From Cytobacillus firmus (GTDB lineage: Bacteria; Bacillota; Bacilli; Bacillales; Cytobacillaceae), in the NCBI RefSeq assembly GCF_023657595.1, contig NZ_CP098323.1, forward strand, positions 4,302,001 to 4,366,000: a stretch of 64,000 bases of DNA. The letters are read 5' to 3'. Position numbers and translations under genes: made by a program. This document shows positions 1 to 64,000 of this stretch, one piece after another; the first letter of the stretch is position 1; every line of letters starts with the position of its first letter. The notes under the pieces are model-generated. The model was not told the origin of the DNA. It was given only the letters and a program-made list of their open reading frames with translations, and did no database searches.

Positions 1-1174
1 TCAGACCAAGCTTTTCAGCTAACAATGTAATTGTTGATCCCTGAATAAGAGCGCTGGTCAGGACAACGAAAAAGACAACATTGAAAATCTCGTGACTGCC
101 TTCCACGCCGGATAGCAGCGGAAAAGTGGCCAGCACAATTGGCACAGCCCCTTTTAATCCTGCCCAAGATAAGAAGATCAATTCTTTCATCGAAAAGCCC
201 ATTTTAATGGTGGTTAGAAAAACAGCAGCAGGTCTGGCAACAAATATGAGAAGTGCTGAAAGAGCCAGGCCTTTTAGCAAAATGTCAGATTGGAAAAGTT
301 CATTCGGAAAGACCAGAAGTCCTAAAATAACGAACATCGCAATTTGCATCATCCAGGCAAAGCCTTCCGTAAAACGGAAAACAGAGTGGCGATAAGCAAT
401 GTCTGCGTTCCCAATCATAATACCTGCCACATATACAGCAAGAAGGCCGCTGCCTCCCAGATAAGCTGTTATTCCATATGTCAGCATGGCAAAACCAGTT
501 GCAAACACAGGATAAAGCCCGCTTGAATCCAAGTTAATTTTATTCAATGACCATATTGCGAACTTGCCAAACAAGAGACCCGCTATTGCTCCTACTCCCA
601 TTTGGATAAAGAAGGAACCAACAAGTGAGAAAATGCCCGAGCCGGGAGTCATGATCAGCTCAATCATGGCAACTGTCAGGAACACTGCCATGGGATCATT
701 GGAGCCGGACTCGGCTTCAAGTGTGGCGGAAATCCTGGGCTTTATATTTTGCCCTTTTAATACAGCAAAAACGGCAGCTGCATCAGTTGAACCGACAATC
801 GCACCAAATAGCACCGCGACAGGCCAATCAACACCGAGAATAAACTTTGCTGCCACAGCAACAAGTCCGGTAGTAATCACAACACCTAAGGTTGCCAATG
901 ATAAGGAGGGTACAATGACCGTCCGGGCTGTTTTCCAGTTCGTCTGCAGTCCACCTTCAAACAAAATAATGATAAAGGCCAAAACCCCAATCATCTGCGC
1001 AATTCTCGCATTATCAAAATAAATGAATTGCCCCAATCCCATTCCGACCGCGATAAACAGAACCAGAGCGGGTACGCCAAGCCGTGCAGAAAATTTAGTT
1101 GTCATAACACCAATAATAAAAAGAATAGCAGCCAGCAGGATAAGTGCATCTGTGTGCCAAATAAATTCAGCCAA
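1..1174 (-). CDS. Cation/proton antiporter (CPA1, NhaP2/CvrA-like), 3' end cut off
   Basis: Integral membrane exchanger that expels K+ or Na+ in return for protons. Reading the minus strand from a TTG start at 1174 gives an open frame of about 391 codons to the window edge, so the C-terminus (often a TrkA_C regulatory domain in this family) is not visible. The start follows an AAGAAGGTGAT ribosome site. The protein is almost all hydrophobic helices and contains the family motif GAIVGSTDAAAVFAVLKG, with the ion-binding Asp, and then a LEAESGSNDPMAVFLT segment. A non-ATG start and the open left end make it easy to miss. The ion is not certain; K+ is the usual assignment for NhaP2-type proteins. 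Confidence 0.85.
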   Translation of the reverse strand, partial: MAEFIWHTDALILLAAILFIIGVMTTKFSARLGVPALVLFIAVGMGLGQFIYFDNARIAQMIGVLAFIIILFEGGLQTNWKTARTVIVPSLSLATLGVVITTGLVAVAAKFILGVDWPVAVLFGAIVGSTDAAAVFAVLKGQNIKPRISATLEAESGSNDPMAVFLTVAMIELIMTPGSGIFSLVGSFFIQMGVGAIAGLLFGKFAIWSLNKINLDSSGLYPVFATGFAMLTYGITAYLGGSGLLAVYVAGIMIGNADIAYRHSVFRFTEGFAWMMQIAMFVILGLLVFPNELFQSDILLKGLALSALLIFVARPAAVFLTTIKMGFSMKELIFLSWAGLKGAVPIVLATFPLLSGVEGSHEIFNVVFFVVLTSALIQGSTITLLAEKLGL

Positions 1175-1411
1175 TACGATCACCTTCTTTATTCAGATTT
1201 AATCAAAGGATATAGGTTATAAACAATGTTCTATCATTATTGAGGTTTTCTTTTATTGCAACAGGAAAATGCCAGGAGAGATTATGACAGCAGCTCATTG
1301 CGGATCTTAGCATGGTGCAGAGCTTCTATTAGAAAGAAGTGACAGTGAGTCGCTGGCTTTGTTTCCAATAAGATTAACTTTTGCCGCTTCCACTGTCTTT
1401 ATCGTTTTTTA

Positions 1412-1450
1412 ATGTAACATAAATATATCATATCATATATTATGTTACAT
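1412..1450. repeat. 11-bp inverted repeat in the antiporter upstream region
   Basis: ATGTAACATAA at 1412-1422 is mirrored exactly by TTATGTTACAT at 1440-1450, with a 17-base AT-only centre. It lies in the 336-base gap between the antiporter start (1174) and the acetyltransferase terminator. Apart from this repeat and the terminator I see no gene or known riboswitch in the gap. It could be an operator or a cruciform-forming site for the antiporter promoter. Confidence 0.5.
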
Positions 1451-1475
1451 CGCACTTCATATGCATGCTTTTTCT

Positions 1476-1510
1476 AAAAAAAAAATCGGACTTGCCCTTA
1501 GGCAAATCCG
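1476..1510 (-). terminator. Intrinsic terminator of the GNAT gene
   Basis: On the minus strand GGATTTGCC-taag-GGCAAGTCC forms a 9-bp stem (one G-T pair), followed by a run of about ten T just after the acetyltransferase stop. Confidence 0.85.
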
Positions 1511-2044
1511 CTAAATTTCTTTAGATAGATGGATCATCTCAGCTTCCATTTTAAACTCCTTATAACCGCAGCTTTTATAGAGGTTTACCGCACTATCCCA
1601 GGCAATATTTGTTTCCAGGACAACTTTTATGTAACCGGCTGCTTTAGCATGATCCTCCAGTTTCCGTACCATCATTCGGGCAATGCCCTGACCCCGGAAT
1701 TCCTTTTTTACAGACATTCGCTGCAGCCTGCACAACCCATTGCCTTCATTGGTAATTGCACCCGTACACACCAGTTCAGTATCAATTAAACCAGCCAGAA
1801 AAAGAGCACCTTCAGCGCTGTATGTTTCTGTAAGACTGTTCAAATCAGGATTTAACGAATGGTCAATAAACCCGAAGCGTTCCTGGAATCCATTCAAAAT
1901 TAATTCTTTTGCAGCAGTTTCGTGATCTATTGAGATCGGAGCAATCTTTATATGCGATTTAATCATTTTCACCTCAGCAGCAGTCAGCTTTTTATCGCAT
2001 ACCTCAGGCTTGCCGACATTTCCAATAACATTTTTGATTTTCAT
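1511..2044 (-). CDS. GNAT family N-acetyltransferase
   Basis: Acetyl-CoA-dependent acetyltransferase of unknown substrate, cytosolic. The acetyl-CoA binding loop (motif A) reads RMSVKKEFRGQGIARMMV around residues 112-129, followed by the usual NxxAxxLYxxxGY-type ending (AVNLYKSCGYKEF). Two starts are plausible: the ATG at 2044 behind AGGAGA, and an in-frame ATG at 1966 behind GAGGTG. The 26 residues between them are outside the GNAT fold, so a 151-residue product from 1966 would have the normal family length. Single gene, divergent from the DUF4097 gene to its right. Confidence 0.85.
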   Translation of the reverse strand: MKIKNVIGNVGKPEVCDKKLTAAEVKMIKSHIKIAPISIDHETAAKELILNGFQERFGFIDHSLNPDLNSLTETYSAEGALFLAGLIDTELVCTGAITNEGNGLCRLQRMSVKKEFRGQGIARMMVRKLEDHAKAAGYIKVVLETNIAWDSAVNLYKSCGYKEFKMEAEMIHLSKEI

Positions 2045-2314
2045 AGATTCTCCTGTTTTTTCCTTTTATAATAAGATATTAGCAGTGAAAAGAGAATTCT
2101 TTTTAGAGAGTTACTATAGGCAGAGCTCCCCTCTACAACTTCTGCTGCAGTGTATATATTCAAGTTTGCACATCTTTCGCCGGACAAAAAGCTATATATT
2201 ATATTCCGTAAGACTCAGGTCTTAGCTGAAATTAAACCTGGGGCTCAATGTGCATGAATTGAGATTAGCATAAAATATAATTAAGAAATTATTGAGGGAA
2301 AGCAGGGGTTCATA

Positions 2315-3169
2315 GTGAAAAGGATCTTCACCATTTTTATCATTTTAGTCTGTTCCTATTTGCTCTTTACCGGCGTGGGCAGCTGGCTCAGCTTTGGAGG
2401 AAGCAATAATGAAGCTTCTCTCAGCAAGAGGACAAATACTATCAGTATAGATGTATCAAGCTCAGATACAGTCATTATTCCTGAAAAGAGAAATGATGTT
2501 AGAGCGGAGCTTGACGGTAAAGGCAAAGTGACCGTAAATAAGTCTGGAAACGAAATTCGTGTAGAGTATAAAAGAAAGTGGCTGGACGGCTTTCAGTTTT
2601 TCAACAGCAAAAGCAATCTGAAAATTTACATTCCTGAAGATTTCAATAAATCCATGTCCATTGACATCGGTTCCGGCCGTTTGAATTTCGCCGGTGAATC
2701 TGAGAGCAAGCCTTTCGAGCTTGAGAGCCTGGATGTTAATATGAGCTCGGGAAAAGTCAGCCTGGCCAATATTAAGACGAATGAATTTGAACATGAAGGC
2801 TCCTCGGGAATGATGGATGCAGATCACTTATTTGCCCGTTCAGGCGAAATAGATATGAGTTCAGGCAAAGTGAAGCTGCGCAACTACCAGGGCAAGCTTG
2901 ATGCCGGGGTCTCATCTGGACAGCTCGATATAATGATCGGAAAACTGATTGACTCTATTAAGGTTGAAGCCAGTTCAGGCTTTGTCCGCCTTGACTTGCC
3001 TGATGATGCAGACTTCACCTTAAAAGGCAAAGCAAGCAGCGGCCATATCAGCAGCGATTTTAAATTGGATGATGAAAAGCGCGATAAAAATGATATTTCC
3101 GGCAAACATGGATCAGGACAACATGATATCCGCATCTCTGTATCCAGCGGGAAAGCCGAAGTTAATTAA
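2315..3169 (+). CDS. DUF4097 family beta-repeat protein, LiaG/YvlB-like
   Basis: Membrane-anchored protein of unknown function. It starts at a GTG behind AGCAGGGG. One N-terminal hydrophobic segment (residues 4-25) is followed by an extracellular region rich in repeated SSG turns (NMSSGKVSL, DMSSGKVKL, GVSSGQLDI, EASSGFVRL, KASSGHISS, SVSSGKAEV), spaced about 20-25 residues. This is the beta-solenoid pattern of DUF4097. The size and membrane anchor resemble LiaG of the cell-envelope stress operon, but no liaFSR genes are next to it. It is flanked by a divergent GNAT gene and its own terminator, so it appears monocistronic. Confidence 0.8.
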   Translation: MKRIFTIFIILVCSYLLFTGVGSWLSFGGSNNEASLSKRTNTISIDVSSSDTVIIPEKRNDVRAELDGKGKVTVNKSGNEIRVEYKRKWLDGFQFFNSKSNLKIYIPEDFNKSMSIDIGSGRLNFAGESESKPFELESLDVNMSSGKVSLANIKTNEFEHEGSSGMMDADHLFARSGEIDMSSGKVKLRNYQGKLDAGVSSGQLDIMIGKLIDSIKVEASSGFVRLDLPDDADFTLKGKASSGHISSDFKLDDEKRDKNDISGKHGSGQHDIRISVSSGKAEVN

Positions 3170-3192
3170 GTCCGGGAAACCGGGCTTTTTTT
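3169..3192 (+). terminator. Intrinsic terminator after the DUF4097 gene
   Basis: AGTCCGG-GAAA-CCGGGCT stem with a GAAA tetraloop and a T7 tract; it begins on the last base of the stop codon. Confidence 0.85.
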
Positions 3193-3284
3193 GATGCAGA
3201 ATGAGGATTAAGGCTCCACACTATAGGGAAATAGGCTTATACCAATTATTTTGACAAGCGAAATTTCATAAAGGAGTGTGAATC

Positions 3285-3974
3285 TTGAAGAGAGCTATTT
3301 TACTCACATTCATCCTGCTGGCAGGCTGTTCTTCACCATCCTGGATTACCGGCCAGCACAGTGAAACCGAATCCTCAGAACAAAGAGACGGAAAAGTATT
3401 AATTGATGCCCCTCATTATTCGCAAATGCCTGAGCTTGAAAGAGGATGTGAGGTAACCAGTCTCAGTATGCTCCTGAATCATGCTGGAAAAGAGACAGAC
3501 AAAATGGAATTAGCGGACAAAATAAACCGTGTTCCTTTCGAAAAAGATGGCTATCGGGGAAATATTCATAAAGGCTTTGTTGGCAATATGCAAACATTGG
3601 ATGAACCGGGACTCGGCGTATACCATGAGCCTGCTGCAGAACTGGCTGAAGGCTATATGCCCGGTAAAATTGAAGACCTGACAGGCAGCGGTGATAAAGT
3701 AATTAAACAGCTTGATGATGGCAGACCAGTCTGGGTGATCATCACCAGCACTTACGACGTATTGCCTGAATCGGAATGGGAAACCTGGGAAACAAAAGAT
3801 GGCCCTGTCAAAATAACTTATAGAATGCATGCTGTATTAGTCACAGGCTATGATGAAGATCATATCTATGCAAATGACCCGCTTAAGGAGAAAAACACCC
3901 AATACCAAAGGGACAAGTTCATTGCCGGATGGGAACAGATGGGAAGACAGGCAATCACTTATGTGGATAAATAA
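3285..3974 (+). CDS. C39-like cysteine peptidase lipoprotein
   Basis: Probable surface lipoprotein with a papain-like C39_2 fold. The TTG start follows AAGGAG. The signal peptide ends in a lipobox (LLAGC, Cys15), so the protein is expected to be lipid-anchored outside the membrane. The likely catalytic Cys is in the segment ERGCEVTSLSMLLNHAG and the His in MHAVLVTGYDEDHIYANDP, the order seen in C39-like peptidases. Substrate unknown; no ABC transporter or bacteriocin gene is nearby. The last codons (TATGTGGATAAATAA) contain a perfect DnaA box that belongs to the cluster downstream. Confidence 0.85.
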   Translation: MKRAILLTFILLAGCSSPSWITGQHSETESSEQRDGKVLIDAPHYSQMPELERGCEVTSLSMLLNHAGKETDKMELADKINRVPFEKDGYRGNIHKGFVGNMQTLDEPGLGVYHEPAAELAEGYMPGKIEDLTGSGDKVIKQLDDGRPVWVIITSTYDVLPESEWETWETKDGPVKITYRMHAVLVTGYDEDHIYANDPLKEKNTQYQRDKFIAGWEQMGRQAITYVDK

Positions 3975-4175
3975 AAGAGGCGAATGTTGGGGATAACTTT
4001 TTGTCTCAAACATGATCGCCTATGTGGATAACTCTATTGCCTCCATGAATTATCCACGCTGTGTGGATGAAACGGGCAAAAAACAACTCTAATTGTGGAT
4101 ACTTCTGAAAAATTCAAAAAATCAATGAATTAGTTATTCACATTTTGAAACAGCGGTAAGTCAATTTGTGGATTA
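3962..4175. promoter_or_regulatory. DnaA-box cluster (eight boxes in 214 bp)
   Basis: Against TTATNCACA (or its complement): perfect at 3962-3970, 4023-4031 and 4134-4142. One mismatch at 3988-3996 (TGGGGATAA), 4050-4058 (TTATCCACG), 4062-4070 (TGTGGATGA), 4094-4102 (TGTGGATAC) and 4167-4175 (TGTGGATTA). The region is otherwise non-coding and AT-rich, between two convergent genes. No dnaA, dnaN or other oriC gene is present, so this looks like a DnaA-binding or titration site rather than the origin. Confidence 0.8.
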
Positions 4176-4182
4176 CAAATTC

Positions 4183-5181
4183 TCAACTTAATCCGAAAGC
4201 TTCAGCCAGCAATGTGTATGAATTCAGCTTGCCCTGAAAATCATGAATATTGGTGATGATCATAAACTCATCTGTTGCGTAGATTTCGCTGAGCAGCTGC
4301 AATTCCTCTTTTATTTTTCGAGGAGTACCAACCAGCATTCTTTTGCGGTTTTCAGCTATTTTCTTCTTTTCCGCATGTGTGAGCTGGATACTTTCAGATT
4401 CTGTGCTTGGGATTAATCTCGTATCTCTCCCTTTTTCAACTGCCAGAAGCCACATATCCTGGCTCAATGCCAGCTTTTCAGCCTCTTCCTGTGTCTCAGC
4501 GCATACAATAAAAATACACACATTTGCTTTCGGTTCAGCCAAAGCTGCTGAAGGCTGGAATTGACTGAAATATGTATCCATTGCTCTCTTTCCATTGGCA
4601 GGATTGATAAAGTGCCCATACGTAAAAGAAGCTCCCACTTCCGCAGCCAGCCTTGCTCCGCGATGTGTGATTCCAAGAAGCCACAATAGTGCAGGGTCTT
4701 CAGCCTCCGGAAAAGCTTTGACTTGCTGATAAGGATGTCCTTATGGAAGCTCCTTGTTCAAAAACCCCTGCAAATCCCTAAGCTGTCTCGGAAATTCATT
4801 CAAACTTTTCCTTACGCCATCTGTCAGGGCAAGCCGGGTGGATGCGGATCCTCCGGGGGACCTCCCAACGCCCAAATCGATTCTTCCTGGAAATAATGTC
4901 TGGAGAACATTAAAGTTTTCGGCAATTTTATAAGGACTGTATTGCGGCAAAAGAACTCCGCCCGAACCAACCCTGATTTTACTCGTGCTTGATGCAATAT
5001 GTGAGATAAGAATTTCCGGTGAGGAGCCAGCCATTCCATTCGAATTATGATGCTCAGCCACCCAAAAACGAGTGTAGCCAAGCTGTTCTGCCATTTGAGC
5101 TAGATTGACTGTTTTACGAAAAGTTTCAGCGGCAGTATCCCCTTTCGCCACGACTGATTGATCCAATACACTGAGCTTCAC
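4183..5181 (-). pseudogene. Luciferase-like flavin monooxygenase broken by an in-frame stop
   Basis: LLM-class FMN-dependent oxidoreductase. The frame is open from a GTG start at 5181 (behind AGGGGGAG; an ATG lies 6 codons upstream) to 4183, except for one TAA at 4741-4743. The residues on both sides fit one protein: ...LQGFLNKELP-stop-GHPYQQVKAFPEAEDPALLWLLGITHRGARLAAEVG... Total length, about 333 codons, is normal for the family. The N-terminal part holds the family segments FWVAEHHN and VGSGGVLLPQYSPYKIAENF. A single GAA-to-TAA or CAA-to-TAA change, or a sequencing error, would explain it. The second half has no good start of its own. Confidence 0.8.
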
Positions 5182-5320
5182 TAGATCTCCCCCTTTCATT
5201 GCAGTGATCTTATCATAATGCCTGCAGCTTCCTCAAACGTGCCACCTGCGCAAGCGGTTTATTAGGAAATTCACCTCCTTTCTGGTAGTATATGAATGAT
5301 TTTTTAGAGGAGGAAAAACA

Positions 5321-6037
5321 ATGCATACATTAAAAGGCAAAACAGCTCTCATCACGGGAGCAGGCAGAGGAATCGGCCGTGCAGCAGCCATAGCGCTCGC
5401 AAAAGAAGGCGTCCATATTGGTTTGCTTGGCCGCACGATTGAAAATCTGGAAAAAATGGCGGATGAACTTAGCCAGTACGATGTGAATGTATCTGCTGCT
5501 GCAGCCGATGTTGCCGACCTTGAAGCTGTTACTCATGCAGTCGAGCATATTAAGTCAGACCTTGGCTCTGTGGATATCCTGATTAACAATGCCGGAATCG
5601 CCAAGTTTGGAGGATTTCTGGAGCTTTCTCCCGCTGAGTGGGAAAGCATCATCAAAGTCAACTTAATGGGTGTTTATAATGTTACAAGAGCCGTTCTCCC
5701 TGAAATGATTGAACAGAAGTCCGGAGACATTATCAACATTGCATCCACAGCAGGCCAGAAAGGTGCGCCTGTCACCAGTGCATACAGCGCATCCAAATTT
5801 GCCGTTTTAGGCTTAACAGAGTCCCTGATGCTTGAGGTTAGAAAACACAATATCCGAGTTAGCGCGTTAACGCCAAGCACGGTTGCCACTGACCTTGCGA
5901 TTGAAACAAACCTGACAGACGGCAACCCTGAAAAAGTCATGCAGCCGGAAGATCTGGCAGAATTCATGGTCGCACAGCTGAAATTGAACCCTCGGGTGTT
6001 TGTTAAAACAGCCGGCATGTGGTCGACAAATCCATAA
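5321..6037 (+). CDS. yoxD: Short-chain dehydrogenase, YoxD-like (3-ketoacyl-ACP reductase family)
   Basis: NAD(P)-dependent cytosolic oxidoreductase with the classical SDR fold. It shows the cofactor motif TGAGRGIG (residues 12-19), NNAG (about 89-92), the catalytic Ser in NIASTAG and the YSASK catalytic pair. Length (238) and the C-terminal [21 protein letters not shown] / [10 protein letters not shown] segments match B. subtilis YoxD from memory. The start follows AGAGGAGG. The physiological substrate is not known; FabG-type annotation rests on fold only. It stands alone with a strong terminator downstream. Confidence 0.9.
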
Positions 6038-6047
6038 GATTTAGCTG

Positions 6048-6080
6048 AAAGCCCCAATGCTGATAATTGGGGCTTTATGC
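6048..6080 (+). terminator. Terminator after yoxD
   Basis: AAAGCCCCAAT (6048-6058) pairs with ATTGGGGCTTT (6066-6076) over a 7-base loop; the T tract is short. Confidence 0.75.
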
Positions 6081-6101
6081 TTCTGCTTAAATTTAACCAT
6101 C

Positions 6102-6127
6102 AAAAAAAGACTGCCATAAAGGCAGTC
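6102..6127 (-). terminator. Terminator after the MMPL gene
   Basis: On the minus strand GACTGCC-tttat-GGCAGTC is followed by TTTTTTTG, ten bases beyond the MMPL stop. Confidence 0.85.
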
Positions 6128-6136
6128 TCAACTTAA

Positions 6137-9100
6137 TTAATTTGCACTTCTTTTAAACGGCCACCAGTTTGCCTGGCCGAAGTTTTTGACCATGACCGGT
6201 ATAAATAGCGGAAGCACGACCAGTGCGTAAAGCATTAATCCGATCAGAACGATGGACGCGATCTGCAATAGCGACAGCATTCCGGACGGCATCATGGCCG
6301 CGAATGTTCCGCCTAGGATTACAGCAGCTGAAATAATAACAGTGCCCATCTTTTTCATGGATAACAGCATTGCATCTGCGATTGAAAGGTCACGATATTC
6401 ATTAAAGCGGTCCATTAAGAAAATGCTGTAGTCGACGCCAAGTGCAACGAGAATAACGAAAGCAAAGAATGGAACTGCCCAGCTGATGCCTGTATATCCA
6501 AGCAGATTTACAAAAATCGCTTCGTTCATTGCCATACTTGTATAGTAGGTCAGAATCAATGAACCAATTAAATAGATTGGCATGATGATAGACCTGAAAA
6601 GGAACACAAGGATGATGGAAATGCCAAGCAGCATCAATACGACTGTACGGGAATAATCCTGATCAGACATTGTGCTTAAATCAGCATTGGTACTTGTAAT
6701 CCCGCCTACTGCGACAACCGCATTTTCAAGCTTAGTCCCCTGTGTCGCTCTTTCCACAGCTTCCTTAATTTCATCTACCTGGTTAATGGCTTCATTAGAA
6801 TAAGGATTTGCTTCAAGCACAACATCCATTGTCATAACTTTACGGTCCTCAGACAAATAGACATCAAACACCTGGGCAAATTCTTCATCCTCCAAAACCT
6901 CAGGCGGCAGATAGAAACCATCCATATTATCCGAGTTTGAAAGACCTGCCAGGTAGTCCTGTGCAGAACCGAGTCCTTCAGATACCTGCTCAAGCCCATC
7001 TGCACTCTGGCCAAGGCCATCTGTCAGCTGACTGATTTGTCCGCCAAGATCGCCAAATCCGGCAAGAAGCTGTTCCTGCCCTCCATTGATTCCGGCTAAA
7101 CCATTTGTCAGCTTTGGAAAATTATTAACGATTTGTCCCTGACCGTCTGCAAGCTGATTGAGTCCTGCCTGCTGGGCTTCGATTCCTTTAATAAGCTGCT
7201 GGAGCCCTGAAGTTAATTCCTTTTGGCCGGATATGGCGGTTCCGAAGTTTTTATTTGCCTCCGCCAAGCCGTTTTGCAGCTGTGTTAACCCCCTATTAGC
7301 AGCATTGATACCTTCTGAAACTTTTGGAAGCTGCTGCTGAAGGCCAGCTACTTGACCTTTAATTGCTTGGTATTGCGGGTCTTGGGCCAACTCAGGGTCC
7401 TTGGTTTCAACATAGCCAAACAGTGCTTCATTTGCCTGTCTGATGCCATCCGACAACTGATTTAAGTTCGTCTGGATTTCTTTATAGCCCGCCATTAAGG
7501 AAGGAATGGCCTCTTCTCCTGACTGATACCCAACTAGCAGCTGCTGATATCCAGCGAGAAGCTCTTCGGCACCGGCCTTGGATTTTTCCAGTCCCTCTTT
7601 AATTTGATCTGAACCTGCAGATCCCTGACGAATACCATCTTCGATTTTTGCCAGGTTTGTCTGAATTTCACCAAGACCCGACTTGATTTCATTAGTGCCG
7701 GAAATCAAGTCATTGATTCCTTTTGTGGCATTCTGCAGCTCAGGTTCTGATTTGGACAGTTCGCTGCTTGCTTCATTCAAGCCATCTGAAATTTTGTTCA
7801 GTCCATCTTTTCCTTCCCCAAGCCCTTCTTCAAGCGTTTCAGCTTGTTTGGCAACAAAGAAGTCTTCGATCGGCTCTCCAGTTGGTCTTGTAACAGAACG
7901 GACTGTATCCACCAGATCTACTTTTTCAACCTCCCGGCTAATTTTTTCAGCCAGGCCTACATATTCTGCTGAATCCATTTCCTCATCGTTTTTCAAGACG
8001 ATCTGCGTCGGCATGGATTCTCCCGGTCCAAAGCTGTCAGCTATGGCATTAAACGCCTTAATGGAATTAACATCCCCGCCGATTTCCTCAAGGGAGTTGT
8101 AGGAAAGGTCTCCGTCATACGTCACCAGGAATGGCACACAAACAGCTGCCACGATAAGCAATGCCAGGAATGGACGCGCCAGCGAGAATCGGCCGGCCGT
8201 ACCCCATAGCTTGCTTTCACCATGCTCGGCACTCTTTTTCGAAGGCCAGAAAATTTTCTGTCCCAGCACCGCCATAAAGAATGGCACAATCGTAAATAAA
8301 GCAATTAAGAGGATCGCTACACCAATGGCCACAGCTGCTGCTGACTGGTAAAGAATAAACTGCGAGAAGCCAATTGCAGCAAAGCCAATCATAACAGCCA
8401 GGCCGCTGAAAAATACTGTGCGCCCCGCATTGCGGTATGTTGCCACAATGGCGTCCGCTGTGCTTTCATTATAGGAAAGCTCTTCTTTAAAACGGCTAAG
8501 CAGCAGGATACAATAGTCTGTTCCAATCCCAAACAGAATCGCTACAAGGAAAATTTGGGTATAGTTTGAAATCGGAAAATCCAGCTTATCTACTAAAAAT
8601 GCCACAATGGATTGTGAAGCAAGATAAGTGAATCCCACTGTCAGGAGCGGAATAATTGGCGCAACCACTGATCGGAATACCAGCAGCAAAACGACCAGAA
8701 TAAAGACGACTGTGATCCCTTCCGTCTTTTTCAGTCCTTCCTGCGAACTGTTCATGAGATCTTCATTGATCAGCCATTCACTCGTATAATAATGATCTAC
8801 CTCAGCATCATCAATAGCTGAATAAAGCTCTTCACTTAGCTCTGCTGGCTCACGATCGTTCCAGATTACATTGACAGAAGCAAGAATCGACTTGCCATCC
8901 TCTGAAACAAGCTGTTCTTTTAAGCTTTCTTCATTAAAATGTGTAAGAATTTCAGTAATTCCCATTTCTGAACTTTTGTCTTCAAGCGTCCGGATAGCTT
9001 TCTCCGCTTCTTTGATTTCTTCTCCTGTAAGCTTTTTATCATTATGAAAAACAAGTGCGACCTGGGTCTCATCCCCGCCGCCTTCCTGTTTCTGCACTTG

Positions 9101-9265
9101 TTGCATGATATCCCCGGCAAGTGTGGATGAATACTCTTCAGGAACAGTAATCTGCCCTTTATCACGGACAAGATCAGCCATGTTTGGCGCTGCCATAAAT
9201 AAGCCGGCAGCCACTGCGATCCAGACGGCAATGACGAGCCATTTTCTTTTAATAATTGAATACAC
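6137..9265 (-). CDS. MMPL/RND family transporter, YdfJ-like
   Basis: Inner-membrane exporter of the RND superfamily, 1042 residues. Two MMPL transmembrane blocks (about residues 170-370 and 850-1030), each with six predicted helices, carry the family motifs GIGTDYCILLLSRFKEE and ALGVDYSIFLMDRFNEYR, which hold the proton-relay aspartates. Between them an extracellular region (about 470-800) is made of repeated short GL-containing segments (GLNKISDGL, GLAEAN, GLEQVSEGL), like the coiled-coil repeats of YhgE/Pip proteins. B. subtilis YdfJ is shorter, so this insertion is large. It is co-oriented with the MarR gene and probably controlled by it. The substrate is unknown; lipids or hydrophobic drugs are usual. 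Confidence 0.85.
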   Translation of the reverse strand: MYSIIKRKWLVIAVWIAVAAGLFMAAPNMADLVRDKGQITVPEEYSSTLAGDIMQQVQKQEGGGDETQVALVFHNDKKLTGEEIKEAEKAIRTLEDKSSEMGITEILTHFNEESLKEQLVSEDGKSILASVNVIWNDREPAELSEELYSAIDDAEVDHYYTSEWLINEDLMNSSQEGLKKTEGITVVFILVVLLLVFRSVVAPIIPLLTVGFTYLASQSIVAFLVDKLDFPISNYTQIFLVAILFGIGTDYCILLLSRFKEELSYNESTADAIVATYRNAGRTVFFSGLAVMIGFAAIGFSQFILYQSAAAVAIGVAILLIALFTIVPFFMAVLGQKIFWPSKKSAEHGESKLWGTAGRFSLARPFLALLIVAAVCVPFLVTYDGDLSYNSLEEIGGDVNSIKAFNAIADSFGPGESMPTQIVLKNDEEMDSAEYVGLAEKISREVEKVDLVDTVRSVTRPTGEPIEDFFVAKQAETLEEGLGEGKDGLNKISDGLNEASSELSKSEPELQNATKGINDLISGTNEIKSGLGEIQTNLAKIEDGIRQGSAGSDQIKEGLEKSKAGAEELLAGYQQLLVGYQSGEEAIPSLMAGYKEIQTNLNQLSDGIRQANEALFGYVETKDPELAQDPQYQAIKGQVAGLQQQLPKVSEGINAANRGLTQLQNGLAEANKNFGTAISGQKELTSGLQQLIKGIEAQQAGLNQLADGQGQIVNNFPKLTNGLAGINGGQEQLLAGFGDLGGQISQLTDGLGQSADGLEQVSEGLGSAQDYLAGLSNSDNMDGFYLPPEVLEDEEFAQVFDVYLSEDRKVMTMDVVLEANPYSNEAINQVDEIKEAVERATQGTKLENAVVAVGGITSTNADLSTMSDQDYSRTVVLMLLGISIILVFLFRSIIMPIYLIGSLILTYYTSMAMNEAIFVNLLGYTGISWAVPFFAFVILVALGVDYSIFLMDRFNEYRDLSIADAMLLSMKKMGTVIISAAVILGGTFAAMMPSGMLSLLQIASIVLIGLMLYALVVLPLFIPVMVKNFGQANWWPFKRSAN

Positions 9266-9291
9266 TTTTTAATCCCCCGCTTTGTTTTCTG

Positions 9292-9410
9292 ATAAAGTGA
9301 AACCTCAATCAGGGGGTACTTTTCCCCCGCAGATTGTTAGTCTTCCGCCATATTCTTCGATTGCCAGGAGTCTAGAGGCGGCAGTCTTACTGACCGTTAG
9401 ACTGCGATAA
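9292..9410. repeat. Dispersed repeat element, short copy (A)
   Basis: Starts ATAAAGTGAAACCTCAATCA and ends CCGTTAGACTGCGATAA. The same ends bracket the 388-bp copy at 58608-58995. Inside the left end a CAATC...GGGGG / CCCCC...GATTG hairpin is followed by GTTAGTC in both copies. The right end overlaps the last eight codons of the MarR gene. Confidence 0.7.
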
Positions 9411-9836
9411 TACTTTATCCAATTTCTCAAAGGTTTCAATGAACTGCTGAATTTCAGCCTGATCAAATCTGTTTATCAGTGACTCTACAAGATTATGAAT
9501 CTTTTCTTCTGCTTTGACGTACAGCTCATTCCCTTTTTCCGTAAGTGTCAGATAGACTACCCTGCGATCATTTTCATCACGTGTCCGCTGAATCAGACCC
9601 TTTTCCCACATGCGCGTAATCATGGCTGTGATCGCACTCTTTTTTACATCAAACACTTCCGCAAGCTCTGACGAAGTACAAGAGCCTGCCTGATTTATGT
9701 ACCTCAGAGTAAAATGCTGATCATTGGTCAGATCGCTGCCAATCTGATTTTTTACAAGTGACGCAGCCTTTTTCTCAACAGAAAAAGAAACGGCAATATA
9801 CCGGTCGACCAAATCCTTAATGTCTGGCACACTCAC
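9387..9836 (-). CDS. MarR family transcriptional regulator
   Basis: Winged-helix repressor of 149 residues, probably a dimer. The recognition region reads SSELAEVFDVKKSAITAMITRMWEKGLI and the wing DENDRRVVYLTLTEKG, both typical of MarR. The GTG start at 9836 follows GAGGTG. It is upstream of the MMPL exporter gene on the same strand, a common repressor-pump arrangement. The last residues (LSQSNGQ) are encoded within the end of a dispersed repeat element, so the natural C-terminus may have been altered. The inducer is unknown. Confidence 0.9.
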   Translation of the reverse strand: MSVPDIKDLVDRYIAVSFSVEKKAASLVKNQIGSDLTNDQHFTLRYINQAGSCTSSELAEVFDVKKSAITAMITRMWEKGLIQRTRDENDRRVVYLTLTEKGNELYVKAEEKIHNLVESLINRFDQAEIQQFIETFEKLDKVLSQSNGQ

Positions 9837-9872
9837 TTATATATTCACCTCACAGTGTGATTATTCTATCAT

Positions 9873-9936
9873 TTAACTGTTCAACTGTTTAACTATTAAC
9901 GTAGTTAACTTTAATATAGGGAAGGATTGTTGTCAA
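9873..9936 (-). promoter_or_regulatory. marR-MMPL promoter with repeated operator half-sites
   Basis: Minus strand: TTGACA (9936-9931), 17-base spacer, TAAAGT (9913-9908). Overlapping and just downstream lie TTAACTA-cgttaa-TAGTTAA (inverted repeat) and 8-base direct steps AGTTAAAC, AGTTGAAC, AGTTAAAT, down to 9873. The layout suits autorepression by the adjacent MarR protein. Confidence 0.6.
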
Positions 9937-10908
9937 TTAAACTTTATCAACAGGAATAAAATAAAGTTTACCTTTCTTATTTCCTTCACTTACTTTGCAA
10001 GTTTGCTGAAGAATCCGCTTTGCCGTATCACTGGATATGCTGCCTAAAAAATCTCTGGCTTCTTTATTGGTTATAGAGGTTTTAATCAGCAGAGCATAAT
10101 CCTTTAATGCTTGATTATGTGCATCCTGAGAAACATGGCTGCATCTTAAACACTTCCAGTTACCGTGAACCCTGTTCATAGGAAACGATAAACAGCCTGG
10201 ACATTGGACACCCTTTATCAAATCAGTTTTCTGTAGTGCATATCTTTGAAAAATATCCATTTCTACTGGAGTATGGTCAGCTATCAGACGGGAATATAAT
10301 TTCTTGACCTGTCTCGGGGTTAGGAAAGGGGATGTGAACTTTTTATCATAGAATCTCATGTTGCTGATGATATCCGAAGAGGGGATTACAAAATTAGGGG
10401 TTATTTTATCGCGGGGATCAAATTTGATTACGGTGCGTTCATTTGCGATAACAACCAGGGGTACTATCGGAAGTGCGGGGAAACCATACCGTTCCAGCCA
10501 ATCCCTTAAATGCTCTGTCTGCCGTTTCACCTGTGCCACCGGGTCGGCAAAGCCTTCCTCCTTGCCTTCAATGGTACGGATTATTTGTTTAAATAAGGAA
10601 TTGAAGAAGATAGAACCTGATATATTTTTCACTTCGAGAATGGATATAAAAAAAGGGGTTAGGAGGAGGACATCGATTTGAAAGAAATGCTTGCCATTCA
10701 AAAGCCTTAAATCATTGAATATTAAATAATCCTTGCCGGGGAGGCAGCTTAAAGGATATTCAAGGAATTTTTCACCTAAATATCCTGCCTTCTGTTTGGC
10801 ATAATCTGATTTTATCAAAGAGTATTTTGGATGAACTTCCGGCAATCTTTTCAATAATGCCTCCAATTTTAGCAAAGTAATTGGTTTTGTCCTGGGTTTT
10901 GCAATCAA
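9937..10908 (-). CDS. NERD domain protein with C-terminal zinc ribbon (paralogue 1)
   Basis: Nuclease-related (NERD) protein of 323 residues; function unknown. The NERD core carries GEK (E46), then QIDVLLL (D79) and ILEVKNISG (E92, K94), the D...ExK order of PD-(D/E)xK nucleases. A C-terminal ribbon has CPGC and CLRC pairs (about residues 237-257), followed by an alpha-helical tail. It is 30-40% similar by eye to the protein at 22443-23435 along its whole length, with the same zinc ribbon. A 20-21 bp periodic DNA array starts about 80 bases upstream of its start codon. Single gene. DNA cleavage is inferred from the fold only. Confidence 0.8.
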   Translation of the reverse strand: MIAKPRTKPITLLKLEALLKRLPEVHPKYSLIKSDYAKQKAGYLGEKFLEYPLSCLPGKDYLIFNDLRLLNGKHFFQIDVLLLTPFFISILEVKNISGSIFFNSLFKQIIRTIEGKEEGFADPVAQVKRQTEHLRDWLERYGFPALPIVPLVVIANERTVIKFDPRDKITPNFVIPSSDIISNMRFYDKKFTSPFLTPRQVKKLYSRLIADHTPVEMDIFQRYALQKTDLIKGVQCPGCLSFPMNRVHGNWKCLRCSHVSQDAHNQALKDYALLIKTSITNKEARDFLGSISSDTAKRILQQTCKVSEGNKKGKLYFIPVDKV

Positions 10909-10991
10909 TTTATCACTCCTCTATTTATTTTACAGAAAGAATTCGACTCTTCGGCATGATTTCCTTCCATTTGAAAGATTAGGTTTGAATT

Positions 10992-11061
10992 TATCAGCAA
11001 AATTTTAACAATATCGGCGAAAAAAAGATAATATCAGCGAAATCGGAGGTTTTATGAGCGA
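10992..11061. repeat. 20-21 bp periodic array 1 (core TATCRGCGA)
   Basis: Four core words, TATCAGCAA (10992), TATCGGCGA (11012), TATCAGCGA (11032) and TATGAGCGA (11053), start 20, 20 and 21 bases apart, with AT-rich unrelated sequence between. The array lies just upstream of NERD paralogue 1. Confidence 0.6.
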
Positions 11062-11169
11062 AACTAAAAACAGCCCCCAATTCTGAGGACTGCGGCATCA
11101 AAACCAACAACAATTACATTCTCCATGCCAGCGGCAGCCAAAAAGACCCCATCTCTGGAGCCTTGTCCC

Positions 11170-11802
11170 TTAAAATTCGATTTTAATCTTTTCTGCATCT
11201 TCAATCTTGTTCTCACCACTAAACACGTCGCTAGTGGTTATTTCAATACTATTCAGTTCCGATTTTTCAATGATAAAGCCAACATTGCCGGCTTTGGTTT
11301 CGTTAGGCCCAATTTCTTCGTTAAGCCCATCAAGATACATATCTTTTTCCCAGGTTATTTGCTCACCTTCGCTTGTTTCAAGGAAGGCTGCCGGGGCAAA
11401 ATTCACTTTTTGATCAGAGTTGTTCTTTATTTCTACAAAAACCTTAACAAAGTCGAATTCCTCGTCATGGGTCAAGGTGTGAAAATAGTCAACCAGACTG
11501 TAGTCAGGCTTCAGATGCATCACTTTGGCATCAGTTATTTTCATTTCGATTGGGCCAATCTTATAGTTTCCGTCCACAGTTTTTGCTTTTTTTAAAGTGA
11601 TTTCACCTTTTTCATCTATGTGAGTCTTCCCTTCTTTCCACAGCTGCCGATCGTCCGGAACTTGAGGGTTTGGGGCATAATTTTTCACCGGTTCGTTTTC
11701 CGCCGGAACTTCTGCTTTAACCTCTGCAGGCTGTTCCGGGGCACTTGAGCAGCCGAACAGGACAGTGGATAAGAGCGTAATCACTGTGATTATTTTTATC
11801 AT
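11170..11802 (-). CDS. Lipoprotein with DUF4352-like immunoglobulin domain
   Basis: Predicted secreted lipoprotein of 210 residues with lipobox VLFGC (Cys18) and a Pro/Glu-rich linker (residues 22-55). The C-terminal part (about 85-200) looks like the DUF4352/TRF2-like Ig fold: alternating strands with FVKVFVEIKNNSDQKVNF, then a late strand VGFIIEKSELNSIEI. No enzymatic residues are recognisable. Its start lies 67 bases beyond the alkaline phosphatase stop on the same strand, separated by a strong terminator. Role unknown. Confidence 0.7.
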   Translation of the reverse strand: MIKIITVITLLSTVLFGCSSAPEQPAEVKAEVPAENEPVKNYAPNPQVPDDRQLWKEGKTHIDEKGEITLKKAKTVDGNYKIGPIEMKITDAKVMHLKPDYSLVDYFHTLTHDEEFDFVKVFVEIKNNSDQKVNFAPAAFLETSEGEQITWEKDMYLDGLNEEIGPNETKAGNVGFIIEKSELNSIEITTSDVFSGENKIEDAEKIKIEF

Positions 11803-11825
11803 GATGATCCCCCTTCAGTTATTGT

Positions 11826-11860
11826 AAAAAAGTTCCCGCTGCATCCGAAAGCAGCGGGAG
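11826..11860 (-). terminator. Terminator of the alkaline phosphatase gene
   Basis: Minus strand CCCGCTGC...GCAGCGGG stem with an 8-base loop, followed by AACTTTTTT. Confidence 0.9.
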
Positions 11861-11868
11861 ATAAACAT

Positions 11869-13245
11869 TTATTTATCTTCAATCTTTACTTTAGACTTTA
11901 ATATCTCAAAGATCAGTTTAGCCTGGTCAGTATTCTCTATTTGCCCTGCAAATCGGTCGCTGGCTGGGCCAAATGCATACACAGGCACATCTTCACCTGT
12001 ATGGCCGCCTGTTGTCCAGCCCGTATGGGAGCGCTGGTTGAAAATTTCTTCAATGGCATTATCGATGTCAGCTGCCTTTTTTGTTTCAGCAGCTTTTTTA
12101 ACAGATTGAATTTCTGCTTCTTTTAAATCAAGATCAATATATTCCTTTAGCGTTTCTTCCACACCGGCTCCATTGGCAATTTCCTGAGCCATGAAATCTG
12201 GTGTCCGCTTCGCTGCTTTAATTGGCTCGCTGAACCAGTTATAGTTGCCATCTGAACCGATGGAATAGCCGCCAGTTGAATGGTCAGCAGTTGCCACCAC
12301 AAGGGTGTGCTTGTCCTTCTTCGCAAACTCGATCGCTGCTTTGAATGCTTTCTCGAAGTCTTCCATTTCACTCATTGCGCTAACGATGTCATTATCATGG
12401 CCAGCCCAGTCTACCTGACTTCCTTCTACCATCAGGAAGAAGCCGTCTTTATCTTTGTTCAAACGCTCGATTGCAGAAGCAGTCATATCCTTCAGTGAAG
12501 GTGTGTCTTCTGTGCGGTCAATCATTTTGGGCATGCCGCGTTCTGCAAACAGACCAAGGACTTGTTCATTTTTATCCGCCAATAATTCTGTGCGGTTTGG
12601 TACATAGCTGTATCCGTCTTTCTTGAATTCCTCCGCGATGTTTCTGTCTTTGCGGACAAGTAAATCAGTTCCCCCGCCAAGAAGAACATCTACTTTGTGC
12701 TTGCCATTGATAAGCTCATCATAATAATCATCGGCAATGGCATTCATATTCTGCCGGCTTTCGTCATGCGACCCGAATGAGGCAGGAGTGGCATGAGTAA
12801 TTTCTGATGTAGCTACAAGACCAGTCGCTTTTCCTTGCTCTTTCGCTGCTTCCAAAACTGTTTTTACCTCAGAACCGTCATTATCAACAGCAATTGCATT
12901 GTTATATGTTTTTATTCCTGCAGACATGGCTGTGGCTGCCGATGCAGAGTCTGTAACATTTTGTTCGGGATCTTCCGGATAAGTCATTTGCTGGCCGACC
13001 AAATATTTATCTAACTCAGTACGTTCAACAAATTTTGTGCCGGGATCGTCTTTTAAATATCGGTATGCAGACGTGTAGGATACGCCCATTCCGTCGCCGA
13101 TAAGGAAAATAACATTTTTGATCTTTCTATCATCTGATTTGCTCTTTGCTTCTGTTTGCTGTACTGAACCCATTAGTCCGCCAAACGCAACTGCAGAAGC
13201 AGCAAGGATTGGAAGTGTTCTTTTTGTGAATTTCTTGAATTTCAT
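11869..13245 (-). CDS. Alkaline phosphatase (PhoA/PhoB type), secreted
   Basis: Exported metal-dependent phosphomonoesterase that releases phosphate from organic esters. A Sec signal peptide (residues 1-33, KKFTKRT, hydrophobic core, then QTEAKS) precedes the alkaline phosphatase domain. The metal motif LIGDGMG and the nucleophile segment VTDSASAATAMSAGIKTYN are present, as are VEGSQVDWAGHDND and TADHSTGG metal ligands and the late TGGHTGEDVP. The length of 458 matches B. subtilis PhoA/PhoB. Transcription is very probably PhoP-dependent, since three TTTACA hexamers at exact 22-base steps lie upstream. Monocistronic. Confidence 0.95.
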   Translation of the reverse strand: MKFKKFTKRTLPILAASAVAFGGLMGSVQQTEAKSKSDDRKIKNVIFLIGDGMGVSYTSAYRYLKDDPGTKFVERTELDKYLVGQQMTYPEDPEQNVTDSASAATAMSAGIKTYNNAIAVDNDGSEVKTVLEAAKEQGKATGLVATSEITHATPASFGSHDESRQNMNAIADDYYDELINGKHKVDVLLGGGTDLLVRKDRNIAEEFKKDGYSYVPNRTELLADKNEQVLGLFAERGMPKMIDRTEDTPSLKDMTASAIERLNKDKDGFFLMVEGSQVDWAGHDNDIVSAMSEMEDFEKAFKAAIEFAKKDKHTLVVATADHSTGGYSIGSDGNYNWFSEPIKAAKRTPDFMAQEIANGAGVEETLKEYIDLDLKEAEIQSVKKAAETKKAADIDNAIEEIFNQRSHTGWTTGGHTGEDVPVYAFGPASDRFAGQIENTDQAKLIFEILKSKVKIEDK

Positions 13246-13279
13246 TCTATTAACCTCCCTTTATTATCTTACACGCAGT

Positions 13280-13344
13280 AGTATAGAACCCTAATGTAAA
13301 TGAGAGATTAATAGAATGTAAAAATGAACTAACACTTATGTAAA
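13280..13344 (-). promoter_or_regulatory. Pho box and -10 of the alkaline phosphatase gene
   Basis: TTTACA on the minus strand at 13344-13339, 13322-13317 and 13300-13295, exactly 22 bases apart. Weaker hexamers (GTTAGT, TTAATC) sit in the two 11-base midpoints, which fits the PhoP direct-repeat rule. A TATACT -10 lies at 13285-13280, and no -35 is apparent. Confidence 0.8.
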
Positions 13345-13417
13345 GATGCTTTTTTTGCTTCCCCCAATATTTTTATGTAAAATTCATACAAAGACGATAG
13401 TCGAAGGAGAGAATTCA

Positions 13418-13957
13418 ATGAAAGTATTAGCTTTGCTGGGCAGTACAAGAGAAAACGGGAACTCGGAGTATTTGGCAAATAAGATTGTGGAAGGGACTGA
13501 TCACACCCTGGTAAAACTAGCAGACCTGAATATCAAACCGATTGTGGATCAGAGGCATGCGGATGGCGGCTTTACGCCGGTCGATGACGACTATGAAGAG
13601 TTAGTGCATCAGATGCTGACACATGATGTTTTCGTATTCGCCACCCCTTTATACTGGTATGGCATGAGCGGTCCGATGAAGGATTTCTTTGATCGCTGGT
13701 CACAGTACCTAAGGGATGAACGCTTTAATCTGAAAGAAGAGCTGGCAAAGAAGAAAGCTTACGTTGTCATTACCGGAGGCAGCAGCGCGAAAGTAAAAGG
13801 ACTCCCTCTTGTTCAGCAATTTCAATACATTTTTGATTTTGTCGGGATGGAATTTGCGGACTATATCATTGGGAGCGGAGTAAAGCCGGAAGAAGTGAAA
13901 GAAGATTCTTTTGCATTAGCTAAGGCCGAACAATGGAATAAAATATTCTCAAAATAA
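13418..13957 (+). CDS. NAD(P)H-dependent FMN reductase, YwqN-like
   Basis: Flavodoxin-fold oxidoreductase of 179 residues. The FMN phosphate loop is GSTRENGNSEYLA (residues 8-20), and ATPLYWYGMSGPMKDFFDRW is the typical second flavin-binding segment. The ATG at 13418 behind GAAGGAGAG is chosen over an upstream in-frame start at 13346, whose extra 24 residues lie outside the fold. Similar to B. subtilis YwqN in size and motifs. Physiological substrate unknown (quinones, flavins or nitro compounds are common). Monocistronic, and ends at a bidirectional terminator shared with the MscS gene. Confidence 0.85.
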   Translation: MKVLALLGSTRENGNSEYLANKIVEGTDHTLVKLADLNIKPIVDQRHADGGFTPVDDDYEELVHQMLTHDVFVFATPLYWYGMSGPMKDFFDRWSQYLRDERFNLKEELAKKKAYVVITGGSSAKVKGLPLVQQFQYIFDFVGMEFADYIIGSGVKPEEVKEDSFALAKAEQWNKIFSK

Positions 13958-13988
13958 AAAAGGCGGACTCCAGGTTCCGCCTTTTTAT
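13956..13988. terminator. Bidirectional terminator between the FMN reductase and MscS genes
   Basis: AAAAAGGCGGA-ctccaggt-TCCGCCTTTTT; A and T tracts on both sides serve both convergent genes. Confidence 0.9.
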
Positions 13989-13991
13989 ATA

Positions 13992-15092
13992 CTACGACTC
14001 CTGTCTCACCCTGGAATCTTTTTTCAGCTGATTTTCGCCTTCAGGATCTAAGTATAGCTTCCTGCTAGGCATAGCAACATAAACACGCTCATTTTCAAGG
14101 ATGTCCATGATCTCAAAATTGATTTCTTCCTTTATTTTAAGGAATTCTCCCCAGTTTGTTGTTTTAGTGAAGAAATAAAGGAAGATATCGAGCCCATTTT
14201 CTTTGTAGTCGTCAAAGGTAACAAGAATGGTTTCCGGATGTATATCCGGATGATTTTTTAACAGATACTCGATCTGCCCTACCACATTCGCCATTTGATC
14301 TTTAGTCGTATCATGGGTAACACGCAGTCTAAAGCTGATCTGTCTTTTTCCCATCTTGCTCCAGTTGGTAATGGATTCATTTGCTAAAGTTGCATTAGGA
14401 ACAGTAACAAGCGCCTGGGCGAATGTTCTTACTCTCGTGCTTCGGAAAGAAATATCTTCTACGGTTCCCTCGACACTTGGCGTCATTATCCAATCACCAA
14501 TCGTGAACGGCTTTTCTGTAATAATGACGAAGCCGCCTAACAAATTGCCCAGTACGTCCTTAGCGGCAAAAGCAATGGCAACTCCGCCTAACCCGAGTCC
14601 CGCCACAAAACCGTTCACATCATAGTTAAATTCTTGAGCAACAATGCTGATGCTAATTGCCACAAGCACGAATCTCAATGCCTTAGAAATGAAAGGAATG
14701 AGAATATCATCAATTTCCAGATCGTACTTAACCTTTAGGCTTGTGAAAAGGGCTGAAGATGCCGATGCCATATTGTACAAGCCCCATGTGAGCATGATGA
14801 TAACAGACGCTCTAATAATATCCAGGAACAGTGAATTATGCTGATTCAGATAAGGAAAATAACCAACAGAAAAATAGATTCCTATAATAATGAACAAACA
14901 CTGAATCGGCTTTTGAAATGAAACAAATACGTGAGAAAAAAAGTCATTTGGGGCTTTTCTGCTAAGCCTTAATAATAGTGTAAATACATATTTGGCAAAA
15001 AGCTTCCGGAAAAAGAGAAACAGCAGGAAAATTCCAATCGATATTCCCAAGTCCACTAATATATCTTCTTTCATGTAAGTTTCCCAGAACAT
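13992..15092 (-). CDS. MscS family mechanosensitive channel (YhdY-like)
   Basis: Small-conductance channel that opens on hypo-osmotic shock. 366 residues from the ATG at 15092, which follows AAGGAGG; the ORF extends 16 codons further up without a better site. N-terminal helices are followed by the pore-lining TM3 region (GLGGVAIAFAAKDVLGNLLGGFVIITEKPFTIGDWI), which is the MscS hallmark, then the beta domain with VEDISFRSTRVRTFAQALVTVPN and an alpha/beta C-terminal domain. Length and architecture resemble B. subtilis YhdY. Single gene. Confidence 0.9.
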   Translation of the reverse strand: MFWETYMKEDILVDLGISIGIFLLFLFFRKLFAKYVFTLLLRLSRKAPNDFFSHVFVSFQKPIQCLFIIIGIYFSVGYFPYLNQHNSLFLDIIRASVIIMLTWGLYNMASASSALFTSLKVKYDLEIDDILIPFISKALRFVLVAISISIVAQEFNYDVNGFVAGLGLGGVAIAFAAKDVLGNLLGGFVIITEKPFTIGDWIMTPSVEGTVEDISFRSTRVRTFAQALVTVPNATLANESITNWSKMGKRQISFRLRVTHDTTKDQMANVVGQIEYLLKNHPDIHPETILVTFDDYKENGLDIFLYFFTKTTNWGEFLKIKEEINFEIMDILENERVYVAMPSRKLYLDPEGENQLKKDSRVRQES

Positions 15093-15195
15093 ATGATTAA
15101 CCTCCTTGATGCTATTTGTTATCATAACATAATTCTGCAAGACAGGTTATCATACGAAATTCCCTAAAATACGTATTGGAAAAAACCTTTCTTCA

Positions 15196-15561
15196 TCAGA
15201 GTAGCACTCCCAGTTCAATACCCAGAAAAGCAAATAGAATACCGCCTCCATAGCTCAATACATTATAAAGAATAAACTCCTTTTTCCTTTTATCCATGTG
15301 GAGCTGTATGGCTTCCAGCTTAAATGTAGAAAAAGTGGTGAATGCCCCCATAAATCCTGTGCCAAGCAGCATAAAAAGGCTGCCTTCTATTCCTGAGCCC
15401 ACCATGATTCCAAGAAAAAGTGAACCAATTAAGTTAATAACAAGCGTGGCAGCAGGGAAACCCGACACAAACCTTTTACTAACGAACTGACTGACCCAAA
15501 GCCGGGAAATCGCTCCAAAGAAACCGCCTATCCCCACCATTAATACAAATAACGTACTCAT
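15196..15561 (-). CDS. crcB: Fluoride channel CrcB/Fluc, second subunit
   Basis: Fluoride exporter subunit with four transmembrane helices. From the ATG at 15561 the protein has 121 residues; the ORF extends 16 codons upstream into the preceding crcB, but AGGAGAAGACGCCGG precedes this ATG and it overlaps the preceding stop as ATGA, which indicates translational coupling. Family signatures: GGFFGAISR, VINLIGSLFLG and GTGFMGAFTTFSTF, the last holding the Phe residues of the pore. The pair probably forms a heterodimer, as known for tandem Fluc genes. Confidence 0.9.
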   Translation of the reverse strand: MSTLFVLMVGIGGFFGAISRLWVSQFVSKRFVSGFPAATLVINLIGSLFLGIMVGSGIEGSLFMLLGTGFMGAFTTFSTFKLEAIQLHMDKRKKEFILYNVLSYGGGILFAFLGIELGVLL

Positions 15562-15935
15562 CCGGCGTCTTCTCCTTTCCTGACCTGAAACCCCAATCGG
15601 CTCATCCATAATCCGCCAAAAATGCTGGCTGCGATATACAAAACGGCCAAAGCTGTTTTTCCATCGAGAAAGAGTGCTGCCGTTTCAACGCTTAAAGTTG
15701 AAAAAGTGGTAAAGGATCCCACAAAACCAGTTCCGAGTGCTGTTTTTATATGAGCCGGCAAAGAAAAACGAACCATCAGGCCCGTCGTCAGCCAAGCCAG
15801 GAGAAAACTTCCCAGAAGATTAACCGTCAAAGTGGCGAAAGGAAAAACTGCACTTTCCTGAAAAAGAAAAACACCCATGCTGTAACGTAATGCGGCACCT
15901 AAAAACCCCGCTGCGCCAACCAGTATATAAACCAT
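15558..15935 (-). CDS. crcB: Fluoride channel CrcB/Fluc, first subunit
   Basis: First gene of the tandem fluoride channel operon, 125 residues, four helices. Signatures: GAAGFLGAALRY, TVNLLGSFLLAW with the conserved Asn, and GTGFVGSFTTFSTLSVE. GGAGGG precedes the ATG at 15935. A fluoride riboswitch with terminator lies immediately upstream, so expression should rise with intracellular fluoride. Its stop codon overlaps the start of the second crcB. Confidence 0.93.
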   Translation of the reverse strand: MVYILVGAAGFLGAALRYSMGVFLFQESAVFPFATLTVNLLGSFLLAWLTTGLMVRFSLPAHIKTALGTGFVGSFTTFSTLSVETAALFLDGKTALAVLYIAASIFGGLWMSRLGFQVRKGEDAG

Positions 15936-15968
15936 CCAGAACCCTCCATTTCACTTAGTTTACCCAAA

Positions 15969-16050
15969 ACAAAAAGACTCCTGCCAGTTACCACATAACT
16001 GACAGGAGTCATTAGCCAAAAGGCGGTTAAAGGTGAACTCCATCACCTAA
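15969..16050 (-). promoter_or_regulatory. Fluoride riboswitch (crcB motif) with terminator
   Basis: On the minus strand GGTGATGGAGTTCACC opens the motif, followed by TTAACCGCC and GGCTAATGACTCCTG. The last part pairs with CAGGAGTC, which is followed by TTTTTG, forming the expression-platform terminator. These conserved blocks and their order are those of the crcB motif. It sits directly upstream of the two crcB genes. Confidence 0.95.
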
Positions 16051-16115
16051 TAAGACAAATCTTTACTAACACTATAAAACATATTAACAAGGATTAAAAG
16101 ACCTTTATCCCTAAT

Positions 16116-16553
16116 TCAGTAAGAATTCCCCTTTTTTATAAACAGCGTAGAAAGCAGCAGACCATATAACAGATGGCCTAGAAGCCAGAAAAATAGGGCA
16201 GGTAAAGATGTAAGTTCAGGGGTTCGATCAGATAATCCAGTCGTCGGATAAAGCAGAAATCCTATGGAAAAGGTGATGAATAATGTACGGACGATGATTT
16301 GGGTCCTGTTCCAGCAGTATTTTTTTATTATTAATAATAAGCTGATTGCCACTATAACTGAAATGATCAGATGAAATCCAAATTCGACTAATTCGGGAAA
16401 ATGATAGTTTTTTAAAATCGGAAAGTAATCCACATTTAATAGCAATGTGTACACTTTTATACCTGTGAATATCTCAATTATTTTCAGAAATAAACCCAGA
16501 AAAGTTCCAGACAGCAGTCCCGTAAAAGTGCCCCGTATCCAATGTTTCCTCAT
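16116..16553 (-). CDS. Four-helix membrane protein of unknown function
   Basis: 145-residue hydrophobic protein with about four transmembrane segments (around residues 8-28, 56-78, 86-106 and 116-137) and a Lys-rich C-terminus. It does not match a family I recognise. It starts behind AAGGATAGGAACAA. It is the third gene of a probable operon with the TetR regulator and the small SinI-like gene, so its expression may be tied to theirs. Confidence 0.65.
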   Translation of the reverse strand: MRKHWIRGTFTGLLSGTFLGLFLKIIEIFTGIKVYTLLLNVDYFPILKNYHFPELVEFGFHLIISVIVAISLLLIIKKYCWNRTQIIVRTLFITFSIGFLLYPTTGLSDRTPELTSLPALFFWLLGHLLYGLLLSTLFIKKGNSY

Positions 16554-16591
16554 TTGTTCCTATCCTTCCTATTGATCTGAGGATAATCAAG

Positions 16592-16744
16592 CTATTTATG
16601 ATTTTCGTGAATCCTGCCTTTATTAGACTCACTTTTGGATTGTTTAATAAAGTCCTGTATTTCCTCAATTGTTAACCCCAGCTGTTTGGCTGTCAATATG
16701 AGCTCTACCCATTCTTTATCAATTTTCCCCTCACAGGTTTCCAT
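16592..16744 (-). CDS. Small SinI-like anti-repressor domain protein
   Basis: A 50-residue frame from an ATG at 16744. The segment KEWVELILTAKQLGLTIEEI followed by QDFIKQSK matches the dimerisation helix pair of the SinI/SinR family (W-V-x-L-I-x-x-A-K-x-L-G-L-T/S-x-E-E-I-x-x-F). There is no helix-turn-helix, so it is of the SinI rather than the SinR type. The start is uncertain: AAAGGA abuts the ATG, and an in-frame GTG lies at 16756. It sits 46 bases after the TetR stop and 38 bases before the membrane protein start, so all three are probably cotranscribed. Confidence 0.6.
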   Translation of the reverse strand: METCEGKIDKEWVELILTAKQLGLTIEEIQDFIKQSKSESNKGRIHENHK

Positions 16745-16790
16745 TCCTTTTTCCACTCTCCCGTAAAGATTCTGTTCCCCTCAGAAGTCT

Positions 16791-17396
16791 TCATTGAGTG
16801 CTGCTTTTATTAATCATTCCATAAAGGAATAAATGGACAATTTCTTTTGCTAAATCTTCTGGAGTCTTTATCCCTTTAAATAATTTGGTTAATGTCAGGC
16901 GTTCAATAATCCCTGTCAGACTCTCTGCGACAATTCCCATATCAACATCTTCCCTGAAGTATCCTGCCTGCTGTTCTGACAAGAGGTTGGCTTCAATTTG
17001 ACCAGCAAGTATCTCCTTAAATTCGTCGGCATCCGAAGCCATAAAAAAACCGATGCGGGTCAAATTCTTATTTTCCCTAAAAAATGAAAAGATAGCAGTC
17101 AGACCTGAGGTTATTCGTTCAGGCAATGATGACAAATCAACACCTGTTTCTACGCGGCTCCTGGAAGTAAGCTCAGAAATCCGTCTGCGAAACAGGTCGG
17201 TAAGCTCCTGGAAAATGGCATCTTTGCTTTCAAAGTAAAGGTAAAAAGAAGGCTGTGTCAAACCTGCCCTTTTCACAATATCGCTGATTTTTGTATGAAA
17301 ATAGCCTTTCTGCGCAAATTCCTCCGCGGCAACTTCAAGAAGCAATGCGCGGCTCTGCTCCCCGCTGGCCCCTATTTTCCGTCCTCTGTGCCCCAT
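16791..17396 (-). CDS. TetR/AcrR family transcriptional regulator
   Basis: Repressor of 201 residues from the ATG at 17396 (GGAG at suitable spacing; 11 more codons are open upstream). The N-terminal HTH reads AAEEFAQKGYFHTKISDIVK followed by RAGLTQPSFYLYFESKDAIF, the standard TetR signature. The C-terminal ligand domain shows no recognisable specificity. It probably regulates its own small operon with the SinI-like and membrane genes. Ligand unknown. Confidence 0.9.
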   Translation of the reverse strand: MGHRGRKIGASGEQSRALLLEVAAEEFAQKGYFHTKISDIVKRAGLTQPSFYLYFESKDAIFQELTDLFRRRISELTSRSRVETGVDLSSLPERITSGLTAIFSFFRENKNLTRIGFFMASDADEFKEILAGQIEANLLSEQQAGYFREDVDMGIVAESLTGIIERLTLTKLFKGIKTPEDLAKEIVHLFLYGMINKSSTQ

Positions 17397-17635
17397 AAAT
17401 AACAGCTCCGTCTGCATTATATTACTCACAAGTATTATCTACTGCCACTATTGGGAAAGTCAACCAATTATCTGAATTTTTTATTAATAAACAGGAAAAG
17501 TTATGTTATACTCAAAAAGGGAACGTACATTCTTATTTTACACTGTGGGATGGGAAATGGAAAGTTACCGGAAGTAAAATTGAAAAGAAAATAGAAAACA
17601 TTAATTGAGGAAGAATGTTAAAAAAGACAATAAAA

Positions 17636-17660
17636 AACCACCAAATATGTATTTGGTGGA
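17636..17660 (-). terminator. Terminator of ssrA
   Basis: Minus strand CCACCAAAT-acat-ATTTGGTGG followed by TTTTTT; the left arm includes the encoded CCA end of tmRNA. Confidence 0.9.
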
Positions 17661-18013
17661 GACGGAGGGAGTCGAACCCTCGTCCAGAAATATCGGCACT
17701 TAAGCTTCTACGAGTGTAGTCGATATATTCGCGATTCGCTGGTCCTTATGCCTATCGACGGGCGTCCGGCCAGCTAGCCTGGTTGTTCTCTTCCTTCATC
17801 CTCAGGCGGTGGAATCCGGCGTAGCCCACTAAGAGTGAGTCCGCTACCCTACCACATGGGCGATGGAGGGGCGAACCGCTAAAGGCCTATTAGGCAGCTA
17901 AAGCGAAGTTGTTTTGAGTTTTGCCAGTTATTGGCTTTGACGTTTTAACGAGGCCGATCCCCTCGACTCGCAACCTAAGCTCGAACTATCCCTGTCGAAT
18001 CCGTAGCGTCCCC
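17654..18013 (-). ncRNA. ssrA: Transfer-messenger RNA (tmRNA)
   Basis: Rescues stalled ribosomes by trans-translation with SmpB. The 5' end GGGGACG pairs over seven bases with CGTCTCC at the 3' end, followed by A and an encoded CCA. The TGGACGAGGGTTCGACTCCC T-arm and the 5' segment GGATTCGACAGGG are diagnostic. The tag frame (17925-17890) starts at GGC and reads GKTQNNFALAA before TAA; with the alanine carried on the tmRNA the tag is AGKTQNNFALAA. Length 360. smpB, its protein partner, is upstream on the same strand, as in B. subtilis. Confidence 0.97.
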
Positions 18014-18141
18014 ATTATAATAGGTCTGCGCCGAATCTTATTCAGCACGCTGACGTTCGGATAAGCTCGAAATAGATGAGCTAAAGTTTGTGTCACTCGC
18101 TGTGACAATTACTATTATAGCACACTGAACAAATTTTTCAA
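18014..18141 (-). promoter_or_regulatory. ssrA promoter and 5' leader with hairpin
   Basis: TTGAAA (18141-18136), 16-base spacer, TATAAT (18119-18114). Transcription from here would add a leader of about 90 bases before the mature 5' end. The leader begins with the hairpin TGTCAC-agcga-GTGACA (18107-18091). Removal by RNase P is the general rule for tmRNA. Confidence 0.7.
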
Positions 18142-18157
18142 TTGTAAGGTTCTGGAT

Positions 18158-18625
18158 TTACATTTTCTGCCTTTCGCGGAAAGCACGCTCAACCTCACGC
18201 TTGGCTTCTTTCTTCTTCAGATCCTCACGCTTGTCATATTTCTTTTTACCCCTCGCCAGGCCAATTAAAACTTTTGCATAACCATTCTTGAGGTACATTT
18301 TTAATGGAACGATCGAGTAGCCGACTTCCTTAGACTCACCAATCAGCTTGCTGATTTCTTTTCTGTGCAGGAGAAGCTTTCTGGTCCTTAGCGGATCGTG
18401 ATTGTAACGGTTTCCCTGCTCATAAGGACTGACATGCATGCCGAAAAGATAGATTTCATTGTTTTGAATTCTTGCATATGAGTCCTTCAGATTCACCTTG
18501 CCCGCTCGGATCGATTTAATCTCCGTCCCCTGCAGAACAATTCCCGCTTCATATGTTTCTTCTATAGCATAGTCATGATAGGCCTTTTTATTTTGCGCAA
18601 CCATTTTGCCAGTTCCTTTTGGCAT
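18158..18625 (-). CDS. smpB: SsrA-binding protein SmpB
   Basis: Binds tmRNA and delivers it to stalled ribosomes. 155 residues from the ATG at 18625 behind AAAGGGGGGATTC; the ORF has 16 extra codons upstream, but [19 protein letters not shown] is the natural N-terminus. The OB-fold segments [21 protein letters not shown] and [20 protein letters not shown] and the basic C-terminal tail ([26 protein letters not shown]) are all typical. The gene lies 145 bases upstream of ssrA and downstream of rnr. Confidence 0.97.
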
Positions 18626-18774
18626 GTTGAATCCCCCTTTGCTCCCCTTTCCTGTTATCAGGAAATGCAGCATCCGTTCTCTAGCGGTTCCTCTATTATA
18701 GCAAAATTGCGTGCCCCTCTCAACGAGGAGCCTTGCCGGGAAGGAAAGAGAGAGCCTTTAAGGCCCTCCCGCTT

Positions 18775-21099
18775 TTACCTCTTCTTTTTCTTCCGCTTTG
18801 CTTTTGGCGCATTTTCGTAATGCTTTTTCTCTTTTTTCTTTCTTGGACCGCCTGAACTGTTTCCTTTGCCCTGATCAGACTTCCCTCTGCGCGGCTTTTT
18901 CTCGGTGCTGCCAGTCTTGAACACTTTTGGCGCTTCCCGAGTTTCCCGTCTGCGGGTGCCCTTCATGCCGACGATTTCAAAATCAATCGAGCGTTCGTCT
19001 TTGTTTACATTAACGACACGGACTGTAATCTCGTCGCCGATGCGGTAGACATTGCCTGTACGCTCCCCGATCATCGCCATCTGGCGCTCGTCATAGCGGT
19101 AATAATCGTCTGTCATATAGCTGACATGGATAAGTCCTTCAATCGTGTTTGGAAGCTCGACAAACATGCCAAAGTTTGTAACAGAGCTGATGATCCCATC
19201 ATATTCCTCGCCGATTTTGTCAGCCATATATTCCGCTTTCTTCAGTTCATCTGTTTCGCGTTCTGCTTCAACTGCACGGCGCTCCATATTGGAAGAGTGC
19301 TCAGCAATATCAGGCAGCTGTACATTCCATTTTTCCCTTGTCGCCTGATCCAGCTTGCCTTCAATTAAGTAGGTGCGGATAAGTCTGTGGACAATTAAGT
19401 CCGGGTAACGGCGGATCGGTGATGTGAAGTGTGTGTAAAACTCTGTTGATAACCCGAAGTGCCCAAGGCTCTCTTCAAAGTATTTCGCCTGCTGCATAGA
19501 GCGCAGCATCACTGTGCTGACAACCATTTCTTCCGGTTTTCCCTGAACCTCTTCGATGATTTCCTGAAGGGCCCGCGGGTGAACGGAATTGGCTGTTCCT
19601 TTTACGATATAGCCAAAGTTGGTGATAAACTCGAAGAATCTTCTAAGCTTATCTTCCTTCGGATCTTCATGGATACGGTAAATGAACGGTACATCCATCC
19701 AATGGAAGTGCTCAGCAACAGTTTCATTGGCTGCGAGCATAAACTCTTCAATCAGGCGCTCTGCAATCGAGCGTTCGCGCAATGCGACTTCTGTCGGGTT
19801 GCCCTCTTCATCCACAATGACCTTCGCTTCTTTAAAATCAAAGTCGATGGCTCCGCGATGCATTCTCTTTTTACGGAGAATTAGAGAAAGCTCCTTCATC
19901 AGTTCGAACATCGGCACAAGCGGTTGGTATCTGTTGATAAGTTCTTCGTCCTGCTCTTCTAAAATCTTATTCACATCTGAATAAGTCATTCGTTCCGTTG
20001 TTTTAATCACACTCTGGAAAATCTCGTGATTCACTACTTCTCCATCCGATGTGATTTCCATCTCACAAGAAAGGGTAAGCCGGTCCACTTTTGGATTCAA
20101 TGAGCAAATGCCATTTGATAAGCGATGCGGGATCATCGGGATAACCCGGTCCACTAAATACACAGAGGTTGCCCGCTCTTCCGCTTCCCTGTCAATCGGG
20201 GAATCCTCACGGACATAGTATGTGACATCGGCAATATGAACGCCAAGCTTGTAATTGCCGTTATCCATTTTTTTAACCATTACTGCATCATCAAGATCCT
20301 TTGCATCCGCACCGTCTATTGTGACAATAACTTCATTTCTCAAATCACGGCGGTTTTCAAGCTCACTTGGATCAATCGTATCCGGCGTTTCTTCAGCCTG
20401 CTTAAGCACCTCATCAGGAAACTCAAGCGGAAGGCCATGCTTGTGAATAACAGAGAGAATATCCACACCGGGGTCGTTTTTATGCCCAAGTATGTCAATA
20501 ACTTCTCCTTCTGCACTCTTTCTGCCTTCTGGATAAGTGGTCAGTTTTACAACGACCTTATGCCCTTCAACTGCACCTTTTGATGCTGCTTTGGGGATAA
20601 AAATATCGCTGGCAAACTTTTTATCATCCGGGATCACAAATCCAAAGTGCTTGCTTTCCGTATACGTTCCAACAATTTGTGTCACACCGCGCTCTAAGAT
20701 GCGGACAATCGTGCCTTCCCGCCTCTGGCCGGAACTCTCAGACGTCACACGCGCGAGAACGATATCTCCATTTAAGGCATTATTTGTTTCATTGGGCGGG
20801 ATAAATATATCATCCATTCCCTGCTCTTCCGGAATGACAAAGGCAAATCCCTTTGCATGGCCGGAAAGCTTCCCGCGGATCAGGTTCATTTTTTCAGGCA
20901 GGCCATAGCGATTGCTTCTCGTTCTGACAACAAGCCCTTTTTCCTCCATGACAACAAGCGCCTTAACGAAATCTTTGAAGCCTGTGGAATCCTCAATTCC
21001 AAATGCGGCTTCCAGCTCCTGGACCGTCAATGGCTTATAGGCTTCATCCTTCATATAATGAAGCAGCTTGTCGATCAGCTGTTGTATATTATTTTCCAT
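18775..21099 (-). CDS. rnr: Ribonuclease R
   Basis: 3'-5' exoribonuclease that degrades structured RNA and non-stop mRNA and works with tmRNA. 774 residues: N-terminal winged helix (about 1-75), two cold-shock domains, the RNB catalytic domain with [14 protein letters not shown] (the catalytic aspartates, around 270), then the S1 domain ([18 protein letters not shown], about 635) and a Lys/Arg-rich tail. The start follows GAGGGATGAAGAT. It lies 36 bases after the esterase gene and is probably cotranscribed with it, as in the B. subtilis secG-yvaK-rnr-smpB cluster. Confidence 0.97.
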
Positions 21100-21135
21100 A
21101 TCTTCATCCCTCCTCAGGGAGATTTTCTTTTGTTA

Positions 21136-21882
21136 TTATTCTTCCCAATCAAGCTTTTCTAAAAACTCATATACATCTTCATGCAGCTGGTCACGCTCTT
21201 TATCAAGAGTAATGACGTGCCCGGATTCTTCGTACCACTTGAGCTTCTTTAAGTCATTCTCCACTTCATTGAAAATGATGTTAGCGCTGTCCGTGTTGAT
21301 CATATGGTCATGTCGTGCCTGTACAACAAATGTCGGGGAGTAAATCATATCCACATGATTGCGTACATCCGCGATCAGCTCCTGTAGTGCCTTTAATGTA
21401 TTCATCGGTGTTTTTTGGAACTCTTCCATTTCCTGCTCAATTTGGTCTTCCGTCTTTCCTTCAAGTCTCTTATATTCTCTTGCGTAGCTCAGAATTCCTT
21501 CATACATGACTTCTTCGCTTTTTATGTACATAGGTGCGCACATCGGGACAATACCCTTTACAGGTACAGTGTAACCCAATTTAAGGGAAAATACGCCGCC
21601 AAGTGAAAGTCCGGCCACTGCAATTTCTTTATGTCCCTTATTTTTCAGAAATCCGTACCCTTCCATTACATCTTTCCACCAGTCTTCCGGGCCTGTATGA
21701 ACAAGCTCTTCGGGCGGAACCCCATGTCCTTTATATTGCGGCGCATGGCAGGTGTAGCCCTTTGTTTCGAGAAACCTTGCCATCATTCTGACATCTGCTG
21801 TATTTCCGGTAAACCCATGCAGCAGCAGGACTGCTCTGTTTCCATTTCCAAATGTAAACGGTTTTGGTGCAACAACTCTCAT
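21136..21882 (-). CDS. est: Carboxylesterase (Est30/YvaK family)
   Basis: Alpha/beta-hydrolase of 248 residues that hydrolyses short-chain esters, cytosolic. The oxyanion segment [14 protein letters not shown], nucleophile elbow GLSLGG (Ser about 94) and C-terminal ESGHVITLD (catalytic His) are all present; the Asp is in [12 protein letters not shown]. Size and motifs fit Geobacillus Est30 and B. subtilis YvaK. Located between secG and rnr as in B. subtilis. A perfect 16-bp palindrome lies 42 bases upstream of its start. Confidence 0.93.
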
Positions 21883-21923
21883 TGATAAAACTCCTTTTAC
21901 CTTATGATTCCTATAATTTTATT

Positions 21924-21939
21924 AATCAAACGTTTGATT
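21924..21939. promoter_or_regulatory. 16-bp palindrome upstream of est (copy 1)
   Basis: AATCAAACGTTTGATT, a perfect palindrome between secG and est. The same 16 bases occur as the centre of a longer palindrome at 62150-62173. It has the size and symmetry of a repressor operator (TetR-type proteins use such sites); the cognate protein is unknown. Confidence 0.55.
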
Positions 21940-22018
21940 GAATCTGCATTCCTTATTTTTAGCAAACAGCGGGGGAACATGCCAATAAAAAGCTTTCTTA
22001 AGCGAAAACAGCCGAAGA

Positions 22019-22050
22019 AAAATAAAAGCCTGACCTTCTGAAGGCCAGGC
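22019..22050 (-). terminator. Terminator of secG
   Basis: Minus strand GCCTGGCCTT-cag-AAGGTCAGGC, one mismatch, followed by TTTTATTTTT. Confidence 0.85.
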
Positions 22051-22061
22051 GCTGCGTTCAT

Positions 22062-22295
22062 TTATATCGCAAAATAAGAAACTAAAACAGTAAGTACAAA
22101 GAACAAGACAGAAAGAACAACCGTGATGCGGTGAAGAACCAGATCAATACCGCGTGCTTTTTGCTTTCCAAAAAGCTGCTCTGCTCCTCCTGAAATGGCA
22201 CCGGAAAGACCTGCGCTTTTACCAGATTGAAGGAGTACAACTACAATAAGACCAATCGAAACAATGACTAAAAGGGTAATCAATAATGTATGCAT
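22062..22295 (-). CDS. secG: Preprotein translocase subunit SecG
   Basis: Small membrane subunit of the SecYEG export channel, 77 residues. Two transmembrane helices (about 3-24 and 51-75) are joined by a cytoplasmic loop containing [20 protein letters not shown], the conserved SecG motif. It follows AGGAGGTGGC. It heads the secG-est-rnr-smpB-ssrA cluster but has its own terminator. Confidence 0.96.
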
Positions 22296-22442
22296 GAAGC
22301 CACCTCCTGAAAACGTACAATCACATTATTCTTAATTTATCACATTATGGTGGTATTCACAATAAGATTTTGGCAGGACCTGTTAGCTGGAAGGACTTTT
22401 ATAGCTGTTCAGAGAATTTATATTGTGAAAGGACTGATGCCT

Positions 22443-23435
22443 GTGATAGTAAAAGAACGAAAGGTTCCTGATTTTATAAGAAGTATGGAGGTACTGTTGA
22501 GAAGGCTGCCAGGAACACATTCGAAAAGAGCATTAATTGAAAATGATCTAATCAAGCGGAGGGCTGGTTTTCGTGGAGAAGAAGCCGTAGATTATTTCTT
22601 AAAAGATTTAGCCGAGTTCATGATTCTGAAGGATATTCGGCTTTCCAACGGATACGGCGGCTTCTATCAAATCGATGTGCTACTACTATGTTCAAACTTC
22701 CTTATTATCCTCGAAATTAAGAACATCTCCGGTACTATTTATTTTGACCCCACATTTAATCAGCTGATCCAGAGCAAGCATGAGAATGAAAGAGGGTTTC
22801 TTGATCCCTTGATACAAGCTGAAAGACAGCAAAAGGAACTTGCAAAATTGTTGGCTGATAGAAAGATTCGCACACCCATTGAGTACCTTGTTGTAATCAG
22901 CAATCCGTCTACTGTTATCAAGACTTCCTCTTATCACAAAATGGCCTTAGAAAAGGTGCTGCATGCGAGCCATTTGAGAGAAAGGATAGAAAAGCTAAAA
23001 GTGAAATATCCAGAAGAGAAATTAACATACAGAGAGATCAGAAAGTTAAGCAGAGCTATTATTAAAGAACACACTCCTGCTAATTACAATGTTCTGAAAT
23101 ACTATGACATAGATATAAAAGAGATTATTACCGGGATTCAATGTCCGGCATGCAGCAGATTTTCAATGAAAAGGGTGCGGGGCACCTGGAAATGCAGCAG
23201 TTGCCAATCTGCTGATAAGGAAGCACATATTAGAACCCTCCATGATTACCTCCTTTTAATCAGTTCCTCCATAACGAATCAGCAATTTCGGGAATTCACC
23301 CATCTATCCTCCTCAAATATTGCAAAAAAGCTGCTTACTGGAATGAAACTTCCCTATTCAGGTTCATTTAAGGACAGAAGCTACCAATTATCTGCCGATT
23401 TTTTTGAAGGACTTCATTTTACCGGCCGAAAATGA
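22443..23435 (+). CDS. NERD domain protein with C-terminal zinc ribbon (paralogue 2)
   Basis: 330-residue paralogue of the protein at 9937-10908. The GTG at 22443 is chosen because MIVKERKVPDF lines up with the start of paralogue 1 (MIAKPRTKPIT) and AAAGGA lies 9 bases upstream; the open frame extends 32 codons further. NERD core: GEE, YQIDVLLL and ILEIKNISGTI (the D...ExK order). The zinc ribbon has CPAC and CSSC. Its final codons run into a 21-bp periodic array. Function unknown; nuclease activity is only inferred from the fold. Faces the convergent eno operon. Confidence 0.8.
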   Translation: MIVKERKVPDFIRSMEVLLRRLPGTHSKRALIENDLIKRRAGFRGEEAVDYFLKDLAEFMILKDIRLSNGYGGFYQIDVLLLCSNFLIILEIKNISGTIYFDPTFNQLIQSKHENERGFLDPLIQAERQQKELAKLLADRKIRTPIEYLVVISNPSTVIKTSSYHKMALEKVLHASHLRERIEKLKVKYPEEKLTYREIRKLSRAIIKEHTPANYNVLKYYDIDIKEIITGIQCPACSRFSMKRVRGTWKCSSCQSADKEAHIRTLHDYLLLISSSITNQQFREFTHLSSSNIAKKLLTGMKLPYSGSFKDRSYQLSADFFEGLHFTGRK

Positions 23436-23511
23436 ATATTTACCGGCCAATTTTTAATATTTACCGGCCAAATCTGGAAAAATACCGGCCAAACTGCCCC
23501 TTTTACCGGCC
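23421..23511. repeat. 21 bp periodic array 2 (core ACCGGCC)
   Basis: ACCGGCC begins at 23421, 23442, 23463, 23484 and 23505, exactly 21 bases apart each time. All but the last are followed by AA or GAAA, and most are preceded by TTT or AT-rich bases; the intervening bases differ. The first copy lies in the last codons of NERD paralogue 2; the rest fill the gap to the eno terminator. Confidence 0.8.
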
Positions 23512-23514
23512 AAG

Positions 23515-23549
23515 CCAAAAAAACAGCCGCCCCACCCGGGACGGCTGCA
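23515..23549 (-). terminator. Terminator of the glycolytic operon (after eno)
   Basis: Minus strand CAGCCGT...GCGGCTG stem with GC-rich centre, followed by TTTTTTTGG. Confidence 0.85.
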
Positions 23550-23558
23550 CAAGCAAGA

Positions 23559-24916
<1,358 letters not shown>

Positions 24917-24918
24917 AG

Positions 24919-28466
<3,548 letters not shown>

Positions 28467-28485
28467 AGCAAAAGGACCTCCTTAC

Positions 28486-28555
28486 CAGAAAAGCGGAAGC
28501 GCCTTGCCTGATGGCTCATAGACTAAAAGCCTCCAGGTTACGGAGCTAAGCACCA
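28486..28555. repeat. Remnant of a common Bacillus intergenic repeat
   Basis: AGAAAAGCGGAAGCGCC followed by a degenerate tail, in the gapA-pgk gap. The opening word is the one I associate with a frequent palindromic repeat of Bacillaceae; a related block (CCCCTAGGAGCCGCAGCTAG) lies inside the repeat element at 58608-58995. Recognition is from memory. Confidence 0.45.
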
Positions 28556-28582
28556 TCCCGGTTAAATAGTTTTACTTAAAAC

Positions 28583-28618
28583 AAAAGGGAGAGGGAATGT
28601 TTCCCTGCTCCCCTTTTA
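28583..28618 (-). terminator. Terminator-like hairpin after gapA
   Basis: Minus strand AAAAGGGGAGCAGGGAA-aca-TTCCCTCTCCCTTTT with a few unpaired bases, followed by GTTTTAAG. It may separate an abundant cggR-gapA message from the full operon transcript. Confidence 0.65.
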
Positions 28619-28724
28619 CCCTTATCCATTATAGACGTTAGCGATTTGAATATCCAACAAGATGAGGTGTTTTTTCAGAGAAAAAATTCAGCTTGTGAAT
28701 GCTTCGCAAAACGAATATTTTTGA

Positions 28725-29759
<1,035 letters not shown>

Positions 29760-29776
29760 TTATATTTGAAAAGGGA

Positions 29777-30799
29777 TTACCCTTTTATCAACTGTTTTGC
29801 TGCACCTTCATCTGTCACTAGTATGGTAGAAGATGGTGCACGTTTCATGTATGCAGCGATGGCTTTAGCCTTTGTGGAGCCGCCTGCCACTGCAATGACA
29901 TGTTCAATTTGTGATAGGTCATCCAGCTGAAGGCCGATGGTCTGAACCTTATGTACAACCTCGCCGCCTTCGTTGAAGTAATAGCCAAATGATTCACCGA
30001 CTGCTTTGGCTTGCTTGATTTTAATCAAATCTTCTTCACTGGTTTTGCGGCGTTCCGCCATTGTAATAGCGTCCCCAATCCCGTGCAAAACCATGCTTGC
30101 CGATTTGATCTGGGTGATTACTTCTTTAATATTGGGTTCTTTAATAATGCTTTCATACATCTCCCTGCTTACCTGGTCCGGCACATACAGGACGCGGTGC
30201 CTGGAATCTGTATGGTCAGCCATTTTGGCACATATGGTGTTAGCCTGGTTTTTAACATCCTCGCCTATTCCGCCACGTGCCGGCACAAACAGCCAATCGC
30301 GTTCAGCAAGATCAGGAGTAAGCATCTCCGCTACGGCTGCCATTGTGGACCCGCCGGTAACTGCGATGATATTTTTTCCTTTGAGCCTTGATTTCATACA
30401 CATTGCTGTGGCTCTGCCAAGCTCCTGCTTCACCCATGGAGATTCATCGCTGTTTCCTGAAACAATGATCGCCTGGCGAATGCCAAGCTTTCGGGATAAT
30501 TCCTGCTCCATTACGGCTATACCCGAAATATCTCTCATTATTCCTTCAAGAGCTTCGAGTAATTCAGTACCATCGGAAGAGAGACTCATTCCTGTACTTG
30601 AAATGCGAATCAGGTTCTGGTCTTTTAGAAATTCAACCTCACTTCTCAGCACTCTTTCCGTCAAACCCATACTGACTGCAAGGCTTCTTCTTCCAACCGG
30701 CTCCATCAGCCCTATGTAATGAAGTATCCCATAGCGCTTCTGCATAACTGCAAGCATATCAGGCAATAATCTTTTTTGAATATCAATTAGTGAGTACAT
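29777..30799 (-). CDS. cggR: Central glycolytic genes repressor CggR
   Basis: SorC/DeoR-type repressor of the gapA operon, relieved by fructose-1,6-bisphosphate. 340 residues from the ATG at 30799 behind AAGGAG; ten more codons are open but the shorter form matches B. subtilis CggR in length. N-terminal HTH RRSLAVSMGLTERVLRSEVE; the sugar-binding domain carries VTGGSTMAAVAEM, VPARGGIGEDVKNQANTI and HGIGDA, typical of the effector site. A good CggR operator lies just upstream. Confidence 0.97.
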   Translation of the reverse strand: MYSLIDIQKRLLPDMLAVMQKRYGILHYIGLMEPVGRRSLAVSMGLTERVLRSEVEFLKDQNLIRISSTGMSLSSDGTELLEALEGIMRDISGIAVMEQELSRKLGIRQAIIVSGNSDESPWVKQELGRATAMCMKSRLKGKNIIAVTGGSTMAAVAEMLTPDLAERDWLFVPARGGIGEDVKNQANTICAKMADHTDSRHRVLYVPDQVSREMYESIIKEPNIKEVITQIKSASMVLHGIGDAITMAERRKTSEEDLIKIKQAKAVGESFGYYFNEGGEVVHKVQTIGLQLDDLSQIEHVIAVAGGSTKAKAIAAYMKRAPSSTILVTDEGAAKQLIKG

Positions 30800-30824
30800 C
30801 CGGAAAGCTCCTTCATCATATGTG

Positions 30825-30860
30825 GTCATTTTTTGTCCCGCATAGACATATTATGTCCCA
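30825..30860 (-). promoter_or_regulatory. CggR operator
   Basis: Minus strand TGGGACATAATATGTC (30860-30845), four bases, then CGGGACAAAAAATGAC (30840-30825): tandem GGGAC-N6-TGNC half-sites as in the known B. subtilis operator (CGGGAC-N6-TGTC-N4-CGGGAC-N6-TGTC). CATAAT inside the first half may be the -10. Confidence 0.85.
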
Positions 30861-30867
30861 CTTACCG

Positions 30868-30912
30868 TAAAAAAAATCACCCTTGCTTCTCCTCAATAAT
30901 AGCAAGAGTGAG
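30868..30912 (-). terminator. Terminator of the rpoN-glutaredoxin unit
   Basis: Minus strand TCACTCTTGCT...AGCAAGGGTGA (11 bp with one T-G pair), then eight T, just upstream of the CggR operator. Confidence 0.85.
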
Positions 30913-30934
30913 TATTGAAATCAACTGATAAAAC

Positions 30935-31183
30935 TCAGTTTTTTTCTGTAAGCGCTTCACTTACGGTAATGGGGTCAATATGCCCGAATTGCACTTCACG
31001 CCCATTAATTTCAACAACTGGAATCATGAGTCCGTACTTCTCAGTCAGGTCATCGCTTTCATCAATATCTTTCTCAATTAACTTAAATTCATATTCTTTC
31101 TTTAAATCCATTAACACACTCTTTGCTTTATCACACAGCGGGCATCTGCTGCGCGTATAAAACACTAGCTCAGGCTGTTTCAA
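30935..31183 (-). CDS. Glutaredoxin-like protein (DUF836 type)
   Basis: 82-residue thioredoxin-fold protein with the redox motif CPLC (Cys14, Cys17) and the conserved cis-Pro segment IPVVEINGREV. Probably a small thiol oxidoreductase or redox carrier; the partner is unknown. It starts 17 bases after the rpoN stop and ends at a terminator before cggR; this rpoN-glutaredoxin-cggR order is common in Bacillaceae. Confidence 0.85.
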   Translation of the reverse strand: MKQPELVFYTRSRCPLCDKAKSVLMDLKKEYEFKLIEKDIDESDDLTEKYGLMIPVVEINGREVQFGHIDPITVSEALTEKN

Positions 31184-31200
31184 TCAGCAAATCTCCTTTG

Positions 31201-32532
31201 TCAGTCATACCTTTTCCGTTTGGATGATGACGGGATGCCCAGCTGATCCCGATATTTCGCAATCGTCCTTCTGCTGACAACCATCCCCTCCTTTTCCTTC
31301 AGCAGCTTCACAAGCTCCTGATCGGATAAAGGCTTTTGTTTATTTTCTTTTTCTATCATTTTACCAATAATCGTCTTGACCTGCTGTGAAGACGTATTTT
31401 CATCAGAAGTCGTTTTGATCGTACTGGAGAAGAACGATCTCAGCTCATATGTCCCAAATGGCGTTTGCGCATATTTTTCCCGGACAGCCCTGCTTACTGT
31501 TGATTCATGAATATCGAGTTCATCTGATATTTCCTTCATTGTCATCGGCTTCAGATATGCAGGCCCTTTAATGAAAAAGTCCTGCTGCTTTTCAACGATT
31601 TTAAGAGTCACATTCGCAAGTGTCTCTTTCCTCTGCTCAATGCTTCTTATAATCCATTGATAATCCTGCTGCTTTTCCTGCAGGAAGCGGCTGACATTTC
31701 GATCACCACTTGCCGAAAACTTTTTAAAATAAGGTTCATTAAAACTAATTTTAGGTAGCACTTCATCAAACACGCTGACGGAAAAAGAGCTGCCATCCCA
31801 CTGAATAATCACGTCCGGTGTTATATAAGCGGATTTTTCACTTTGGAAGGATGAAGCCGGCCTTGGATTCAGGGTCTGAACAAGATCGAATACTGCCTGA
31901 ATGTCTTTAAGCTCCACACCGAGCTGTTTTGCAATTTCCTTCCATTTCTTCTCGGCAAAAAGGGTAAAGTATTCATCTATAATGATTTCAGCCAGTTCAT
32001 TTTCTTCCGGCAATCTCTTGATCTGCAGGGACAGGCACTCCTGAAGATTCCTTGCGCCAACGCCAGCAGGCTCGAGTTCCTGAAGCTCTTCAAGCATCTG
32101 CTCCACTTTCTCAAGGGGCATCTTAAGAGCATCAGCTGACGCCTTTAGATCCGCCCGGAAGTAACCGTTTTCATCAAGGCTATCAATAAGATGCTCAATC
32201 ACTTTTTGGTCATCCCTGTTTAATTTCAAATGAAGCTGCGATTTCAAATATTCATCAAGCAGCATGGTCTTTCCGCAGCCAATCTGCTCAATCCAATTTA
32301 TTTTATCTTTTTCGGCTTTTATCCTTGTCGGTTTGACACGGTCATAACGGGGATCCATCGTCTGGACATGACCGGACTCTACTTTTAAAAGGGGATTTTC
32401 AAGCGCCTTGCTTTCCAGGAAAGCAGAAAGCTCCTGTGTGCTGTATTGCAGAAGGGCAATCGCCTGCGTCAGCTCCTGTGTCATTGTTAATTTCATTGTC
32501 TGCTGCTGCCATAACCCAGCTTTCAAATTCAT
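31201..32532 (-). CDS. sigL: RNA polymerase sigma-54 factor (SigL/RpoN)
   Basis: Directs RNA polymerase to -24/-12 promoters and needs an activator ATPase to open them. 443 residues from the ATG at 32532 behind AGGGGGAA. Region I at the N-terminus (LWQQQTMKLTMTQELTQAI, ALLQYSTQELSAFLES) binds activators; the core-binding domain follows; the C-terminal DNA-binding part has DIHESTVSRAVREKYAQTPFG (HTH) and the RpoN box SRRTIAKYRDQLGIPSS, where Ser replaces the usual Ala. It should serve the two sigma-54 promoters near 48.27 and 50.08 kb. Confidence 0.97.
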   Translation of the reverse strand: MNLKAGLWQQQTMKLTMTQELTQAIALLQYSTQELSAFLESKALENPLLKVESGHVQTMDPRYDRVKPTRIKAEKDKINWIEQIGCGKTMLLDEYLKSQLHLKLNRDDQKVIEHLIDSLDENGYFRADLKASADALKMPLEKVEQMLEELQELEPAGVGARNLQECLSLQIKRLPEENELAEIIIDEYFTLFAEKKWKEIAKQLGVELKDIQAVFDLVQTLNPRPASSFQSEKSAYITPDVIIQWDGSSFSVSVFDEVLPKISFNEPYFKKFSASGDRNVSRFLQEKQQDYQWIIRSIEQRKETLANVTLKIVEKQQDFFIKGPAYLKPMTMKEISDELDIHESTVSRAVREKYAQTPFGTYELRSFFSSTIKTTSDENTSSQQVKTIIGKMIEKENKQKPLSDQELVKLLKEKEGMVVSRRTIAKYRDQLGIPSSSKRKRYD

Positions 32533-32683
32533 CGTACATTCCCCCTGTCCCCATTTTACAATATTCACAGAAAATGTTGTATGGAAATATCCTGGCAATC
32601 CCCAATTGCACCGGCACTTCTTTCTGAATACTTCACAATATGCATGGCTGAGTGGGGAATATTCATTCTTTATGGTGAAACGT

Positions 32684-32833
32684 GCGGATTTTATGGATTT
32701 TTTTGAAATTAAGTCTTCTATTTAGGAAGTTTATTAACTTTATTTGCGGATAGAGGAATTTTATTTGCGGGTATGGCCCATTTACTTGCGGAGAAACTTT
32801 TTTATATACGGATCGGCTGGATTCATTAGCGGA
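32684..32833. repeat. 20-21 bp periodic array 3 (core GCGGA)
   Basis: GCGGA or close variants start at 32684, 32746, 32767 (GCGGG), 32788, 32808 (ACGGA) and 32829, steps of 21, 21, 20 and 21 from 32746 on. The 62-base gap before that is three periods, with degraded words (TGAAA at 32704, GGAAG at 32725). Copies 32746-32788 are preceded by TTTATTT-like bases. Lies in the 730-base stretch between rpoN and clpP. Confidence 0.65.
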
Positions 32834-32885
32834 GAGCGTAAAAAGTAAAAACTCCCTGTCCATATCAGACAAAGAGTTTTGCTAG

Positions 32886-32957
32886 CGCCCTCGGCAGGAA
32901 TCGAACCCACATCTTAAGAACCGGAATCTCACGTGCTATCCGTTGCACCACGAGGGC
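32886..32957 (-). tRNA. tRNA-Arg (anticodon CCG)
   Basis: Acceptor GCCCTCG pairs with CGAGGGC; D-stem GTGC/GCAC; anticodon stem TGAGA/TCTTA with loop TTCCGGT, so the anticodon is CCG reading CGG; T-arm GTGGG-TTCGATT-CCTGC. Discriminator G; CCA is not encoded. 72 bases, isolated, downstream of no other tRNA. Confidence 0.95.
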
Positions 32958-33140
32958 ATAGATTTTATTAATTGGCTGACCAAGCGCTCAGCCGCTACGA
33001 TAACTAATTATATGCTATGTTTAATCACTTTGCAAGCCTCCTTTTAGTTTTAAAAGTCGGAACAATGGGTATCATGGAATGAGATAGAGCATCACAGAAA
33101 AAAGTGTCGAACGAATCAGGGGCTATTTCCATGCGATTCG

Positions 33141-33170
33141 TTTGACCTTAATTGACCATCAGTGTATCAT
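33141..33170 (+). promoter_or_regulatory. clpP promoter with CtsR box
   Basis: TTTGACCTTAATTGACC (33141-33157) fits the CtsR heptad repeat in reverse orientation with one mismatch. It covers the -35 TTGACC (33142-33147), 17 bases before a TATCAT -10 (33165-33170). Confidence 0.8.
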
Positions 33171-33263
33171 GATAATACATAGCAGTTAAAAAATTTTCTT
33201 TACTTGGAAGAACATGCTTGTTCATCTTGTATGTTGACCTTATCTTGAAGGAGGAATTGGAAA

Positions 33264-33869
33264 ATGAACTTAATCCCTACAGTTATTGAACAAACAAATC
33301 GCGGGGAGCGTGCTTATGATATTTACTCCCGCCTTTTAAAAGACCGCATCATTATGCTCGGAAGCGGAATTGATGATAATGTGGCAAACTCCATTGTTGC
33401 CCAGCTGTTATTCCTTGAAGCAGAAAACCCTGAAAAGGACATTTCCATTTACATTAATAGCCCTGGCGGAAGCATTACAGCTGGTATGGCTATTTATGAT
33501 ACGATGCAATTCATTAAGCCAAAGGTACAAACCATTTGTATCGGTATGGCTGCATCCATGGGTGCATTCCTTCTTGCAGCGGGTGAAAAAGGAAAGCGTT
33601 TTGCTCTTCCAAACGCTGAGGTTATGATTCACCAGCCACTTGGCGGTGCACAGGGACAGGCGACTGAAATTGAAATCGCTGCAAAGCGCATTCTTTTCCT
33701 GCGCGAAAAATTAAACACGATCCTTTCAGAGCGTACTGGACAGCCGCTTGAAGTCATCGCAAAAGATACAGACCGCGATAACTTTATGACAGCTGAACGA
33801 GCTCTTGAATACGGTTTGGTTGACCAAATCATTTCCAGAAACTCTCTAGATGAGAAGAAGGATAATTAA
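33264..33869 (+). CDS. clpP: ATP-dependent Clp protease proteolytic subunit
   Basis: Serine protease subunit of ClpCP/ClpXP/ClpEP, forming a 14-mer in the cytosol. 201 residues. Catalytic Ser98 in [10 protein letters not shown], His123 in [13 protein letters not shown] and Asp172 in [15 protein letters not shown] precedes the start. A CtsR box overlaps its promoter, so heat and protein-damage stress should induce it. It shares a bidirectional terminator with crh. Confidence 0.98.
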
Positions 33870-33876
33870 AAGACAT

Positions 33877-33916
33877 AAAAAACAACTCGCATCTTCCCGA
33901 TGCGAGTTGTTTTAGT
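33877..33916. terminator. Bidirectional terminator between clpP and crh
   Basis: AACAACTCGCAT...ATGCGAGTTGTT with A and T tracts on both sides; the crh stop lies in the right flank. Confidence 0.9.
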
Positions 33917-34169
33917 TTTCCTTCTGAATATAATTTGCCAGCGCTTCGAGAGCTTCGTTTTCGTCGTTCCCCTCAGCCTTCAGGGTAATGACTGATCCTG
34001 AGCTTACAGCCAGGCTCATTAGCCCCATAATGCTTTTCGCATTTACCTTCTTTCCATCCTTCTCCAGGAAAATATCGGATGAAAATCGATTGGCCTCTTG
34101 TACGAACAACGCTGCCGGACGGGCCTGCAATCCTGTCTTCAGCTTAACTTCTACCTGTTTTTCTGCCAT
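33912..34169 (-). CDS. crh: HPr-like catabolite repression protein Crh
   Basis: Regulatory homologue of HPr; when phosphorylated on Ser46 by HprK it acts as a corepressor of CcpA. 85 residues from the ATG at 34169 behind AGGAG. KTGLQARPAALF has Gln at position 15, where true HPr has the PTS-phosphorylated His, so it cannot carry PTS phosphate; Ser46 is in NAKSIMGLMSLA. Last gene of the yvcI-rapZ-yvcK-whiA-crh operon, as in B. subtilis. Its kinase, hprK, is at 62.2 kb. Confidence 0.97.
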   Translation of the reverse strand: MAEKQVEVKLKTGLQARPAALFVQEANRFSSDIFLEKDGKKVNAKSIMGLMSLAVSSGSVITLKAEGNDENEALEALANYIQKEN

Positions 34170-34198
34170 TGTATATCTCCTCCCTGCTGATGCCTCCA

Positions 34199-35149
34199 TT
34201 AGTGAGCATCTATGGTGCTGCCTGCTCTGAGTTTTTCAGCAATTTCATCTATTTTTCTTAATCGGTGATTAATGCCTGATTTGCTGATATTTCCGCCTGA
34301 GACCATTTCCCCAAGCTCTTTTAAGGTGACATCCTGGTATGCTACACGCAATTCGGCTATTTCCCTCAGTTTGTCGGGCAAAACCTGAAGTCCAACCGTC
34401 TGGTCAATAAACCGGATATTCTCCACTTGCCGCAAGGCCGCCCCGATGGTTTTGTTTAAGTTCGCTGTTTCACAATTCACGAGCCGATTGACCGAGTTTC
34501 TCATATCGCGGACAATCCGGATATCTTCAAACCGGAGCAGAGATGCATGTGCCCCGACAATATTCAGGAATTCCGTTATTTTTTCGGCTTCCTTTAAATA
34601 CGTGATATAGCCTTTTTTCCGTTCAAGCGTTTTGCTGTTCAGCCCGAACGTATTCATCAGTTCACAAAGGGAGTCGTTATGCTCCTTGTAAAGTGAAGCG
34701 ATCTCCAGATGATAGGAGGAGGTTTCCGGATTATTAACCGATCCCCCGGCAAGGAATGCACCGCGCAGATAAGAACGCTTACAGCATTTCTTTTTTATGA
34801 GCTCTTTGGAGATATCGTGTGTAAATACGAATCCCTCACTTAAAATTTTCAGGTCATCAAGAATCATGCTGGCCTGTTCCGACAGCCTGACAATATATAC
34901 ATTGTTCTTTTTCAGCCGCATTTTTTTCCGGACCAGGAGCTCGACCTGAACGCTGTAATTCCTTTTAATCAGCGTGTAAATCCTTCTTGCAATGGCTGCA
35001 TTCTCCGTCTGAATATCAACGATCAATTTCCGGCTGGAAAAAGAAAGTGAACCATTCATCCGGATCAAGGCGGACAATTCCGCTTTGCCGCAGCAGTCTT
35101 TTAATTCCAGGTTCGTCAATTCTTTTTTCGTTTCCGAAGCGAAAGACAT
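34199..35149 (-). CDS. whiA: WhiA DNA-binding protein (YvcL)
   Basis: Nucleoid-associated protein affecting cell division and chromosome segregation in Bacillus. 316 residues: N-terminal LAGLIDADG-like domain ([22 protein letters not shown], around 130-150) without an endonuclease function, and a C-terminal HTH ([20 protein letters not shown], then [19 protein letters not shown]). GGGGGTGAAGGG precedes the start. It sits between yvcK and crh. Confidence 0.96.
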
Positions 35150-35268
35150 CCCTTCACCCCCTATCCGTAAAAGTGCTTAGCCAGAGACATATAAAAAGAT
35201 ATTCTTCACTGAGCAAACGTATGCACAGTTTATTTTTTTACTGGCAAAAGCCCTTTTACACCTTTATA

Positions 35269-36246
35269 TTACGCGTTAAAACGCCTATTGGTTTCATGTA
35301 AAATTAAATTATAAAGCATTTGGGCAACCTCTTTTGTATCATGGCGTATGATCCCGCCTTCGTGGCTGACAATTTCACCGTGCATAATATCAAGGCCCAA
35401 TTCGGCAAGAGCACCTGTATCATACACAACAGGCCTCGCCATTTCCTCGCTGTACCGCTCCTGAATATGGGCAGGAATTTCTTCATTGTTTACCAGGATG
35501 GTATTAATAAAAGCACAGCTCATATGATCATAAAGTGCTTTTACATGGTCACTTGCTGTATAATCGAGCGTCTCGCCTGCCTGTGTCATTAAATTGCATA
35601 TATAGACTTTTTTTGCTTTCGATTGACAGACCTCACGTCCGAGCCTGGGAACAAGCAAGTTTGGAAGAATACTTGTATATAAGCTTCCAGGGCCAATTAT
35701 GATCATGTCAGCCTGTCTGATTGCCTGCAGTGATTCAGGCAGGGCTTTAATATTTTTAGGAGTTAAAAATACCCGCTTGATTTTTTTGCCGGAATAAGGA
35801 ATTTTTGATTCTCCCGATACGATAGTCCCGTCTTCCATTTCAGCGTGAAGGACCACACTCTGGTTCGCAGCCGGCAGCACCTTTCCCCTTACATTTAACA
35901 CCTTGCTCATTTCCTGAATCGCATGAACAAAATTTCCTGTAATTGAGGTCATTGCCGCGAGAATTAAATTGCCAAGCGAGTGCCCGGACAATTCATTGGA
36001 TGTCGCAAAGCGGTGCTGGAACATCTCCTCAATGAGCGGCTCTACGTCTGAAAGAGCGGCCAGCACATTGCGGATGTCACCGGGCGGCGGGATATGAAGA
36101 TCATTTCGCAATCTTCCTGAGCTGCCGCCATCATCGGCTACTGTCACAATGGCAGTAATATCAACAGGGTACTGCTTCAGTCCCCTTAAGAGGACAGGCA
36201 GCCCCGTTCCTCCGCCGATGATGACGATTCTTGGCTGTCGGTTCAT
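35269..36246 (-). CDS. yvcK: Gluconeogenesis/morphogenesis factor YvcK (GlmR)
   Basis: UDP-sugar-binding protein needed for growth on gluconeogenic carbon and for cell-wall precursor supply. 325 residues of the CofD-like fold: [20 protein letters not shown] at the N-terminus, [20 protein letters not shown], and [15 protein letters not shown]. Its ATG overlaps the rapZ stop (ATGA), so the two are coupled. Confidence 0.96.
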
Positions 36247-37136
36247 TTGATGTTTTCCTTTCTCCTGTCGATGTCACGGTGGGTGATTGCCGTATTGTAA
36301 TCCTTGCTGAAGTAGTCTGCAATATATTCCGTCAGCGCTACCGAACGGTGCTGGCCTCCCGTACATCCAATTGCCACCACCAATTGAGCCTTCCCTTCCC
36401 GCTTATAATGCGGAAGCATAAAGCTCAGAAGCTCCGTAACCTTCTCAAGAAATTTACTGGTTTCCGTCCATTTCAGCACATAGCCTGAAACCTCTTCATC
36501 TAATCCTGTCTTCGGCCTCATATGTTCAATATAATGGGGATTCGGAAGGAACCGGACATCGAATACCAGGTCGGCATCAATTGGAATTCCATGCTTAAAG
36601 CCAAAAGACATGACGTTAACCGTAAATATGGTTTTTTTATTCAATGAGAATTCCGTAAGAATTTTCTCACGCAATTCCCTCGGTTTCATTTGTGACGTAT
36701 TATAAATCAGCCGGGCCCTGCCTTTTAATTCCTCGAGCAGCTCCCGCTCAAGCTTGATGCCTTCAAGAGGCAATCCCGATGGTGCAAGGGGATGAAATCG
36801 TCTTGTTTCTTTATATCTTCTGACGAGTGTCGAATCATCCGCATCAAGATATAAAATTTGCGGAGTGACCCAGGATGTCTCGGACAATTCATCGAGCGCC
36901 TTAAACAGGTGGTCAAAAAACTCACGGCCGCGCAAATCCATCACCAATGCCACCTTATTCATTTTATTCCCGGATTCCTTCATAAGTTCAAGGAATTTAG
37001 GAAGCAGCGTCGGCGGCAAATTGTCTACACAGAAGAAGCCAAGATCTTCAAAGCTTTGGATGGCTACTGTTTTCCCTGCCCCTGACATTCCCGTAATAAT
37101 CACCATTTGAGTATCATTAACTGCACCCGTACTCAT
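36243..37136 (-). CDS. rapZ: RNase adapter/nucleotide-binding protein RapZ (YvcJ)
   Basis: P-loop protein of 297 residues; the B. subtilis homologue YvcJ hydrolyses GTP and affects competence. Walker A is GMSGAGKT (about 16-23). The conserved C-terminal domain carries [22 protein letters not shown] and [15 protein letters not shown], typical of RapZ. AGGGGGAAAC precedes the ATG. It lies between the Nudix gene yvcI and yvcK. Confidence 0.95.
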
Positions 37137-37163
37137 TTTTGTTTCCCCCTGTATCTGTCAAAT

Positions 37164-37625
37164 TCAGCTTGGATCCAGCCTGTAACTAAGTAATTCAAAA
37201 TCCGGCGTATACGTAAATGTTCCATAAATCATTCCCTGGCCATGAATCATATACTCCAGAATATGCGAATCACCGGCAGCCATCGGCAGATTCTTTATCT
37301 CTGAAAACGGATGCCAGCGAAGCTTGCCTTCCTCTGATTCATCCAGGTTCAGCCCATCAGAAGCTGTAGCCAGAAAAGTAAACATCATCCACTCCTGTAC
37401 AACCTTTTCGCCATCCTTCATGATGAACGTAAAAATGCCCTTAATATTCGGATTGCGCAGATAGATGCCTGTTTCTTCCCTGAACTCACGGATGCACGAG
37501 TCCCTCACTGATTCACCCGGCTCCATCTTTCCGCCCGGGGCCACCCACCAGCCTCTTCTGGGCTTTTGTAAAAGCAATACTTTATCGTCTTTCAGTAACA
37601 CACAGTTCGTGACTCGCTGCAACAC
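37164..37625 (-). CDS. yvcI: Nudix hydrolase YvcI
   Basis: Hydrolase of nucleoside diphosphate derivatives (8-oxo-dGTPase-like annotation is common but unproven). 153 residues from a TTG start behind GAGGTG. The Nudix box spans GGKMEPGESVRDSCIREFRE followed by ETGI (about 31-54), which fits GX5EX7REUXEEXGU. First gene of the yvcI-rapZ-yvcK-whiA-crh unit. Confidence 0.93.
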   Translation of the reverse strand: MLQRVTNCVLLKDDKVLLLQKPRRGWWVAPGGKMEPGESVRDSCIREFREETGIYLRNPNIKGIFTFIMKDGEKVVQEWMMFTFLATASDGLNLDESEEGKLRWHPFSEIKNLPMAAGDSHILEYMIHGQGMIYGTFTYTPDFELLSYRLDPS

Positions 37626-37788
37626 ATTTCACCTCTAATTTCCAAAATCATACCGCTGCCGCCTTTTTCATAAAAGCAAAGGCTGGCTAACGTACTTTTC
37701 TTATTCTTTTCATTATACTATTTTTGTCTTAGAGCCACAATGAATACAGATTTCTAAAAAAATTATTCAAAACATACTGTATTTACGC

Positions 37789-37820
37789 AAAAAAAGAGCA
37801 CAGGCATGGGCCTGTGCTTT
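37789..37820 (-). terminator. Terminator of trxB
   Basis: Minus strand GCACAGGC-ccat-GCCTGTGC, followed by TCTTTTTTTG. Confidence 0.9.
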
Positions 37821-37958
37821 AAAAAGGATTATATCTTTAAAAGGGGGTCAATTTCTATTCCTATACTACCCGATTTTTATTTCATCAAGGTTACAGGAGA
37901 ATTAAAACCGCATGACTTTTTGTAAAACTTTTCAACCAGTGGCTATTTTTTCTAAAAA

Positions 37959-38915
<957 letters not shown>

Positions 38916-39036
38916 TCACTCCTTCAGTAATCAGAAATCCAGTAATTAATCAAACACTTTATAAGTACGCATATTATAGTATGACCTTCTTACTGTTATC
39001 CTATAAAATTGGCACGTGTTCCGTCCAAATATCTGC

Positions 39037-40536
39037 TCACTGAAGGCGGTCATTCACCGATTTTACATATTTACCCATCGTCGAAGCGGAAATGCCGTAT
39101 CTTCCTGCAATCTTTGACTGGGAAACCTTTTCGTTCCGAAGCTTATGCCAGACATACTCAATGGCTGCAGCCCAGGCATTTTTGTTTTTAATATTCTGCC
39201 GGTTATTTGTCAATTCTGCAAAAATAGTAAACCACATTAAATAAAGTCCGGCTTCCACCGTGCCGATCGGGTGGAAGTTTTCATAAAACAGCTGGGCTGT
39301 TTCGTGCGCAGCCTGAACCTGGGCAGGCGCTTCCTGCTCAGTTTTAACGAATGAAAGGTACTCCTTCTCAACAGCTGAAAACTTATTGTTTTGTAAAATA
39401 GCTTCAGAGGTGAGGATTTCATCTCTTCTGCTGGATACGGATGTTAGGAAGAGGCCGAATAACCGCTCTTCAATATAGTCGCTTTCCAGCTTTTTTAATA
39501 TCGAAGAGTAATGGTCTTCAAAGCCGCTGCTGGTTACTTTTTCATCATTCCAGGGCTCGAAGCCTTCTTTTTCCGGATTAATTTCAATTGCCTTCTTCCA
39601 TGCTGATTTCGCCAGCTCTTCACGCCCGGTGAAATAGGCGGAATAGGATAGCCAGTAATAAAATGGTCCATCCCCTTCAAAGCCCTTCTTCTGAAGCTTG
39701 CGAAGCCATGCAAAGGAAGCCTCATACTCGCCGGTCAGAGCGAAAGTCGCACCCAGCTTGAACTGGTGTTCAACCGAAAGCGGCTTAATCTTTTTCAGAG
39801 CCTCTTTTAACAAGCGCACCTGCCGGAAATCCCGCTCGTAAAAAGCAAAGACCAGCTTGTTGCAAAGCGCATGAAGATTACCCGGATTTTCTTCCAGCAC
39901 CTTCTCTAAAATATCTGACGCCTTTTGCACTTCTCCCAGGTAAAAATACGCCAGGGCCAAATTATTGTATGCGGACCAATACTCAGGATACTCATCAATA
40001 ACAGAGTTCAGAATCTCAACCGCTTTTGGAAAATGGCCGGACTCCAGCAATTCCCGTGCATGTTCCTGCTTCGTAATCAAATCATCCTGCTCGTACAGCT
40101 CGTCATCCAGATCATCCGCTTCAAGCGTAAGAAGCTCCAGCAGATCCTCTGTATCTTCCGTAAACTCTCCATCCTGATCTAAATCCAGATACGTATTGGC
40201 ATGTGTATAAGCATCTTTAAAAAGGCCCATATGAGCATAGTTGTTGGCAAGGAAATAATGGCATTCCGACATATCCTCATCAAGCTCTTCCAATATCATA
40301 TGAAGCAGCTGATTCGACTCCTGATACTCACCCATTTCTGAATGAACAATTGCAAGCTGGCAGACAATCATCGGTTCACCCGGCTCAAGCTGCATAGCCC
40401 GCATTAAATATTTCTTCGCTTTATGAAAATCCCTGCGGTGGTACGCCTTAATCCCTTTGGAAAAATAGTACTCACCATTCGGGATAAATGACAGTAACTT
40501 TCCCTTTTGGTGTCTAGCTTTAGAGTCTTTACTCAT
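39037..40536 (-). CDS. TPR-repeat protein, YvcD-like, with C-terminal HTH
   Basis: 499 residues from the ATG at 40536 (GGAGG five bases upstream; four more codons are open). Tandem tetratricopeptide repeats fill residues about 20-330 (GEYYFSKGIKAYHRRDFHKA, WSAYNNLALAYFYLGEVQKA and others). The C-terminus carries an HTH-like segment, SQSKIAGRYGISASTMGKYV. Order next to trxB and size correspond to B. subtilis YvcD. Function unknown; TPRs suggest protein binding. Confidence 0.85.
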   Translation of the reverse strand: MSKDSKARHQKGKLLSFIPNGEYYFSKGIKAYHRRDFHKAKKYLMRAMQLEPGEPMIVCQLAIVHSEMGEYQESNQLLHMILEELDEDMSECHYFLANNYAHMGLFKDAYTHANTYLDLDQDGEFTEDTEDLLELLTLEADDLDDELYEQDDLITKQEHARELLESGHFPKAVEILNSVIDEYPEYWSAYNNLALAYFYLGEVQKASDILEKVLEENPGNLHALCNKLVFAFYERDFRQVRLLKEALKKIKPLSVEHQFKLGATFALTGEYEASFAWLRKLQKKGFEGDGPFYYWLSYSAYFTGREELAKSAWKKAIEINPEKEGFEPWNDEKVTSSGFEDHYSSILKKLESDYIEERLFGLFLTSVSSRRDEILTSEAILQNNKFSAVEKEYLSFVKTEQEAPAQVQAAHETAQLFYENFHPIGTVEAGLYLMWFTIFAELTNNRQNIKNKNAWAAAIEYVWHKLRNEKVSQSKIAGRYGISASTMGKYVKSVNDRLQ

Positions 40537-40624
40537 GAAATCCTCCATAAATGTTAGTAACTAAAGTAGTATATCACACGAACAAGCCTATGGAGAAGGG
40601 AAGAAATGACAATACTATTTTTAA

Positions 40625-40735
40625 GCGGGATTTTTTATTGGAAATCTTATCACGGTTATGTTTTAAAGGTTTATTGCGTTGATTTAGCGGTGATGGTGTT
40701 TACTTCGGAGATTAAGCGGCAGTTTGGCTGAGGAA
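40625..40735. repeat. Possible degenerate GCGG array (array 4), weak
   Basis: In the 468-base gap between the TPR gene and alsT, GCGG-like words preceded by TTAA/TTTA occur at 40625, 40676, 40687, 40705 and 40716 with steps of 51, 11, 18 and 11. The style resembles array 3, but the period is not clean, so this may be chance or a decayed array. Confidence 0.3.
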
Positions 40736-40874
40736 ATCTATTAATCGTCTGGATATAATGAGGAGACCTCTTTTGATATTTTATAGAAGCATAAGATGTC
40801 AGCTTTCTTGAAATTTATTTTATGTATCATCTTTAGTAAGTGAGGATTGGGAATCCAGCTGCTGAAATAAACAT

Positions 40875-40940
40875 GGTGACAGCCTGGAGGACTGGCGGTT
40901 CCCAACTTGGGCTCCAGCAGTCAGCAGTGAGGCTGCCACC
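40875..40940. repeat. Long imperfect hairpin downstream of alsT
   Basis: Outer arms GGTGACAGCCT (40875-40885) and AGGCTGCCACC (40930-40940) pair with one mismatch; GACTG/CAGTC pair further in; CCCAA-c-TTGGG forms the tip. On the minus strand it is followed by ATGTTTATTT, so it might end alsT transcription, but its size and branching are more like a palindromic repeat or structured RNA. Confidence 0.55.
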
Positions 40941-41004
40941 ACGTACAATAAGAATTTTGGAATAAAAAAATGGAAAGTGTTCTTTGTTTCCGGCTATATT
41001 TCTC

Positions 41005-42468
41005 TTAAATTGCCTTCTTGCCTTTTGAATTCCTTTCTTTCGCTTTCTCTTCCCAGAAATCTGCACCTTTAATGCCAAGCTTAACAGGATCGAAGACTGG
41101 TTCAATGCCTGCTTTCTTCTGTTCTTCATAATCTTTAAATACTTTTAAGGCTGTTTTAGTCAGGAAAAGAATAGCGACTAAGTTAAGCCAGGCCATGCTT
41201 CCGAATCCAAAGTCTCCGAGCGCCCATAATAGGGATGCATTTTCGACACTTCCCAAGTAGATCATTCCTAAGAAAACAATCATCAAGCCTGCTTTAAGTC
41301 CTTTTAGCCTTCTCTTTCTGCCAAGGTAAACAAGGGTTGTTTCAGAAATATAGTAGTAAGCCATCAGAGTTGTAAAGGCAAAGAAGAAGATAGCAATTGC
41401 AACAAACAAACCGCCAAATCCAGGGATAACGCTCTCAACGGCCGCCTGTGTCCACATTGGTCCAGCTTCTACACCCTGGATATTTTCAACAATCGGCTGC
41501 TTTCCTTCTGGTGTAACGCTGTACATGCCGGTAATTAAAATCATAAGTGCAGTAGCTGTACAAACAATGAGGGTATCAATATAAACAGAGAACGCTTGAA
41601 CAAGACCTTGTTTTGCCGGATGGGATACATCTGCTGCGGCTGAACTATAAGTTCCTTCCCCTACACCAGCAACGTTAGAGAATACGGCTCTCTTAACGCC
41701 CCATGCAATCGCTGCACCGATTATACCGCCGAACATTTCGTTTGCACCAAATGCACTGGAAATAATCAGCCAAAGCATTGCTGGAATTTCTGCTGCATTT
41801 GCAAATAAAAGAACAAAGGTGATAACCACATACCCTAAGGCCATAAAAGGGACAACTTTTTCCGCAACATTGGCAATTCGCTTAACGCCGCCAAAAATAA
41901 TGATGCCAAGTAATACAACAAGAATGATTCCAGTGATGCTTTTATTGAGACCAATGGTATTTTCAAATCCAACAGCAATTGTATTGGCCTGTATACCTGG
42001 AACTAAAATTCCGTAGCAGAGGGTAACAACAATCGCCACAAACACCGCGAACCATTTCATATTTAAACCTTTTTCAATAAAATAAGGAGTTCCGCCCCGG
42101 TATTGATTACCATCTTTTACTTTATAGATTTGAGCAAGAGTGGATTCAATAAAGGAACTTGCTCCTCCTAATAAAGCCATGATCCACATCCAGAAAACCG
42201 CTCCCGGACCGCCAAAGGCAATTGCAGTAGCAACCCCGGCGATATTTCCAATACCGACACGGCCGGCTAAAGCCATTGAAAACGCCTGGAAAGAGGACAC
42301 ACCGGATTCTGGGTTACCCTTTTCAAAAAGAAGTTTAATCATTTCCTTAAAATATCTAAATTGCACAAAGCGTGTCATAATGGAAAAGAACAATCCAGCT
42401 CCAAGCGCGAAAGCTACCAATCCAAGACTCCAAACCATCCCCGACGCTTTATTCACTAATTCCTCCAT
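41005..42468 (-). CDS. Sodium:amino acid symporter (AgcS/AlsT family)
   Basis: Sodium-coupled importer, annotated for alanine/glycine. 487 residues, about eleven helices. Family segments: GRVGIGNIAGVATAIAFGGPGAVFWMW near the N-terminus and WGVKRAVFSNVAGVGEGTYSSAAA in the middle. GGTGGGATAAG precedes the ATG. It is the last gene of the accessory block and lies downstream of the aldehyde dehydrogenase on the same strand, so import of proline, hydroxyproline or a related amino acid for the adjacent pathway is possible (inference). Confidence 0.9.
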   Translation of the reverse strand: MEELVNKASGMVWSLGLVAFALGAGLFFSIMTRFVQFRYFKEMIKLLFEKGNPESGVSSFQAFSMALAGRVGIGNIAGVATAIAFGGPGAVFWMWIMALLGGASSFIESTLAQIYKVKDGNQYRGGTPYFIEKGLNMKWFAVFVAIVVTLCYGILVPGIQANTIAVGFENTIGLNKSITGIILVVLLGIIIFGGVKRIANVAEKVVPFMALGYVVITFVLLFANAAEIPAMLWLIISSAFGANEMFGGIIGAAIAWGVKRAVFSNVAGVGEGTYSSAAADVSHPAKQGLVQAFSVYIDTLIVCTATALMILITGMYSVTPEGKQPIVENIQGVEAGPMWTQAAVESVIPGFGGLFVAIAIFFFAFTTLMAYYYISETTLVYLGRKRRLKGLKAGLMIVFLGMIYLGSVENASLLWALGDFGFGSMAWLNLVAILFLTKTALKVFKDYEEQKKAGIEPVFDPVKLGIKGADFWEEKAKERNSKGKKAI

Positions 42469-42555
42469 CTTATCCCACCTTTTTATACTTTAAGTAGATA
42501 GTTCCATCTCTTTCAATCTGTAATATTAGTAATATTCAGATAAATATAGACAGAA

Positions 42556-42605
42556 TGGGACAAAACGCTGTCCCACTCCCATCAATCCGTGCACAGTTTG
42601 TCCCA
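42556..42605. promoter_or_regulatory. TGGGACA inverted-repeat site upstream of alsT
   Basis: TGGGACA-aaacgc-TGTCCCA (42556-42575) plus a third half-site TGTCCCA at 42599-42605, about 30 bases from its like-oriented partner. No T tract follows on either strand, so an operator or activator site fits better than a terminator. Confidence 0.5.
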
Positions 42606-42612
42606 TTGGTCC

Positions 42613-44115
42613 TTATAAAAACTCATCATGCTTGATGTTAACAAATACACTTTTCACTTCCGTATAGTTTTGCAGGCCATACTCTCCACCCATTTCGCGG
42701 CCGATTCCTGATTGTTTGTAGCCGCCGAAAGGCATTGTTTCCCATTCAAGTCCAAAATCATTAATCCAGACTGTACCTGATTGCAGCTTGCTTGCAATGT
42801 AATGCCCCTTTTTCATACTTTCTGTCCAGACACTTGCAGCTAAACCATAGTCACTATCGTTCGCCCGTTTAATGACCTCATCAATCGTATCGAAAACGAA
42901 AATGGACATGACTGGACCAAATATTTCTTCACGTGCAATAACCATATGATCTTGTACATCTGCAAAAATGGTTGGCTGTACAAAATATCCTTTTTCAAAT
43001 CCTTTATTCCCGCCTGCCACAAGTCGCGCCCCTTCTTCCTTCCCTTGTTCTATATAATTAAGAACAGTTCGATGCTGTTTGGCTGACACAAGCGGGCCCA
43101 TTTCCGTTTCAGGGTTCATTCCATCTCCCAGCTTCATTGCTTTCGCCCGTTCTGCTAAGGCTTTTACTACATGATCATATATGTTTCTCTGGACAAATAC
43201 ACGAGTACAGGCACTGCAGTTTTGCCCATGATTGTACATCGTTCCGTTAAATACCCCTTCAATTGCTTCCTCAAGATTAGCATCTTCTAAAACAATGGCT
43301 GGCGATTTTCCGCCAAGCTCCAGCGTAACACCTTTAATTTGATCTGCAGCTTTTATCATTACTTCTTTTCCGACAGCCGTTGATCCTGTGAATGCTATCT
43401 TATCGACATTTTTATGTGCAGTAATCGCTTCTCCCGCAATCCTGCCCGTTCCCGGCACAATATTCACAACACCATCCGGGAACCCTGCTTCTTTAAATAG
43501 CTTACCTGCGTAGAGAAGAGATAATGGTGTCTCAGTTGCCGGTTTAATCACAACCGTACATCCGACTGCAAGTGCAGCACCGAGCTTCCAGGCAGCCATG
43601 GCGAGCGGGAAGTTCCATGGAATAATTTGGCCTACAACCCCAACCGGTTCGTGTACCGTATAGGTTACATAGTTCTTTGAAACCTGAGTTGTCTTGCCAA
43701 ATATTTTTGTGGCCCAGCCTGCGTAATATCTAAAATGCTGGATTGTTCCGTCAACATCATCTGCCAAAGCGACCCTGCAGGGCTTTCCGTTATCCAATGA
43801 TTCCAGTTGAGCGAGTTCTTCCCGATTTTCTTCTAAGAGATCCGCAAATTTATAGATTAGATGAGAGCGTTCAGCGGCATCCATCTTTGTCCATTCGCCT
43901 TCATCAAATGCTTTTCTTGCAGCAGCTACCGCAGCGTTAATATCTTCCTCTTGCGCTTCACTTACTTCTGCAATGACCTCTTCGTTTGCAGGATTAACGA
44001 CGGGAAACGTTTTACCGCTAAGCGCCGGTACATAGCTGCCGTTAATGTATAATCCTTTCACACCTTCAAGGAATTCTTGAACTTTTGGTTTCAGATTGTA
44101 ATTTATTGCTTGCAT
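42613..44115 (-). CDS. Aldehyde dehydrogenase (probable 2-oxoglutarate semialdehyde dehydrogenase)
   Basis: NAD(P)-dependent aldehyde dehydrogenase of 500 residues. IPWNFPLAMAAWKLGAALA, FTGSTAVGKEV (cofactor), LELGGKSPAIV (general base Glu) and NHGQNCSACTRVF (catalytic Cys) are all present. By sequence alone it is a general ALDH. As the last step behind a DapA-type lyase and a hydroxyproline epimerase it most likely oxidises 2-oxoglutarate semialdehyde to 2-oxoglutarate. Twenty bases separate it from the lyase gene. Confidence 0.9.
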   Translation of the reverse strand: MQAINYNLKPKVQEFLEGVKGLYINGSYVPALSGKTFPVVNPANEEVIAEVSEAQEEDINAAVAAARKAFDEGEWTKMDAAERSHLIYKFADLLEENREELAQLESLDNGKPCRVALADDVDGTIQHFRYYAGWATKIFGKTTQVSKNYVTYTVHEPVGVVGQIIPWNFPLAMAAWKLGAALAVGCTVVIKPATETPLSLLYAGKLFKEAGFPDGVVNIVPGTGRIAGEAITAHKNVDKIAFTGSTAVGKEVMIKAADQIKGVTLELGGKSPAIVLEDANLEEAIEGVFNGTMYNHGQNCSACTRVFVQRNIYDHVVKALAERAKAMKLGDGMNPETEMGPLVSAKQHRTVLNYIEQGKEEGARLVAGGNKGFEKGYFVQPTIFADVQDHMVIAREEIFGPVMSIFVFDTIDEVIKRANDSDYGLAASVWTESMKKGHYIASKLQSGTVWINDFGLEWETMPFGGYKQSGIGREMGGEYGLQNYTEVKSVFVNIKHDEFL

Positions 44116-44135
44116 GTTCTCACTCCTTCACTATT

Positions 44136-45029
44136 TTAGTTTTTTACTGTCTCTAAACTTGCAAGCAGGTCTTTTAGCTTTTGATCTTCCTCCGGTGATA
44201 GACCTAAACGAGGGTACCGCGCTGGCCCGCCAGCCTGGCCAGTCAATTCCATGGCTCTCTTCACAATTTGCACATACTTTCCAGATCCTTCAAGGAACGC
44301 GCATAGTGGTAAAATACGATCATTGATGGACCAAGCTTCTTCAAACTCACCTTTTTGGAAATGGTTATACATATCTGTAACCAGCTTTGGCACGATATTT
44401 CCTGCAACAGAAATCCAGCCAGTTGCTCCAACTAAGTAAGACTCCATTACAAGCTCTTCAGCACCGCAGAATACCTCAAAATCTCCTTTTCCTTTTCTTG
44501 CAAGATCTCTTACCTTGCTGATTTCACCGCTTGATTCTTTAATGTGAGTCACATTTTCGCAATCCTTGCCAATCTGAAGCATTAAATCTGCGCTCATATT
44601 TACACCAGAAGTAAATGGGTTGTTATAAAGCATGATCGGAAGATTGACACTGCTGGATACCTCTTTGAAATGATGGTAAATTTCATTTTCCTTTGGCTTC
44701 ATGTAAAAAGGGTTAATGATTAGAGCAGCATCCGCTCCATGTACTTCAGCTTGCTTTGTATACTCAATTGTTTCCCTTGTTGTTTCCGCAGCAGTACCCA
44801 CAATAACAGGGATACGGCCGCCTGCTTCCTTCATAACCGTTTCTACCATCTGGTATTTTTCTTCTCTTGACAGACTGACAAATTCACCAGTACTCCCATT
44901 GATGACGATACCTGCCACACCTTGATCGACAAAGTAATTGACATTATTCTTTACTCCGCCCCAATCAATTTCCTGCTCCTGTGTCATTGGTGTAATTAAT
45001 ACTGGATAAGCTCCTCTAATTGCAGTCAT
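44136..45029 (-). CDS. DapA/NanA-family lyase (probable pyrroline-hydroxycarboxylate deaminase)
   Basis: Class I aldolase-fold enzyme of 297 residues, annotated elsewhere as dihydrodipicolinate synthase family. GSTGEFVSLSREEK is the substrate loop, PIMLYNNPFTSG contains the conserved Tyr and THIKESSGEISKVRDL the Schiff-base Lys. Lysine biosynthesis genes are absent; in hydroxyproline pathways a DapA homologue converts delta1-pyrroline-4-hydroxy-2-carboxylate to 2-oxoglutarate semialdehyde. That role is inferred from the neighbours. Confidence 0.88.
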   Translation of the reverse strand: MTAIRGAYPVLITPMTQEQEIDWGGVKNNVNYFVDQGVAGIVINGSTGEFVSLSREEKYQMVETVMKEAGGRIPVIVGTAAETTRETIEYTKQAEVHGADAALIINPFYMKPKENEIYHHFKEVSSSVNLPIMLYNNPFTSGVNMSADLMLQIGKDCENVTHIKESSGEISKVRDLARKGKGDFEVFCGAEELVMESYLVGATGWISVAGNIVPKLVTDMYNHFQKGEFEEAWSINDRILPLCAFLEGSGKYVQIVKRAMELTGQAGGPARYPRLGLSPEEDQKLKDLLASLETVKN

Positions 45030-45060
45030 TTTAATTTTCCTCCCTATTTTTAATAGTTTC

Positions 45061-46014
45061 TTATTTTAATAAAAACCCTGCGAATAATGGATCTGCCGGG
45101 TCTAATACATATGTCTGCATACCCGTAATAAATCCGCGTGCTGAAAAACTAAACTCGTAACCTGCTTCAAATTGGGCTGAAAGCTCGGCTGTCAATTTGC
45201 CATTGAAAATGCTTTCATTTTCAATTGGGCTATCAGGAGGTATATCCCCTTTTTCTATTAAATAGCTGCAACAGGCAGCTAAAGTTCCAAATCCTGGAGA
45301 ACGCACAATATAACAATCCGGACGGAAGGTTACCGTTTTGATTTTGCCTTCATTTTTTTGCGAATGATCCATCAAGATCACTCTGCTGAAGGCATGTTTG
45401 CCTTCTAAGGCTTCAATCGCCTTCTGCCCCCATTGATTTATGACTGGAAGGTCCTCCATCTCAATCTCAAAAGGCAGCTCTGCTTTATCAAAAATCGCAT
45501 AAAGATGATCGGCTTGGACTAGAGATACTTCTGTCTTTAAATCTAAATAAGACACTGGCACATTGGTTTGCACAACCTGGCATGGCTCGTTTTTTAATTT
45601 AACTAATTTCACTTCATCATCTTTCATCGTTGCAGCGACACCAATAACACCGCTGATTGTTTCAAGTATGTATTCACCTGAAGACTTGGCCTTTAGCTGG
45701 CCACACTCTAATAATGCGGTTATGACAGCTGCGATTCCGCCATATTGCAGCGGAACGGTTCCGTTATGGTCGAAAAAAATAACAGCGGCATCGGCTTCGC
45801 TTTTAAAAGGCGGAACGACCAGACAACCCATTAGTCCAGCAAATCCGCGGGGCTCATTTAAAAGAAAATTAATTTCCTCCTCATAGGCAAGCGAAAATTG
45901 CTCATTCAGCTCCCGTATACTTGTATAATGAATAAGTGGGCCATCCTTAATAATTCGATATGCCTCACCTGCTACGTGTACATCAGTTGCTGTGTAAGAC
46001 TTTTGAATTTTCAT
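45061..46014 (-). CDS. Proline racemase-fold protein lacking both catalytic cysteines
   Basis: 317-residue paralogue of the next gene upstream. Aligned by eye, the first active-site motif PMCGHDTIGV of the neighbour is PLQYGGIAAV here (Cys to Gln), and RSPCGTGTSA is RSPGFGTLAA (Cys to Gly). Other family features remain: LLNEPRGFAGLMGCLVVPP and the C-terminal SARGFITGMQTYVLDPADPLFAGF. Proton-transfer catalysis by the two-cysteine mechanism is therefore not possible. It may bind the substrate, form a heterodimer with the active partner, or have another activity. The start overlaps the upstream stop (ATGA). Confidence 0.85.
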   Translation of the reverse strand: MKIQKSYTATDVHVAGEAYRIIKDGPLIHYTSIRELNEQFSLAYEEEINFLLNEPRGFAGLMGCLVVPPFKSEADAAVIFFDHNGTVPLQYGGIAAVITALLECGQLKAKSSGEYILETISGVIGVAATMKDDEVKLVKLKNEPCQVVQTNVPVSYLDLKTEVSLVQADHLYAIFDKAELPFEIEMEDLPVINQWGQKAIEALEGKHAFSRVILMDHSQKNEGKIKTVTFRPDCYIVRSPGFGTLAACCSYLIEKGDIPPDSPIENESIFNGKLTAELSAQFEAGYEFSFSARGFITGMQTYVLDPADPLFAGFLLK

Positions 46015-47048
46015 TTCACATCCTCCATTTCATGTTCCATTGGGGGAATAAGTAAAAAGCCCTCTTTAAGCGGGTCTTCCTCGTTATAAAAGAACCGGTG
46101 CATTCCCATTAGCCAGGCTGAACCTGTGATTCTTGTAATAACAGCCTCTACACCCTGAACATCTGCTATTTCAAGTATTTCTCCGCGGAATAAAGAGCCA
46201 ACTATACTCTCATGTACAAATTCTTCTTTGATCCCTATCTCCTTTTTGGAATAGAGGACAGATAATTTAGCCGAAGTGCCTGTACCGCATGGGGAACGAT
46301 CGATCCCGCCTGGAGGCACAACAACCGTATTTTTCACATCTGCTTCTTCATGGGCTGGCTCAGTGAAAAACTCAATATGGGTCAGGCTTCGAATAAATGG
46401 ATATTGCGGATGAACGACATCCATTTTTGCGTTAATTGTATTTCTAATTTTGATAGCCTTTTCAATGATTTTTGACGCATTCTCCGGTGTTAGTTCTAAT
46501 CCAACAGATTGGGCATCAATGATTCCATAGAAGTTGCCTCCATAAGCAATATCTGCCTCAACAATTCCAATCCCCTCAACATCGACAGAGACACTCTTTA
46601 GCAGGAAGGCCGGAACATTGCAGAAGGAAACCTCTTTTGCTTTTCCGTTCTCTACCTTAATCTCTGCCTTAACAAGGCCGGCTGGTGTATCAATTTTTAT
46701 CGAAGTAACCGGTTCTTGAACAGGTATTAACCCCGCTTCAACTAATGCTGTACAAACACCGATTGTGTCATGTCCGCACATTGGCAAATATCCGCCGGTT
46801 TCGATATATATAACACCGATATCTGCTTCCGGATGACATGGATCTGTCAAAAGTACTCCTGACATGACGTCATGTCCTCTTGGTTCATTCATCAGGAGCT
46901 TGCGGATCCAGTCATATTCCTTTTGCATATGAAGCATTTTTTCGGACATTGTCGCTCCTTTTAGCTCTGGGAGCCCACTAATCAATGTCCTTGTCGGGTT
47001 TCCGCCCGTGTGCGTATCAATGGTCGTAAAAACTCGATTTGCTTTCAT
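46011..47048 (-). CDS. 4-hydroxyproline 2-epimerase/proline racemase family enzyme
   Basis: PLP-independent racemase of 345 residues. Both catalytic cysteines are present: PMCGHDTIGV (about residue 90) and DRSPCGTGTSA (about 255), along with the N-terminal IDTHTGGNPTR and NEPRGHDVMSG. Proline racemase and 4-hydroxyproline epimerase cannot be told apart with certainty by eye; the neighbours (D-amino-acid oxidase-like dehydrogenase, DapA-like lyase, ALDH) favour conversion of trans-4-hydroxy-L-proline to cis-4-hydroxy-D-proline. The start overlaps the dehydrogenase stop by one base (TGATG). Confidence 0.9.
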   Translation of the reverse strand: MKANRVFTTIDTHTGGNPTRTLISGLPELKGATMSEKMLHMQKEYDWIRKLLMNEPRGHDVMSGVLLTDPCHPEADIGVIYIETGGYLPMCGHDTIGVCTALVEAGLIPVQEPVTSIKIDTPAGLVKAEIKVENGKAKEVSFCNVPAFLLKSVSVDVEGIGIVEADIAYGGNFYGIIDAQSVGLELTPENASKIIEKAIKIRNTINAKMDVVHPQYPFIRSLTHIEFFTEPAHEEADVKNTVVVPPGGIDRSPCGTGTSAKLSVLYSKKEIGIKEEFVHESIVGSLFRGEILEIADVQGVEAVITRITGSAWLMGMHRFFYNEEDPLKEGFLLIPPMEHEMEDVK

Positions 47049-48223
47049 CAGGTACTCACCCTTTCCTTAAATCGAGAAAATCTCAGCGGTTCAATTGGGA
47101 TGCAAGTTTCCTTTTCATTAAGCATTTCCTCTATTACTTTTCCAGTAACAGCGGCAAGGCTAATTCCGTCTCCCTCATGACCGGCTGCAATATAATAGTT
47201 TGGAATTCCCTCTGCTTCTGACACAATTGGCAAGTGATCCTCCGTCCAGGGCCGCAAACCGGCATAGGAACGTATGACCATCATGTCAGCCATTTTCGGA
47301 TAAAATCGAATGGCCCGATTGGCAATGCATTTAATAATTTCATTGTTGATCTTTGTATTAAACCCAGCAAATTCCCGGCTGCTTCCAATCAGGAAGTTTT
47401 GACTTTCAGTTGGTTCAAAAACAAGGGCTACTCCGTATTTTTCAGTAATCGGGTCAACCTGGCGCCTGCCGCCAAATTTTGATATTAAGTAGCCAAATTC
47501 CATCACTTTTCTCGGTCCTATAAATTCCTGGCGTGATGCGACAATGATGTGGCCTTTTCTTGGTTTAATTGGAATAGACAAGTCCAGCATCTCTCCGATA
47601 TATGGAGCCCATACACCTGCAGCATTAATAACATAGTTCGCGGTGAAAGTGCCATTAGATGTTTCAACGGTAAATGTACCGTCCGGCTCCCTTCTCATTC
47701 CAGTAACCTCAGTTTGTTTATGGGCCTTAGCTCCCATCTCCTTTGCCCCCTCAAGAAGGTTAAAGGCAAGAAGGTATGGATTAACGGTTGAATCTGTTGC
47801 ACATTCTAAGCCGCCTAATAAATCATCAGCAAAATACTTTGAATCCTGGCGAATGTCCTGTCTGTCCAGCATCCTGAACGGCAAGCCGGCCTCCTTTTGC
47901 CGGTCAACCCACTTTTGTGCGGCTTCCATTTCTTCTTCTGTCTCACAGACAAGGATGCTTCCAGGCGCACGATATTCAAAAGGCTGCTTTAATTCTCTGC
48001 TTAATTCATCTACTAACTTCTGACTGACAAGTGACATTTGACTATCAAAGCCAGGATCTTTATCGATAGCTAAAATATTCCCGTCACAGCGGGATGACGT
48101 GCCACTGACAAATTCACCTTTTTCAATAACGGTTACATTTCTTCCTGATTTAGAAGTATAATAGGCAATTGCACAGCCTATGATTCCCCCGCCTATAACC
48201 AGAACGTCACAATGATTTCTCAC
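47048..48223 (-). CDS. FAD-dependent D-amino acid (D-hydroxyproline) dehydrogenase subunit
   Basis: DAO-family flavoprotein (glycine oxidase/HcnC-like), 391 residues from the GTG at 48223 (AAGGGAAG upstream). The ORF extends 21 codons further, but those codons contain the sigma-54 promoter, so they cannot be in the message. FAD motif VLVIGGGIIGCAIAYYTSKSG, and the C-terminal SYAGLRPWTEDHLPIV / AAGHEGDGISLAAVTGKVI. It probably forms a complex with the FAD/iron-sulfur subunits encoded on the other side of the regulator. First gene of the leftward catabolic operon. Confidence 0.88.
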   Translation of the reverse strand: MRNHCDVLVIGGGIIGCAIAYYTSKSGRNVTVIEKGEFVSGTSSRCDGNILAIDKDPGFDSQMSLVSQKLVDELSRELKQPFEYRAPGSILVCETEEEMEAAQKWVDRQKEAGLPFRMLDRQDIRQDSKYFADDLLGGLECATDSTVNPYLLAFNLLEGAKEMGAKAHKQTEVTGMRREPDGTFTVETSNGTFTANYVINAAGVWAPYIGEMLDLSIPIKPRKGHIIVASRQEFIGPRKVMEFGYLISKFGGRRQVDPITEKYGVALVFEPTESQNFLIGSSREFAGFNTKINNEIIKCIANRAIRFYPKMADMMVIRSYAGLRPWTEDHLPIVSEAEGIPNYYIAAGHEGDGISLAAVTGKVIEEMLNEKETCIPIEPLRFSRFKERVST

Positions 48224-48261
48224 AAAACCAACTTCCCTTCGTCTTGTTACATCAATTTTTA

Positions 48262-48278
48262 ATGCAAATAACATGCCA
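48262..48278 (-). promoter_or_regulatory. Sigma-54 promoter of the leftward hydroxyproline operon
   Basis: Minus strand TGGCATGTTATTTGCAT: GG (48277-48276) and GC (48265-48264) are ten bases apart, as required for -24/-12 recognition. Expected transcription start near 48252, just upstream of the GTG start at 48223. Confidence 0.85.
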
Positions 48279-48384
48279 ACTTTCAAAACCTTCTGAAGAA
48301 ATAAGAACCTTTTAATAATTCTCCTTATAGCCCAAACAGAGATTTTTTTGTTTTGTTCTTAATTGTCAAAAAATTTGATAAAAT

Positions 48385-48414
48385 AGTGTATAAAATATTA
48401 AACAGTGTATAAAA
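48385..48414. promoter_or_regulatory. Direct repeat AGTGTATAAAA in the regulator upstream region
   Basis: AGTGTATAAAA at 48385-48395 and 48404-48414, 19 bases apart. It lies about 110-140 bases upstream of the leftward -24 element, a normal distance for an enhancer site, and just before the regulator gene, where it could also be a promoter part. Confidence 0.4.
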
Positions 48415-48438
48415 AAATTTACATGCCAGGAGGCTGTC

Positions 48439-50049
48439 ATGTTTGAATTACCTTCAGTCAAAGAAATAATTGAAAAGAATTTAATCTGTCTTAACACAAA
48501 TAATGAAAATGCCTTAGTCAGTGTTTATTTAGATGATACGTTTTCTTCATTAGCTGATGCCTGCAGGCGTCATGCAGCCGTTGCCGTTGTAAATTCAAGC
48601 GGTCAGGCACTAGGCTGCATCACAAATGAACAAATCATTGATTTTTTGCATGATTCCTACAACCAATTAAAGGCTTTCTATGAAGCTGTCATCCATACAT
48701 CGGACGCTTCAGTCACAGTGATTGATGCTGATGAACGTGTCCGCACATGGACAGAGGGAGCCGAAAAAATCTTCTCTGTAAAAAAAGATGAGATAGTGGG
48801 GAAACCAATAATAGAATTCTTTGAACATAAGAATCTGCAAATCCTGGAATCCTTGTACAAAGGAAAAAGAATCAGGGGAAAGCATCACCAGCCAAGATCT
48901 GATCTTTTTGTTCTAATAAATTCAAACCCCGTTCACTTTAATGGACGAATTATCGGGGCGGTTGTATCGGAAACTGATGTGACAAGCCAAGTGGTTCTTA
49001 ATGAGAAATTATTTAATATGTCGACTGAGGTTCACCGTTTAGAACAGGAGATGGCGAAATACAGGCCTTCCGATCCCTTTAGATACATTAAAGGGAAAAG
49101 CTCGGTGATGGAAAAGACTGTAGAAATGGCGAAAAAGGTGTGCTCTGTCCGGTCAACTGTATTGATTTTAGGAGAAAGCGGAGTCGGAAAGGAGGTCTTT
49201 GCCAAATCCATTCATGAGGCAACTGAAGGACCTGAAGCACCATTTATATCAATTAATTGCGGTGCTATTCCAGCTTCATTATTTGAAAGCGAGTTATTTG
49301 GCTATGAACGCGGGGCCTTTTCGGGTGCAGATCATAGAGGAAAAAAAGGAAAAATTGAGCTTGCCAGAGGGGGAACTCTTTTCCTGGATGAAATTGGCGA
49401 AATGCCTTTGGAAATGCAGGTCAAGATGCTTCGTGTGCTTCAAGAAAGAAAATATTACAAGGTTGGCGGTGAAAAAGAGATTGAAGCAAATTTCCGGGTA
49501 ATTGCTGCAACCAATAGGGATTTAAAAGAATTAATAAACGAAGGCCTATTTCGGGAGGATTTATATTATCGGCTAAATGTGGTCAGTTTAAAAATCCCTC
49601 CATTAAAAGAACGCTGTGAGGATATCGTTGAACTCATTCATTACTTTTTAAATGATTTTTCACTGCGCTATCAGCGGCCGATCCATCATTTTTCCCAGGA
49701 AGTTATGCAGGAAATGCTTCAATATGATTGGCCAGGCAATGTTCGGGAACTGCGTAATGTGGTTGAACGTCTGGTTGTCTTTGCAACAGATGGAGTCATT
49801 CGAAAAGAATATTTGCCATTCCACTCAGCAATGAGCTATCCAGATGCATCTGATATGGATCTTCAGGAAAACAGCATAGAAATAAAAACGGGCATTGTGC
49901 CGCTTCAGGAAGAAATGGATCGGCATGAAAAGCAAGTGCTCGAAAAAGCATTGGCATTAACCGGCGGCAACAAATTAGAATGCTCGAAAAAACTGGGAAT
50001 CACCCGAGCGACTCTCTACAATCGTCTCAAACGTCTTGGATTAAGCTGA
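48439..50049 (+). CDS. Sigma-54 interaction (enhancer-binding) regulator with PAS domain
   Basis: Activator ATPase of 536 residues. An N-terminal CBS-like region (about 1-70) and a PAS sensor (about 75-190) precede the AAA+ domain: Walker A GESGVGKE (245-252), GAFSGA (292-297; Ser in place of the usual Thr of GAFTGA) and DEIGE (317-321), then the arginine-finger region REDLYYRLNV. A Fis-type HTH ends the protein (NKLECSKKLGITRATLYNRL). AGGAGG precedes the ATG. It lies between two operons that each have a -24/-12 promoter, so it very probably activates both in response to hydroxyproline or an intermediate. Confidence 0.92.
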   Translation: MFELPSVKEIIEKNLICLNTNNENALVSVYLDDTFSSLADACRRHAAVAVVNSSGQALGCITNEQIIDFLHDSYNQLKAFYEAVIHTSDASVTVIDADERVRTWTEGAEKIFSVKKDEIVGKPIIEFFEHKNLQILESLYKGKRIRGKHHQPRSDLFVLINSNPVHFNGRIIGAVVSETDVTSQVVLNEKLFNMSTEVHRLEQEMAKYRPSDPFRYIKGKSSVMEKTVEMAKKVCSVRSTVLILGESGVGKEVFAKSIHEATEGPEAPFISINCGAIPASLFESELFGYERGAFSGADHRGKKGKIELARGGTLFLDEIGEMPLEMQVKMLRVLQERKYYKVGGEKEIEANFRVIAATNRDLKELINEGLFREDLYYRLNVVSLKIPPLKERCEDIVELIHYFLNDFSLRYQRPIHHFSQEVMQEMLQYDWPGNVRELRNVVERLVVFATDGVIRKEYLPFHSAMSYPDASDMDLQENSIEIKTGIVPLQEEMDRHEKQVLEKALALTGGNKLECSKKLGITRATLYNRLKRLGLS

Positions 50050-50071
50050 TTTAATATCCAGACTTCAAAGT

Positions 50072-50088
50072 TGGTACGATTTTTGCAT
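50072..50088 (+). promoter_or_regulatory. Sigma-54 promoter of the rightward dehydrogenase operon
   Basis: TTGGTACGATTTTTGCAT region: GG at 50073-50074 and GC at 50085-50086, ten bases between. Expected start about 50098, upstream of the ATG at 50126. Confidence 0.88.
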
Positions 50089-50125
50089 TGTATTTTTGCA
50101 TATACCTGAAGAGGAGGATTTCCAA

Positions 50126-50401
50126 ATGAGTAACAAAGAGGCACTTGTGATCTGCCGCTGTGAAGAGGTTACCTATGGGCAGGTTTTCGCAACTGCAAAA
50201 GAACATCAGTGTACATCCAGGGAATTGAAGCTTAGAACAAGAGCTGGAATGGGATTTTGTGGAGGACGCACTTGCAGGGTCATGGTCGATCGGATTATTG
50301 AAAGTATCGTCCCTAATACAGGCGAAGGTGAAATTCCCTTAAAATATCAGCCTCCAATTCGCCCTGTAACTTTTGGAACGGCAGGTGATAATAATGGCTA
50401 G
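50126..50401 (+). CDS. BFD-like [2Fe-2S] subunit of amino acid dehydrogenase
   Basis: 91 residues from the ATG at 50126 behind GAGGAGG; the longer ORF start at 50096 would precede the expected transcription start. Cluster ligands: ICRCEEVTYG (two Cys) and GFCGGRTCRVM (two Cys), the BFD/[2Fe-2S] pattern. Small electron-transfer subunit as in Hcn/opine/D-hydroxyproline dehydrogenases. Overlaps the next gene by eight bases. Confidence 0.85.
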   Translation: MSNKEALVICRCEEVTYGQVFATAKEHQCTSRELKLRTRAGMGFCGGRTCRVMVDRIIESIVPNTGEGEIPLKYQPPIRPVTFGTAGDNNG

Positions 50402-50726
50402 AATTATAGATCATCCGGTTTTAGGCAAATTAGATGATAGAAAAAAGATTCCATTCACCTTTGATGGAACAGAATATGAAGCATATGAAACTGAAACAAT
50501 CGCTGCAGCTCTGCTGGCAAACGGTGTGAGAACACTGCGAGTTCATGAGGAGAGCGGAACACCAAGAGGGTTTTATTGCAATATCGGCCACTGTATGGAA
50601 TGCCGTGTATATGTTAATGGACAGGCCAATATAAGAGCCTGTTTAACGGCTGTGAAGGAAAATATGGCTGTTGAAAGAGGAAAACATCATCCTAATATAG
50701 TTAAAAGGATGGTGGAGAACCAATGA
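50394..50726 (+). CDS. [2Fe-2S] ferredoxin-like subunit (HcnA-like)
   Basis: 110 residues from the ATG at 50394 (AGGTG at six bases; seven further codons are open upstream). YCNIGHCMECRVYVNG with a later RACLT gives the plant-type ferredoxin pattern C-x4-C-x2-C...C. Electron-transfer subunit that should link the DAO flavoprotein to the pyridine-nucleotide-type FAD subunit. Its stop overlaps the next start (ATGA). Confidence 0.87.
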   Translation: MARIIDHPVLGKLDDRKKIPFTFDGTEYEAYETETIAAALLANGVRTLRVHEESGTPRGFYCNIGHCMECRVYVNGQANIRACLTAVKENMAVERGKHHPNIVKRMVENQ

Positions 50727-51961
50727 TAGATGTAATCGTAATTGGAGCTGGGCCAGCAGGTTTAGCTGGTGCCATAGCCTGTGCTGAGTATGGCTTAAAA
50801 GTAACCGTCATTGATGAATTTGTCAGGCCAGGCGGCAGATTAATCGGCCAATTGCACCAGGAACCGTCAGGAGAATGGTGGAATGGAATAAAAGAATCAA
50901 CTCGTCTGCACAACGAAGCACAGAAACTATCAGTAGATATCCGCTGCGGCGTTTCTGTATATAACCTTGAAAAAGATAAGGATTGCTGGAATGTTCATAC
51001 TCATACAGGAACACTGATAGCTCCTTATGTGCTGGTGGCAACTGGTGCTGCTGAGTTCCCAATTCCTGTGCCAGGCTGGACTCTTCCAGGTGTTATGTCC
51101 ATCGGAGCTGCACAGGTCATGACGAATGTTCATCGGGTCGAGGTTGGCAAAAAAGGCATCATCATTGGTGCAAACATTCTGGCATTTGCCATTTTAAACG
51201 AGCTCCAATTAGCCGGGATCAATGTAGAACATATTGTGCTGCCAGAAAAGAGTCCGCTTAGCCAAAATGCCGGAATACCAGAGGAAGTCTTGAAGTCACT
51301 CCTAAATGCAGCACATCTTGCCCCGTCACCAATCTTGCGTTTCGGCAGCCGCTTTATGAAAAATAGAGGATTCCGCAAATTAGGAATGAAATTTTACCCT
51401 AAAAGCGGCGTTAAGGTGAATGGAACACCATTGCAGCTTAGAAAAGCAGCACTTGAAATTATTGGAAAGGATCATGTGGAAGGCGTCCTCACTGCGGATA
51501 TTGATGCGAATGGAAACGTGATCAAAGGTACGGAAAAAATATACGAAGCAGATTTCGTTTGTATTGCAGGCGGCTTGTATCCGTTAGCAGAGCTTACAGC
51601 AGTTGCCGGCTGCCCATTCCAATACGTACCAGAACTTGGGGGACATGTTCCGCTTCATTCTGAAAAAATGGAAACTCCAATCGAAGGATTATTTGTTGCC
51701 GGGAATATCACTGGGATTGAAAGCGGAAAAATCGCCATGGCCCAGGGAACAACAGCAGGGATTTCGATTGCTAAATATGCTGGAAAAGGCAGCACTGACA
51801 TCACCAAGAAGCTTGAACAGGCACTGAGAAACGTTCATACAGTCCGTCAAAACGCTGCCATCCAATTCAACCCTGAAATTGCAAACGGCCGGAGGAAAAT
51901 CTATGAACTTTGGGACGATCTTTATGGGAAAGAACAGGATTCTTTACAGGAGATAGGATGA
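50723..51961 (+). CDS. FAD-dependent oxidoreductase subunit (HcnB-like)
   Basis: 412-residue flavoprotein with a two-dinucleotide-binding architecture: GAGPAGLAGAIACAEYG near the N-terminus, LVATGAAEFPIPVPGW, GANILAFAILNELQLAG in the middle and GLFVAGNITGIESGKIAMAQG near the end. It is the HcnB/opine oxidase alpha-like type that pairs with a small [2Fe-2S] protein and a DAO-type subunit. Together with the two small subunits and the DAO gene at 47048 this would make a membrane-linked D-hydroxyproline dehydrogenase. Confidence 0.87.
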   Translation: MIDVIVIGAGPAGLAGAIACAEYGLKVTVIDEFVRPGGRLIGQLHQEPSGEWWNGIKESTRLHNEAQKLSVDIRCGVSVYNLEKDKDCWNVHTHTGTLIAPYVLVATGAAEFPIPVPGWTLPGVMSIGAAQVMTNVHRVEVGKKGIIIGANILAFAILNELQLAGINVEHIVLPEKSPLSQNAGIPEEVLKSLLNAAHLAPSPILRFGSRFMKNRGFRKLGMKFYPKSGVKVNGTPLQLRKAALEIIGKDHVEGVLTADIDANGNVIKGTEKIYEADFVCIAGGLYPLAELTAVAGCPFQYVPELGGHVPLHSEKMETPIEGLFVAGNITGIESGKIAMAQGTTAGISIAKYAGKGSTDITKKLEQALRNVHTVRQNAAIQFNPEIANGRRKIYELWDDLYGKEQDSLQEIG

Positions 51962-51991
51962 AATGATAATCATCCCAAAGCAAATTTCCGC

Positions 51992-52022
51992 AAAAAACCG
52001 CCCTCCCTATTCGGAGGCCGGT
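51992..52022. terminator. Bidirectional terminator between the FAD gene and hisIE
   Basis: ACCGCCCTCC-ctattc-GGAGGCCGGT with one mismatch; T tract on the minus side and a T-rich flank on the plus side. It overlaps the last hisIE codons. Confidence 0.8.
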
Positions 52023-52648
52023 TCTTTCTTTTCATGCCGTTTATTAAGCACTTTCAAGACTTCGCTAAAAGGCAGTTCCTGCTCCCGCAGCAGCACCATC
52101 AAATGATAAATCAGGTCGGCCGCTTCCCATTTCAGTTCGTCCTTATCACGATTTTTCGCAGCGATGATGACTTCTGCGGATTCTTCGCCGACCTTCTTCA
52201 GGATTTTATCCACGCCTTTTTCAAAAAGATAGGTCGTGTAGGCTCCTTCTGGGCGTGTCTTTTCGCGTTCTTCAATGACTTTTTCAAGTGTATTAAGGAT
52301 TTCGTAGTCAGATAAACCGCCTGACTCTTCCCCGTATACTCTTTCCTCAAAGCAGCTGACTGTTCCCTTGTGGCAGGCAGGTCCCGCTGGTTCAGCCAAG
52401 ACCACAATGGCATCCTGGTCACAATCAAGCTTCATTTCTACAATTTTCTGCGTGTTTCCGCTTGTTGCCCCTTTGTGCCAGAGCTCATTGCGGGAACGGC
52501 TGAAAAACCAGGTCTCCCCTGTTTCCGCAGATTTTAAAAGGGATTCCCGATTCATATAAGCTAATGTTAATACCTCTTTTGTGTTCGCATCTTGCACAAC
52601 GGCAGGGATCAGTCCCTTTTCGTCAAACTTTACACCATCGATATTCAT
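52007..52648 (-). CDS. hisIE: Bifunctional phosphoribosyl-AMP cyclohydrolase / phosphoribosyl-ATP pyrophosphatase
   Basis: Histidine steps 2 and 3 in one fused protein of 213 residues. HisI domain (1-110): [31 protein letters not shown], and DCDQDAIVV, with Cys and Asp metal ligands. HisE domain (about 120-205): EVIEERE...[22 protein letters not shown] and [14 protein letters not shown]. Last gene of the his operon; starts inside the hisF end (ATGA overlap). Confidence 0.97.
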
Positions 52649-53403
52649 CGGACTACCACCCCTTTTTCCTTAATAAAAGCTTTCACTTCTGCCACAGATG
52701 TTTCTTTATAGTGAAAAATAGATGCTGCCAAAGCGGCATCCGCTTTCCCATCAATAAATGCTTCTGCAAAGTGCTCGGCGTTTCCTGCCCCGCCAGAAGC
52801 AATAACCGGAATCGAAACGGCCTCGCTGACTGCTTTTGTCAGCTTAATATCGAATCCCTTTTTCTCTCCGTCCGAGTCCATGCTTGTCAGTAAAATTTCT
52901 CCGGCGCCGCGCTCTGCCGCTTCACGGGCCCAGGCGATAACCTCCAGATCAGTCGGTGTGCGTCCGCCATGTGTGTACACCCGCCAGGAACCGAGCTGTT
53001 CATCGTATTTAGCATCAATCGCCACAACGATGCACTGTGATCCGAAGAAATTTGCCCCTTCTGTAATTAAATCAGGGTTGTTTACGGCAGCTGTATTAAG
53101 AGAAACCTTATCAGCCCCCGCCCGCAAAATTCGCTTCATATCTTCAAGAGCGTTTATCCCTCCGCCGACTGTAAAGGGAATGGCCAGCTCCGACGCAACA
53201 GCCTTCACAACTTCAACCATTGTTTTCCGGCCTTCATGAGAAGCGGAGATATCAAGGAAAACCAGCTCGTCAGCTCCCTGCCCATCATAAAATCGGGCAA
53301 GCTCAACCGGATCACCGGCATCACGCAGCTGCACAAATTGCACCCCTTTTACCACACGGCCGTCCTTTACATCCAGACAGGGAACAATGCGTTTCGTCAG
53401 CAT
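52645..53403 (-). CDS. hisF: Imidazole glycerol phosphate synthase, cyclase subunit
   Basis: Works with HisH to make imidazole-glycerol phosphate and AICAR. TIM barrel of 252 residues: [17 protein letters not shown] (Asp11), [39 protein letters not shown] (Asp130) and [13 protein letters not shown]. Its start is next to the hisA stop. Confidence 0.98.
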
Positions 53404-54134
53404 TATGCCTTCACCTCTTTCAAAGCTTCCGCAACGGTAAACCGGCCTTCATATATTGCCTTTCCGACGATGGCCCCGGCAACACCTTCAGATGTGTATT
53501 CCTGAAGTTCCGCCAAATCAGCCAGCTGGCTGACCCCTCCGGATGCAATTACACTTTTGCCAGTTTCCCGCGCAAGCAGGCGAACAGCTTCAACGTTAGG
53601 ACCAGAAAGCATTCCATCTGTTGCGATATCTGTAAATATAAATGTTTCCGCACCGGCGTCGGCAAATCGCTTACCCAGGTCAACTGCCTTGACTTCAGAT
53701 GTCTCCAGCCAGCCGTGAGTGGCCACATAGCCATTTTTCGCATCAAGTCCTACCGCTATGGCTTTGCCATATTTGCGGATCATGTCAATAGCAAACTCAG
53801 GATTGGAGACGGCGATGCTTCCAATAATTACGCGTCTTACACCATTATCAAGGTAATGAAGGATGTCTTCTTCTGTACGGATTCCCCCGCCGATCTGGAC
53901 AGAGGCCCCAAGTTCGCGGGCAGCCTGGATGACATACTGATCATTAACCCGCTTCCCATCCTTTGCCCCGTCAAGATCGACCATATGAATCCAGTCTGCT
54001 CCTTCATCAGCAAACTTTTTGGCCATATCAAACGGAGAGTCTCCATACACCGTTTCCTTATCATAATCCCCCTGCAGGAGCCGGACGCACTTGCCGCCTC
54101 TCATATCGATTGCCGGATAGATGGTAAAACTCAT
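53403..54134 (-). CDS. hisA: ProFAR isomerase
   Basis: TIM-barrel isomerase of 243 residues in histidine synthesis. [19 protein letters not shown] (catalytic Asp8), [33 protein letters not shown] (catalytic Asp) and [13 protein letters not shown]. Overlaps hisH by four bases. Confidence 0.98.
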
Positions 54135-54769
54135 TTCACAGACATCCTTTCTTCAACCAGCTCGGTAAAATTGCGTAAAAGCGCCATGCCGAGCGAACTG
54201 CTTTTTTCAGGGTGGAACTGCATGCCGAACACATTGCCTCTGCCGACCACTGCCGGCACTTCTACATCATACAAACTCCTGCTGATAACTACTTTTTTAT
54301 CATCTGTATCTACAAAATAAGAGTGGACGAAATAGACATAATCTTCATCAAGCCCTTTTAAAATCGGCGAACCCTGCAGGAATTCAAGACGGTTCCAGCC
54401 CATATGCGGAACTTTGTACGTTTCACCTTCTGCTGTTGAACCGGAAAACCGCCTCACATGGCCAGGCAGAAGCTCCAATCCTTCTGTCAGTCCATTTTCT
54501 TCACTGCTTTCAAATAAAAGCTGCATGCCAAGGCAAATGCCAAGGAGCGGCTTGCCTGTATCAGCAAACTCCTTAACCAGATCTGCCAGGCCAGTAGAAT
54601 TTAAGATACTCATTGCATCCTTGAAGGAGCCGACACCCGGCAAAATCAGGGCATCCGCTCTCAGAAGCTCGTCTTTATTTTCAGAAAGGAAATAAGCAAC
54701 CTCCAGCCGTTCAAGCGCTTTGCTGACACTGAACAAATTCCCCATCCCGTAATCGATGATGCCGATCAT
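54131..54769 (-). CDS. hisH: Imidazole glycerol phosphate synthase, glutaminase subunit
   Basis: Class I glutamine amidotransferase of 212 residues that supplies ammonia to HisF. Triad: [15 protein letters not shown] (Cys nucleophile), and the C-terminal MQFHPEKS (His, Glu). Begins with [16 protein letters not shown]. The start lies next to the hisB stop. Confidence 0.98.
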
Positions 54770-55357
54770 TTACAACAGCCCTTTCGTTGAGGGAACTCCC
54801 TTAATCCGCGGATCGATCGTCGTTGCTTCATCCAGCGCACGAGCTAGCGCCTTGAAAATCGCCTCAATGATGTGGTGTGTATTCTGTCCATAGTGAACGA
54901 TGACATGCAGGTTCATTCTCGCTTCAAGCGCGAGTTTCCAGAGAAATTCATGCACTAGCTCTGTATCAAATGTCCCCACCTTTTGGCTTGGGAACTCGGC
55001 ACGCATCTCAAGGTGAGGGCGGTTACTGAGGTCAACTACCACTTGAGCCAGTGCTTCGTCCATTGGAACAAAAGCATTCCCATAGCGCTTGATGCCTTTT
55101 TTATCTCCTAAAGCATCCTTCAGCACCTGGCCTAAGCAGATGCCAATGTCCTCTGTTGTGTGGTGATCATCCACATCGGTGTCGCCATTTGCAACGATAT
55201 TCAAGTCAAATTGTCCGTGCTTGGCAAACAGGTCCAGCATATGTGTCATAAAAGGCACGCCTGTTTCCAGATCGCTTTTGCCTTCTCCGTCTATATTTAA
55301 GGATAGAGTGATATTCGTTTCATTGGTTCTACGTGAAATTTCAGCAGTTCTGGCCAT
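54770..55357 (-). CDS. hisB: Imidazoleglycerol-phosphate dehydratase
   Basis: Mn-dependent dehydratase of 195 residues, monofunctional (no phosphatase domain, as in most Firmicutes). [17 protein letters not shown] and [19 protein letters not shown] carry the two HxxxE/HHxxE metal sites. Starts 15 bases after hisD. Confidence 0.98.
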
Positions 55358-55372
55358 GATTATTCCTCCAGC

Positions 55373-56644
55373 TTATTTTCTTAGTCTTGTTTCAATGGAT
55401 CTGGCATGGGCTTCAAGGCCTTCCAGACGCGCAAAGGCCGCAATTTTCTCGGCGTTATCTTTTAATGCTTTTTCGCTGTATAAAAGAATGCTTGATTTCT
55501 TTTGAAAATCCTCCACATTAAGCGGGCTTGAAAAACGGGCTGTCCCGTTTGTCGGCAGGACGTGGTTTGGACCGGCAAAATAATCGCCAACCGGTTCAGG
55601 GCTGAATCTTCCGAGGAAGATCGCTCCTGCGTGACGAATCCGTCCAAGAAGCTCCATCGGATTTTCTGTTAAAATCTCCAGATGTTCAGGAGCCAGGCTG
55701 TTCACTGTTTCAACAGCTTCATCCATGCTTTCCGTCACATAAATAGCTCCGTAATTCCTGATGGACCCAGCGGCAATTTCCTGGCGGGGCAGCTCGGCAA
55801 GCTGGCGTTCCACTTCTGCTGACACCGCTTCTGCCAAAGCAGAAGATGGTGTCACGAGCACAGCGCACGCCATAGGATCATGCTCAGCCTGTGATAGCAG
55901 ATCGGCCGCCGCCTCATCTGGCTGTGCCGTTTCATCTGCAAGAATCGCAATTTCACTCGGACCTGCGATCATATCTATATCAACATCCCCAAAAACTTCG
56001 CGTTTTGCGAGGGCAACGTAGATGTTCCCCGGACCTGTGATCTTGTCGACAGGCCGGATCGATTCGGTTCCATATGCCAATGCAGCAATCGCCTGGGCTC
56101 CGCCGACTTTATAGATTTCTTCCGCACCGGCGATGTGTGCTGCTGCCAGAACAGCCGGAGGCAGCTTTCCAGTCTTTTTATCAGGAGGAGAAGTAATCAC
56201 GATTCTCTTGACCCCCGCAACCTTTGCCGGAATCACATTCATGAGTACGGATGACGGGTATGCCGCCGTTCCGCCCGGGACATACAGGCCAACTGAATCA
56301 AGCGGTGTAATCTTTTGGCCAAGGACTGTGCCGTTCTCTTCTGTTGTCATCCAGGAAGGACGAAGCTGTTTTTCATGAAAAGACCGGATATTTTCGGCAG
56401 CTTCTTTAATGATCTCAAGGATTTTCCCATCCACTTGACTCAACGCTTCTCCTATTTCAGCCTGTGGTACCTTTAATTCATCCAGAGAGATGCCATCAAA
56501 TTTTTCTGTGTACTCTTTTAAAGCTTGATCGCCGTTTTGGCGGACTGTTTCAATTATATTTTTTACAATCGCCCGCTGTTCTTCTGTTCCGTTATCAACA
56601 GACCGTTTAATTGAAATCTGGTCATCAATTTTTAAAATTTTCAT
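55373..56644 (-). CDS. hisD: Histidinol dehydrogenase
   Basis: Zn- and NAD-dependent enzyme for the last two steps to histidine, 423 residues. [66 protein letters not shown] and [15 protein letters not shown] (zinc ligands Gln, His) are all present, with [10 protein letters not shown] and [18 protein letters not shown] near the end. Starts 17 bases after hisG. Confidence 0.98.
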
Positions 56645-56661
56645 AGGGGTTCTACATCCTT

Positions 56662-57306
56662 TTAAGAGCTTATTTCTTCTCCTGAAATAACTTCTGTCAG
56701 CCGGCCAACCAGCTCGCTGATTCGTTCATCCTTAATGCGGTAGCTGACTGGATTGACGATCAATCTTGAGGTGATTCCGACAATGGTTTCGTATTCAACG
56801 AGCCCGTTTTCTTTCAGTGTCCGGCCGGTTGATACAATATCCACGATCCGGTCCGCCAGCCCGATCATCGGGGCCAGTTCTATGGAGCCGTTCAATTTAA
56901 TGATCTCCACCTGCTCCCCCTGTTCACGGAAATACGCTGCCGCAATCTGCGGATACTTTGTAGCAATTTTAGGAGCCACATCATTCAGCCTGGTGTTTGG
57001 CAGTCCCGCAACAGCGAGATAACAGGCACTGATTTTCAAATCAAGAAGCTCGTAGACATCCCGCTCTTCTTCAAGCATTACGTCCTTTCCGGCAATCCCA
57101 AGGTCTGCTACACCATGCTCCACATACGTTGGCACATCCATCGGCTTTGCCAGGATAAAGCGGAAATTCTCTTCCGGCACATCGATTATCAATTTACGTG
57201 AATCATCAAATTCCGGCGGCAATTGAAAGCCTGCACGGCGGAGCAATTCAGCTGCTTCTTCAAAAATGCGGCCCTTTGGCATCGCAATCGTTAAAACATC
57301 ACTCAT
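56662..57306 (-). CDS. hisG: ATP phosphoribosyltransferase, short form
   Basis: First enzyme of histidine synthesis. 214 residues, short HisG that needs HisZ as regulatory partner; hisZ is immediately upstream and overlaps (ATGA). [34 protein letters not shown] and [14 protein letters not shown] (PRPP loop) are diagnostic. Confidence 0.97.
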
Positions 57307-58487
57307 TTTATGCTCTCCTTTCCAGCTTTTCCGACTAAAAAGGTAATGTCCTCGTACTGGCTGGTGCAGGCATCTATGTCCTTAACACCGCTAATATCCT
57401 GCAGGACCACTTTCTTTCCGGCAGAACGTTCTTCCTTCGCAAAATCGAATGCCTCTTTGCGGCGTTCCGGACTGTATAAAATGCAGTAAACAGGTTCAGC
57501 CTCATTGCTGTCTTCCAGCGCTTCAAGCAGACGGTCCAATCTAATGGCAAAGCCGGTTGCTCCCGTATCTTTTCCGAACTTTTGAAGCAGCAGATCGTAG
57601 CGGCCGCCATTTCCGATCGGGAAACCAACATTACCTGCATATACTTCAAAAAGAATGCCCGTATAGTAGCTCATATGGCTGACAAGCGTTAAATCAAATT
57701 TAACTGTGCCTTCCTGGCCGTAGTCCCGCATAATGCTCCAAAGCTGTTCAAGCTCAGCTAATGCCTTTTTTCCTGTGCCGTTTTCCAGAAGGCCATAGGC
57801 AATCTCAATGACTTCTTCACCGCCCCTTAATTTAAGGAAATCAAGAAGCCTTTGTTTATCAATGGACGAAAGTGCCAGATTCTTTACATGTTCCCTGTAT
57901 CCTACATAATTTTTCTCATATAAAAATCTTGTCAGGTTCTCCACTCGTTCTTCCGTTCCTAAAATCTGCTGGAAGAAGTCACGGACAAAGCCGATGTGGC
58001 CTGCTGAAAGCTGAAAGTTCCGAAGCCCTGCTTCTTTTAGAGCAGAGATCATGAGCGCCATTCCTTCGCCATCCGCACTGATCGTATGATCCCCAATGCA
58101 TTCAACACCGATTTGCTCAAACTCAGCCGGCCTGCCTCCCTCCCGCTGCTGTGCGCGGTATACATTGGCGGAATACGCAAGTCTGATCGGCAGCTCGTCT
58201 TTTAAGAGACGGGATGCTGCAACCCTTGCAATCGGCGCTGTCATATCCGGCCGGAGCACCAGGGTATGGCCCTGCTGATCAAGCAGCTTGAACAGCTGCT
58301 GATCCAATATCGCTGAAGCCGCCCCTACTGTTTCGTAGTATTCGAGTGCAGGCGTTTCGATAAACTGATAGCCCCAGCGTTTCATTTCCTCCTGGATGGA
58401 TGTACGGACTGCAGCTTTTCTTTCGTATAGATCAGGTAATGTATCTCTCATGCCTAACGGCTTTTCAAACATAAATAATCGGCTCAA
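57303..58487 (-). CDS. hisZ: ATP phosphoribosyltransferase regulatory subunit
   Basis: Histidyl-tRNA synthetase paralogue that partners the short HisG and carries histidine feedback. A TTG start at 58487 (GAGGTG six bases upstream) gives 394 residues ([19 protein letters not shown]...); an in-frame GTG at 58496 and ATG at 58472 are alternatives. Class II synthetase-like motifs: [30 protein letters not shown] and [12 protein letters not shown]. The anticodon-binding domain is not the tRNA synthetase type. First gene of the his operon. Confidence 0.95.
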
Positions 58488-58561
58488 ACCATTCACCTCT
58501 ATGACTTAAAAATTCCGAATCCTTTAGTTCGCTAATATGGTAGTAGATTGAAGTTATATGT

Positions 58562-58590
58562 AGTTTAACGCGCATTCACCACGCCGTCAA
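58562..58590 (-). promoter_or_regulatory. Possible his operon promoter
   Basis: Minus strand TTGACG (58590-58585), 17-base spacer, TAAACT (58567-58562), about 75 bases before the hisZ start. No T-box specifier or antiterminator is visible. Confidence 0.5.
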
Positions 58591-58607
58591 CCAATAGAGA
58601 CTGAAAA

Positions 58608-58995
58608 ATAAAGTGAAACTTCAATCAGTGGGGGTTTTTCTTATCCCCCACTGATTGTTAGTCGCGTTCTAGTGTCGCTAAGATCTCCGCTAGCGCTTCG
58701 ATCAATCGACACTACGAACCCGATTGGTTCAACTAAGCCTCTGCCTGCGCGTCGGCAAGTTTCACTGTATCTCACCAATCGGGCCTTTACATTATAAAGC
58801 GAGGCGACTTGCCTTGGGGTGACAAGCATAAGACGAGCAGATGGTGGGGAGTGCTTTTCTTCCCATCAGCTGATTGGCTTATGACCTCGAGCCCCTAGGA
58901 GCCGCAGCTAGATTGGGCAGTTTGACACCCACTTATCCTCCTTTGATTCCTCTGAGTCTTGAAGTAGGGGTCTAACTGCCCGTTAGACTGCGATA
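58608..58995. repeat. Dispersed repeat element, long copy (B)
   Basis: 388 bp between yvoF and hisZ. Left end ATAAAGTGAAACTTCAATCA with a 14-bp G5/C5 hairpin and GATTGTTAGTC; right end CCGTTAGACTGCGATAA; both shared with copy A (9292-9410). Internal inverted pairs include AGTGTCG/CGACACT, CCGATTGGT/ACCAATCGG, GGCAAGT/ACTTGCC and GGGCAGTT/AACTGCCC. No ORF has family features. This accounts for most of the 604-base gap. Confidence 0.7.
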
Positions 58996-59000
58996 AAAAA

Positions 59001-59022
59001 GACTCCTTTTTTTAAAAAGGAG
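59001..59022. terminator. Hairpin beside the repeat element
   Basis: CTCCTTTTT followed by AAAAAGGAG; may be a terminator or part of the element flank. Confidence 0.4.
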
Positions 59023-59075
59023 CTTACTTATATAGTTTGTTCTTTTTTCTATAGGTTATTTGAAGTTATTGATTA

Positions 59076-59110
59076 TAAAAACTCCGCCAGCCTAAGCAAG
59101 CGGAGTTTTA
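59076..59110 (-). terminator. Terminator of the hprK-lgt-yvoD-ppaX-yvoF operon
   Basis: Minus strand AAACTCCGC...GCGGAGTTTTT; the left arm is formed by the last yvoF codons. Confidence 0.85.
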
Positions 59111-59643
59111 TTATTATCTGCACCATATATCGGATCGTCCGCCCAGCGAGCGGCAAGCTCTTCCTTTGTATAGATGACACGCATAGGGTTGCCGCCGACA
59201 AAGGCTCCGGCCGGGACATCTTTATGGACAAGCGTTCCGGCTGAAACAATGGCTCCATCACCAATTGTGACACCCGGCAGTATAGTTGAGTTAGCGCCAA
59301 TCATGACTTCACTGCCAATATCAACCTGGCCAAGGCGGTATTCCTTAATCAGATATTCATGAGCGAGGATTGTCGTGTTGTAGCCAATGACCGTGTTGCG
59401 GCCGACACTTATTTTTTCCGGGAACATGACATCCAGCATCACCATTAGTGCAAATGATGTCTGGTCCCCCACCTTCATTCTCAGAAAATTACGGTAGAGC
59501 CAATTTTTCATTCCCAGAAATGGCGTATAGCGCGCAAGCTGAATCACAATAAAGTTTTTGACAACCTTCAGGAACGGAACCGTTTTATACACATGCCAGA
59601 GAGAATTGCCTCCCTCTACCGGAAAACGCTCCGTTTTTCTCAT
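59092..59643 (-). CDS. yvoF: Left-handed beta-helix acyltransferase, YvoF-like
   Basis: Hexapeptide-repeat acetyltransferase-type protein of 183 residues, substrate unknown. Hexapeptide repeats run from about residue 70 to 165 ([54 protein letters not shown]), followed by the GGNPMRVIY ending of the family. The start overlaps the ppaX stop (ATGA). The position after ppaX equals that of YvoF in B. subtilis. Confidence 0.9.
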
Positions 59644-60287
59644 TGATTTTCTGCCTCAAGGATATCGAGCAGGTCAGCCATATTGTCCAGCATATAATCC
59701 GGTTCAAAGCGCGCGAGGAATTCGCGGCCTTTCGCTGTCCAGGCAACACCAGCCGTTTTCGTGCCGGCGTTTTTTCCGCCATCGATATCGTGTGAATTAT
59801 CGCCGACCATAATGGCTTCCTCCGGCTTCGCATCCAGCAGGCTCAACGCCTTCAAGATTGGCTCCGGATCCGGCTTTGGCTTATCCACATGATCAAGCGT
59901 GACAACCACATCGAAAAACTGATCAAGATTAGTCAGCTTTAAGCCCTTTTCAACTACATTGGAAACTTTCGTCGTAACAATGCCCAGTTTATATCCTGAT
60001 TCTTTTAAAGTCCGAACCGTTTCAAACACGCCGGCAAATTCCTTCACCAGGACGTCGTGGTTCTTAATATTGTACTCCCGGTAAACCGAGATCATCTCCT
60101 CCACTTTTTCCGGGTTGATGGACTCAAATGTTTCATGCAGGGTTGGCCCCATGAACGGAAGAACATCTTCCCGCTGATAGCGGTCAGGATAATATTTTCC
60201 GAGCGTATGCAAAAACGAGGAAATAATCAATTCATTTGTGTCAATTAATGTTCCATCTAAATCAAATAATAGTGTGTTAATGCTCAT
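59640..60287 (-). CDS. ppaX: Pyrophosphatase PpaX (HAD family)
   Basis: Hydrolyses pyrophosphate, including that made by HprK when it dephosphorylates HPr-Ser-P. 215 residues from the ATG at 60287 behind AAAGGAAG; 11 further codons are open upstream. HAD motifs: [15 protein letters not shown] (nucleophile Asp), IVTTKVSN (motif II), KPKPDPEPI (Lys) and [12 protein letters not shown]. The start overlaps the yvoD end by 11 bases. Same operon as hprK, which fits its role. Confidence 0.96.
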
Positions 60288-61224
60288 ATGTTGCTTCCTT
60301 TCTTTTTGCCAGATCAGCACGGTTCCAAATCATCGCCACCACCAGTGTCAGAATGACTGCCACACCCAGGCGGATCAGCAGCAGCGGCAAGACCGGAATG
60401 CCAAGCGGCACGAAAATCAGTGTATCTTCAACGACTGCGTGGCAGGCTACAAGGAAAATAAATGCGATCGTTACATCTTTTTTGCTGACGCCATCTTCCT
60501 CTACAGCCTGGATCATGACACCCGCCCCATAAGCTAGGCCAATCAGCAATCCGGCTGCAAGGGTTGTAGACGTATTTTCTTTCATTCCAAGTGCCCTGGT
60601 CACAGGCGCCATCCATCTTGAAAAGACAGCAAGCCATTGCATATCTTTTAAAATCTGAATAATGATCATCAGCGGAATGACGATGATGGCAAGCTGGAGA
60701 ATGCCGAGCAAAGCCGTCTGAAGTGCATCCAGCACGATTGGCAATGCCCCGGATACCTGCTCTTCTTTTGCCGGAATAAATCCGTACTTAGCCGTTTCGG
60801 ATCCGCCCTGCCAAACAAGGTTGATAACAATGGCACTCAACAGCGCCAATCCGAAACGCACGGTAAGAACGACCCATAGCTTAACGCCAACCTTCAAAGC
60901 GACTCCCGTTTCAATCAGCATATTATGTGAAAACGACAGCATGACGGCAATAATAAACACTTCTTTAACCGTTAAATCGAGCGTAAGGATAGCTCCAATT
61001 CCGGCATACAAGTTCAAGAAGTTCCCCAAAACAAGCGGTATGGCTGCATCTCCTGACAGCCCGATCAGATTCATAAGGGGTGTGATCAGCTTGATAACCC
61101 ATGGAAGCACCGGCGTATGCTGCAGCAGTGCCACAATCAGCGTGACCGGGAATATGACTTTCCCGAGTGTCCATGTTGTCTTTAAGCCGGCCATCAGCCC
61201 CTTTTTGGATGATTCAACCAGCAT
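60277..61224 (-). CDS. yvoD: Nucleoside-recognition (Gate) domain membrane protein YvoD
   Basis: Polytopic membrane protein of 315 residues, function unknown. Two Gate-like blocks of helices: [34 protein letters not shown] near the N-terminus and [33 protein letters not shown] near the C-terminus, as in SpmA/SpmB and nucleoside carriers. Position between lgt and ppaX matches B. subtilis yvoD. Confidence 0.9.
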
Positions 61225-61248
61225 CTCTAATACTCTCCCCTGTGTGTG

Positions 61249-62073
61249 TTATTTCCCCTCGGCTTTATCCAAATAACGAGCTTTAGCAAGACCTTCTGCT
61301 CTTCTATAAAAAATCAGAACCAGCGCCACAATAATAAGAACGATAGATATTGTCTGAGCAATTCTTAAATTCTCAGTGAGCATCAGGCTGTCGGTACGGA
61401 GGCCTTCTACGAAGAAACGTCCGATCGAGTACCAGATAACATACGAGAGGAAAAGCTCTCCGCGCCTTAAGTTTGCTCTTCTTAATAATATAAGGATGAT
61501 AAATCCAATGATATTCCAGATGGATTCATATAAAAACGTCGGATGATAATAAGCTCCGTTAATATACATCTGGTTAATGATAAATTCAGGCAGATGCATG
61601 TTCTCCAGAAACGCCCGGCTGACTTCCCTCCCGTGCGCCTCCTGATTCATGAAGTTGCCCCAGCGGCCGATTGCCTGACCCAAAATGATGCTTGGCGCTG
61701 CAATATCAGCAAGCTTCCAGAATGAGATATGCTTTTTCTTTGCGAAAACATAAGCGGTGATGACAGAACCAATTAAAGCTCCATGAATGGCAATTCCGCC
61801 ATTCCATATTTTGATGATTTCACCCGGGTTCTGCGAGTAAAAATCCCATTGAAATATAACATAATAGATCCTTGCGGAAATAATCGCAATGGGAATAGCC
61901 CACAGCATTAAATCGGCAAAGATGTCCTTAGGGAGTCCCCTTCTTTCCCCTTCCCTCATCGCGATAATGAGAGCCAGTGCAATGCCGAGGCCGATAATCA
62001 GACCATACCAGTGGACCTGAATCGGCCCAAGGGAAATGGCAATCGGATCTAACGGCTGAATATTGTTTTCCAT
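61249..62073 (-). CDS. lgt: Prolipoprotein diacylglyceryl transferase
   Basis: Transfers diacylglycerol to the lipobox cysteine of prelipoproteins, for example the two lipoproteins at 3.3 and 11.2 kb. 274 residues from the ATG at 62073 behind AAGGAG (a GTG two codons upstream is also open). Seven helices; the hallmark [16 protein letters not shown] and, earlier, [19 protein letters not shown] are present, with YIRGLRTDSL-like GLRTDSLML near the end. Confidence 0.97.
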
Positions 62074-62087
62074 GATCACTTCTCCTT

Positions 62088-62113
62088 TCGAAAAGCGCAG
62101 CGGCGCTCTTTTA
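62088..62113 (-). terminator. Weak hairpin between hprK and lgt
   Basis: Minus strand AAAAGAGCGC-cgct-GCGCTTTTC. It resembles the GAAAAGCG words of Bacillus repeats; the terminator role is uncertain because the genes around it are usually cotranscribed. Confidence 0.4.
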
Positions 62114-62149
62114 TCTATTCTTTTTTAAAGCCTGATGAGGATTAACAGC

Positions 62150-62173
62150 TTTCAATCAAACGTTTGATTGAAA
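62150..62173. promoter_or_regulatory. 24-bp perfect palindrome upstream of lgt (copy 2)
   Basis: Perfect 24-bp palindrome without loop, centred on AATCAAACGTTTGATT, the same 16-bp core as at 21924-21939. It lies between hprK and lgt, outside coding sequence. Confidence 0.6.
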
Positions 62174-62196
62174 AATGGCTGACCTGTTATCACAGA

Positions 62197-63132
62197 TTAA
62201 CGATCATCATGGTCTCCGTCTTCAATCACATCTGAGAGGCGGTTCGTGAACTGTTCGGCTGCATTCATTCCCATTCTCTTTAAGCGGAAGTTCATGGCAG
62301 CCACCTCAATGATGACAGCGAGATTTCGTCCGGGTCTAACCGGAATGGTCAGTTTCGTAATCTCCGTATCGATGATTTTCATTTTTTCTTCATCAAGGCC
62401 GAGACGATCGTACTGTTTTTTCGGGTCCCACAGCTCCAAATTCATAACCACAGAGATTTTCTTATAGCTGCGGACAGCTCCAGCACCGAACAGTGTCATA
62501 ACATTGATAATGCCGAGACCGCGGATTTCAAGCAGATGTTCAATCAATTCCGGTGAATTTCCCACCAGGTAATCTTCATCTTCCTGCCTGATCTCCACAC
62601 AGTCATCCGCAACAAGGCGGTGTCCGCGTTTTACTAATTCGAGTGCCGTCTCGCTTTTACCTACTCCGCTCTTACCTGTTATCAGCACCCCTACCCCATA
62701 AATATCAACAAGGACGCCGTGAACAGCTGTCGTTGGAGCAAGCTTGCTTTCCAGAAAATTTGTCAGCAAACTGGAAAAACGGGTCGTTTTTTGCTTGGAG
62801 CGAAGCAGCGGAACCGATTCTCTCTCGGCTGCTTCAATCAGTTCTTCAGGGATATCAAGTCCTCTCGTCACGATTATGCCGGGCGTAATATCTGTACAGA
62901 GGCGTTCAAGCCGGATTTCCCGCTCAGAATTTGTTAACTTTTCAACGAAAGACAGTTCCGTTTTTCCGATCAATTGAACGCGTTCAGCCGGATAATAATC
63001 AAAATAACCTGCCATCTCCAAGCCCGGACGTGAAATATCACTCGTTGTAATCGGCCGGTTTATGCCTTCCTCTCCGGCAATCAATTCAAGCCCAAATTTT
63101 TCTATGATATCTTTCGTGCGCACTTTTACCAA
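62197..63132 (-). CDS. hprK: HPr kinase/phosphorylase
   Basis: Bifunctional sensor enzyme that phosphorylates HPr and Crh on Ser46 when glycolytic intermediates are high, and reverses this with phosphate. 311 residues from a TTG at 63132; AAAGGAGG lies inside the longer ORF, which argues against the GTG at 63159. Walker [20 protein letters not shown] (about 153), and the signature region [20 protein letters not shown]. Head of the hprK-lgt-yvoD-ppaX-yvoF operon. Its substrate Crh is at 33.9 kb. Confidence 0.97.
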
Positions 63133-63344
63133 AATAAGTTCCTCCTTTAATGCTGGCACTGCCGGATGATCTCTTTATATGTAACTCTTTAATTCTTTAA
63201 GTTCATGAAGTTTCACTCTATTTTAGCACTTTTTAACGCAGAACCAAATTTCTGAAATCGAATTTTTTAAAATTAACTCTAGGCCCATATGCTTAATCCT
63301 GTTTAAAAAGGACAATTTTCAGGATTGTTATGCGTATAAATATG

Positions 63345-63426
63345 ATGACATGCCCATATAAAAATATATAAATGGTATAGACAACTATACTGAACCTTGG
63401 TAAGATGGGGATGTAAGCGAATTCAT
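63345..63426 (+). promoter_or_regulatory. PTS promoter with NagR-like operator and cre site
   Basis: ATGACA (63345-63350), 16-base spacer, TATAAA (63367-63372). AATGGTATAGACAACT (63371-63386) resembles the NagR/DasR dre site and is part of the dyad GTATAG-acaa-CTATAC (63375-63390). ATGTAAGCGAATTCAT (63411-63426) fits every fixed position of the cre consensus WTGNAANCGNWNNCAW; downstream of the start it would act as a CcpA roadblock. Confidence 0.75.
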
Positions 63427-63483
63427 TTATTTTTTTAGCTCTTATTACGTTTATTCATTTTAAAAAAAGAGGGGGAAAAGCTC

Positions 63484-64000
63484 ATGCGTAAAGAAGAACG
63501 TTTGGCGAAAGAGATTACGGAGCAGTTGGGCGGCACAGGCAATATTGCGGAACTGGCCTCCTGCATGACCCGTCTTCGCGTGAAGCCAGTCGATGAAAGC
63601 AAAGTCAATCTGAATGGCATCAAGGATATTGACGGCGTTATGGGTGTTGTGGAAGCAGAAACACTCCAAATCATACTGGGACCAGGAATCGTCACCAAAG
63701 TAGCTGACGAAGTTTCCAGAATGACAGGCAAAAATGTTTCTTCCGTTGATGATGAAGAAGAGATTGACACTTCATTGGAGGGTCTGGCAGCCCGGACGAA
63801 AGCCGGACTCAATGAGAAAAACGCTACACCTTTCAAACTGTTTTTACGAAAAATTGCAAGTATCTTCATCCCGCTGATCCCGGCTATCGTTGCTTCCGGT
63901 TTGATAGCAGGGATCAATAATGTAATTATCAAATCAGGCGGAGATCCGGAATCTACTCTTGTGCAAATGCTTGATCTGATTGGCTGGGGTTTATTCGGTT
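63484..64000 (+). CDS. PTS transporter EIIBC component, 3' end cut off
   Basis: Sugar-specific PTS permease of the glucose/glucoside superfamily; 172 codons are visible. The N-terminal EIIB domain has the phosphorylated Cys in ELASCMTRLRVKPVD (about residue 26) and runs to about 85; after a linker the EIIC domain begins with FLRKIASIFIPLIPAIVASG. The ATG follows AGAGGGGGAAAAG. The B-before-C order differs from NagP. Substrate not decidable from this part; an amino sugar is suggested by the upstream NagR-like site. Divergent from hprK. Confidence 0.9.
   Translation, partial: MRKEERLAKEITEQLGGTGNIAELASCMTRLRVKPVDESKVNLNGIKDIDGVMGVVEAETLQIILGPGIVTKVADEVSRMTGKNVSSVDDEEEIDTSLEGLAARTKAGLNEKNATPFKLFLRKIASIFIPLIPAIVASGLIAGINNVIIKSGGDPESTLVQMLDLIGWGLFG

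Follow-up and report, generated by a model that had tools for sequence, protein, structure and literature searches.

A NERD-domain gene and the array beside it

The window, by which we mean the whole 64,000-nucleotide stretch of Cytobacillus firmus DNA that was analysed, carries on its forward strand a gene for a protein of 332 aa, NERD2 (22437..23435). The gene is supported by a match to the NERD family (PF08378, E=1.9e-20; 73.9 bits against a Pfam gathering cutoff of 22.1), by an empty-site comparison and by an AF2 model with a pLDDT of 91. The start is our own choice: the ORF tool began the gene at 22347, and we preferred the ATG at 22437 because the 22347 start falls in DNA common to relatives that lack the gene. 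A profile match, an alignment and the model place a PD-(D/E)XK nuclease core at residues 62-163 (22620..22925, +). Q78, D80 and K95 of this core, the catalytic D and K included, are invariant in 21 sequences, and the E of the ExK motif is replaced by D in some; NERD2 has both the fold and the catalytic residues that define the family. Scans of Pfam, PHROGs and NCBIfam found the NERD domain and no HuH transposase in NERD2, and the core of the model is PD-(D/E)XK. In a Zn-ribbon region at residues 233-258 (23133..23210, +), C253 and C256 are invariant in the aligned NERD sequences, and the match to Pfam Zn_ribbon_IS1595 (E=0.016) lies below the cut-off. The C-terminal residues 263-324 (23223..23408, +) form a predicted winged helix, identified by AF2 secondary structure and by covariation with the array core, with residues 293-302 as the recognition helix and 303-317 as the wing. 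From sequence and model we propose this winged helix as the reader of the core.

The array itself (23418..23511, +) lies on the chromosome between NERD2 and eno; this and the other names of NERD neighbours, including secG and sigL, are presumptive, being recognised by eye from translations. The first-pass annotation had described five ACCGGCC words at exact 21-base steps, and we find them at 23421, 23442, 23463, 23484 and 23505. With its first copy the array reaches into the gene, covering the stop codon and coding for the last NERD2 residues, FTGRK. The bases that precede the core are TTT-like in four copies and AAT in one. The annotation's view that only core and phase are conserved was borne out, since core identity is 1.00 and the four complete 14-nt spacers have an identity of 0.45, versus 0.34 expected from composition. 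Its further points, that 21 bases make two helical turns and that the layout recalls protein-bound iterons, also stand up; the candidate binder would be the product of the neighbouring NERD gene, through its C-terminal winged helix. Just beyond the array end, at ~23525-23547, there is an inverted repeat that resembles an eno terminator. In 20 dinucleotide shuffles of the window at each of three settings, no array exceeded the thresholds at periods 20-22, and four identical 7-mers at exactly 21 nt did not occur in any of 2000 shuffles of a 2-kb region.

Arrays elsewhere in the window and genome

Two further arrays near 10992 and 32684 had been reported in the window, and both exist. The first (10985..11068, -) has four TTTCGCTGATA-like cores, or TATCRGCGAAA-like, at gaps of 20-21 and lies upstream of NERD1 (9937..10908, -), a paralogue in the NERD2 subfamily. 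The second is better placed at 32744..32836 (-), between sigL and a tRNA gene; it is a solo array of imperfect TCCGCAAATA cores (five imperfect copies of TTTGCGGA) with no adjoining NERD gene. With its surroundings (530 bp in all) it aligns to L008 at 88% and to L017 at 85%, and the orthologous arrays in these two are better preserved and mix TTTATGTGCGGATA with TTTATTTGCGGATA; TTTATGTGCGGATA is the core type beside the paralogue L003 (G000:3097656). The window also contains a fluoride riboswitch (15996-16056, -) and a tmRNA (17654-18013, -).

In 1.664 Mb of the 4.98-Mb genome we looked, at every period between 12 and 45, for 8-mers repeated four or more times, tolerating no more than one mismatch and a jitter of one base. 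Periods of 20/21 bp gave 25 array loci (17 found at period 20 and 24 at period 21, with overlap), and every other period gave 0-2 loci. One shuffle of each scanned segment gave a single match at period 36 and none at 20-22 or elsewhere. Neither the window nor the scanned 1.664 Mb yields such phasing when shuffled, the outcome by which the first-pass annotation had said its element should be judged. One locus (4411692) lies in a coding repeat, and a few others are neighbouring tandem copies. The remaining 24 arrays show an identity of 0.93 between cores and of 0.35 between spacers, for which 0.29 is expected.

These values bear on whether the arrays are ordinary tandem repeats that arose by slippage and decayed, with NERD genes adjoining them by hitchhiking. 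Tandem Repeats Finder does detect the NERD2 array (period 21, 3.6 copies, 78% matches), and tandem expansion is clear in a few long arrays (L052:14361-14920; near 2994 kb). Spacers that align well, which the annotation had named as the mark of a decayed repeat, were nevertheless not seen in the 24 arrays, and the scan found a single period only. Together with the adjacency to NERD genes and the likeness of cores on both gene sides reported below, this makes slippage, already disfavoured, a highly improbable origin.

The annotation had called the core locus-specific, which did not hold: each core is common to several arrays and tracks the member of the NERD subfamily next to which it lies, so that cores group by NERD clade. 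ACCGGCC forms 22 adjacent pairs at eight places in the source genome, a count for which the reversed-pattern control is unfair, as the pattern fits the arrays themselves. The eight sites (G000: 345843, 369230, 792513, 1026314, 4325421, 4424321, 4805208 and 4870785) all lie within 1.03 Mb of dnaA, at position 1 of the 4.98-Mb chromosome; TGCAAATA arrays, unlike these, occur far from dnaA too. The commonest core genome-wide, TGCAAATAG/CTATTTGCA, has 156 adjacent pairs, with none in the reversed-pattern control. Arrays for which no cognate NERD was found in the source genome occur at 194507 and 336173. The latter, a GTTAGATAAA array (G000:336173-336290; L069:16173-16290), starts 185 bp past a 5S rRNA gene, and the GTTAGATAAA core also occurs within ~650 bp of several contig starts in the draft genomes G007, G024 and G026, as would be expected if it lay at rRNA operons there. 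Very long or repeated TGCAAATA arrays (L052:7040-7810, L052:14361-14920, G000:2994207-2995014 and G000:961096-961919) contain a ~220-bp segment in tandem and dozens of copies with recurring spacers, and the array upstream of L003 (G000:3098692-3099295) consists of three tandem copies of ~255 bp each.

Arrays adjoin genes of the NERD2 subfamily

We counted an array as adjacent to a NERD gene when at least four copies lay no more than 330 bp upstream or 260 bp downstream of it. After removal of exact duplicates, 61 of 65 NERD2-subfamily loci had such an array (61 of 63 loci, plus L304 and L307, both without one); the 65 loci share ancestry and do not count as independent samples, and some of the arrays are weak, those at L012 and L290, for example, having four copies. 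Random flanks of 300 nt held arrays in 3 of 400 cases and shuffles in 0 of 400, these being single windows where each NERD locus was tested with two. The source genome has seven NERD matches. Four belong to the subfamily, and all four have an adjoining array, each with a different core (TTACCGGCC, TTGCAAATAG, TATCCGCACA and TTTCGCTGATA); the other three, tested in the same way, had none. In named genomes, 24 of 25 related loci had an array (L025 being the exception), as did 28 of 29 genus loci (the exception being L223), the 29 being the best match per genome with a locus given, chosen from a far larger set of matches. Across the phylum, 398 genomes sampled without regard to arrays gave an array at 9 of 11 subfamily loci other than our own (L304 and L307 lacked one). 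Among ten more divergent NERD proteins, an array adjoined two (L302 and L305), both in the seven taken from the phylum sample and none in the three from the source genome itself.

The layout of these arrays is regular. Those downstream start at a median of 10.5 bp past the stop codon, and those upstream end at a median of 87 bp ahead of the start codon (quartiles 129 and 83). They have a median of five copies. Their 353 gaps, searched over 19-23, measure 20 (149 gaps), 21 (199), 19 (four) and 22 (one), and a period scan finds no other period. Where arrays flank a gene on both sides, the same orientation fits better at 14 of 14 loci, and the PWM similarity of the upstream and downstream arrays is at least 0.76 at 12 of the 14; at the other two, L015 (0.68) and L020 (0.49), the cores differ, and at L016 the spacers too are common to both arrays. 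Between related loci, the same orientation is better in only 101 of 138 pairs, and the TGACCGATAT core occurs in opposite gene-relative orientations beside two NERD clades (L213/L214 versus L219/L228). In five genomes (G008, G016, G019, G020 and G022), NERD2 is interrupted or partly deleted and the adjoining array is still there.

A nuclease fold raises the question of defence, in which the arrays would be self markers, decoys or targets of a restriction-like enzyme acting against foreign DNA. Besides the PD-(D/E)XK fold of NERD2, a weak match of the NERD domain to the defence kinases PglW and MAD6 speaks for this idea. No defence-family match came near its curated cut-off, however, and PADLOC returned PglW only; the neighbours of NERD2 and NERD1 that are recognisable by eye are housekeeping or unrelated genes, no plasmid match was found at 1e-15, and no relative was confirmed among viral contigs. 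We regard a defence role as very unlikely.

Conservation, loss and dispersal

From one species to the next, cores stay largely constant and spacers change. Across 11 loci of the NERD2 array, the ACCGGCC mask is 0.92 identical, the mask two bases on (CGGCCAA) 0.96, and pure spacer phases 0.61; across 19 loci of a solo array, the core mask is 0.89 (0.95 when shifted) and the spacers ~0.75. Were the array to work as RNA, for example as CRISPR-like guides or a processed transcript, a repeat-spacer layout adjoining a nuclease-like gene would be apt. The spacers, by contrast, are of 11-14 nt and drift between species without being replaced, and no Rfam family reached its gathering score on the arrays of the window, which leaves an RNA function scarcely probable.

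Solo arrays differ in how stable they are. Traces of the array at 345841 occupy one and the same site in every one of the 19 loci aligned (of 36 genomes), although in G007 it is mostly deleted, so dispersal of arrays is slow. A second is present in six genomes including the source genome, partial in G016, and missing from the same gap in G025, G026 and G007; the site compared with and without the array had no clear target-site duplication. A third expands and contracts over 17 aligned loci, down to nothing in G008. Where the secG-eno gap lacks NERD2, it can be short with a TTTTTGTGC-like remnant (L113, L116, L123 and L126) or hold a full array of TTTATGTGCGGATA, the core of another NERD paralogue (L120, L124 and L127).

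We compared the presence of cores with that of their genes, taking the NERD2 clade as 60% identity or more, a cut of our own choosing. All 13 genus genomes with the clade have ACCGGCC pairs (5-41 pairs); so do 7 of the 23 that lack it, six of these being relatives with 2-11 pairs and the seventh G003, with one isolated pair. Decay of the core after loss of NERD2 was weak and inconsistent in two solo arrays. Solo arrays lag behind the core type of NERD2: G015 has an ATCGGCC-type NERD2, yet 41 ACCGGCC pairs versus 9 ATCGGCC pairs, and G017 is alike, with 17 versus 9. Two further cores were tested with patterns taken from other NERD loci. TAGATAAA has at least nine pairs in seven genomes, and in a comparison by eye six of them (G007, G014, G015, G018, G025 and G026; the exception is G024) have one of these arrays no more than 150 bp from a NERD match; the reversed-pattern control for this core is not empty (G000 12, G006 15), since the reversed pattern also fits TGCAAATAGAT arrays. 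For ATCGGTCA, among five fully listed genomes with at least ten pairs, G001, G002, G008 and G014 have an array beside a NERD match; the source genome has ten pairs, none beside a NERD match, with a reversed-pattern control of 0.

In an alternative reading, the arrays would be chromosome-organising or regulatory sites, bound by the NERD protein as a nucleoid- or partition-like factor or an autoregulator, and host selection rather than their own spread would keep them. This alternative we think unlikely, if still worth serious consideration.

Covariation of core and protein

Among the 46 loci left after near-identical proteins were dropped, core distance correlated with winged-helix distance (r 0.47) and with distance over the rest of the protein (0.42). 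The partial correlations, each given the other, were 0.27 (p 0.0002) for the winged helix and 0.16 (p 0.002) for the rest, a partial Mantel test being the one control for relatedness. Cores are tied a little more tightly to the winged helix than to the other parts of the protein. Residues 287, 298, 294, 311 and 281, the top five covarying with the core among 307 columns, all lie in the winged helix and include positions of the recognition helix and the wing; the winged helix holds 9 of the top 25 columns (p 0.03). The block of helix 3 and wing (median 0.018) was not above the whole winged helix (0.030) in core association.

The secG-eno position offers a comparison at one site. There, nine loci with the wing [SL][FY]K[DN]R have the core TTACCGGCC (L001, L009, L010, L203, L205, L206, L207, L211 and L212), and four with the wing EKKSR have TTATCGGCC (L008, L204, L208 and L210). 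The pairing has no exceptions among these 13 loci, some of which are near-identical or the same strain from two collections. Identity between L207 and L208, a natural pair whose chief difference is the wing, is 87% as far as helix 3 and 46% beyond it. Because array and wing adjoin, one conversion tract could change core and wing together without any recognition.

Relation to known systems

Plasmid iterons and partition centromere arrays are direct repeats of ~20-22 bp beside the gene of a DNA-binding protein, with winged-helix binding. The NERD-side arrays resemble them in period, in direct repetition and in adjoining the gene of a winged-helix protein that would bind DNA. They differ in being chromosomal, with many dispersed copies and a nuclease domain in the protein; the NERD2 array lies at no plasmid or phage origin with a Rep gene, given its chromosomal place and the plasmid and viral searches described above.

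CRISPR arrays have repeats of ~23-47 bp, unique spacers of similar length and cas genes alongside. We rejected this class for the NERD arrays, which have cores of 7-10 bp and spacers of 11-14 bp; no cas genes were recognised by eye among ORFs of at least 80 aa at 18000-29000.

The closest parallel in arrangement is with the REPtrons of REP/RAYT (TnpAREP), where a resident nuclease-type gene has cognate short non-coding repeats alongside, further copies lie between genes, a genome may hold more than one pair, and protein and repeat co-evolve. Repeats with the same core occur both beside the NERD2 gene and dispersed intergenically. RAYT is an HuH enzyme that acts on single-stranded palindromic hairpins (PMC8266576, PMC3116915), whereas the NERD protein combines a PD-(D/E)XK fold, a Zn ribbon and a winged helix. 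Unlike REP, the NERD-side repeats are direct and helically phased and have no palindrome. NERD2 lacks an HuH (Y1) transposase, and its arrays are not palindromic inverted pairs, the same orientation fitting better at all the two-sided loci; the gene-array system is not a member of the REP/RAYT family.

It is likely, and we hold this with good confidence, that the NERD2-side array consists of sites for the adjacent NERD protein. The array would then be a series of binding sites spaced by two helical turns, where the winged helix of NERD2 would recognise the 7-10 bp core and subunits on adjoining sites, aligned along one face of the DNA, may oligomerise. Each NERD of the subfamily would have its own core, found behind the stop codon, ahead of the start or at both places, the upstream arrays typically ending 80-130 bp short of the start codon, and in intergenic solo arrays as well. 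Gene and arrays would correspond to a REP/RAYT pair, with a resident nuclease-type protein co-evolving with cognate non-coding repeats. Nicks or cuts made at the arrays would stimulate recombination, through which arrays would lengthen, shorten and become more uniform and a new one would now and then arise. Taken whole, this reading of phased binding sites for their own NERD protein within a REP/RAYT-like gene-array pair seems to us reasonably probable. The functional likeness of the whole to a REP/RAYT pair is the weaker inference, drawn by analogy, and a nearly balanced one that we would not press.

The partnership between NERD protein and repeats looks not yet described. In the literature searched, which was covered in part, we found no report of cognate repeats for the PF08378 NERD family and no published account of such arrays, in keeping with the first-pass annotation, which knew of no described family. 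More tentatively still, the pairs may represent a bacterial protein-repeat system of a new kind, in which the winged helix and wing of a PD-(D/E)XK nuclease would be interchangeable and would determine the phased core that it reads. The nuclease would co-evolve with dozens of dispersed arrays and maintain or spread them through recombination that it stimulates, and a single Bacillaceae genome would hold several such orthogonal pairs. If this is true, NERD proteins of the NERD2 subfamily would gain defined DNA targets, a large class of Bacillaceae intergenic repeats would gain a protein partner, and the role of REP/RAYT would have a second, unrelated solution. The change of wing at a single gene position, with the core going from C to T, suggests that the recognition code may be readable.
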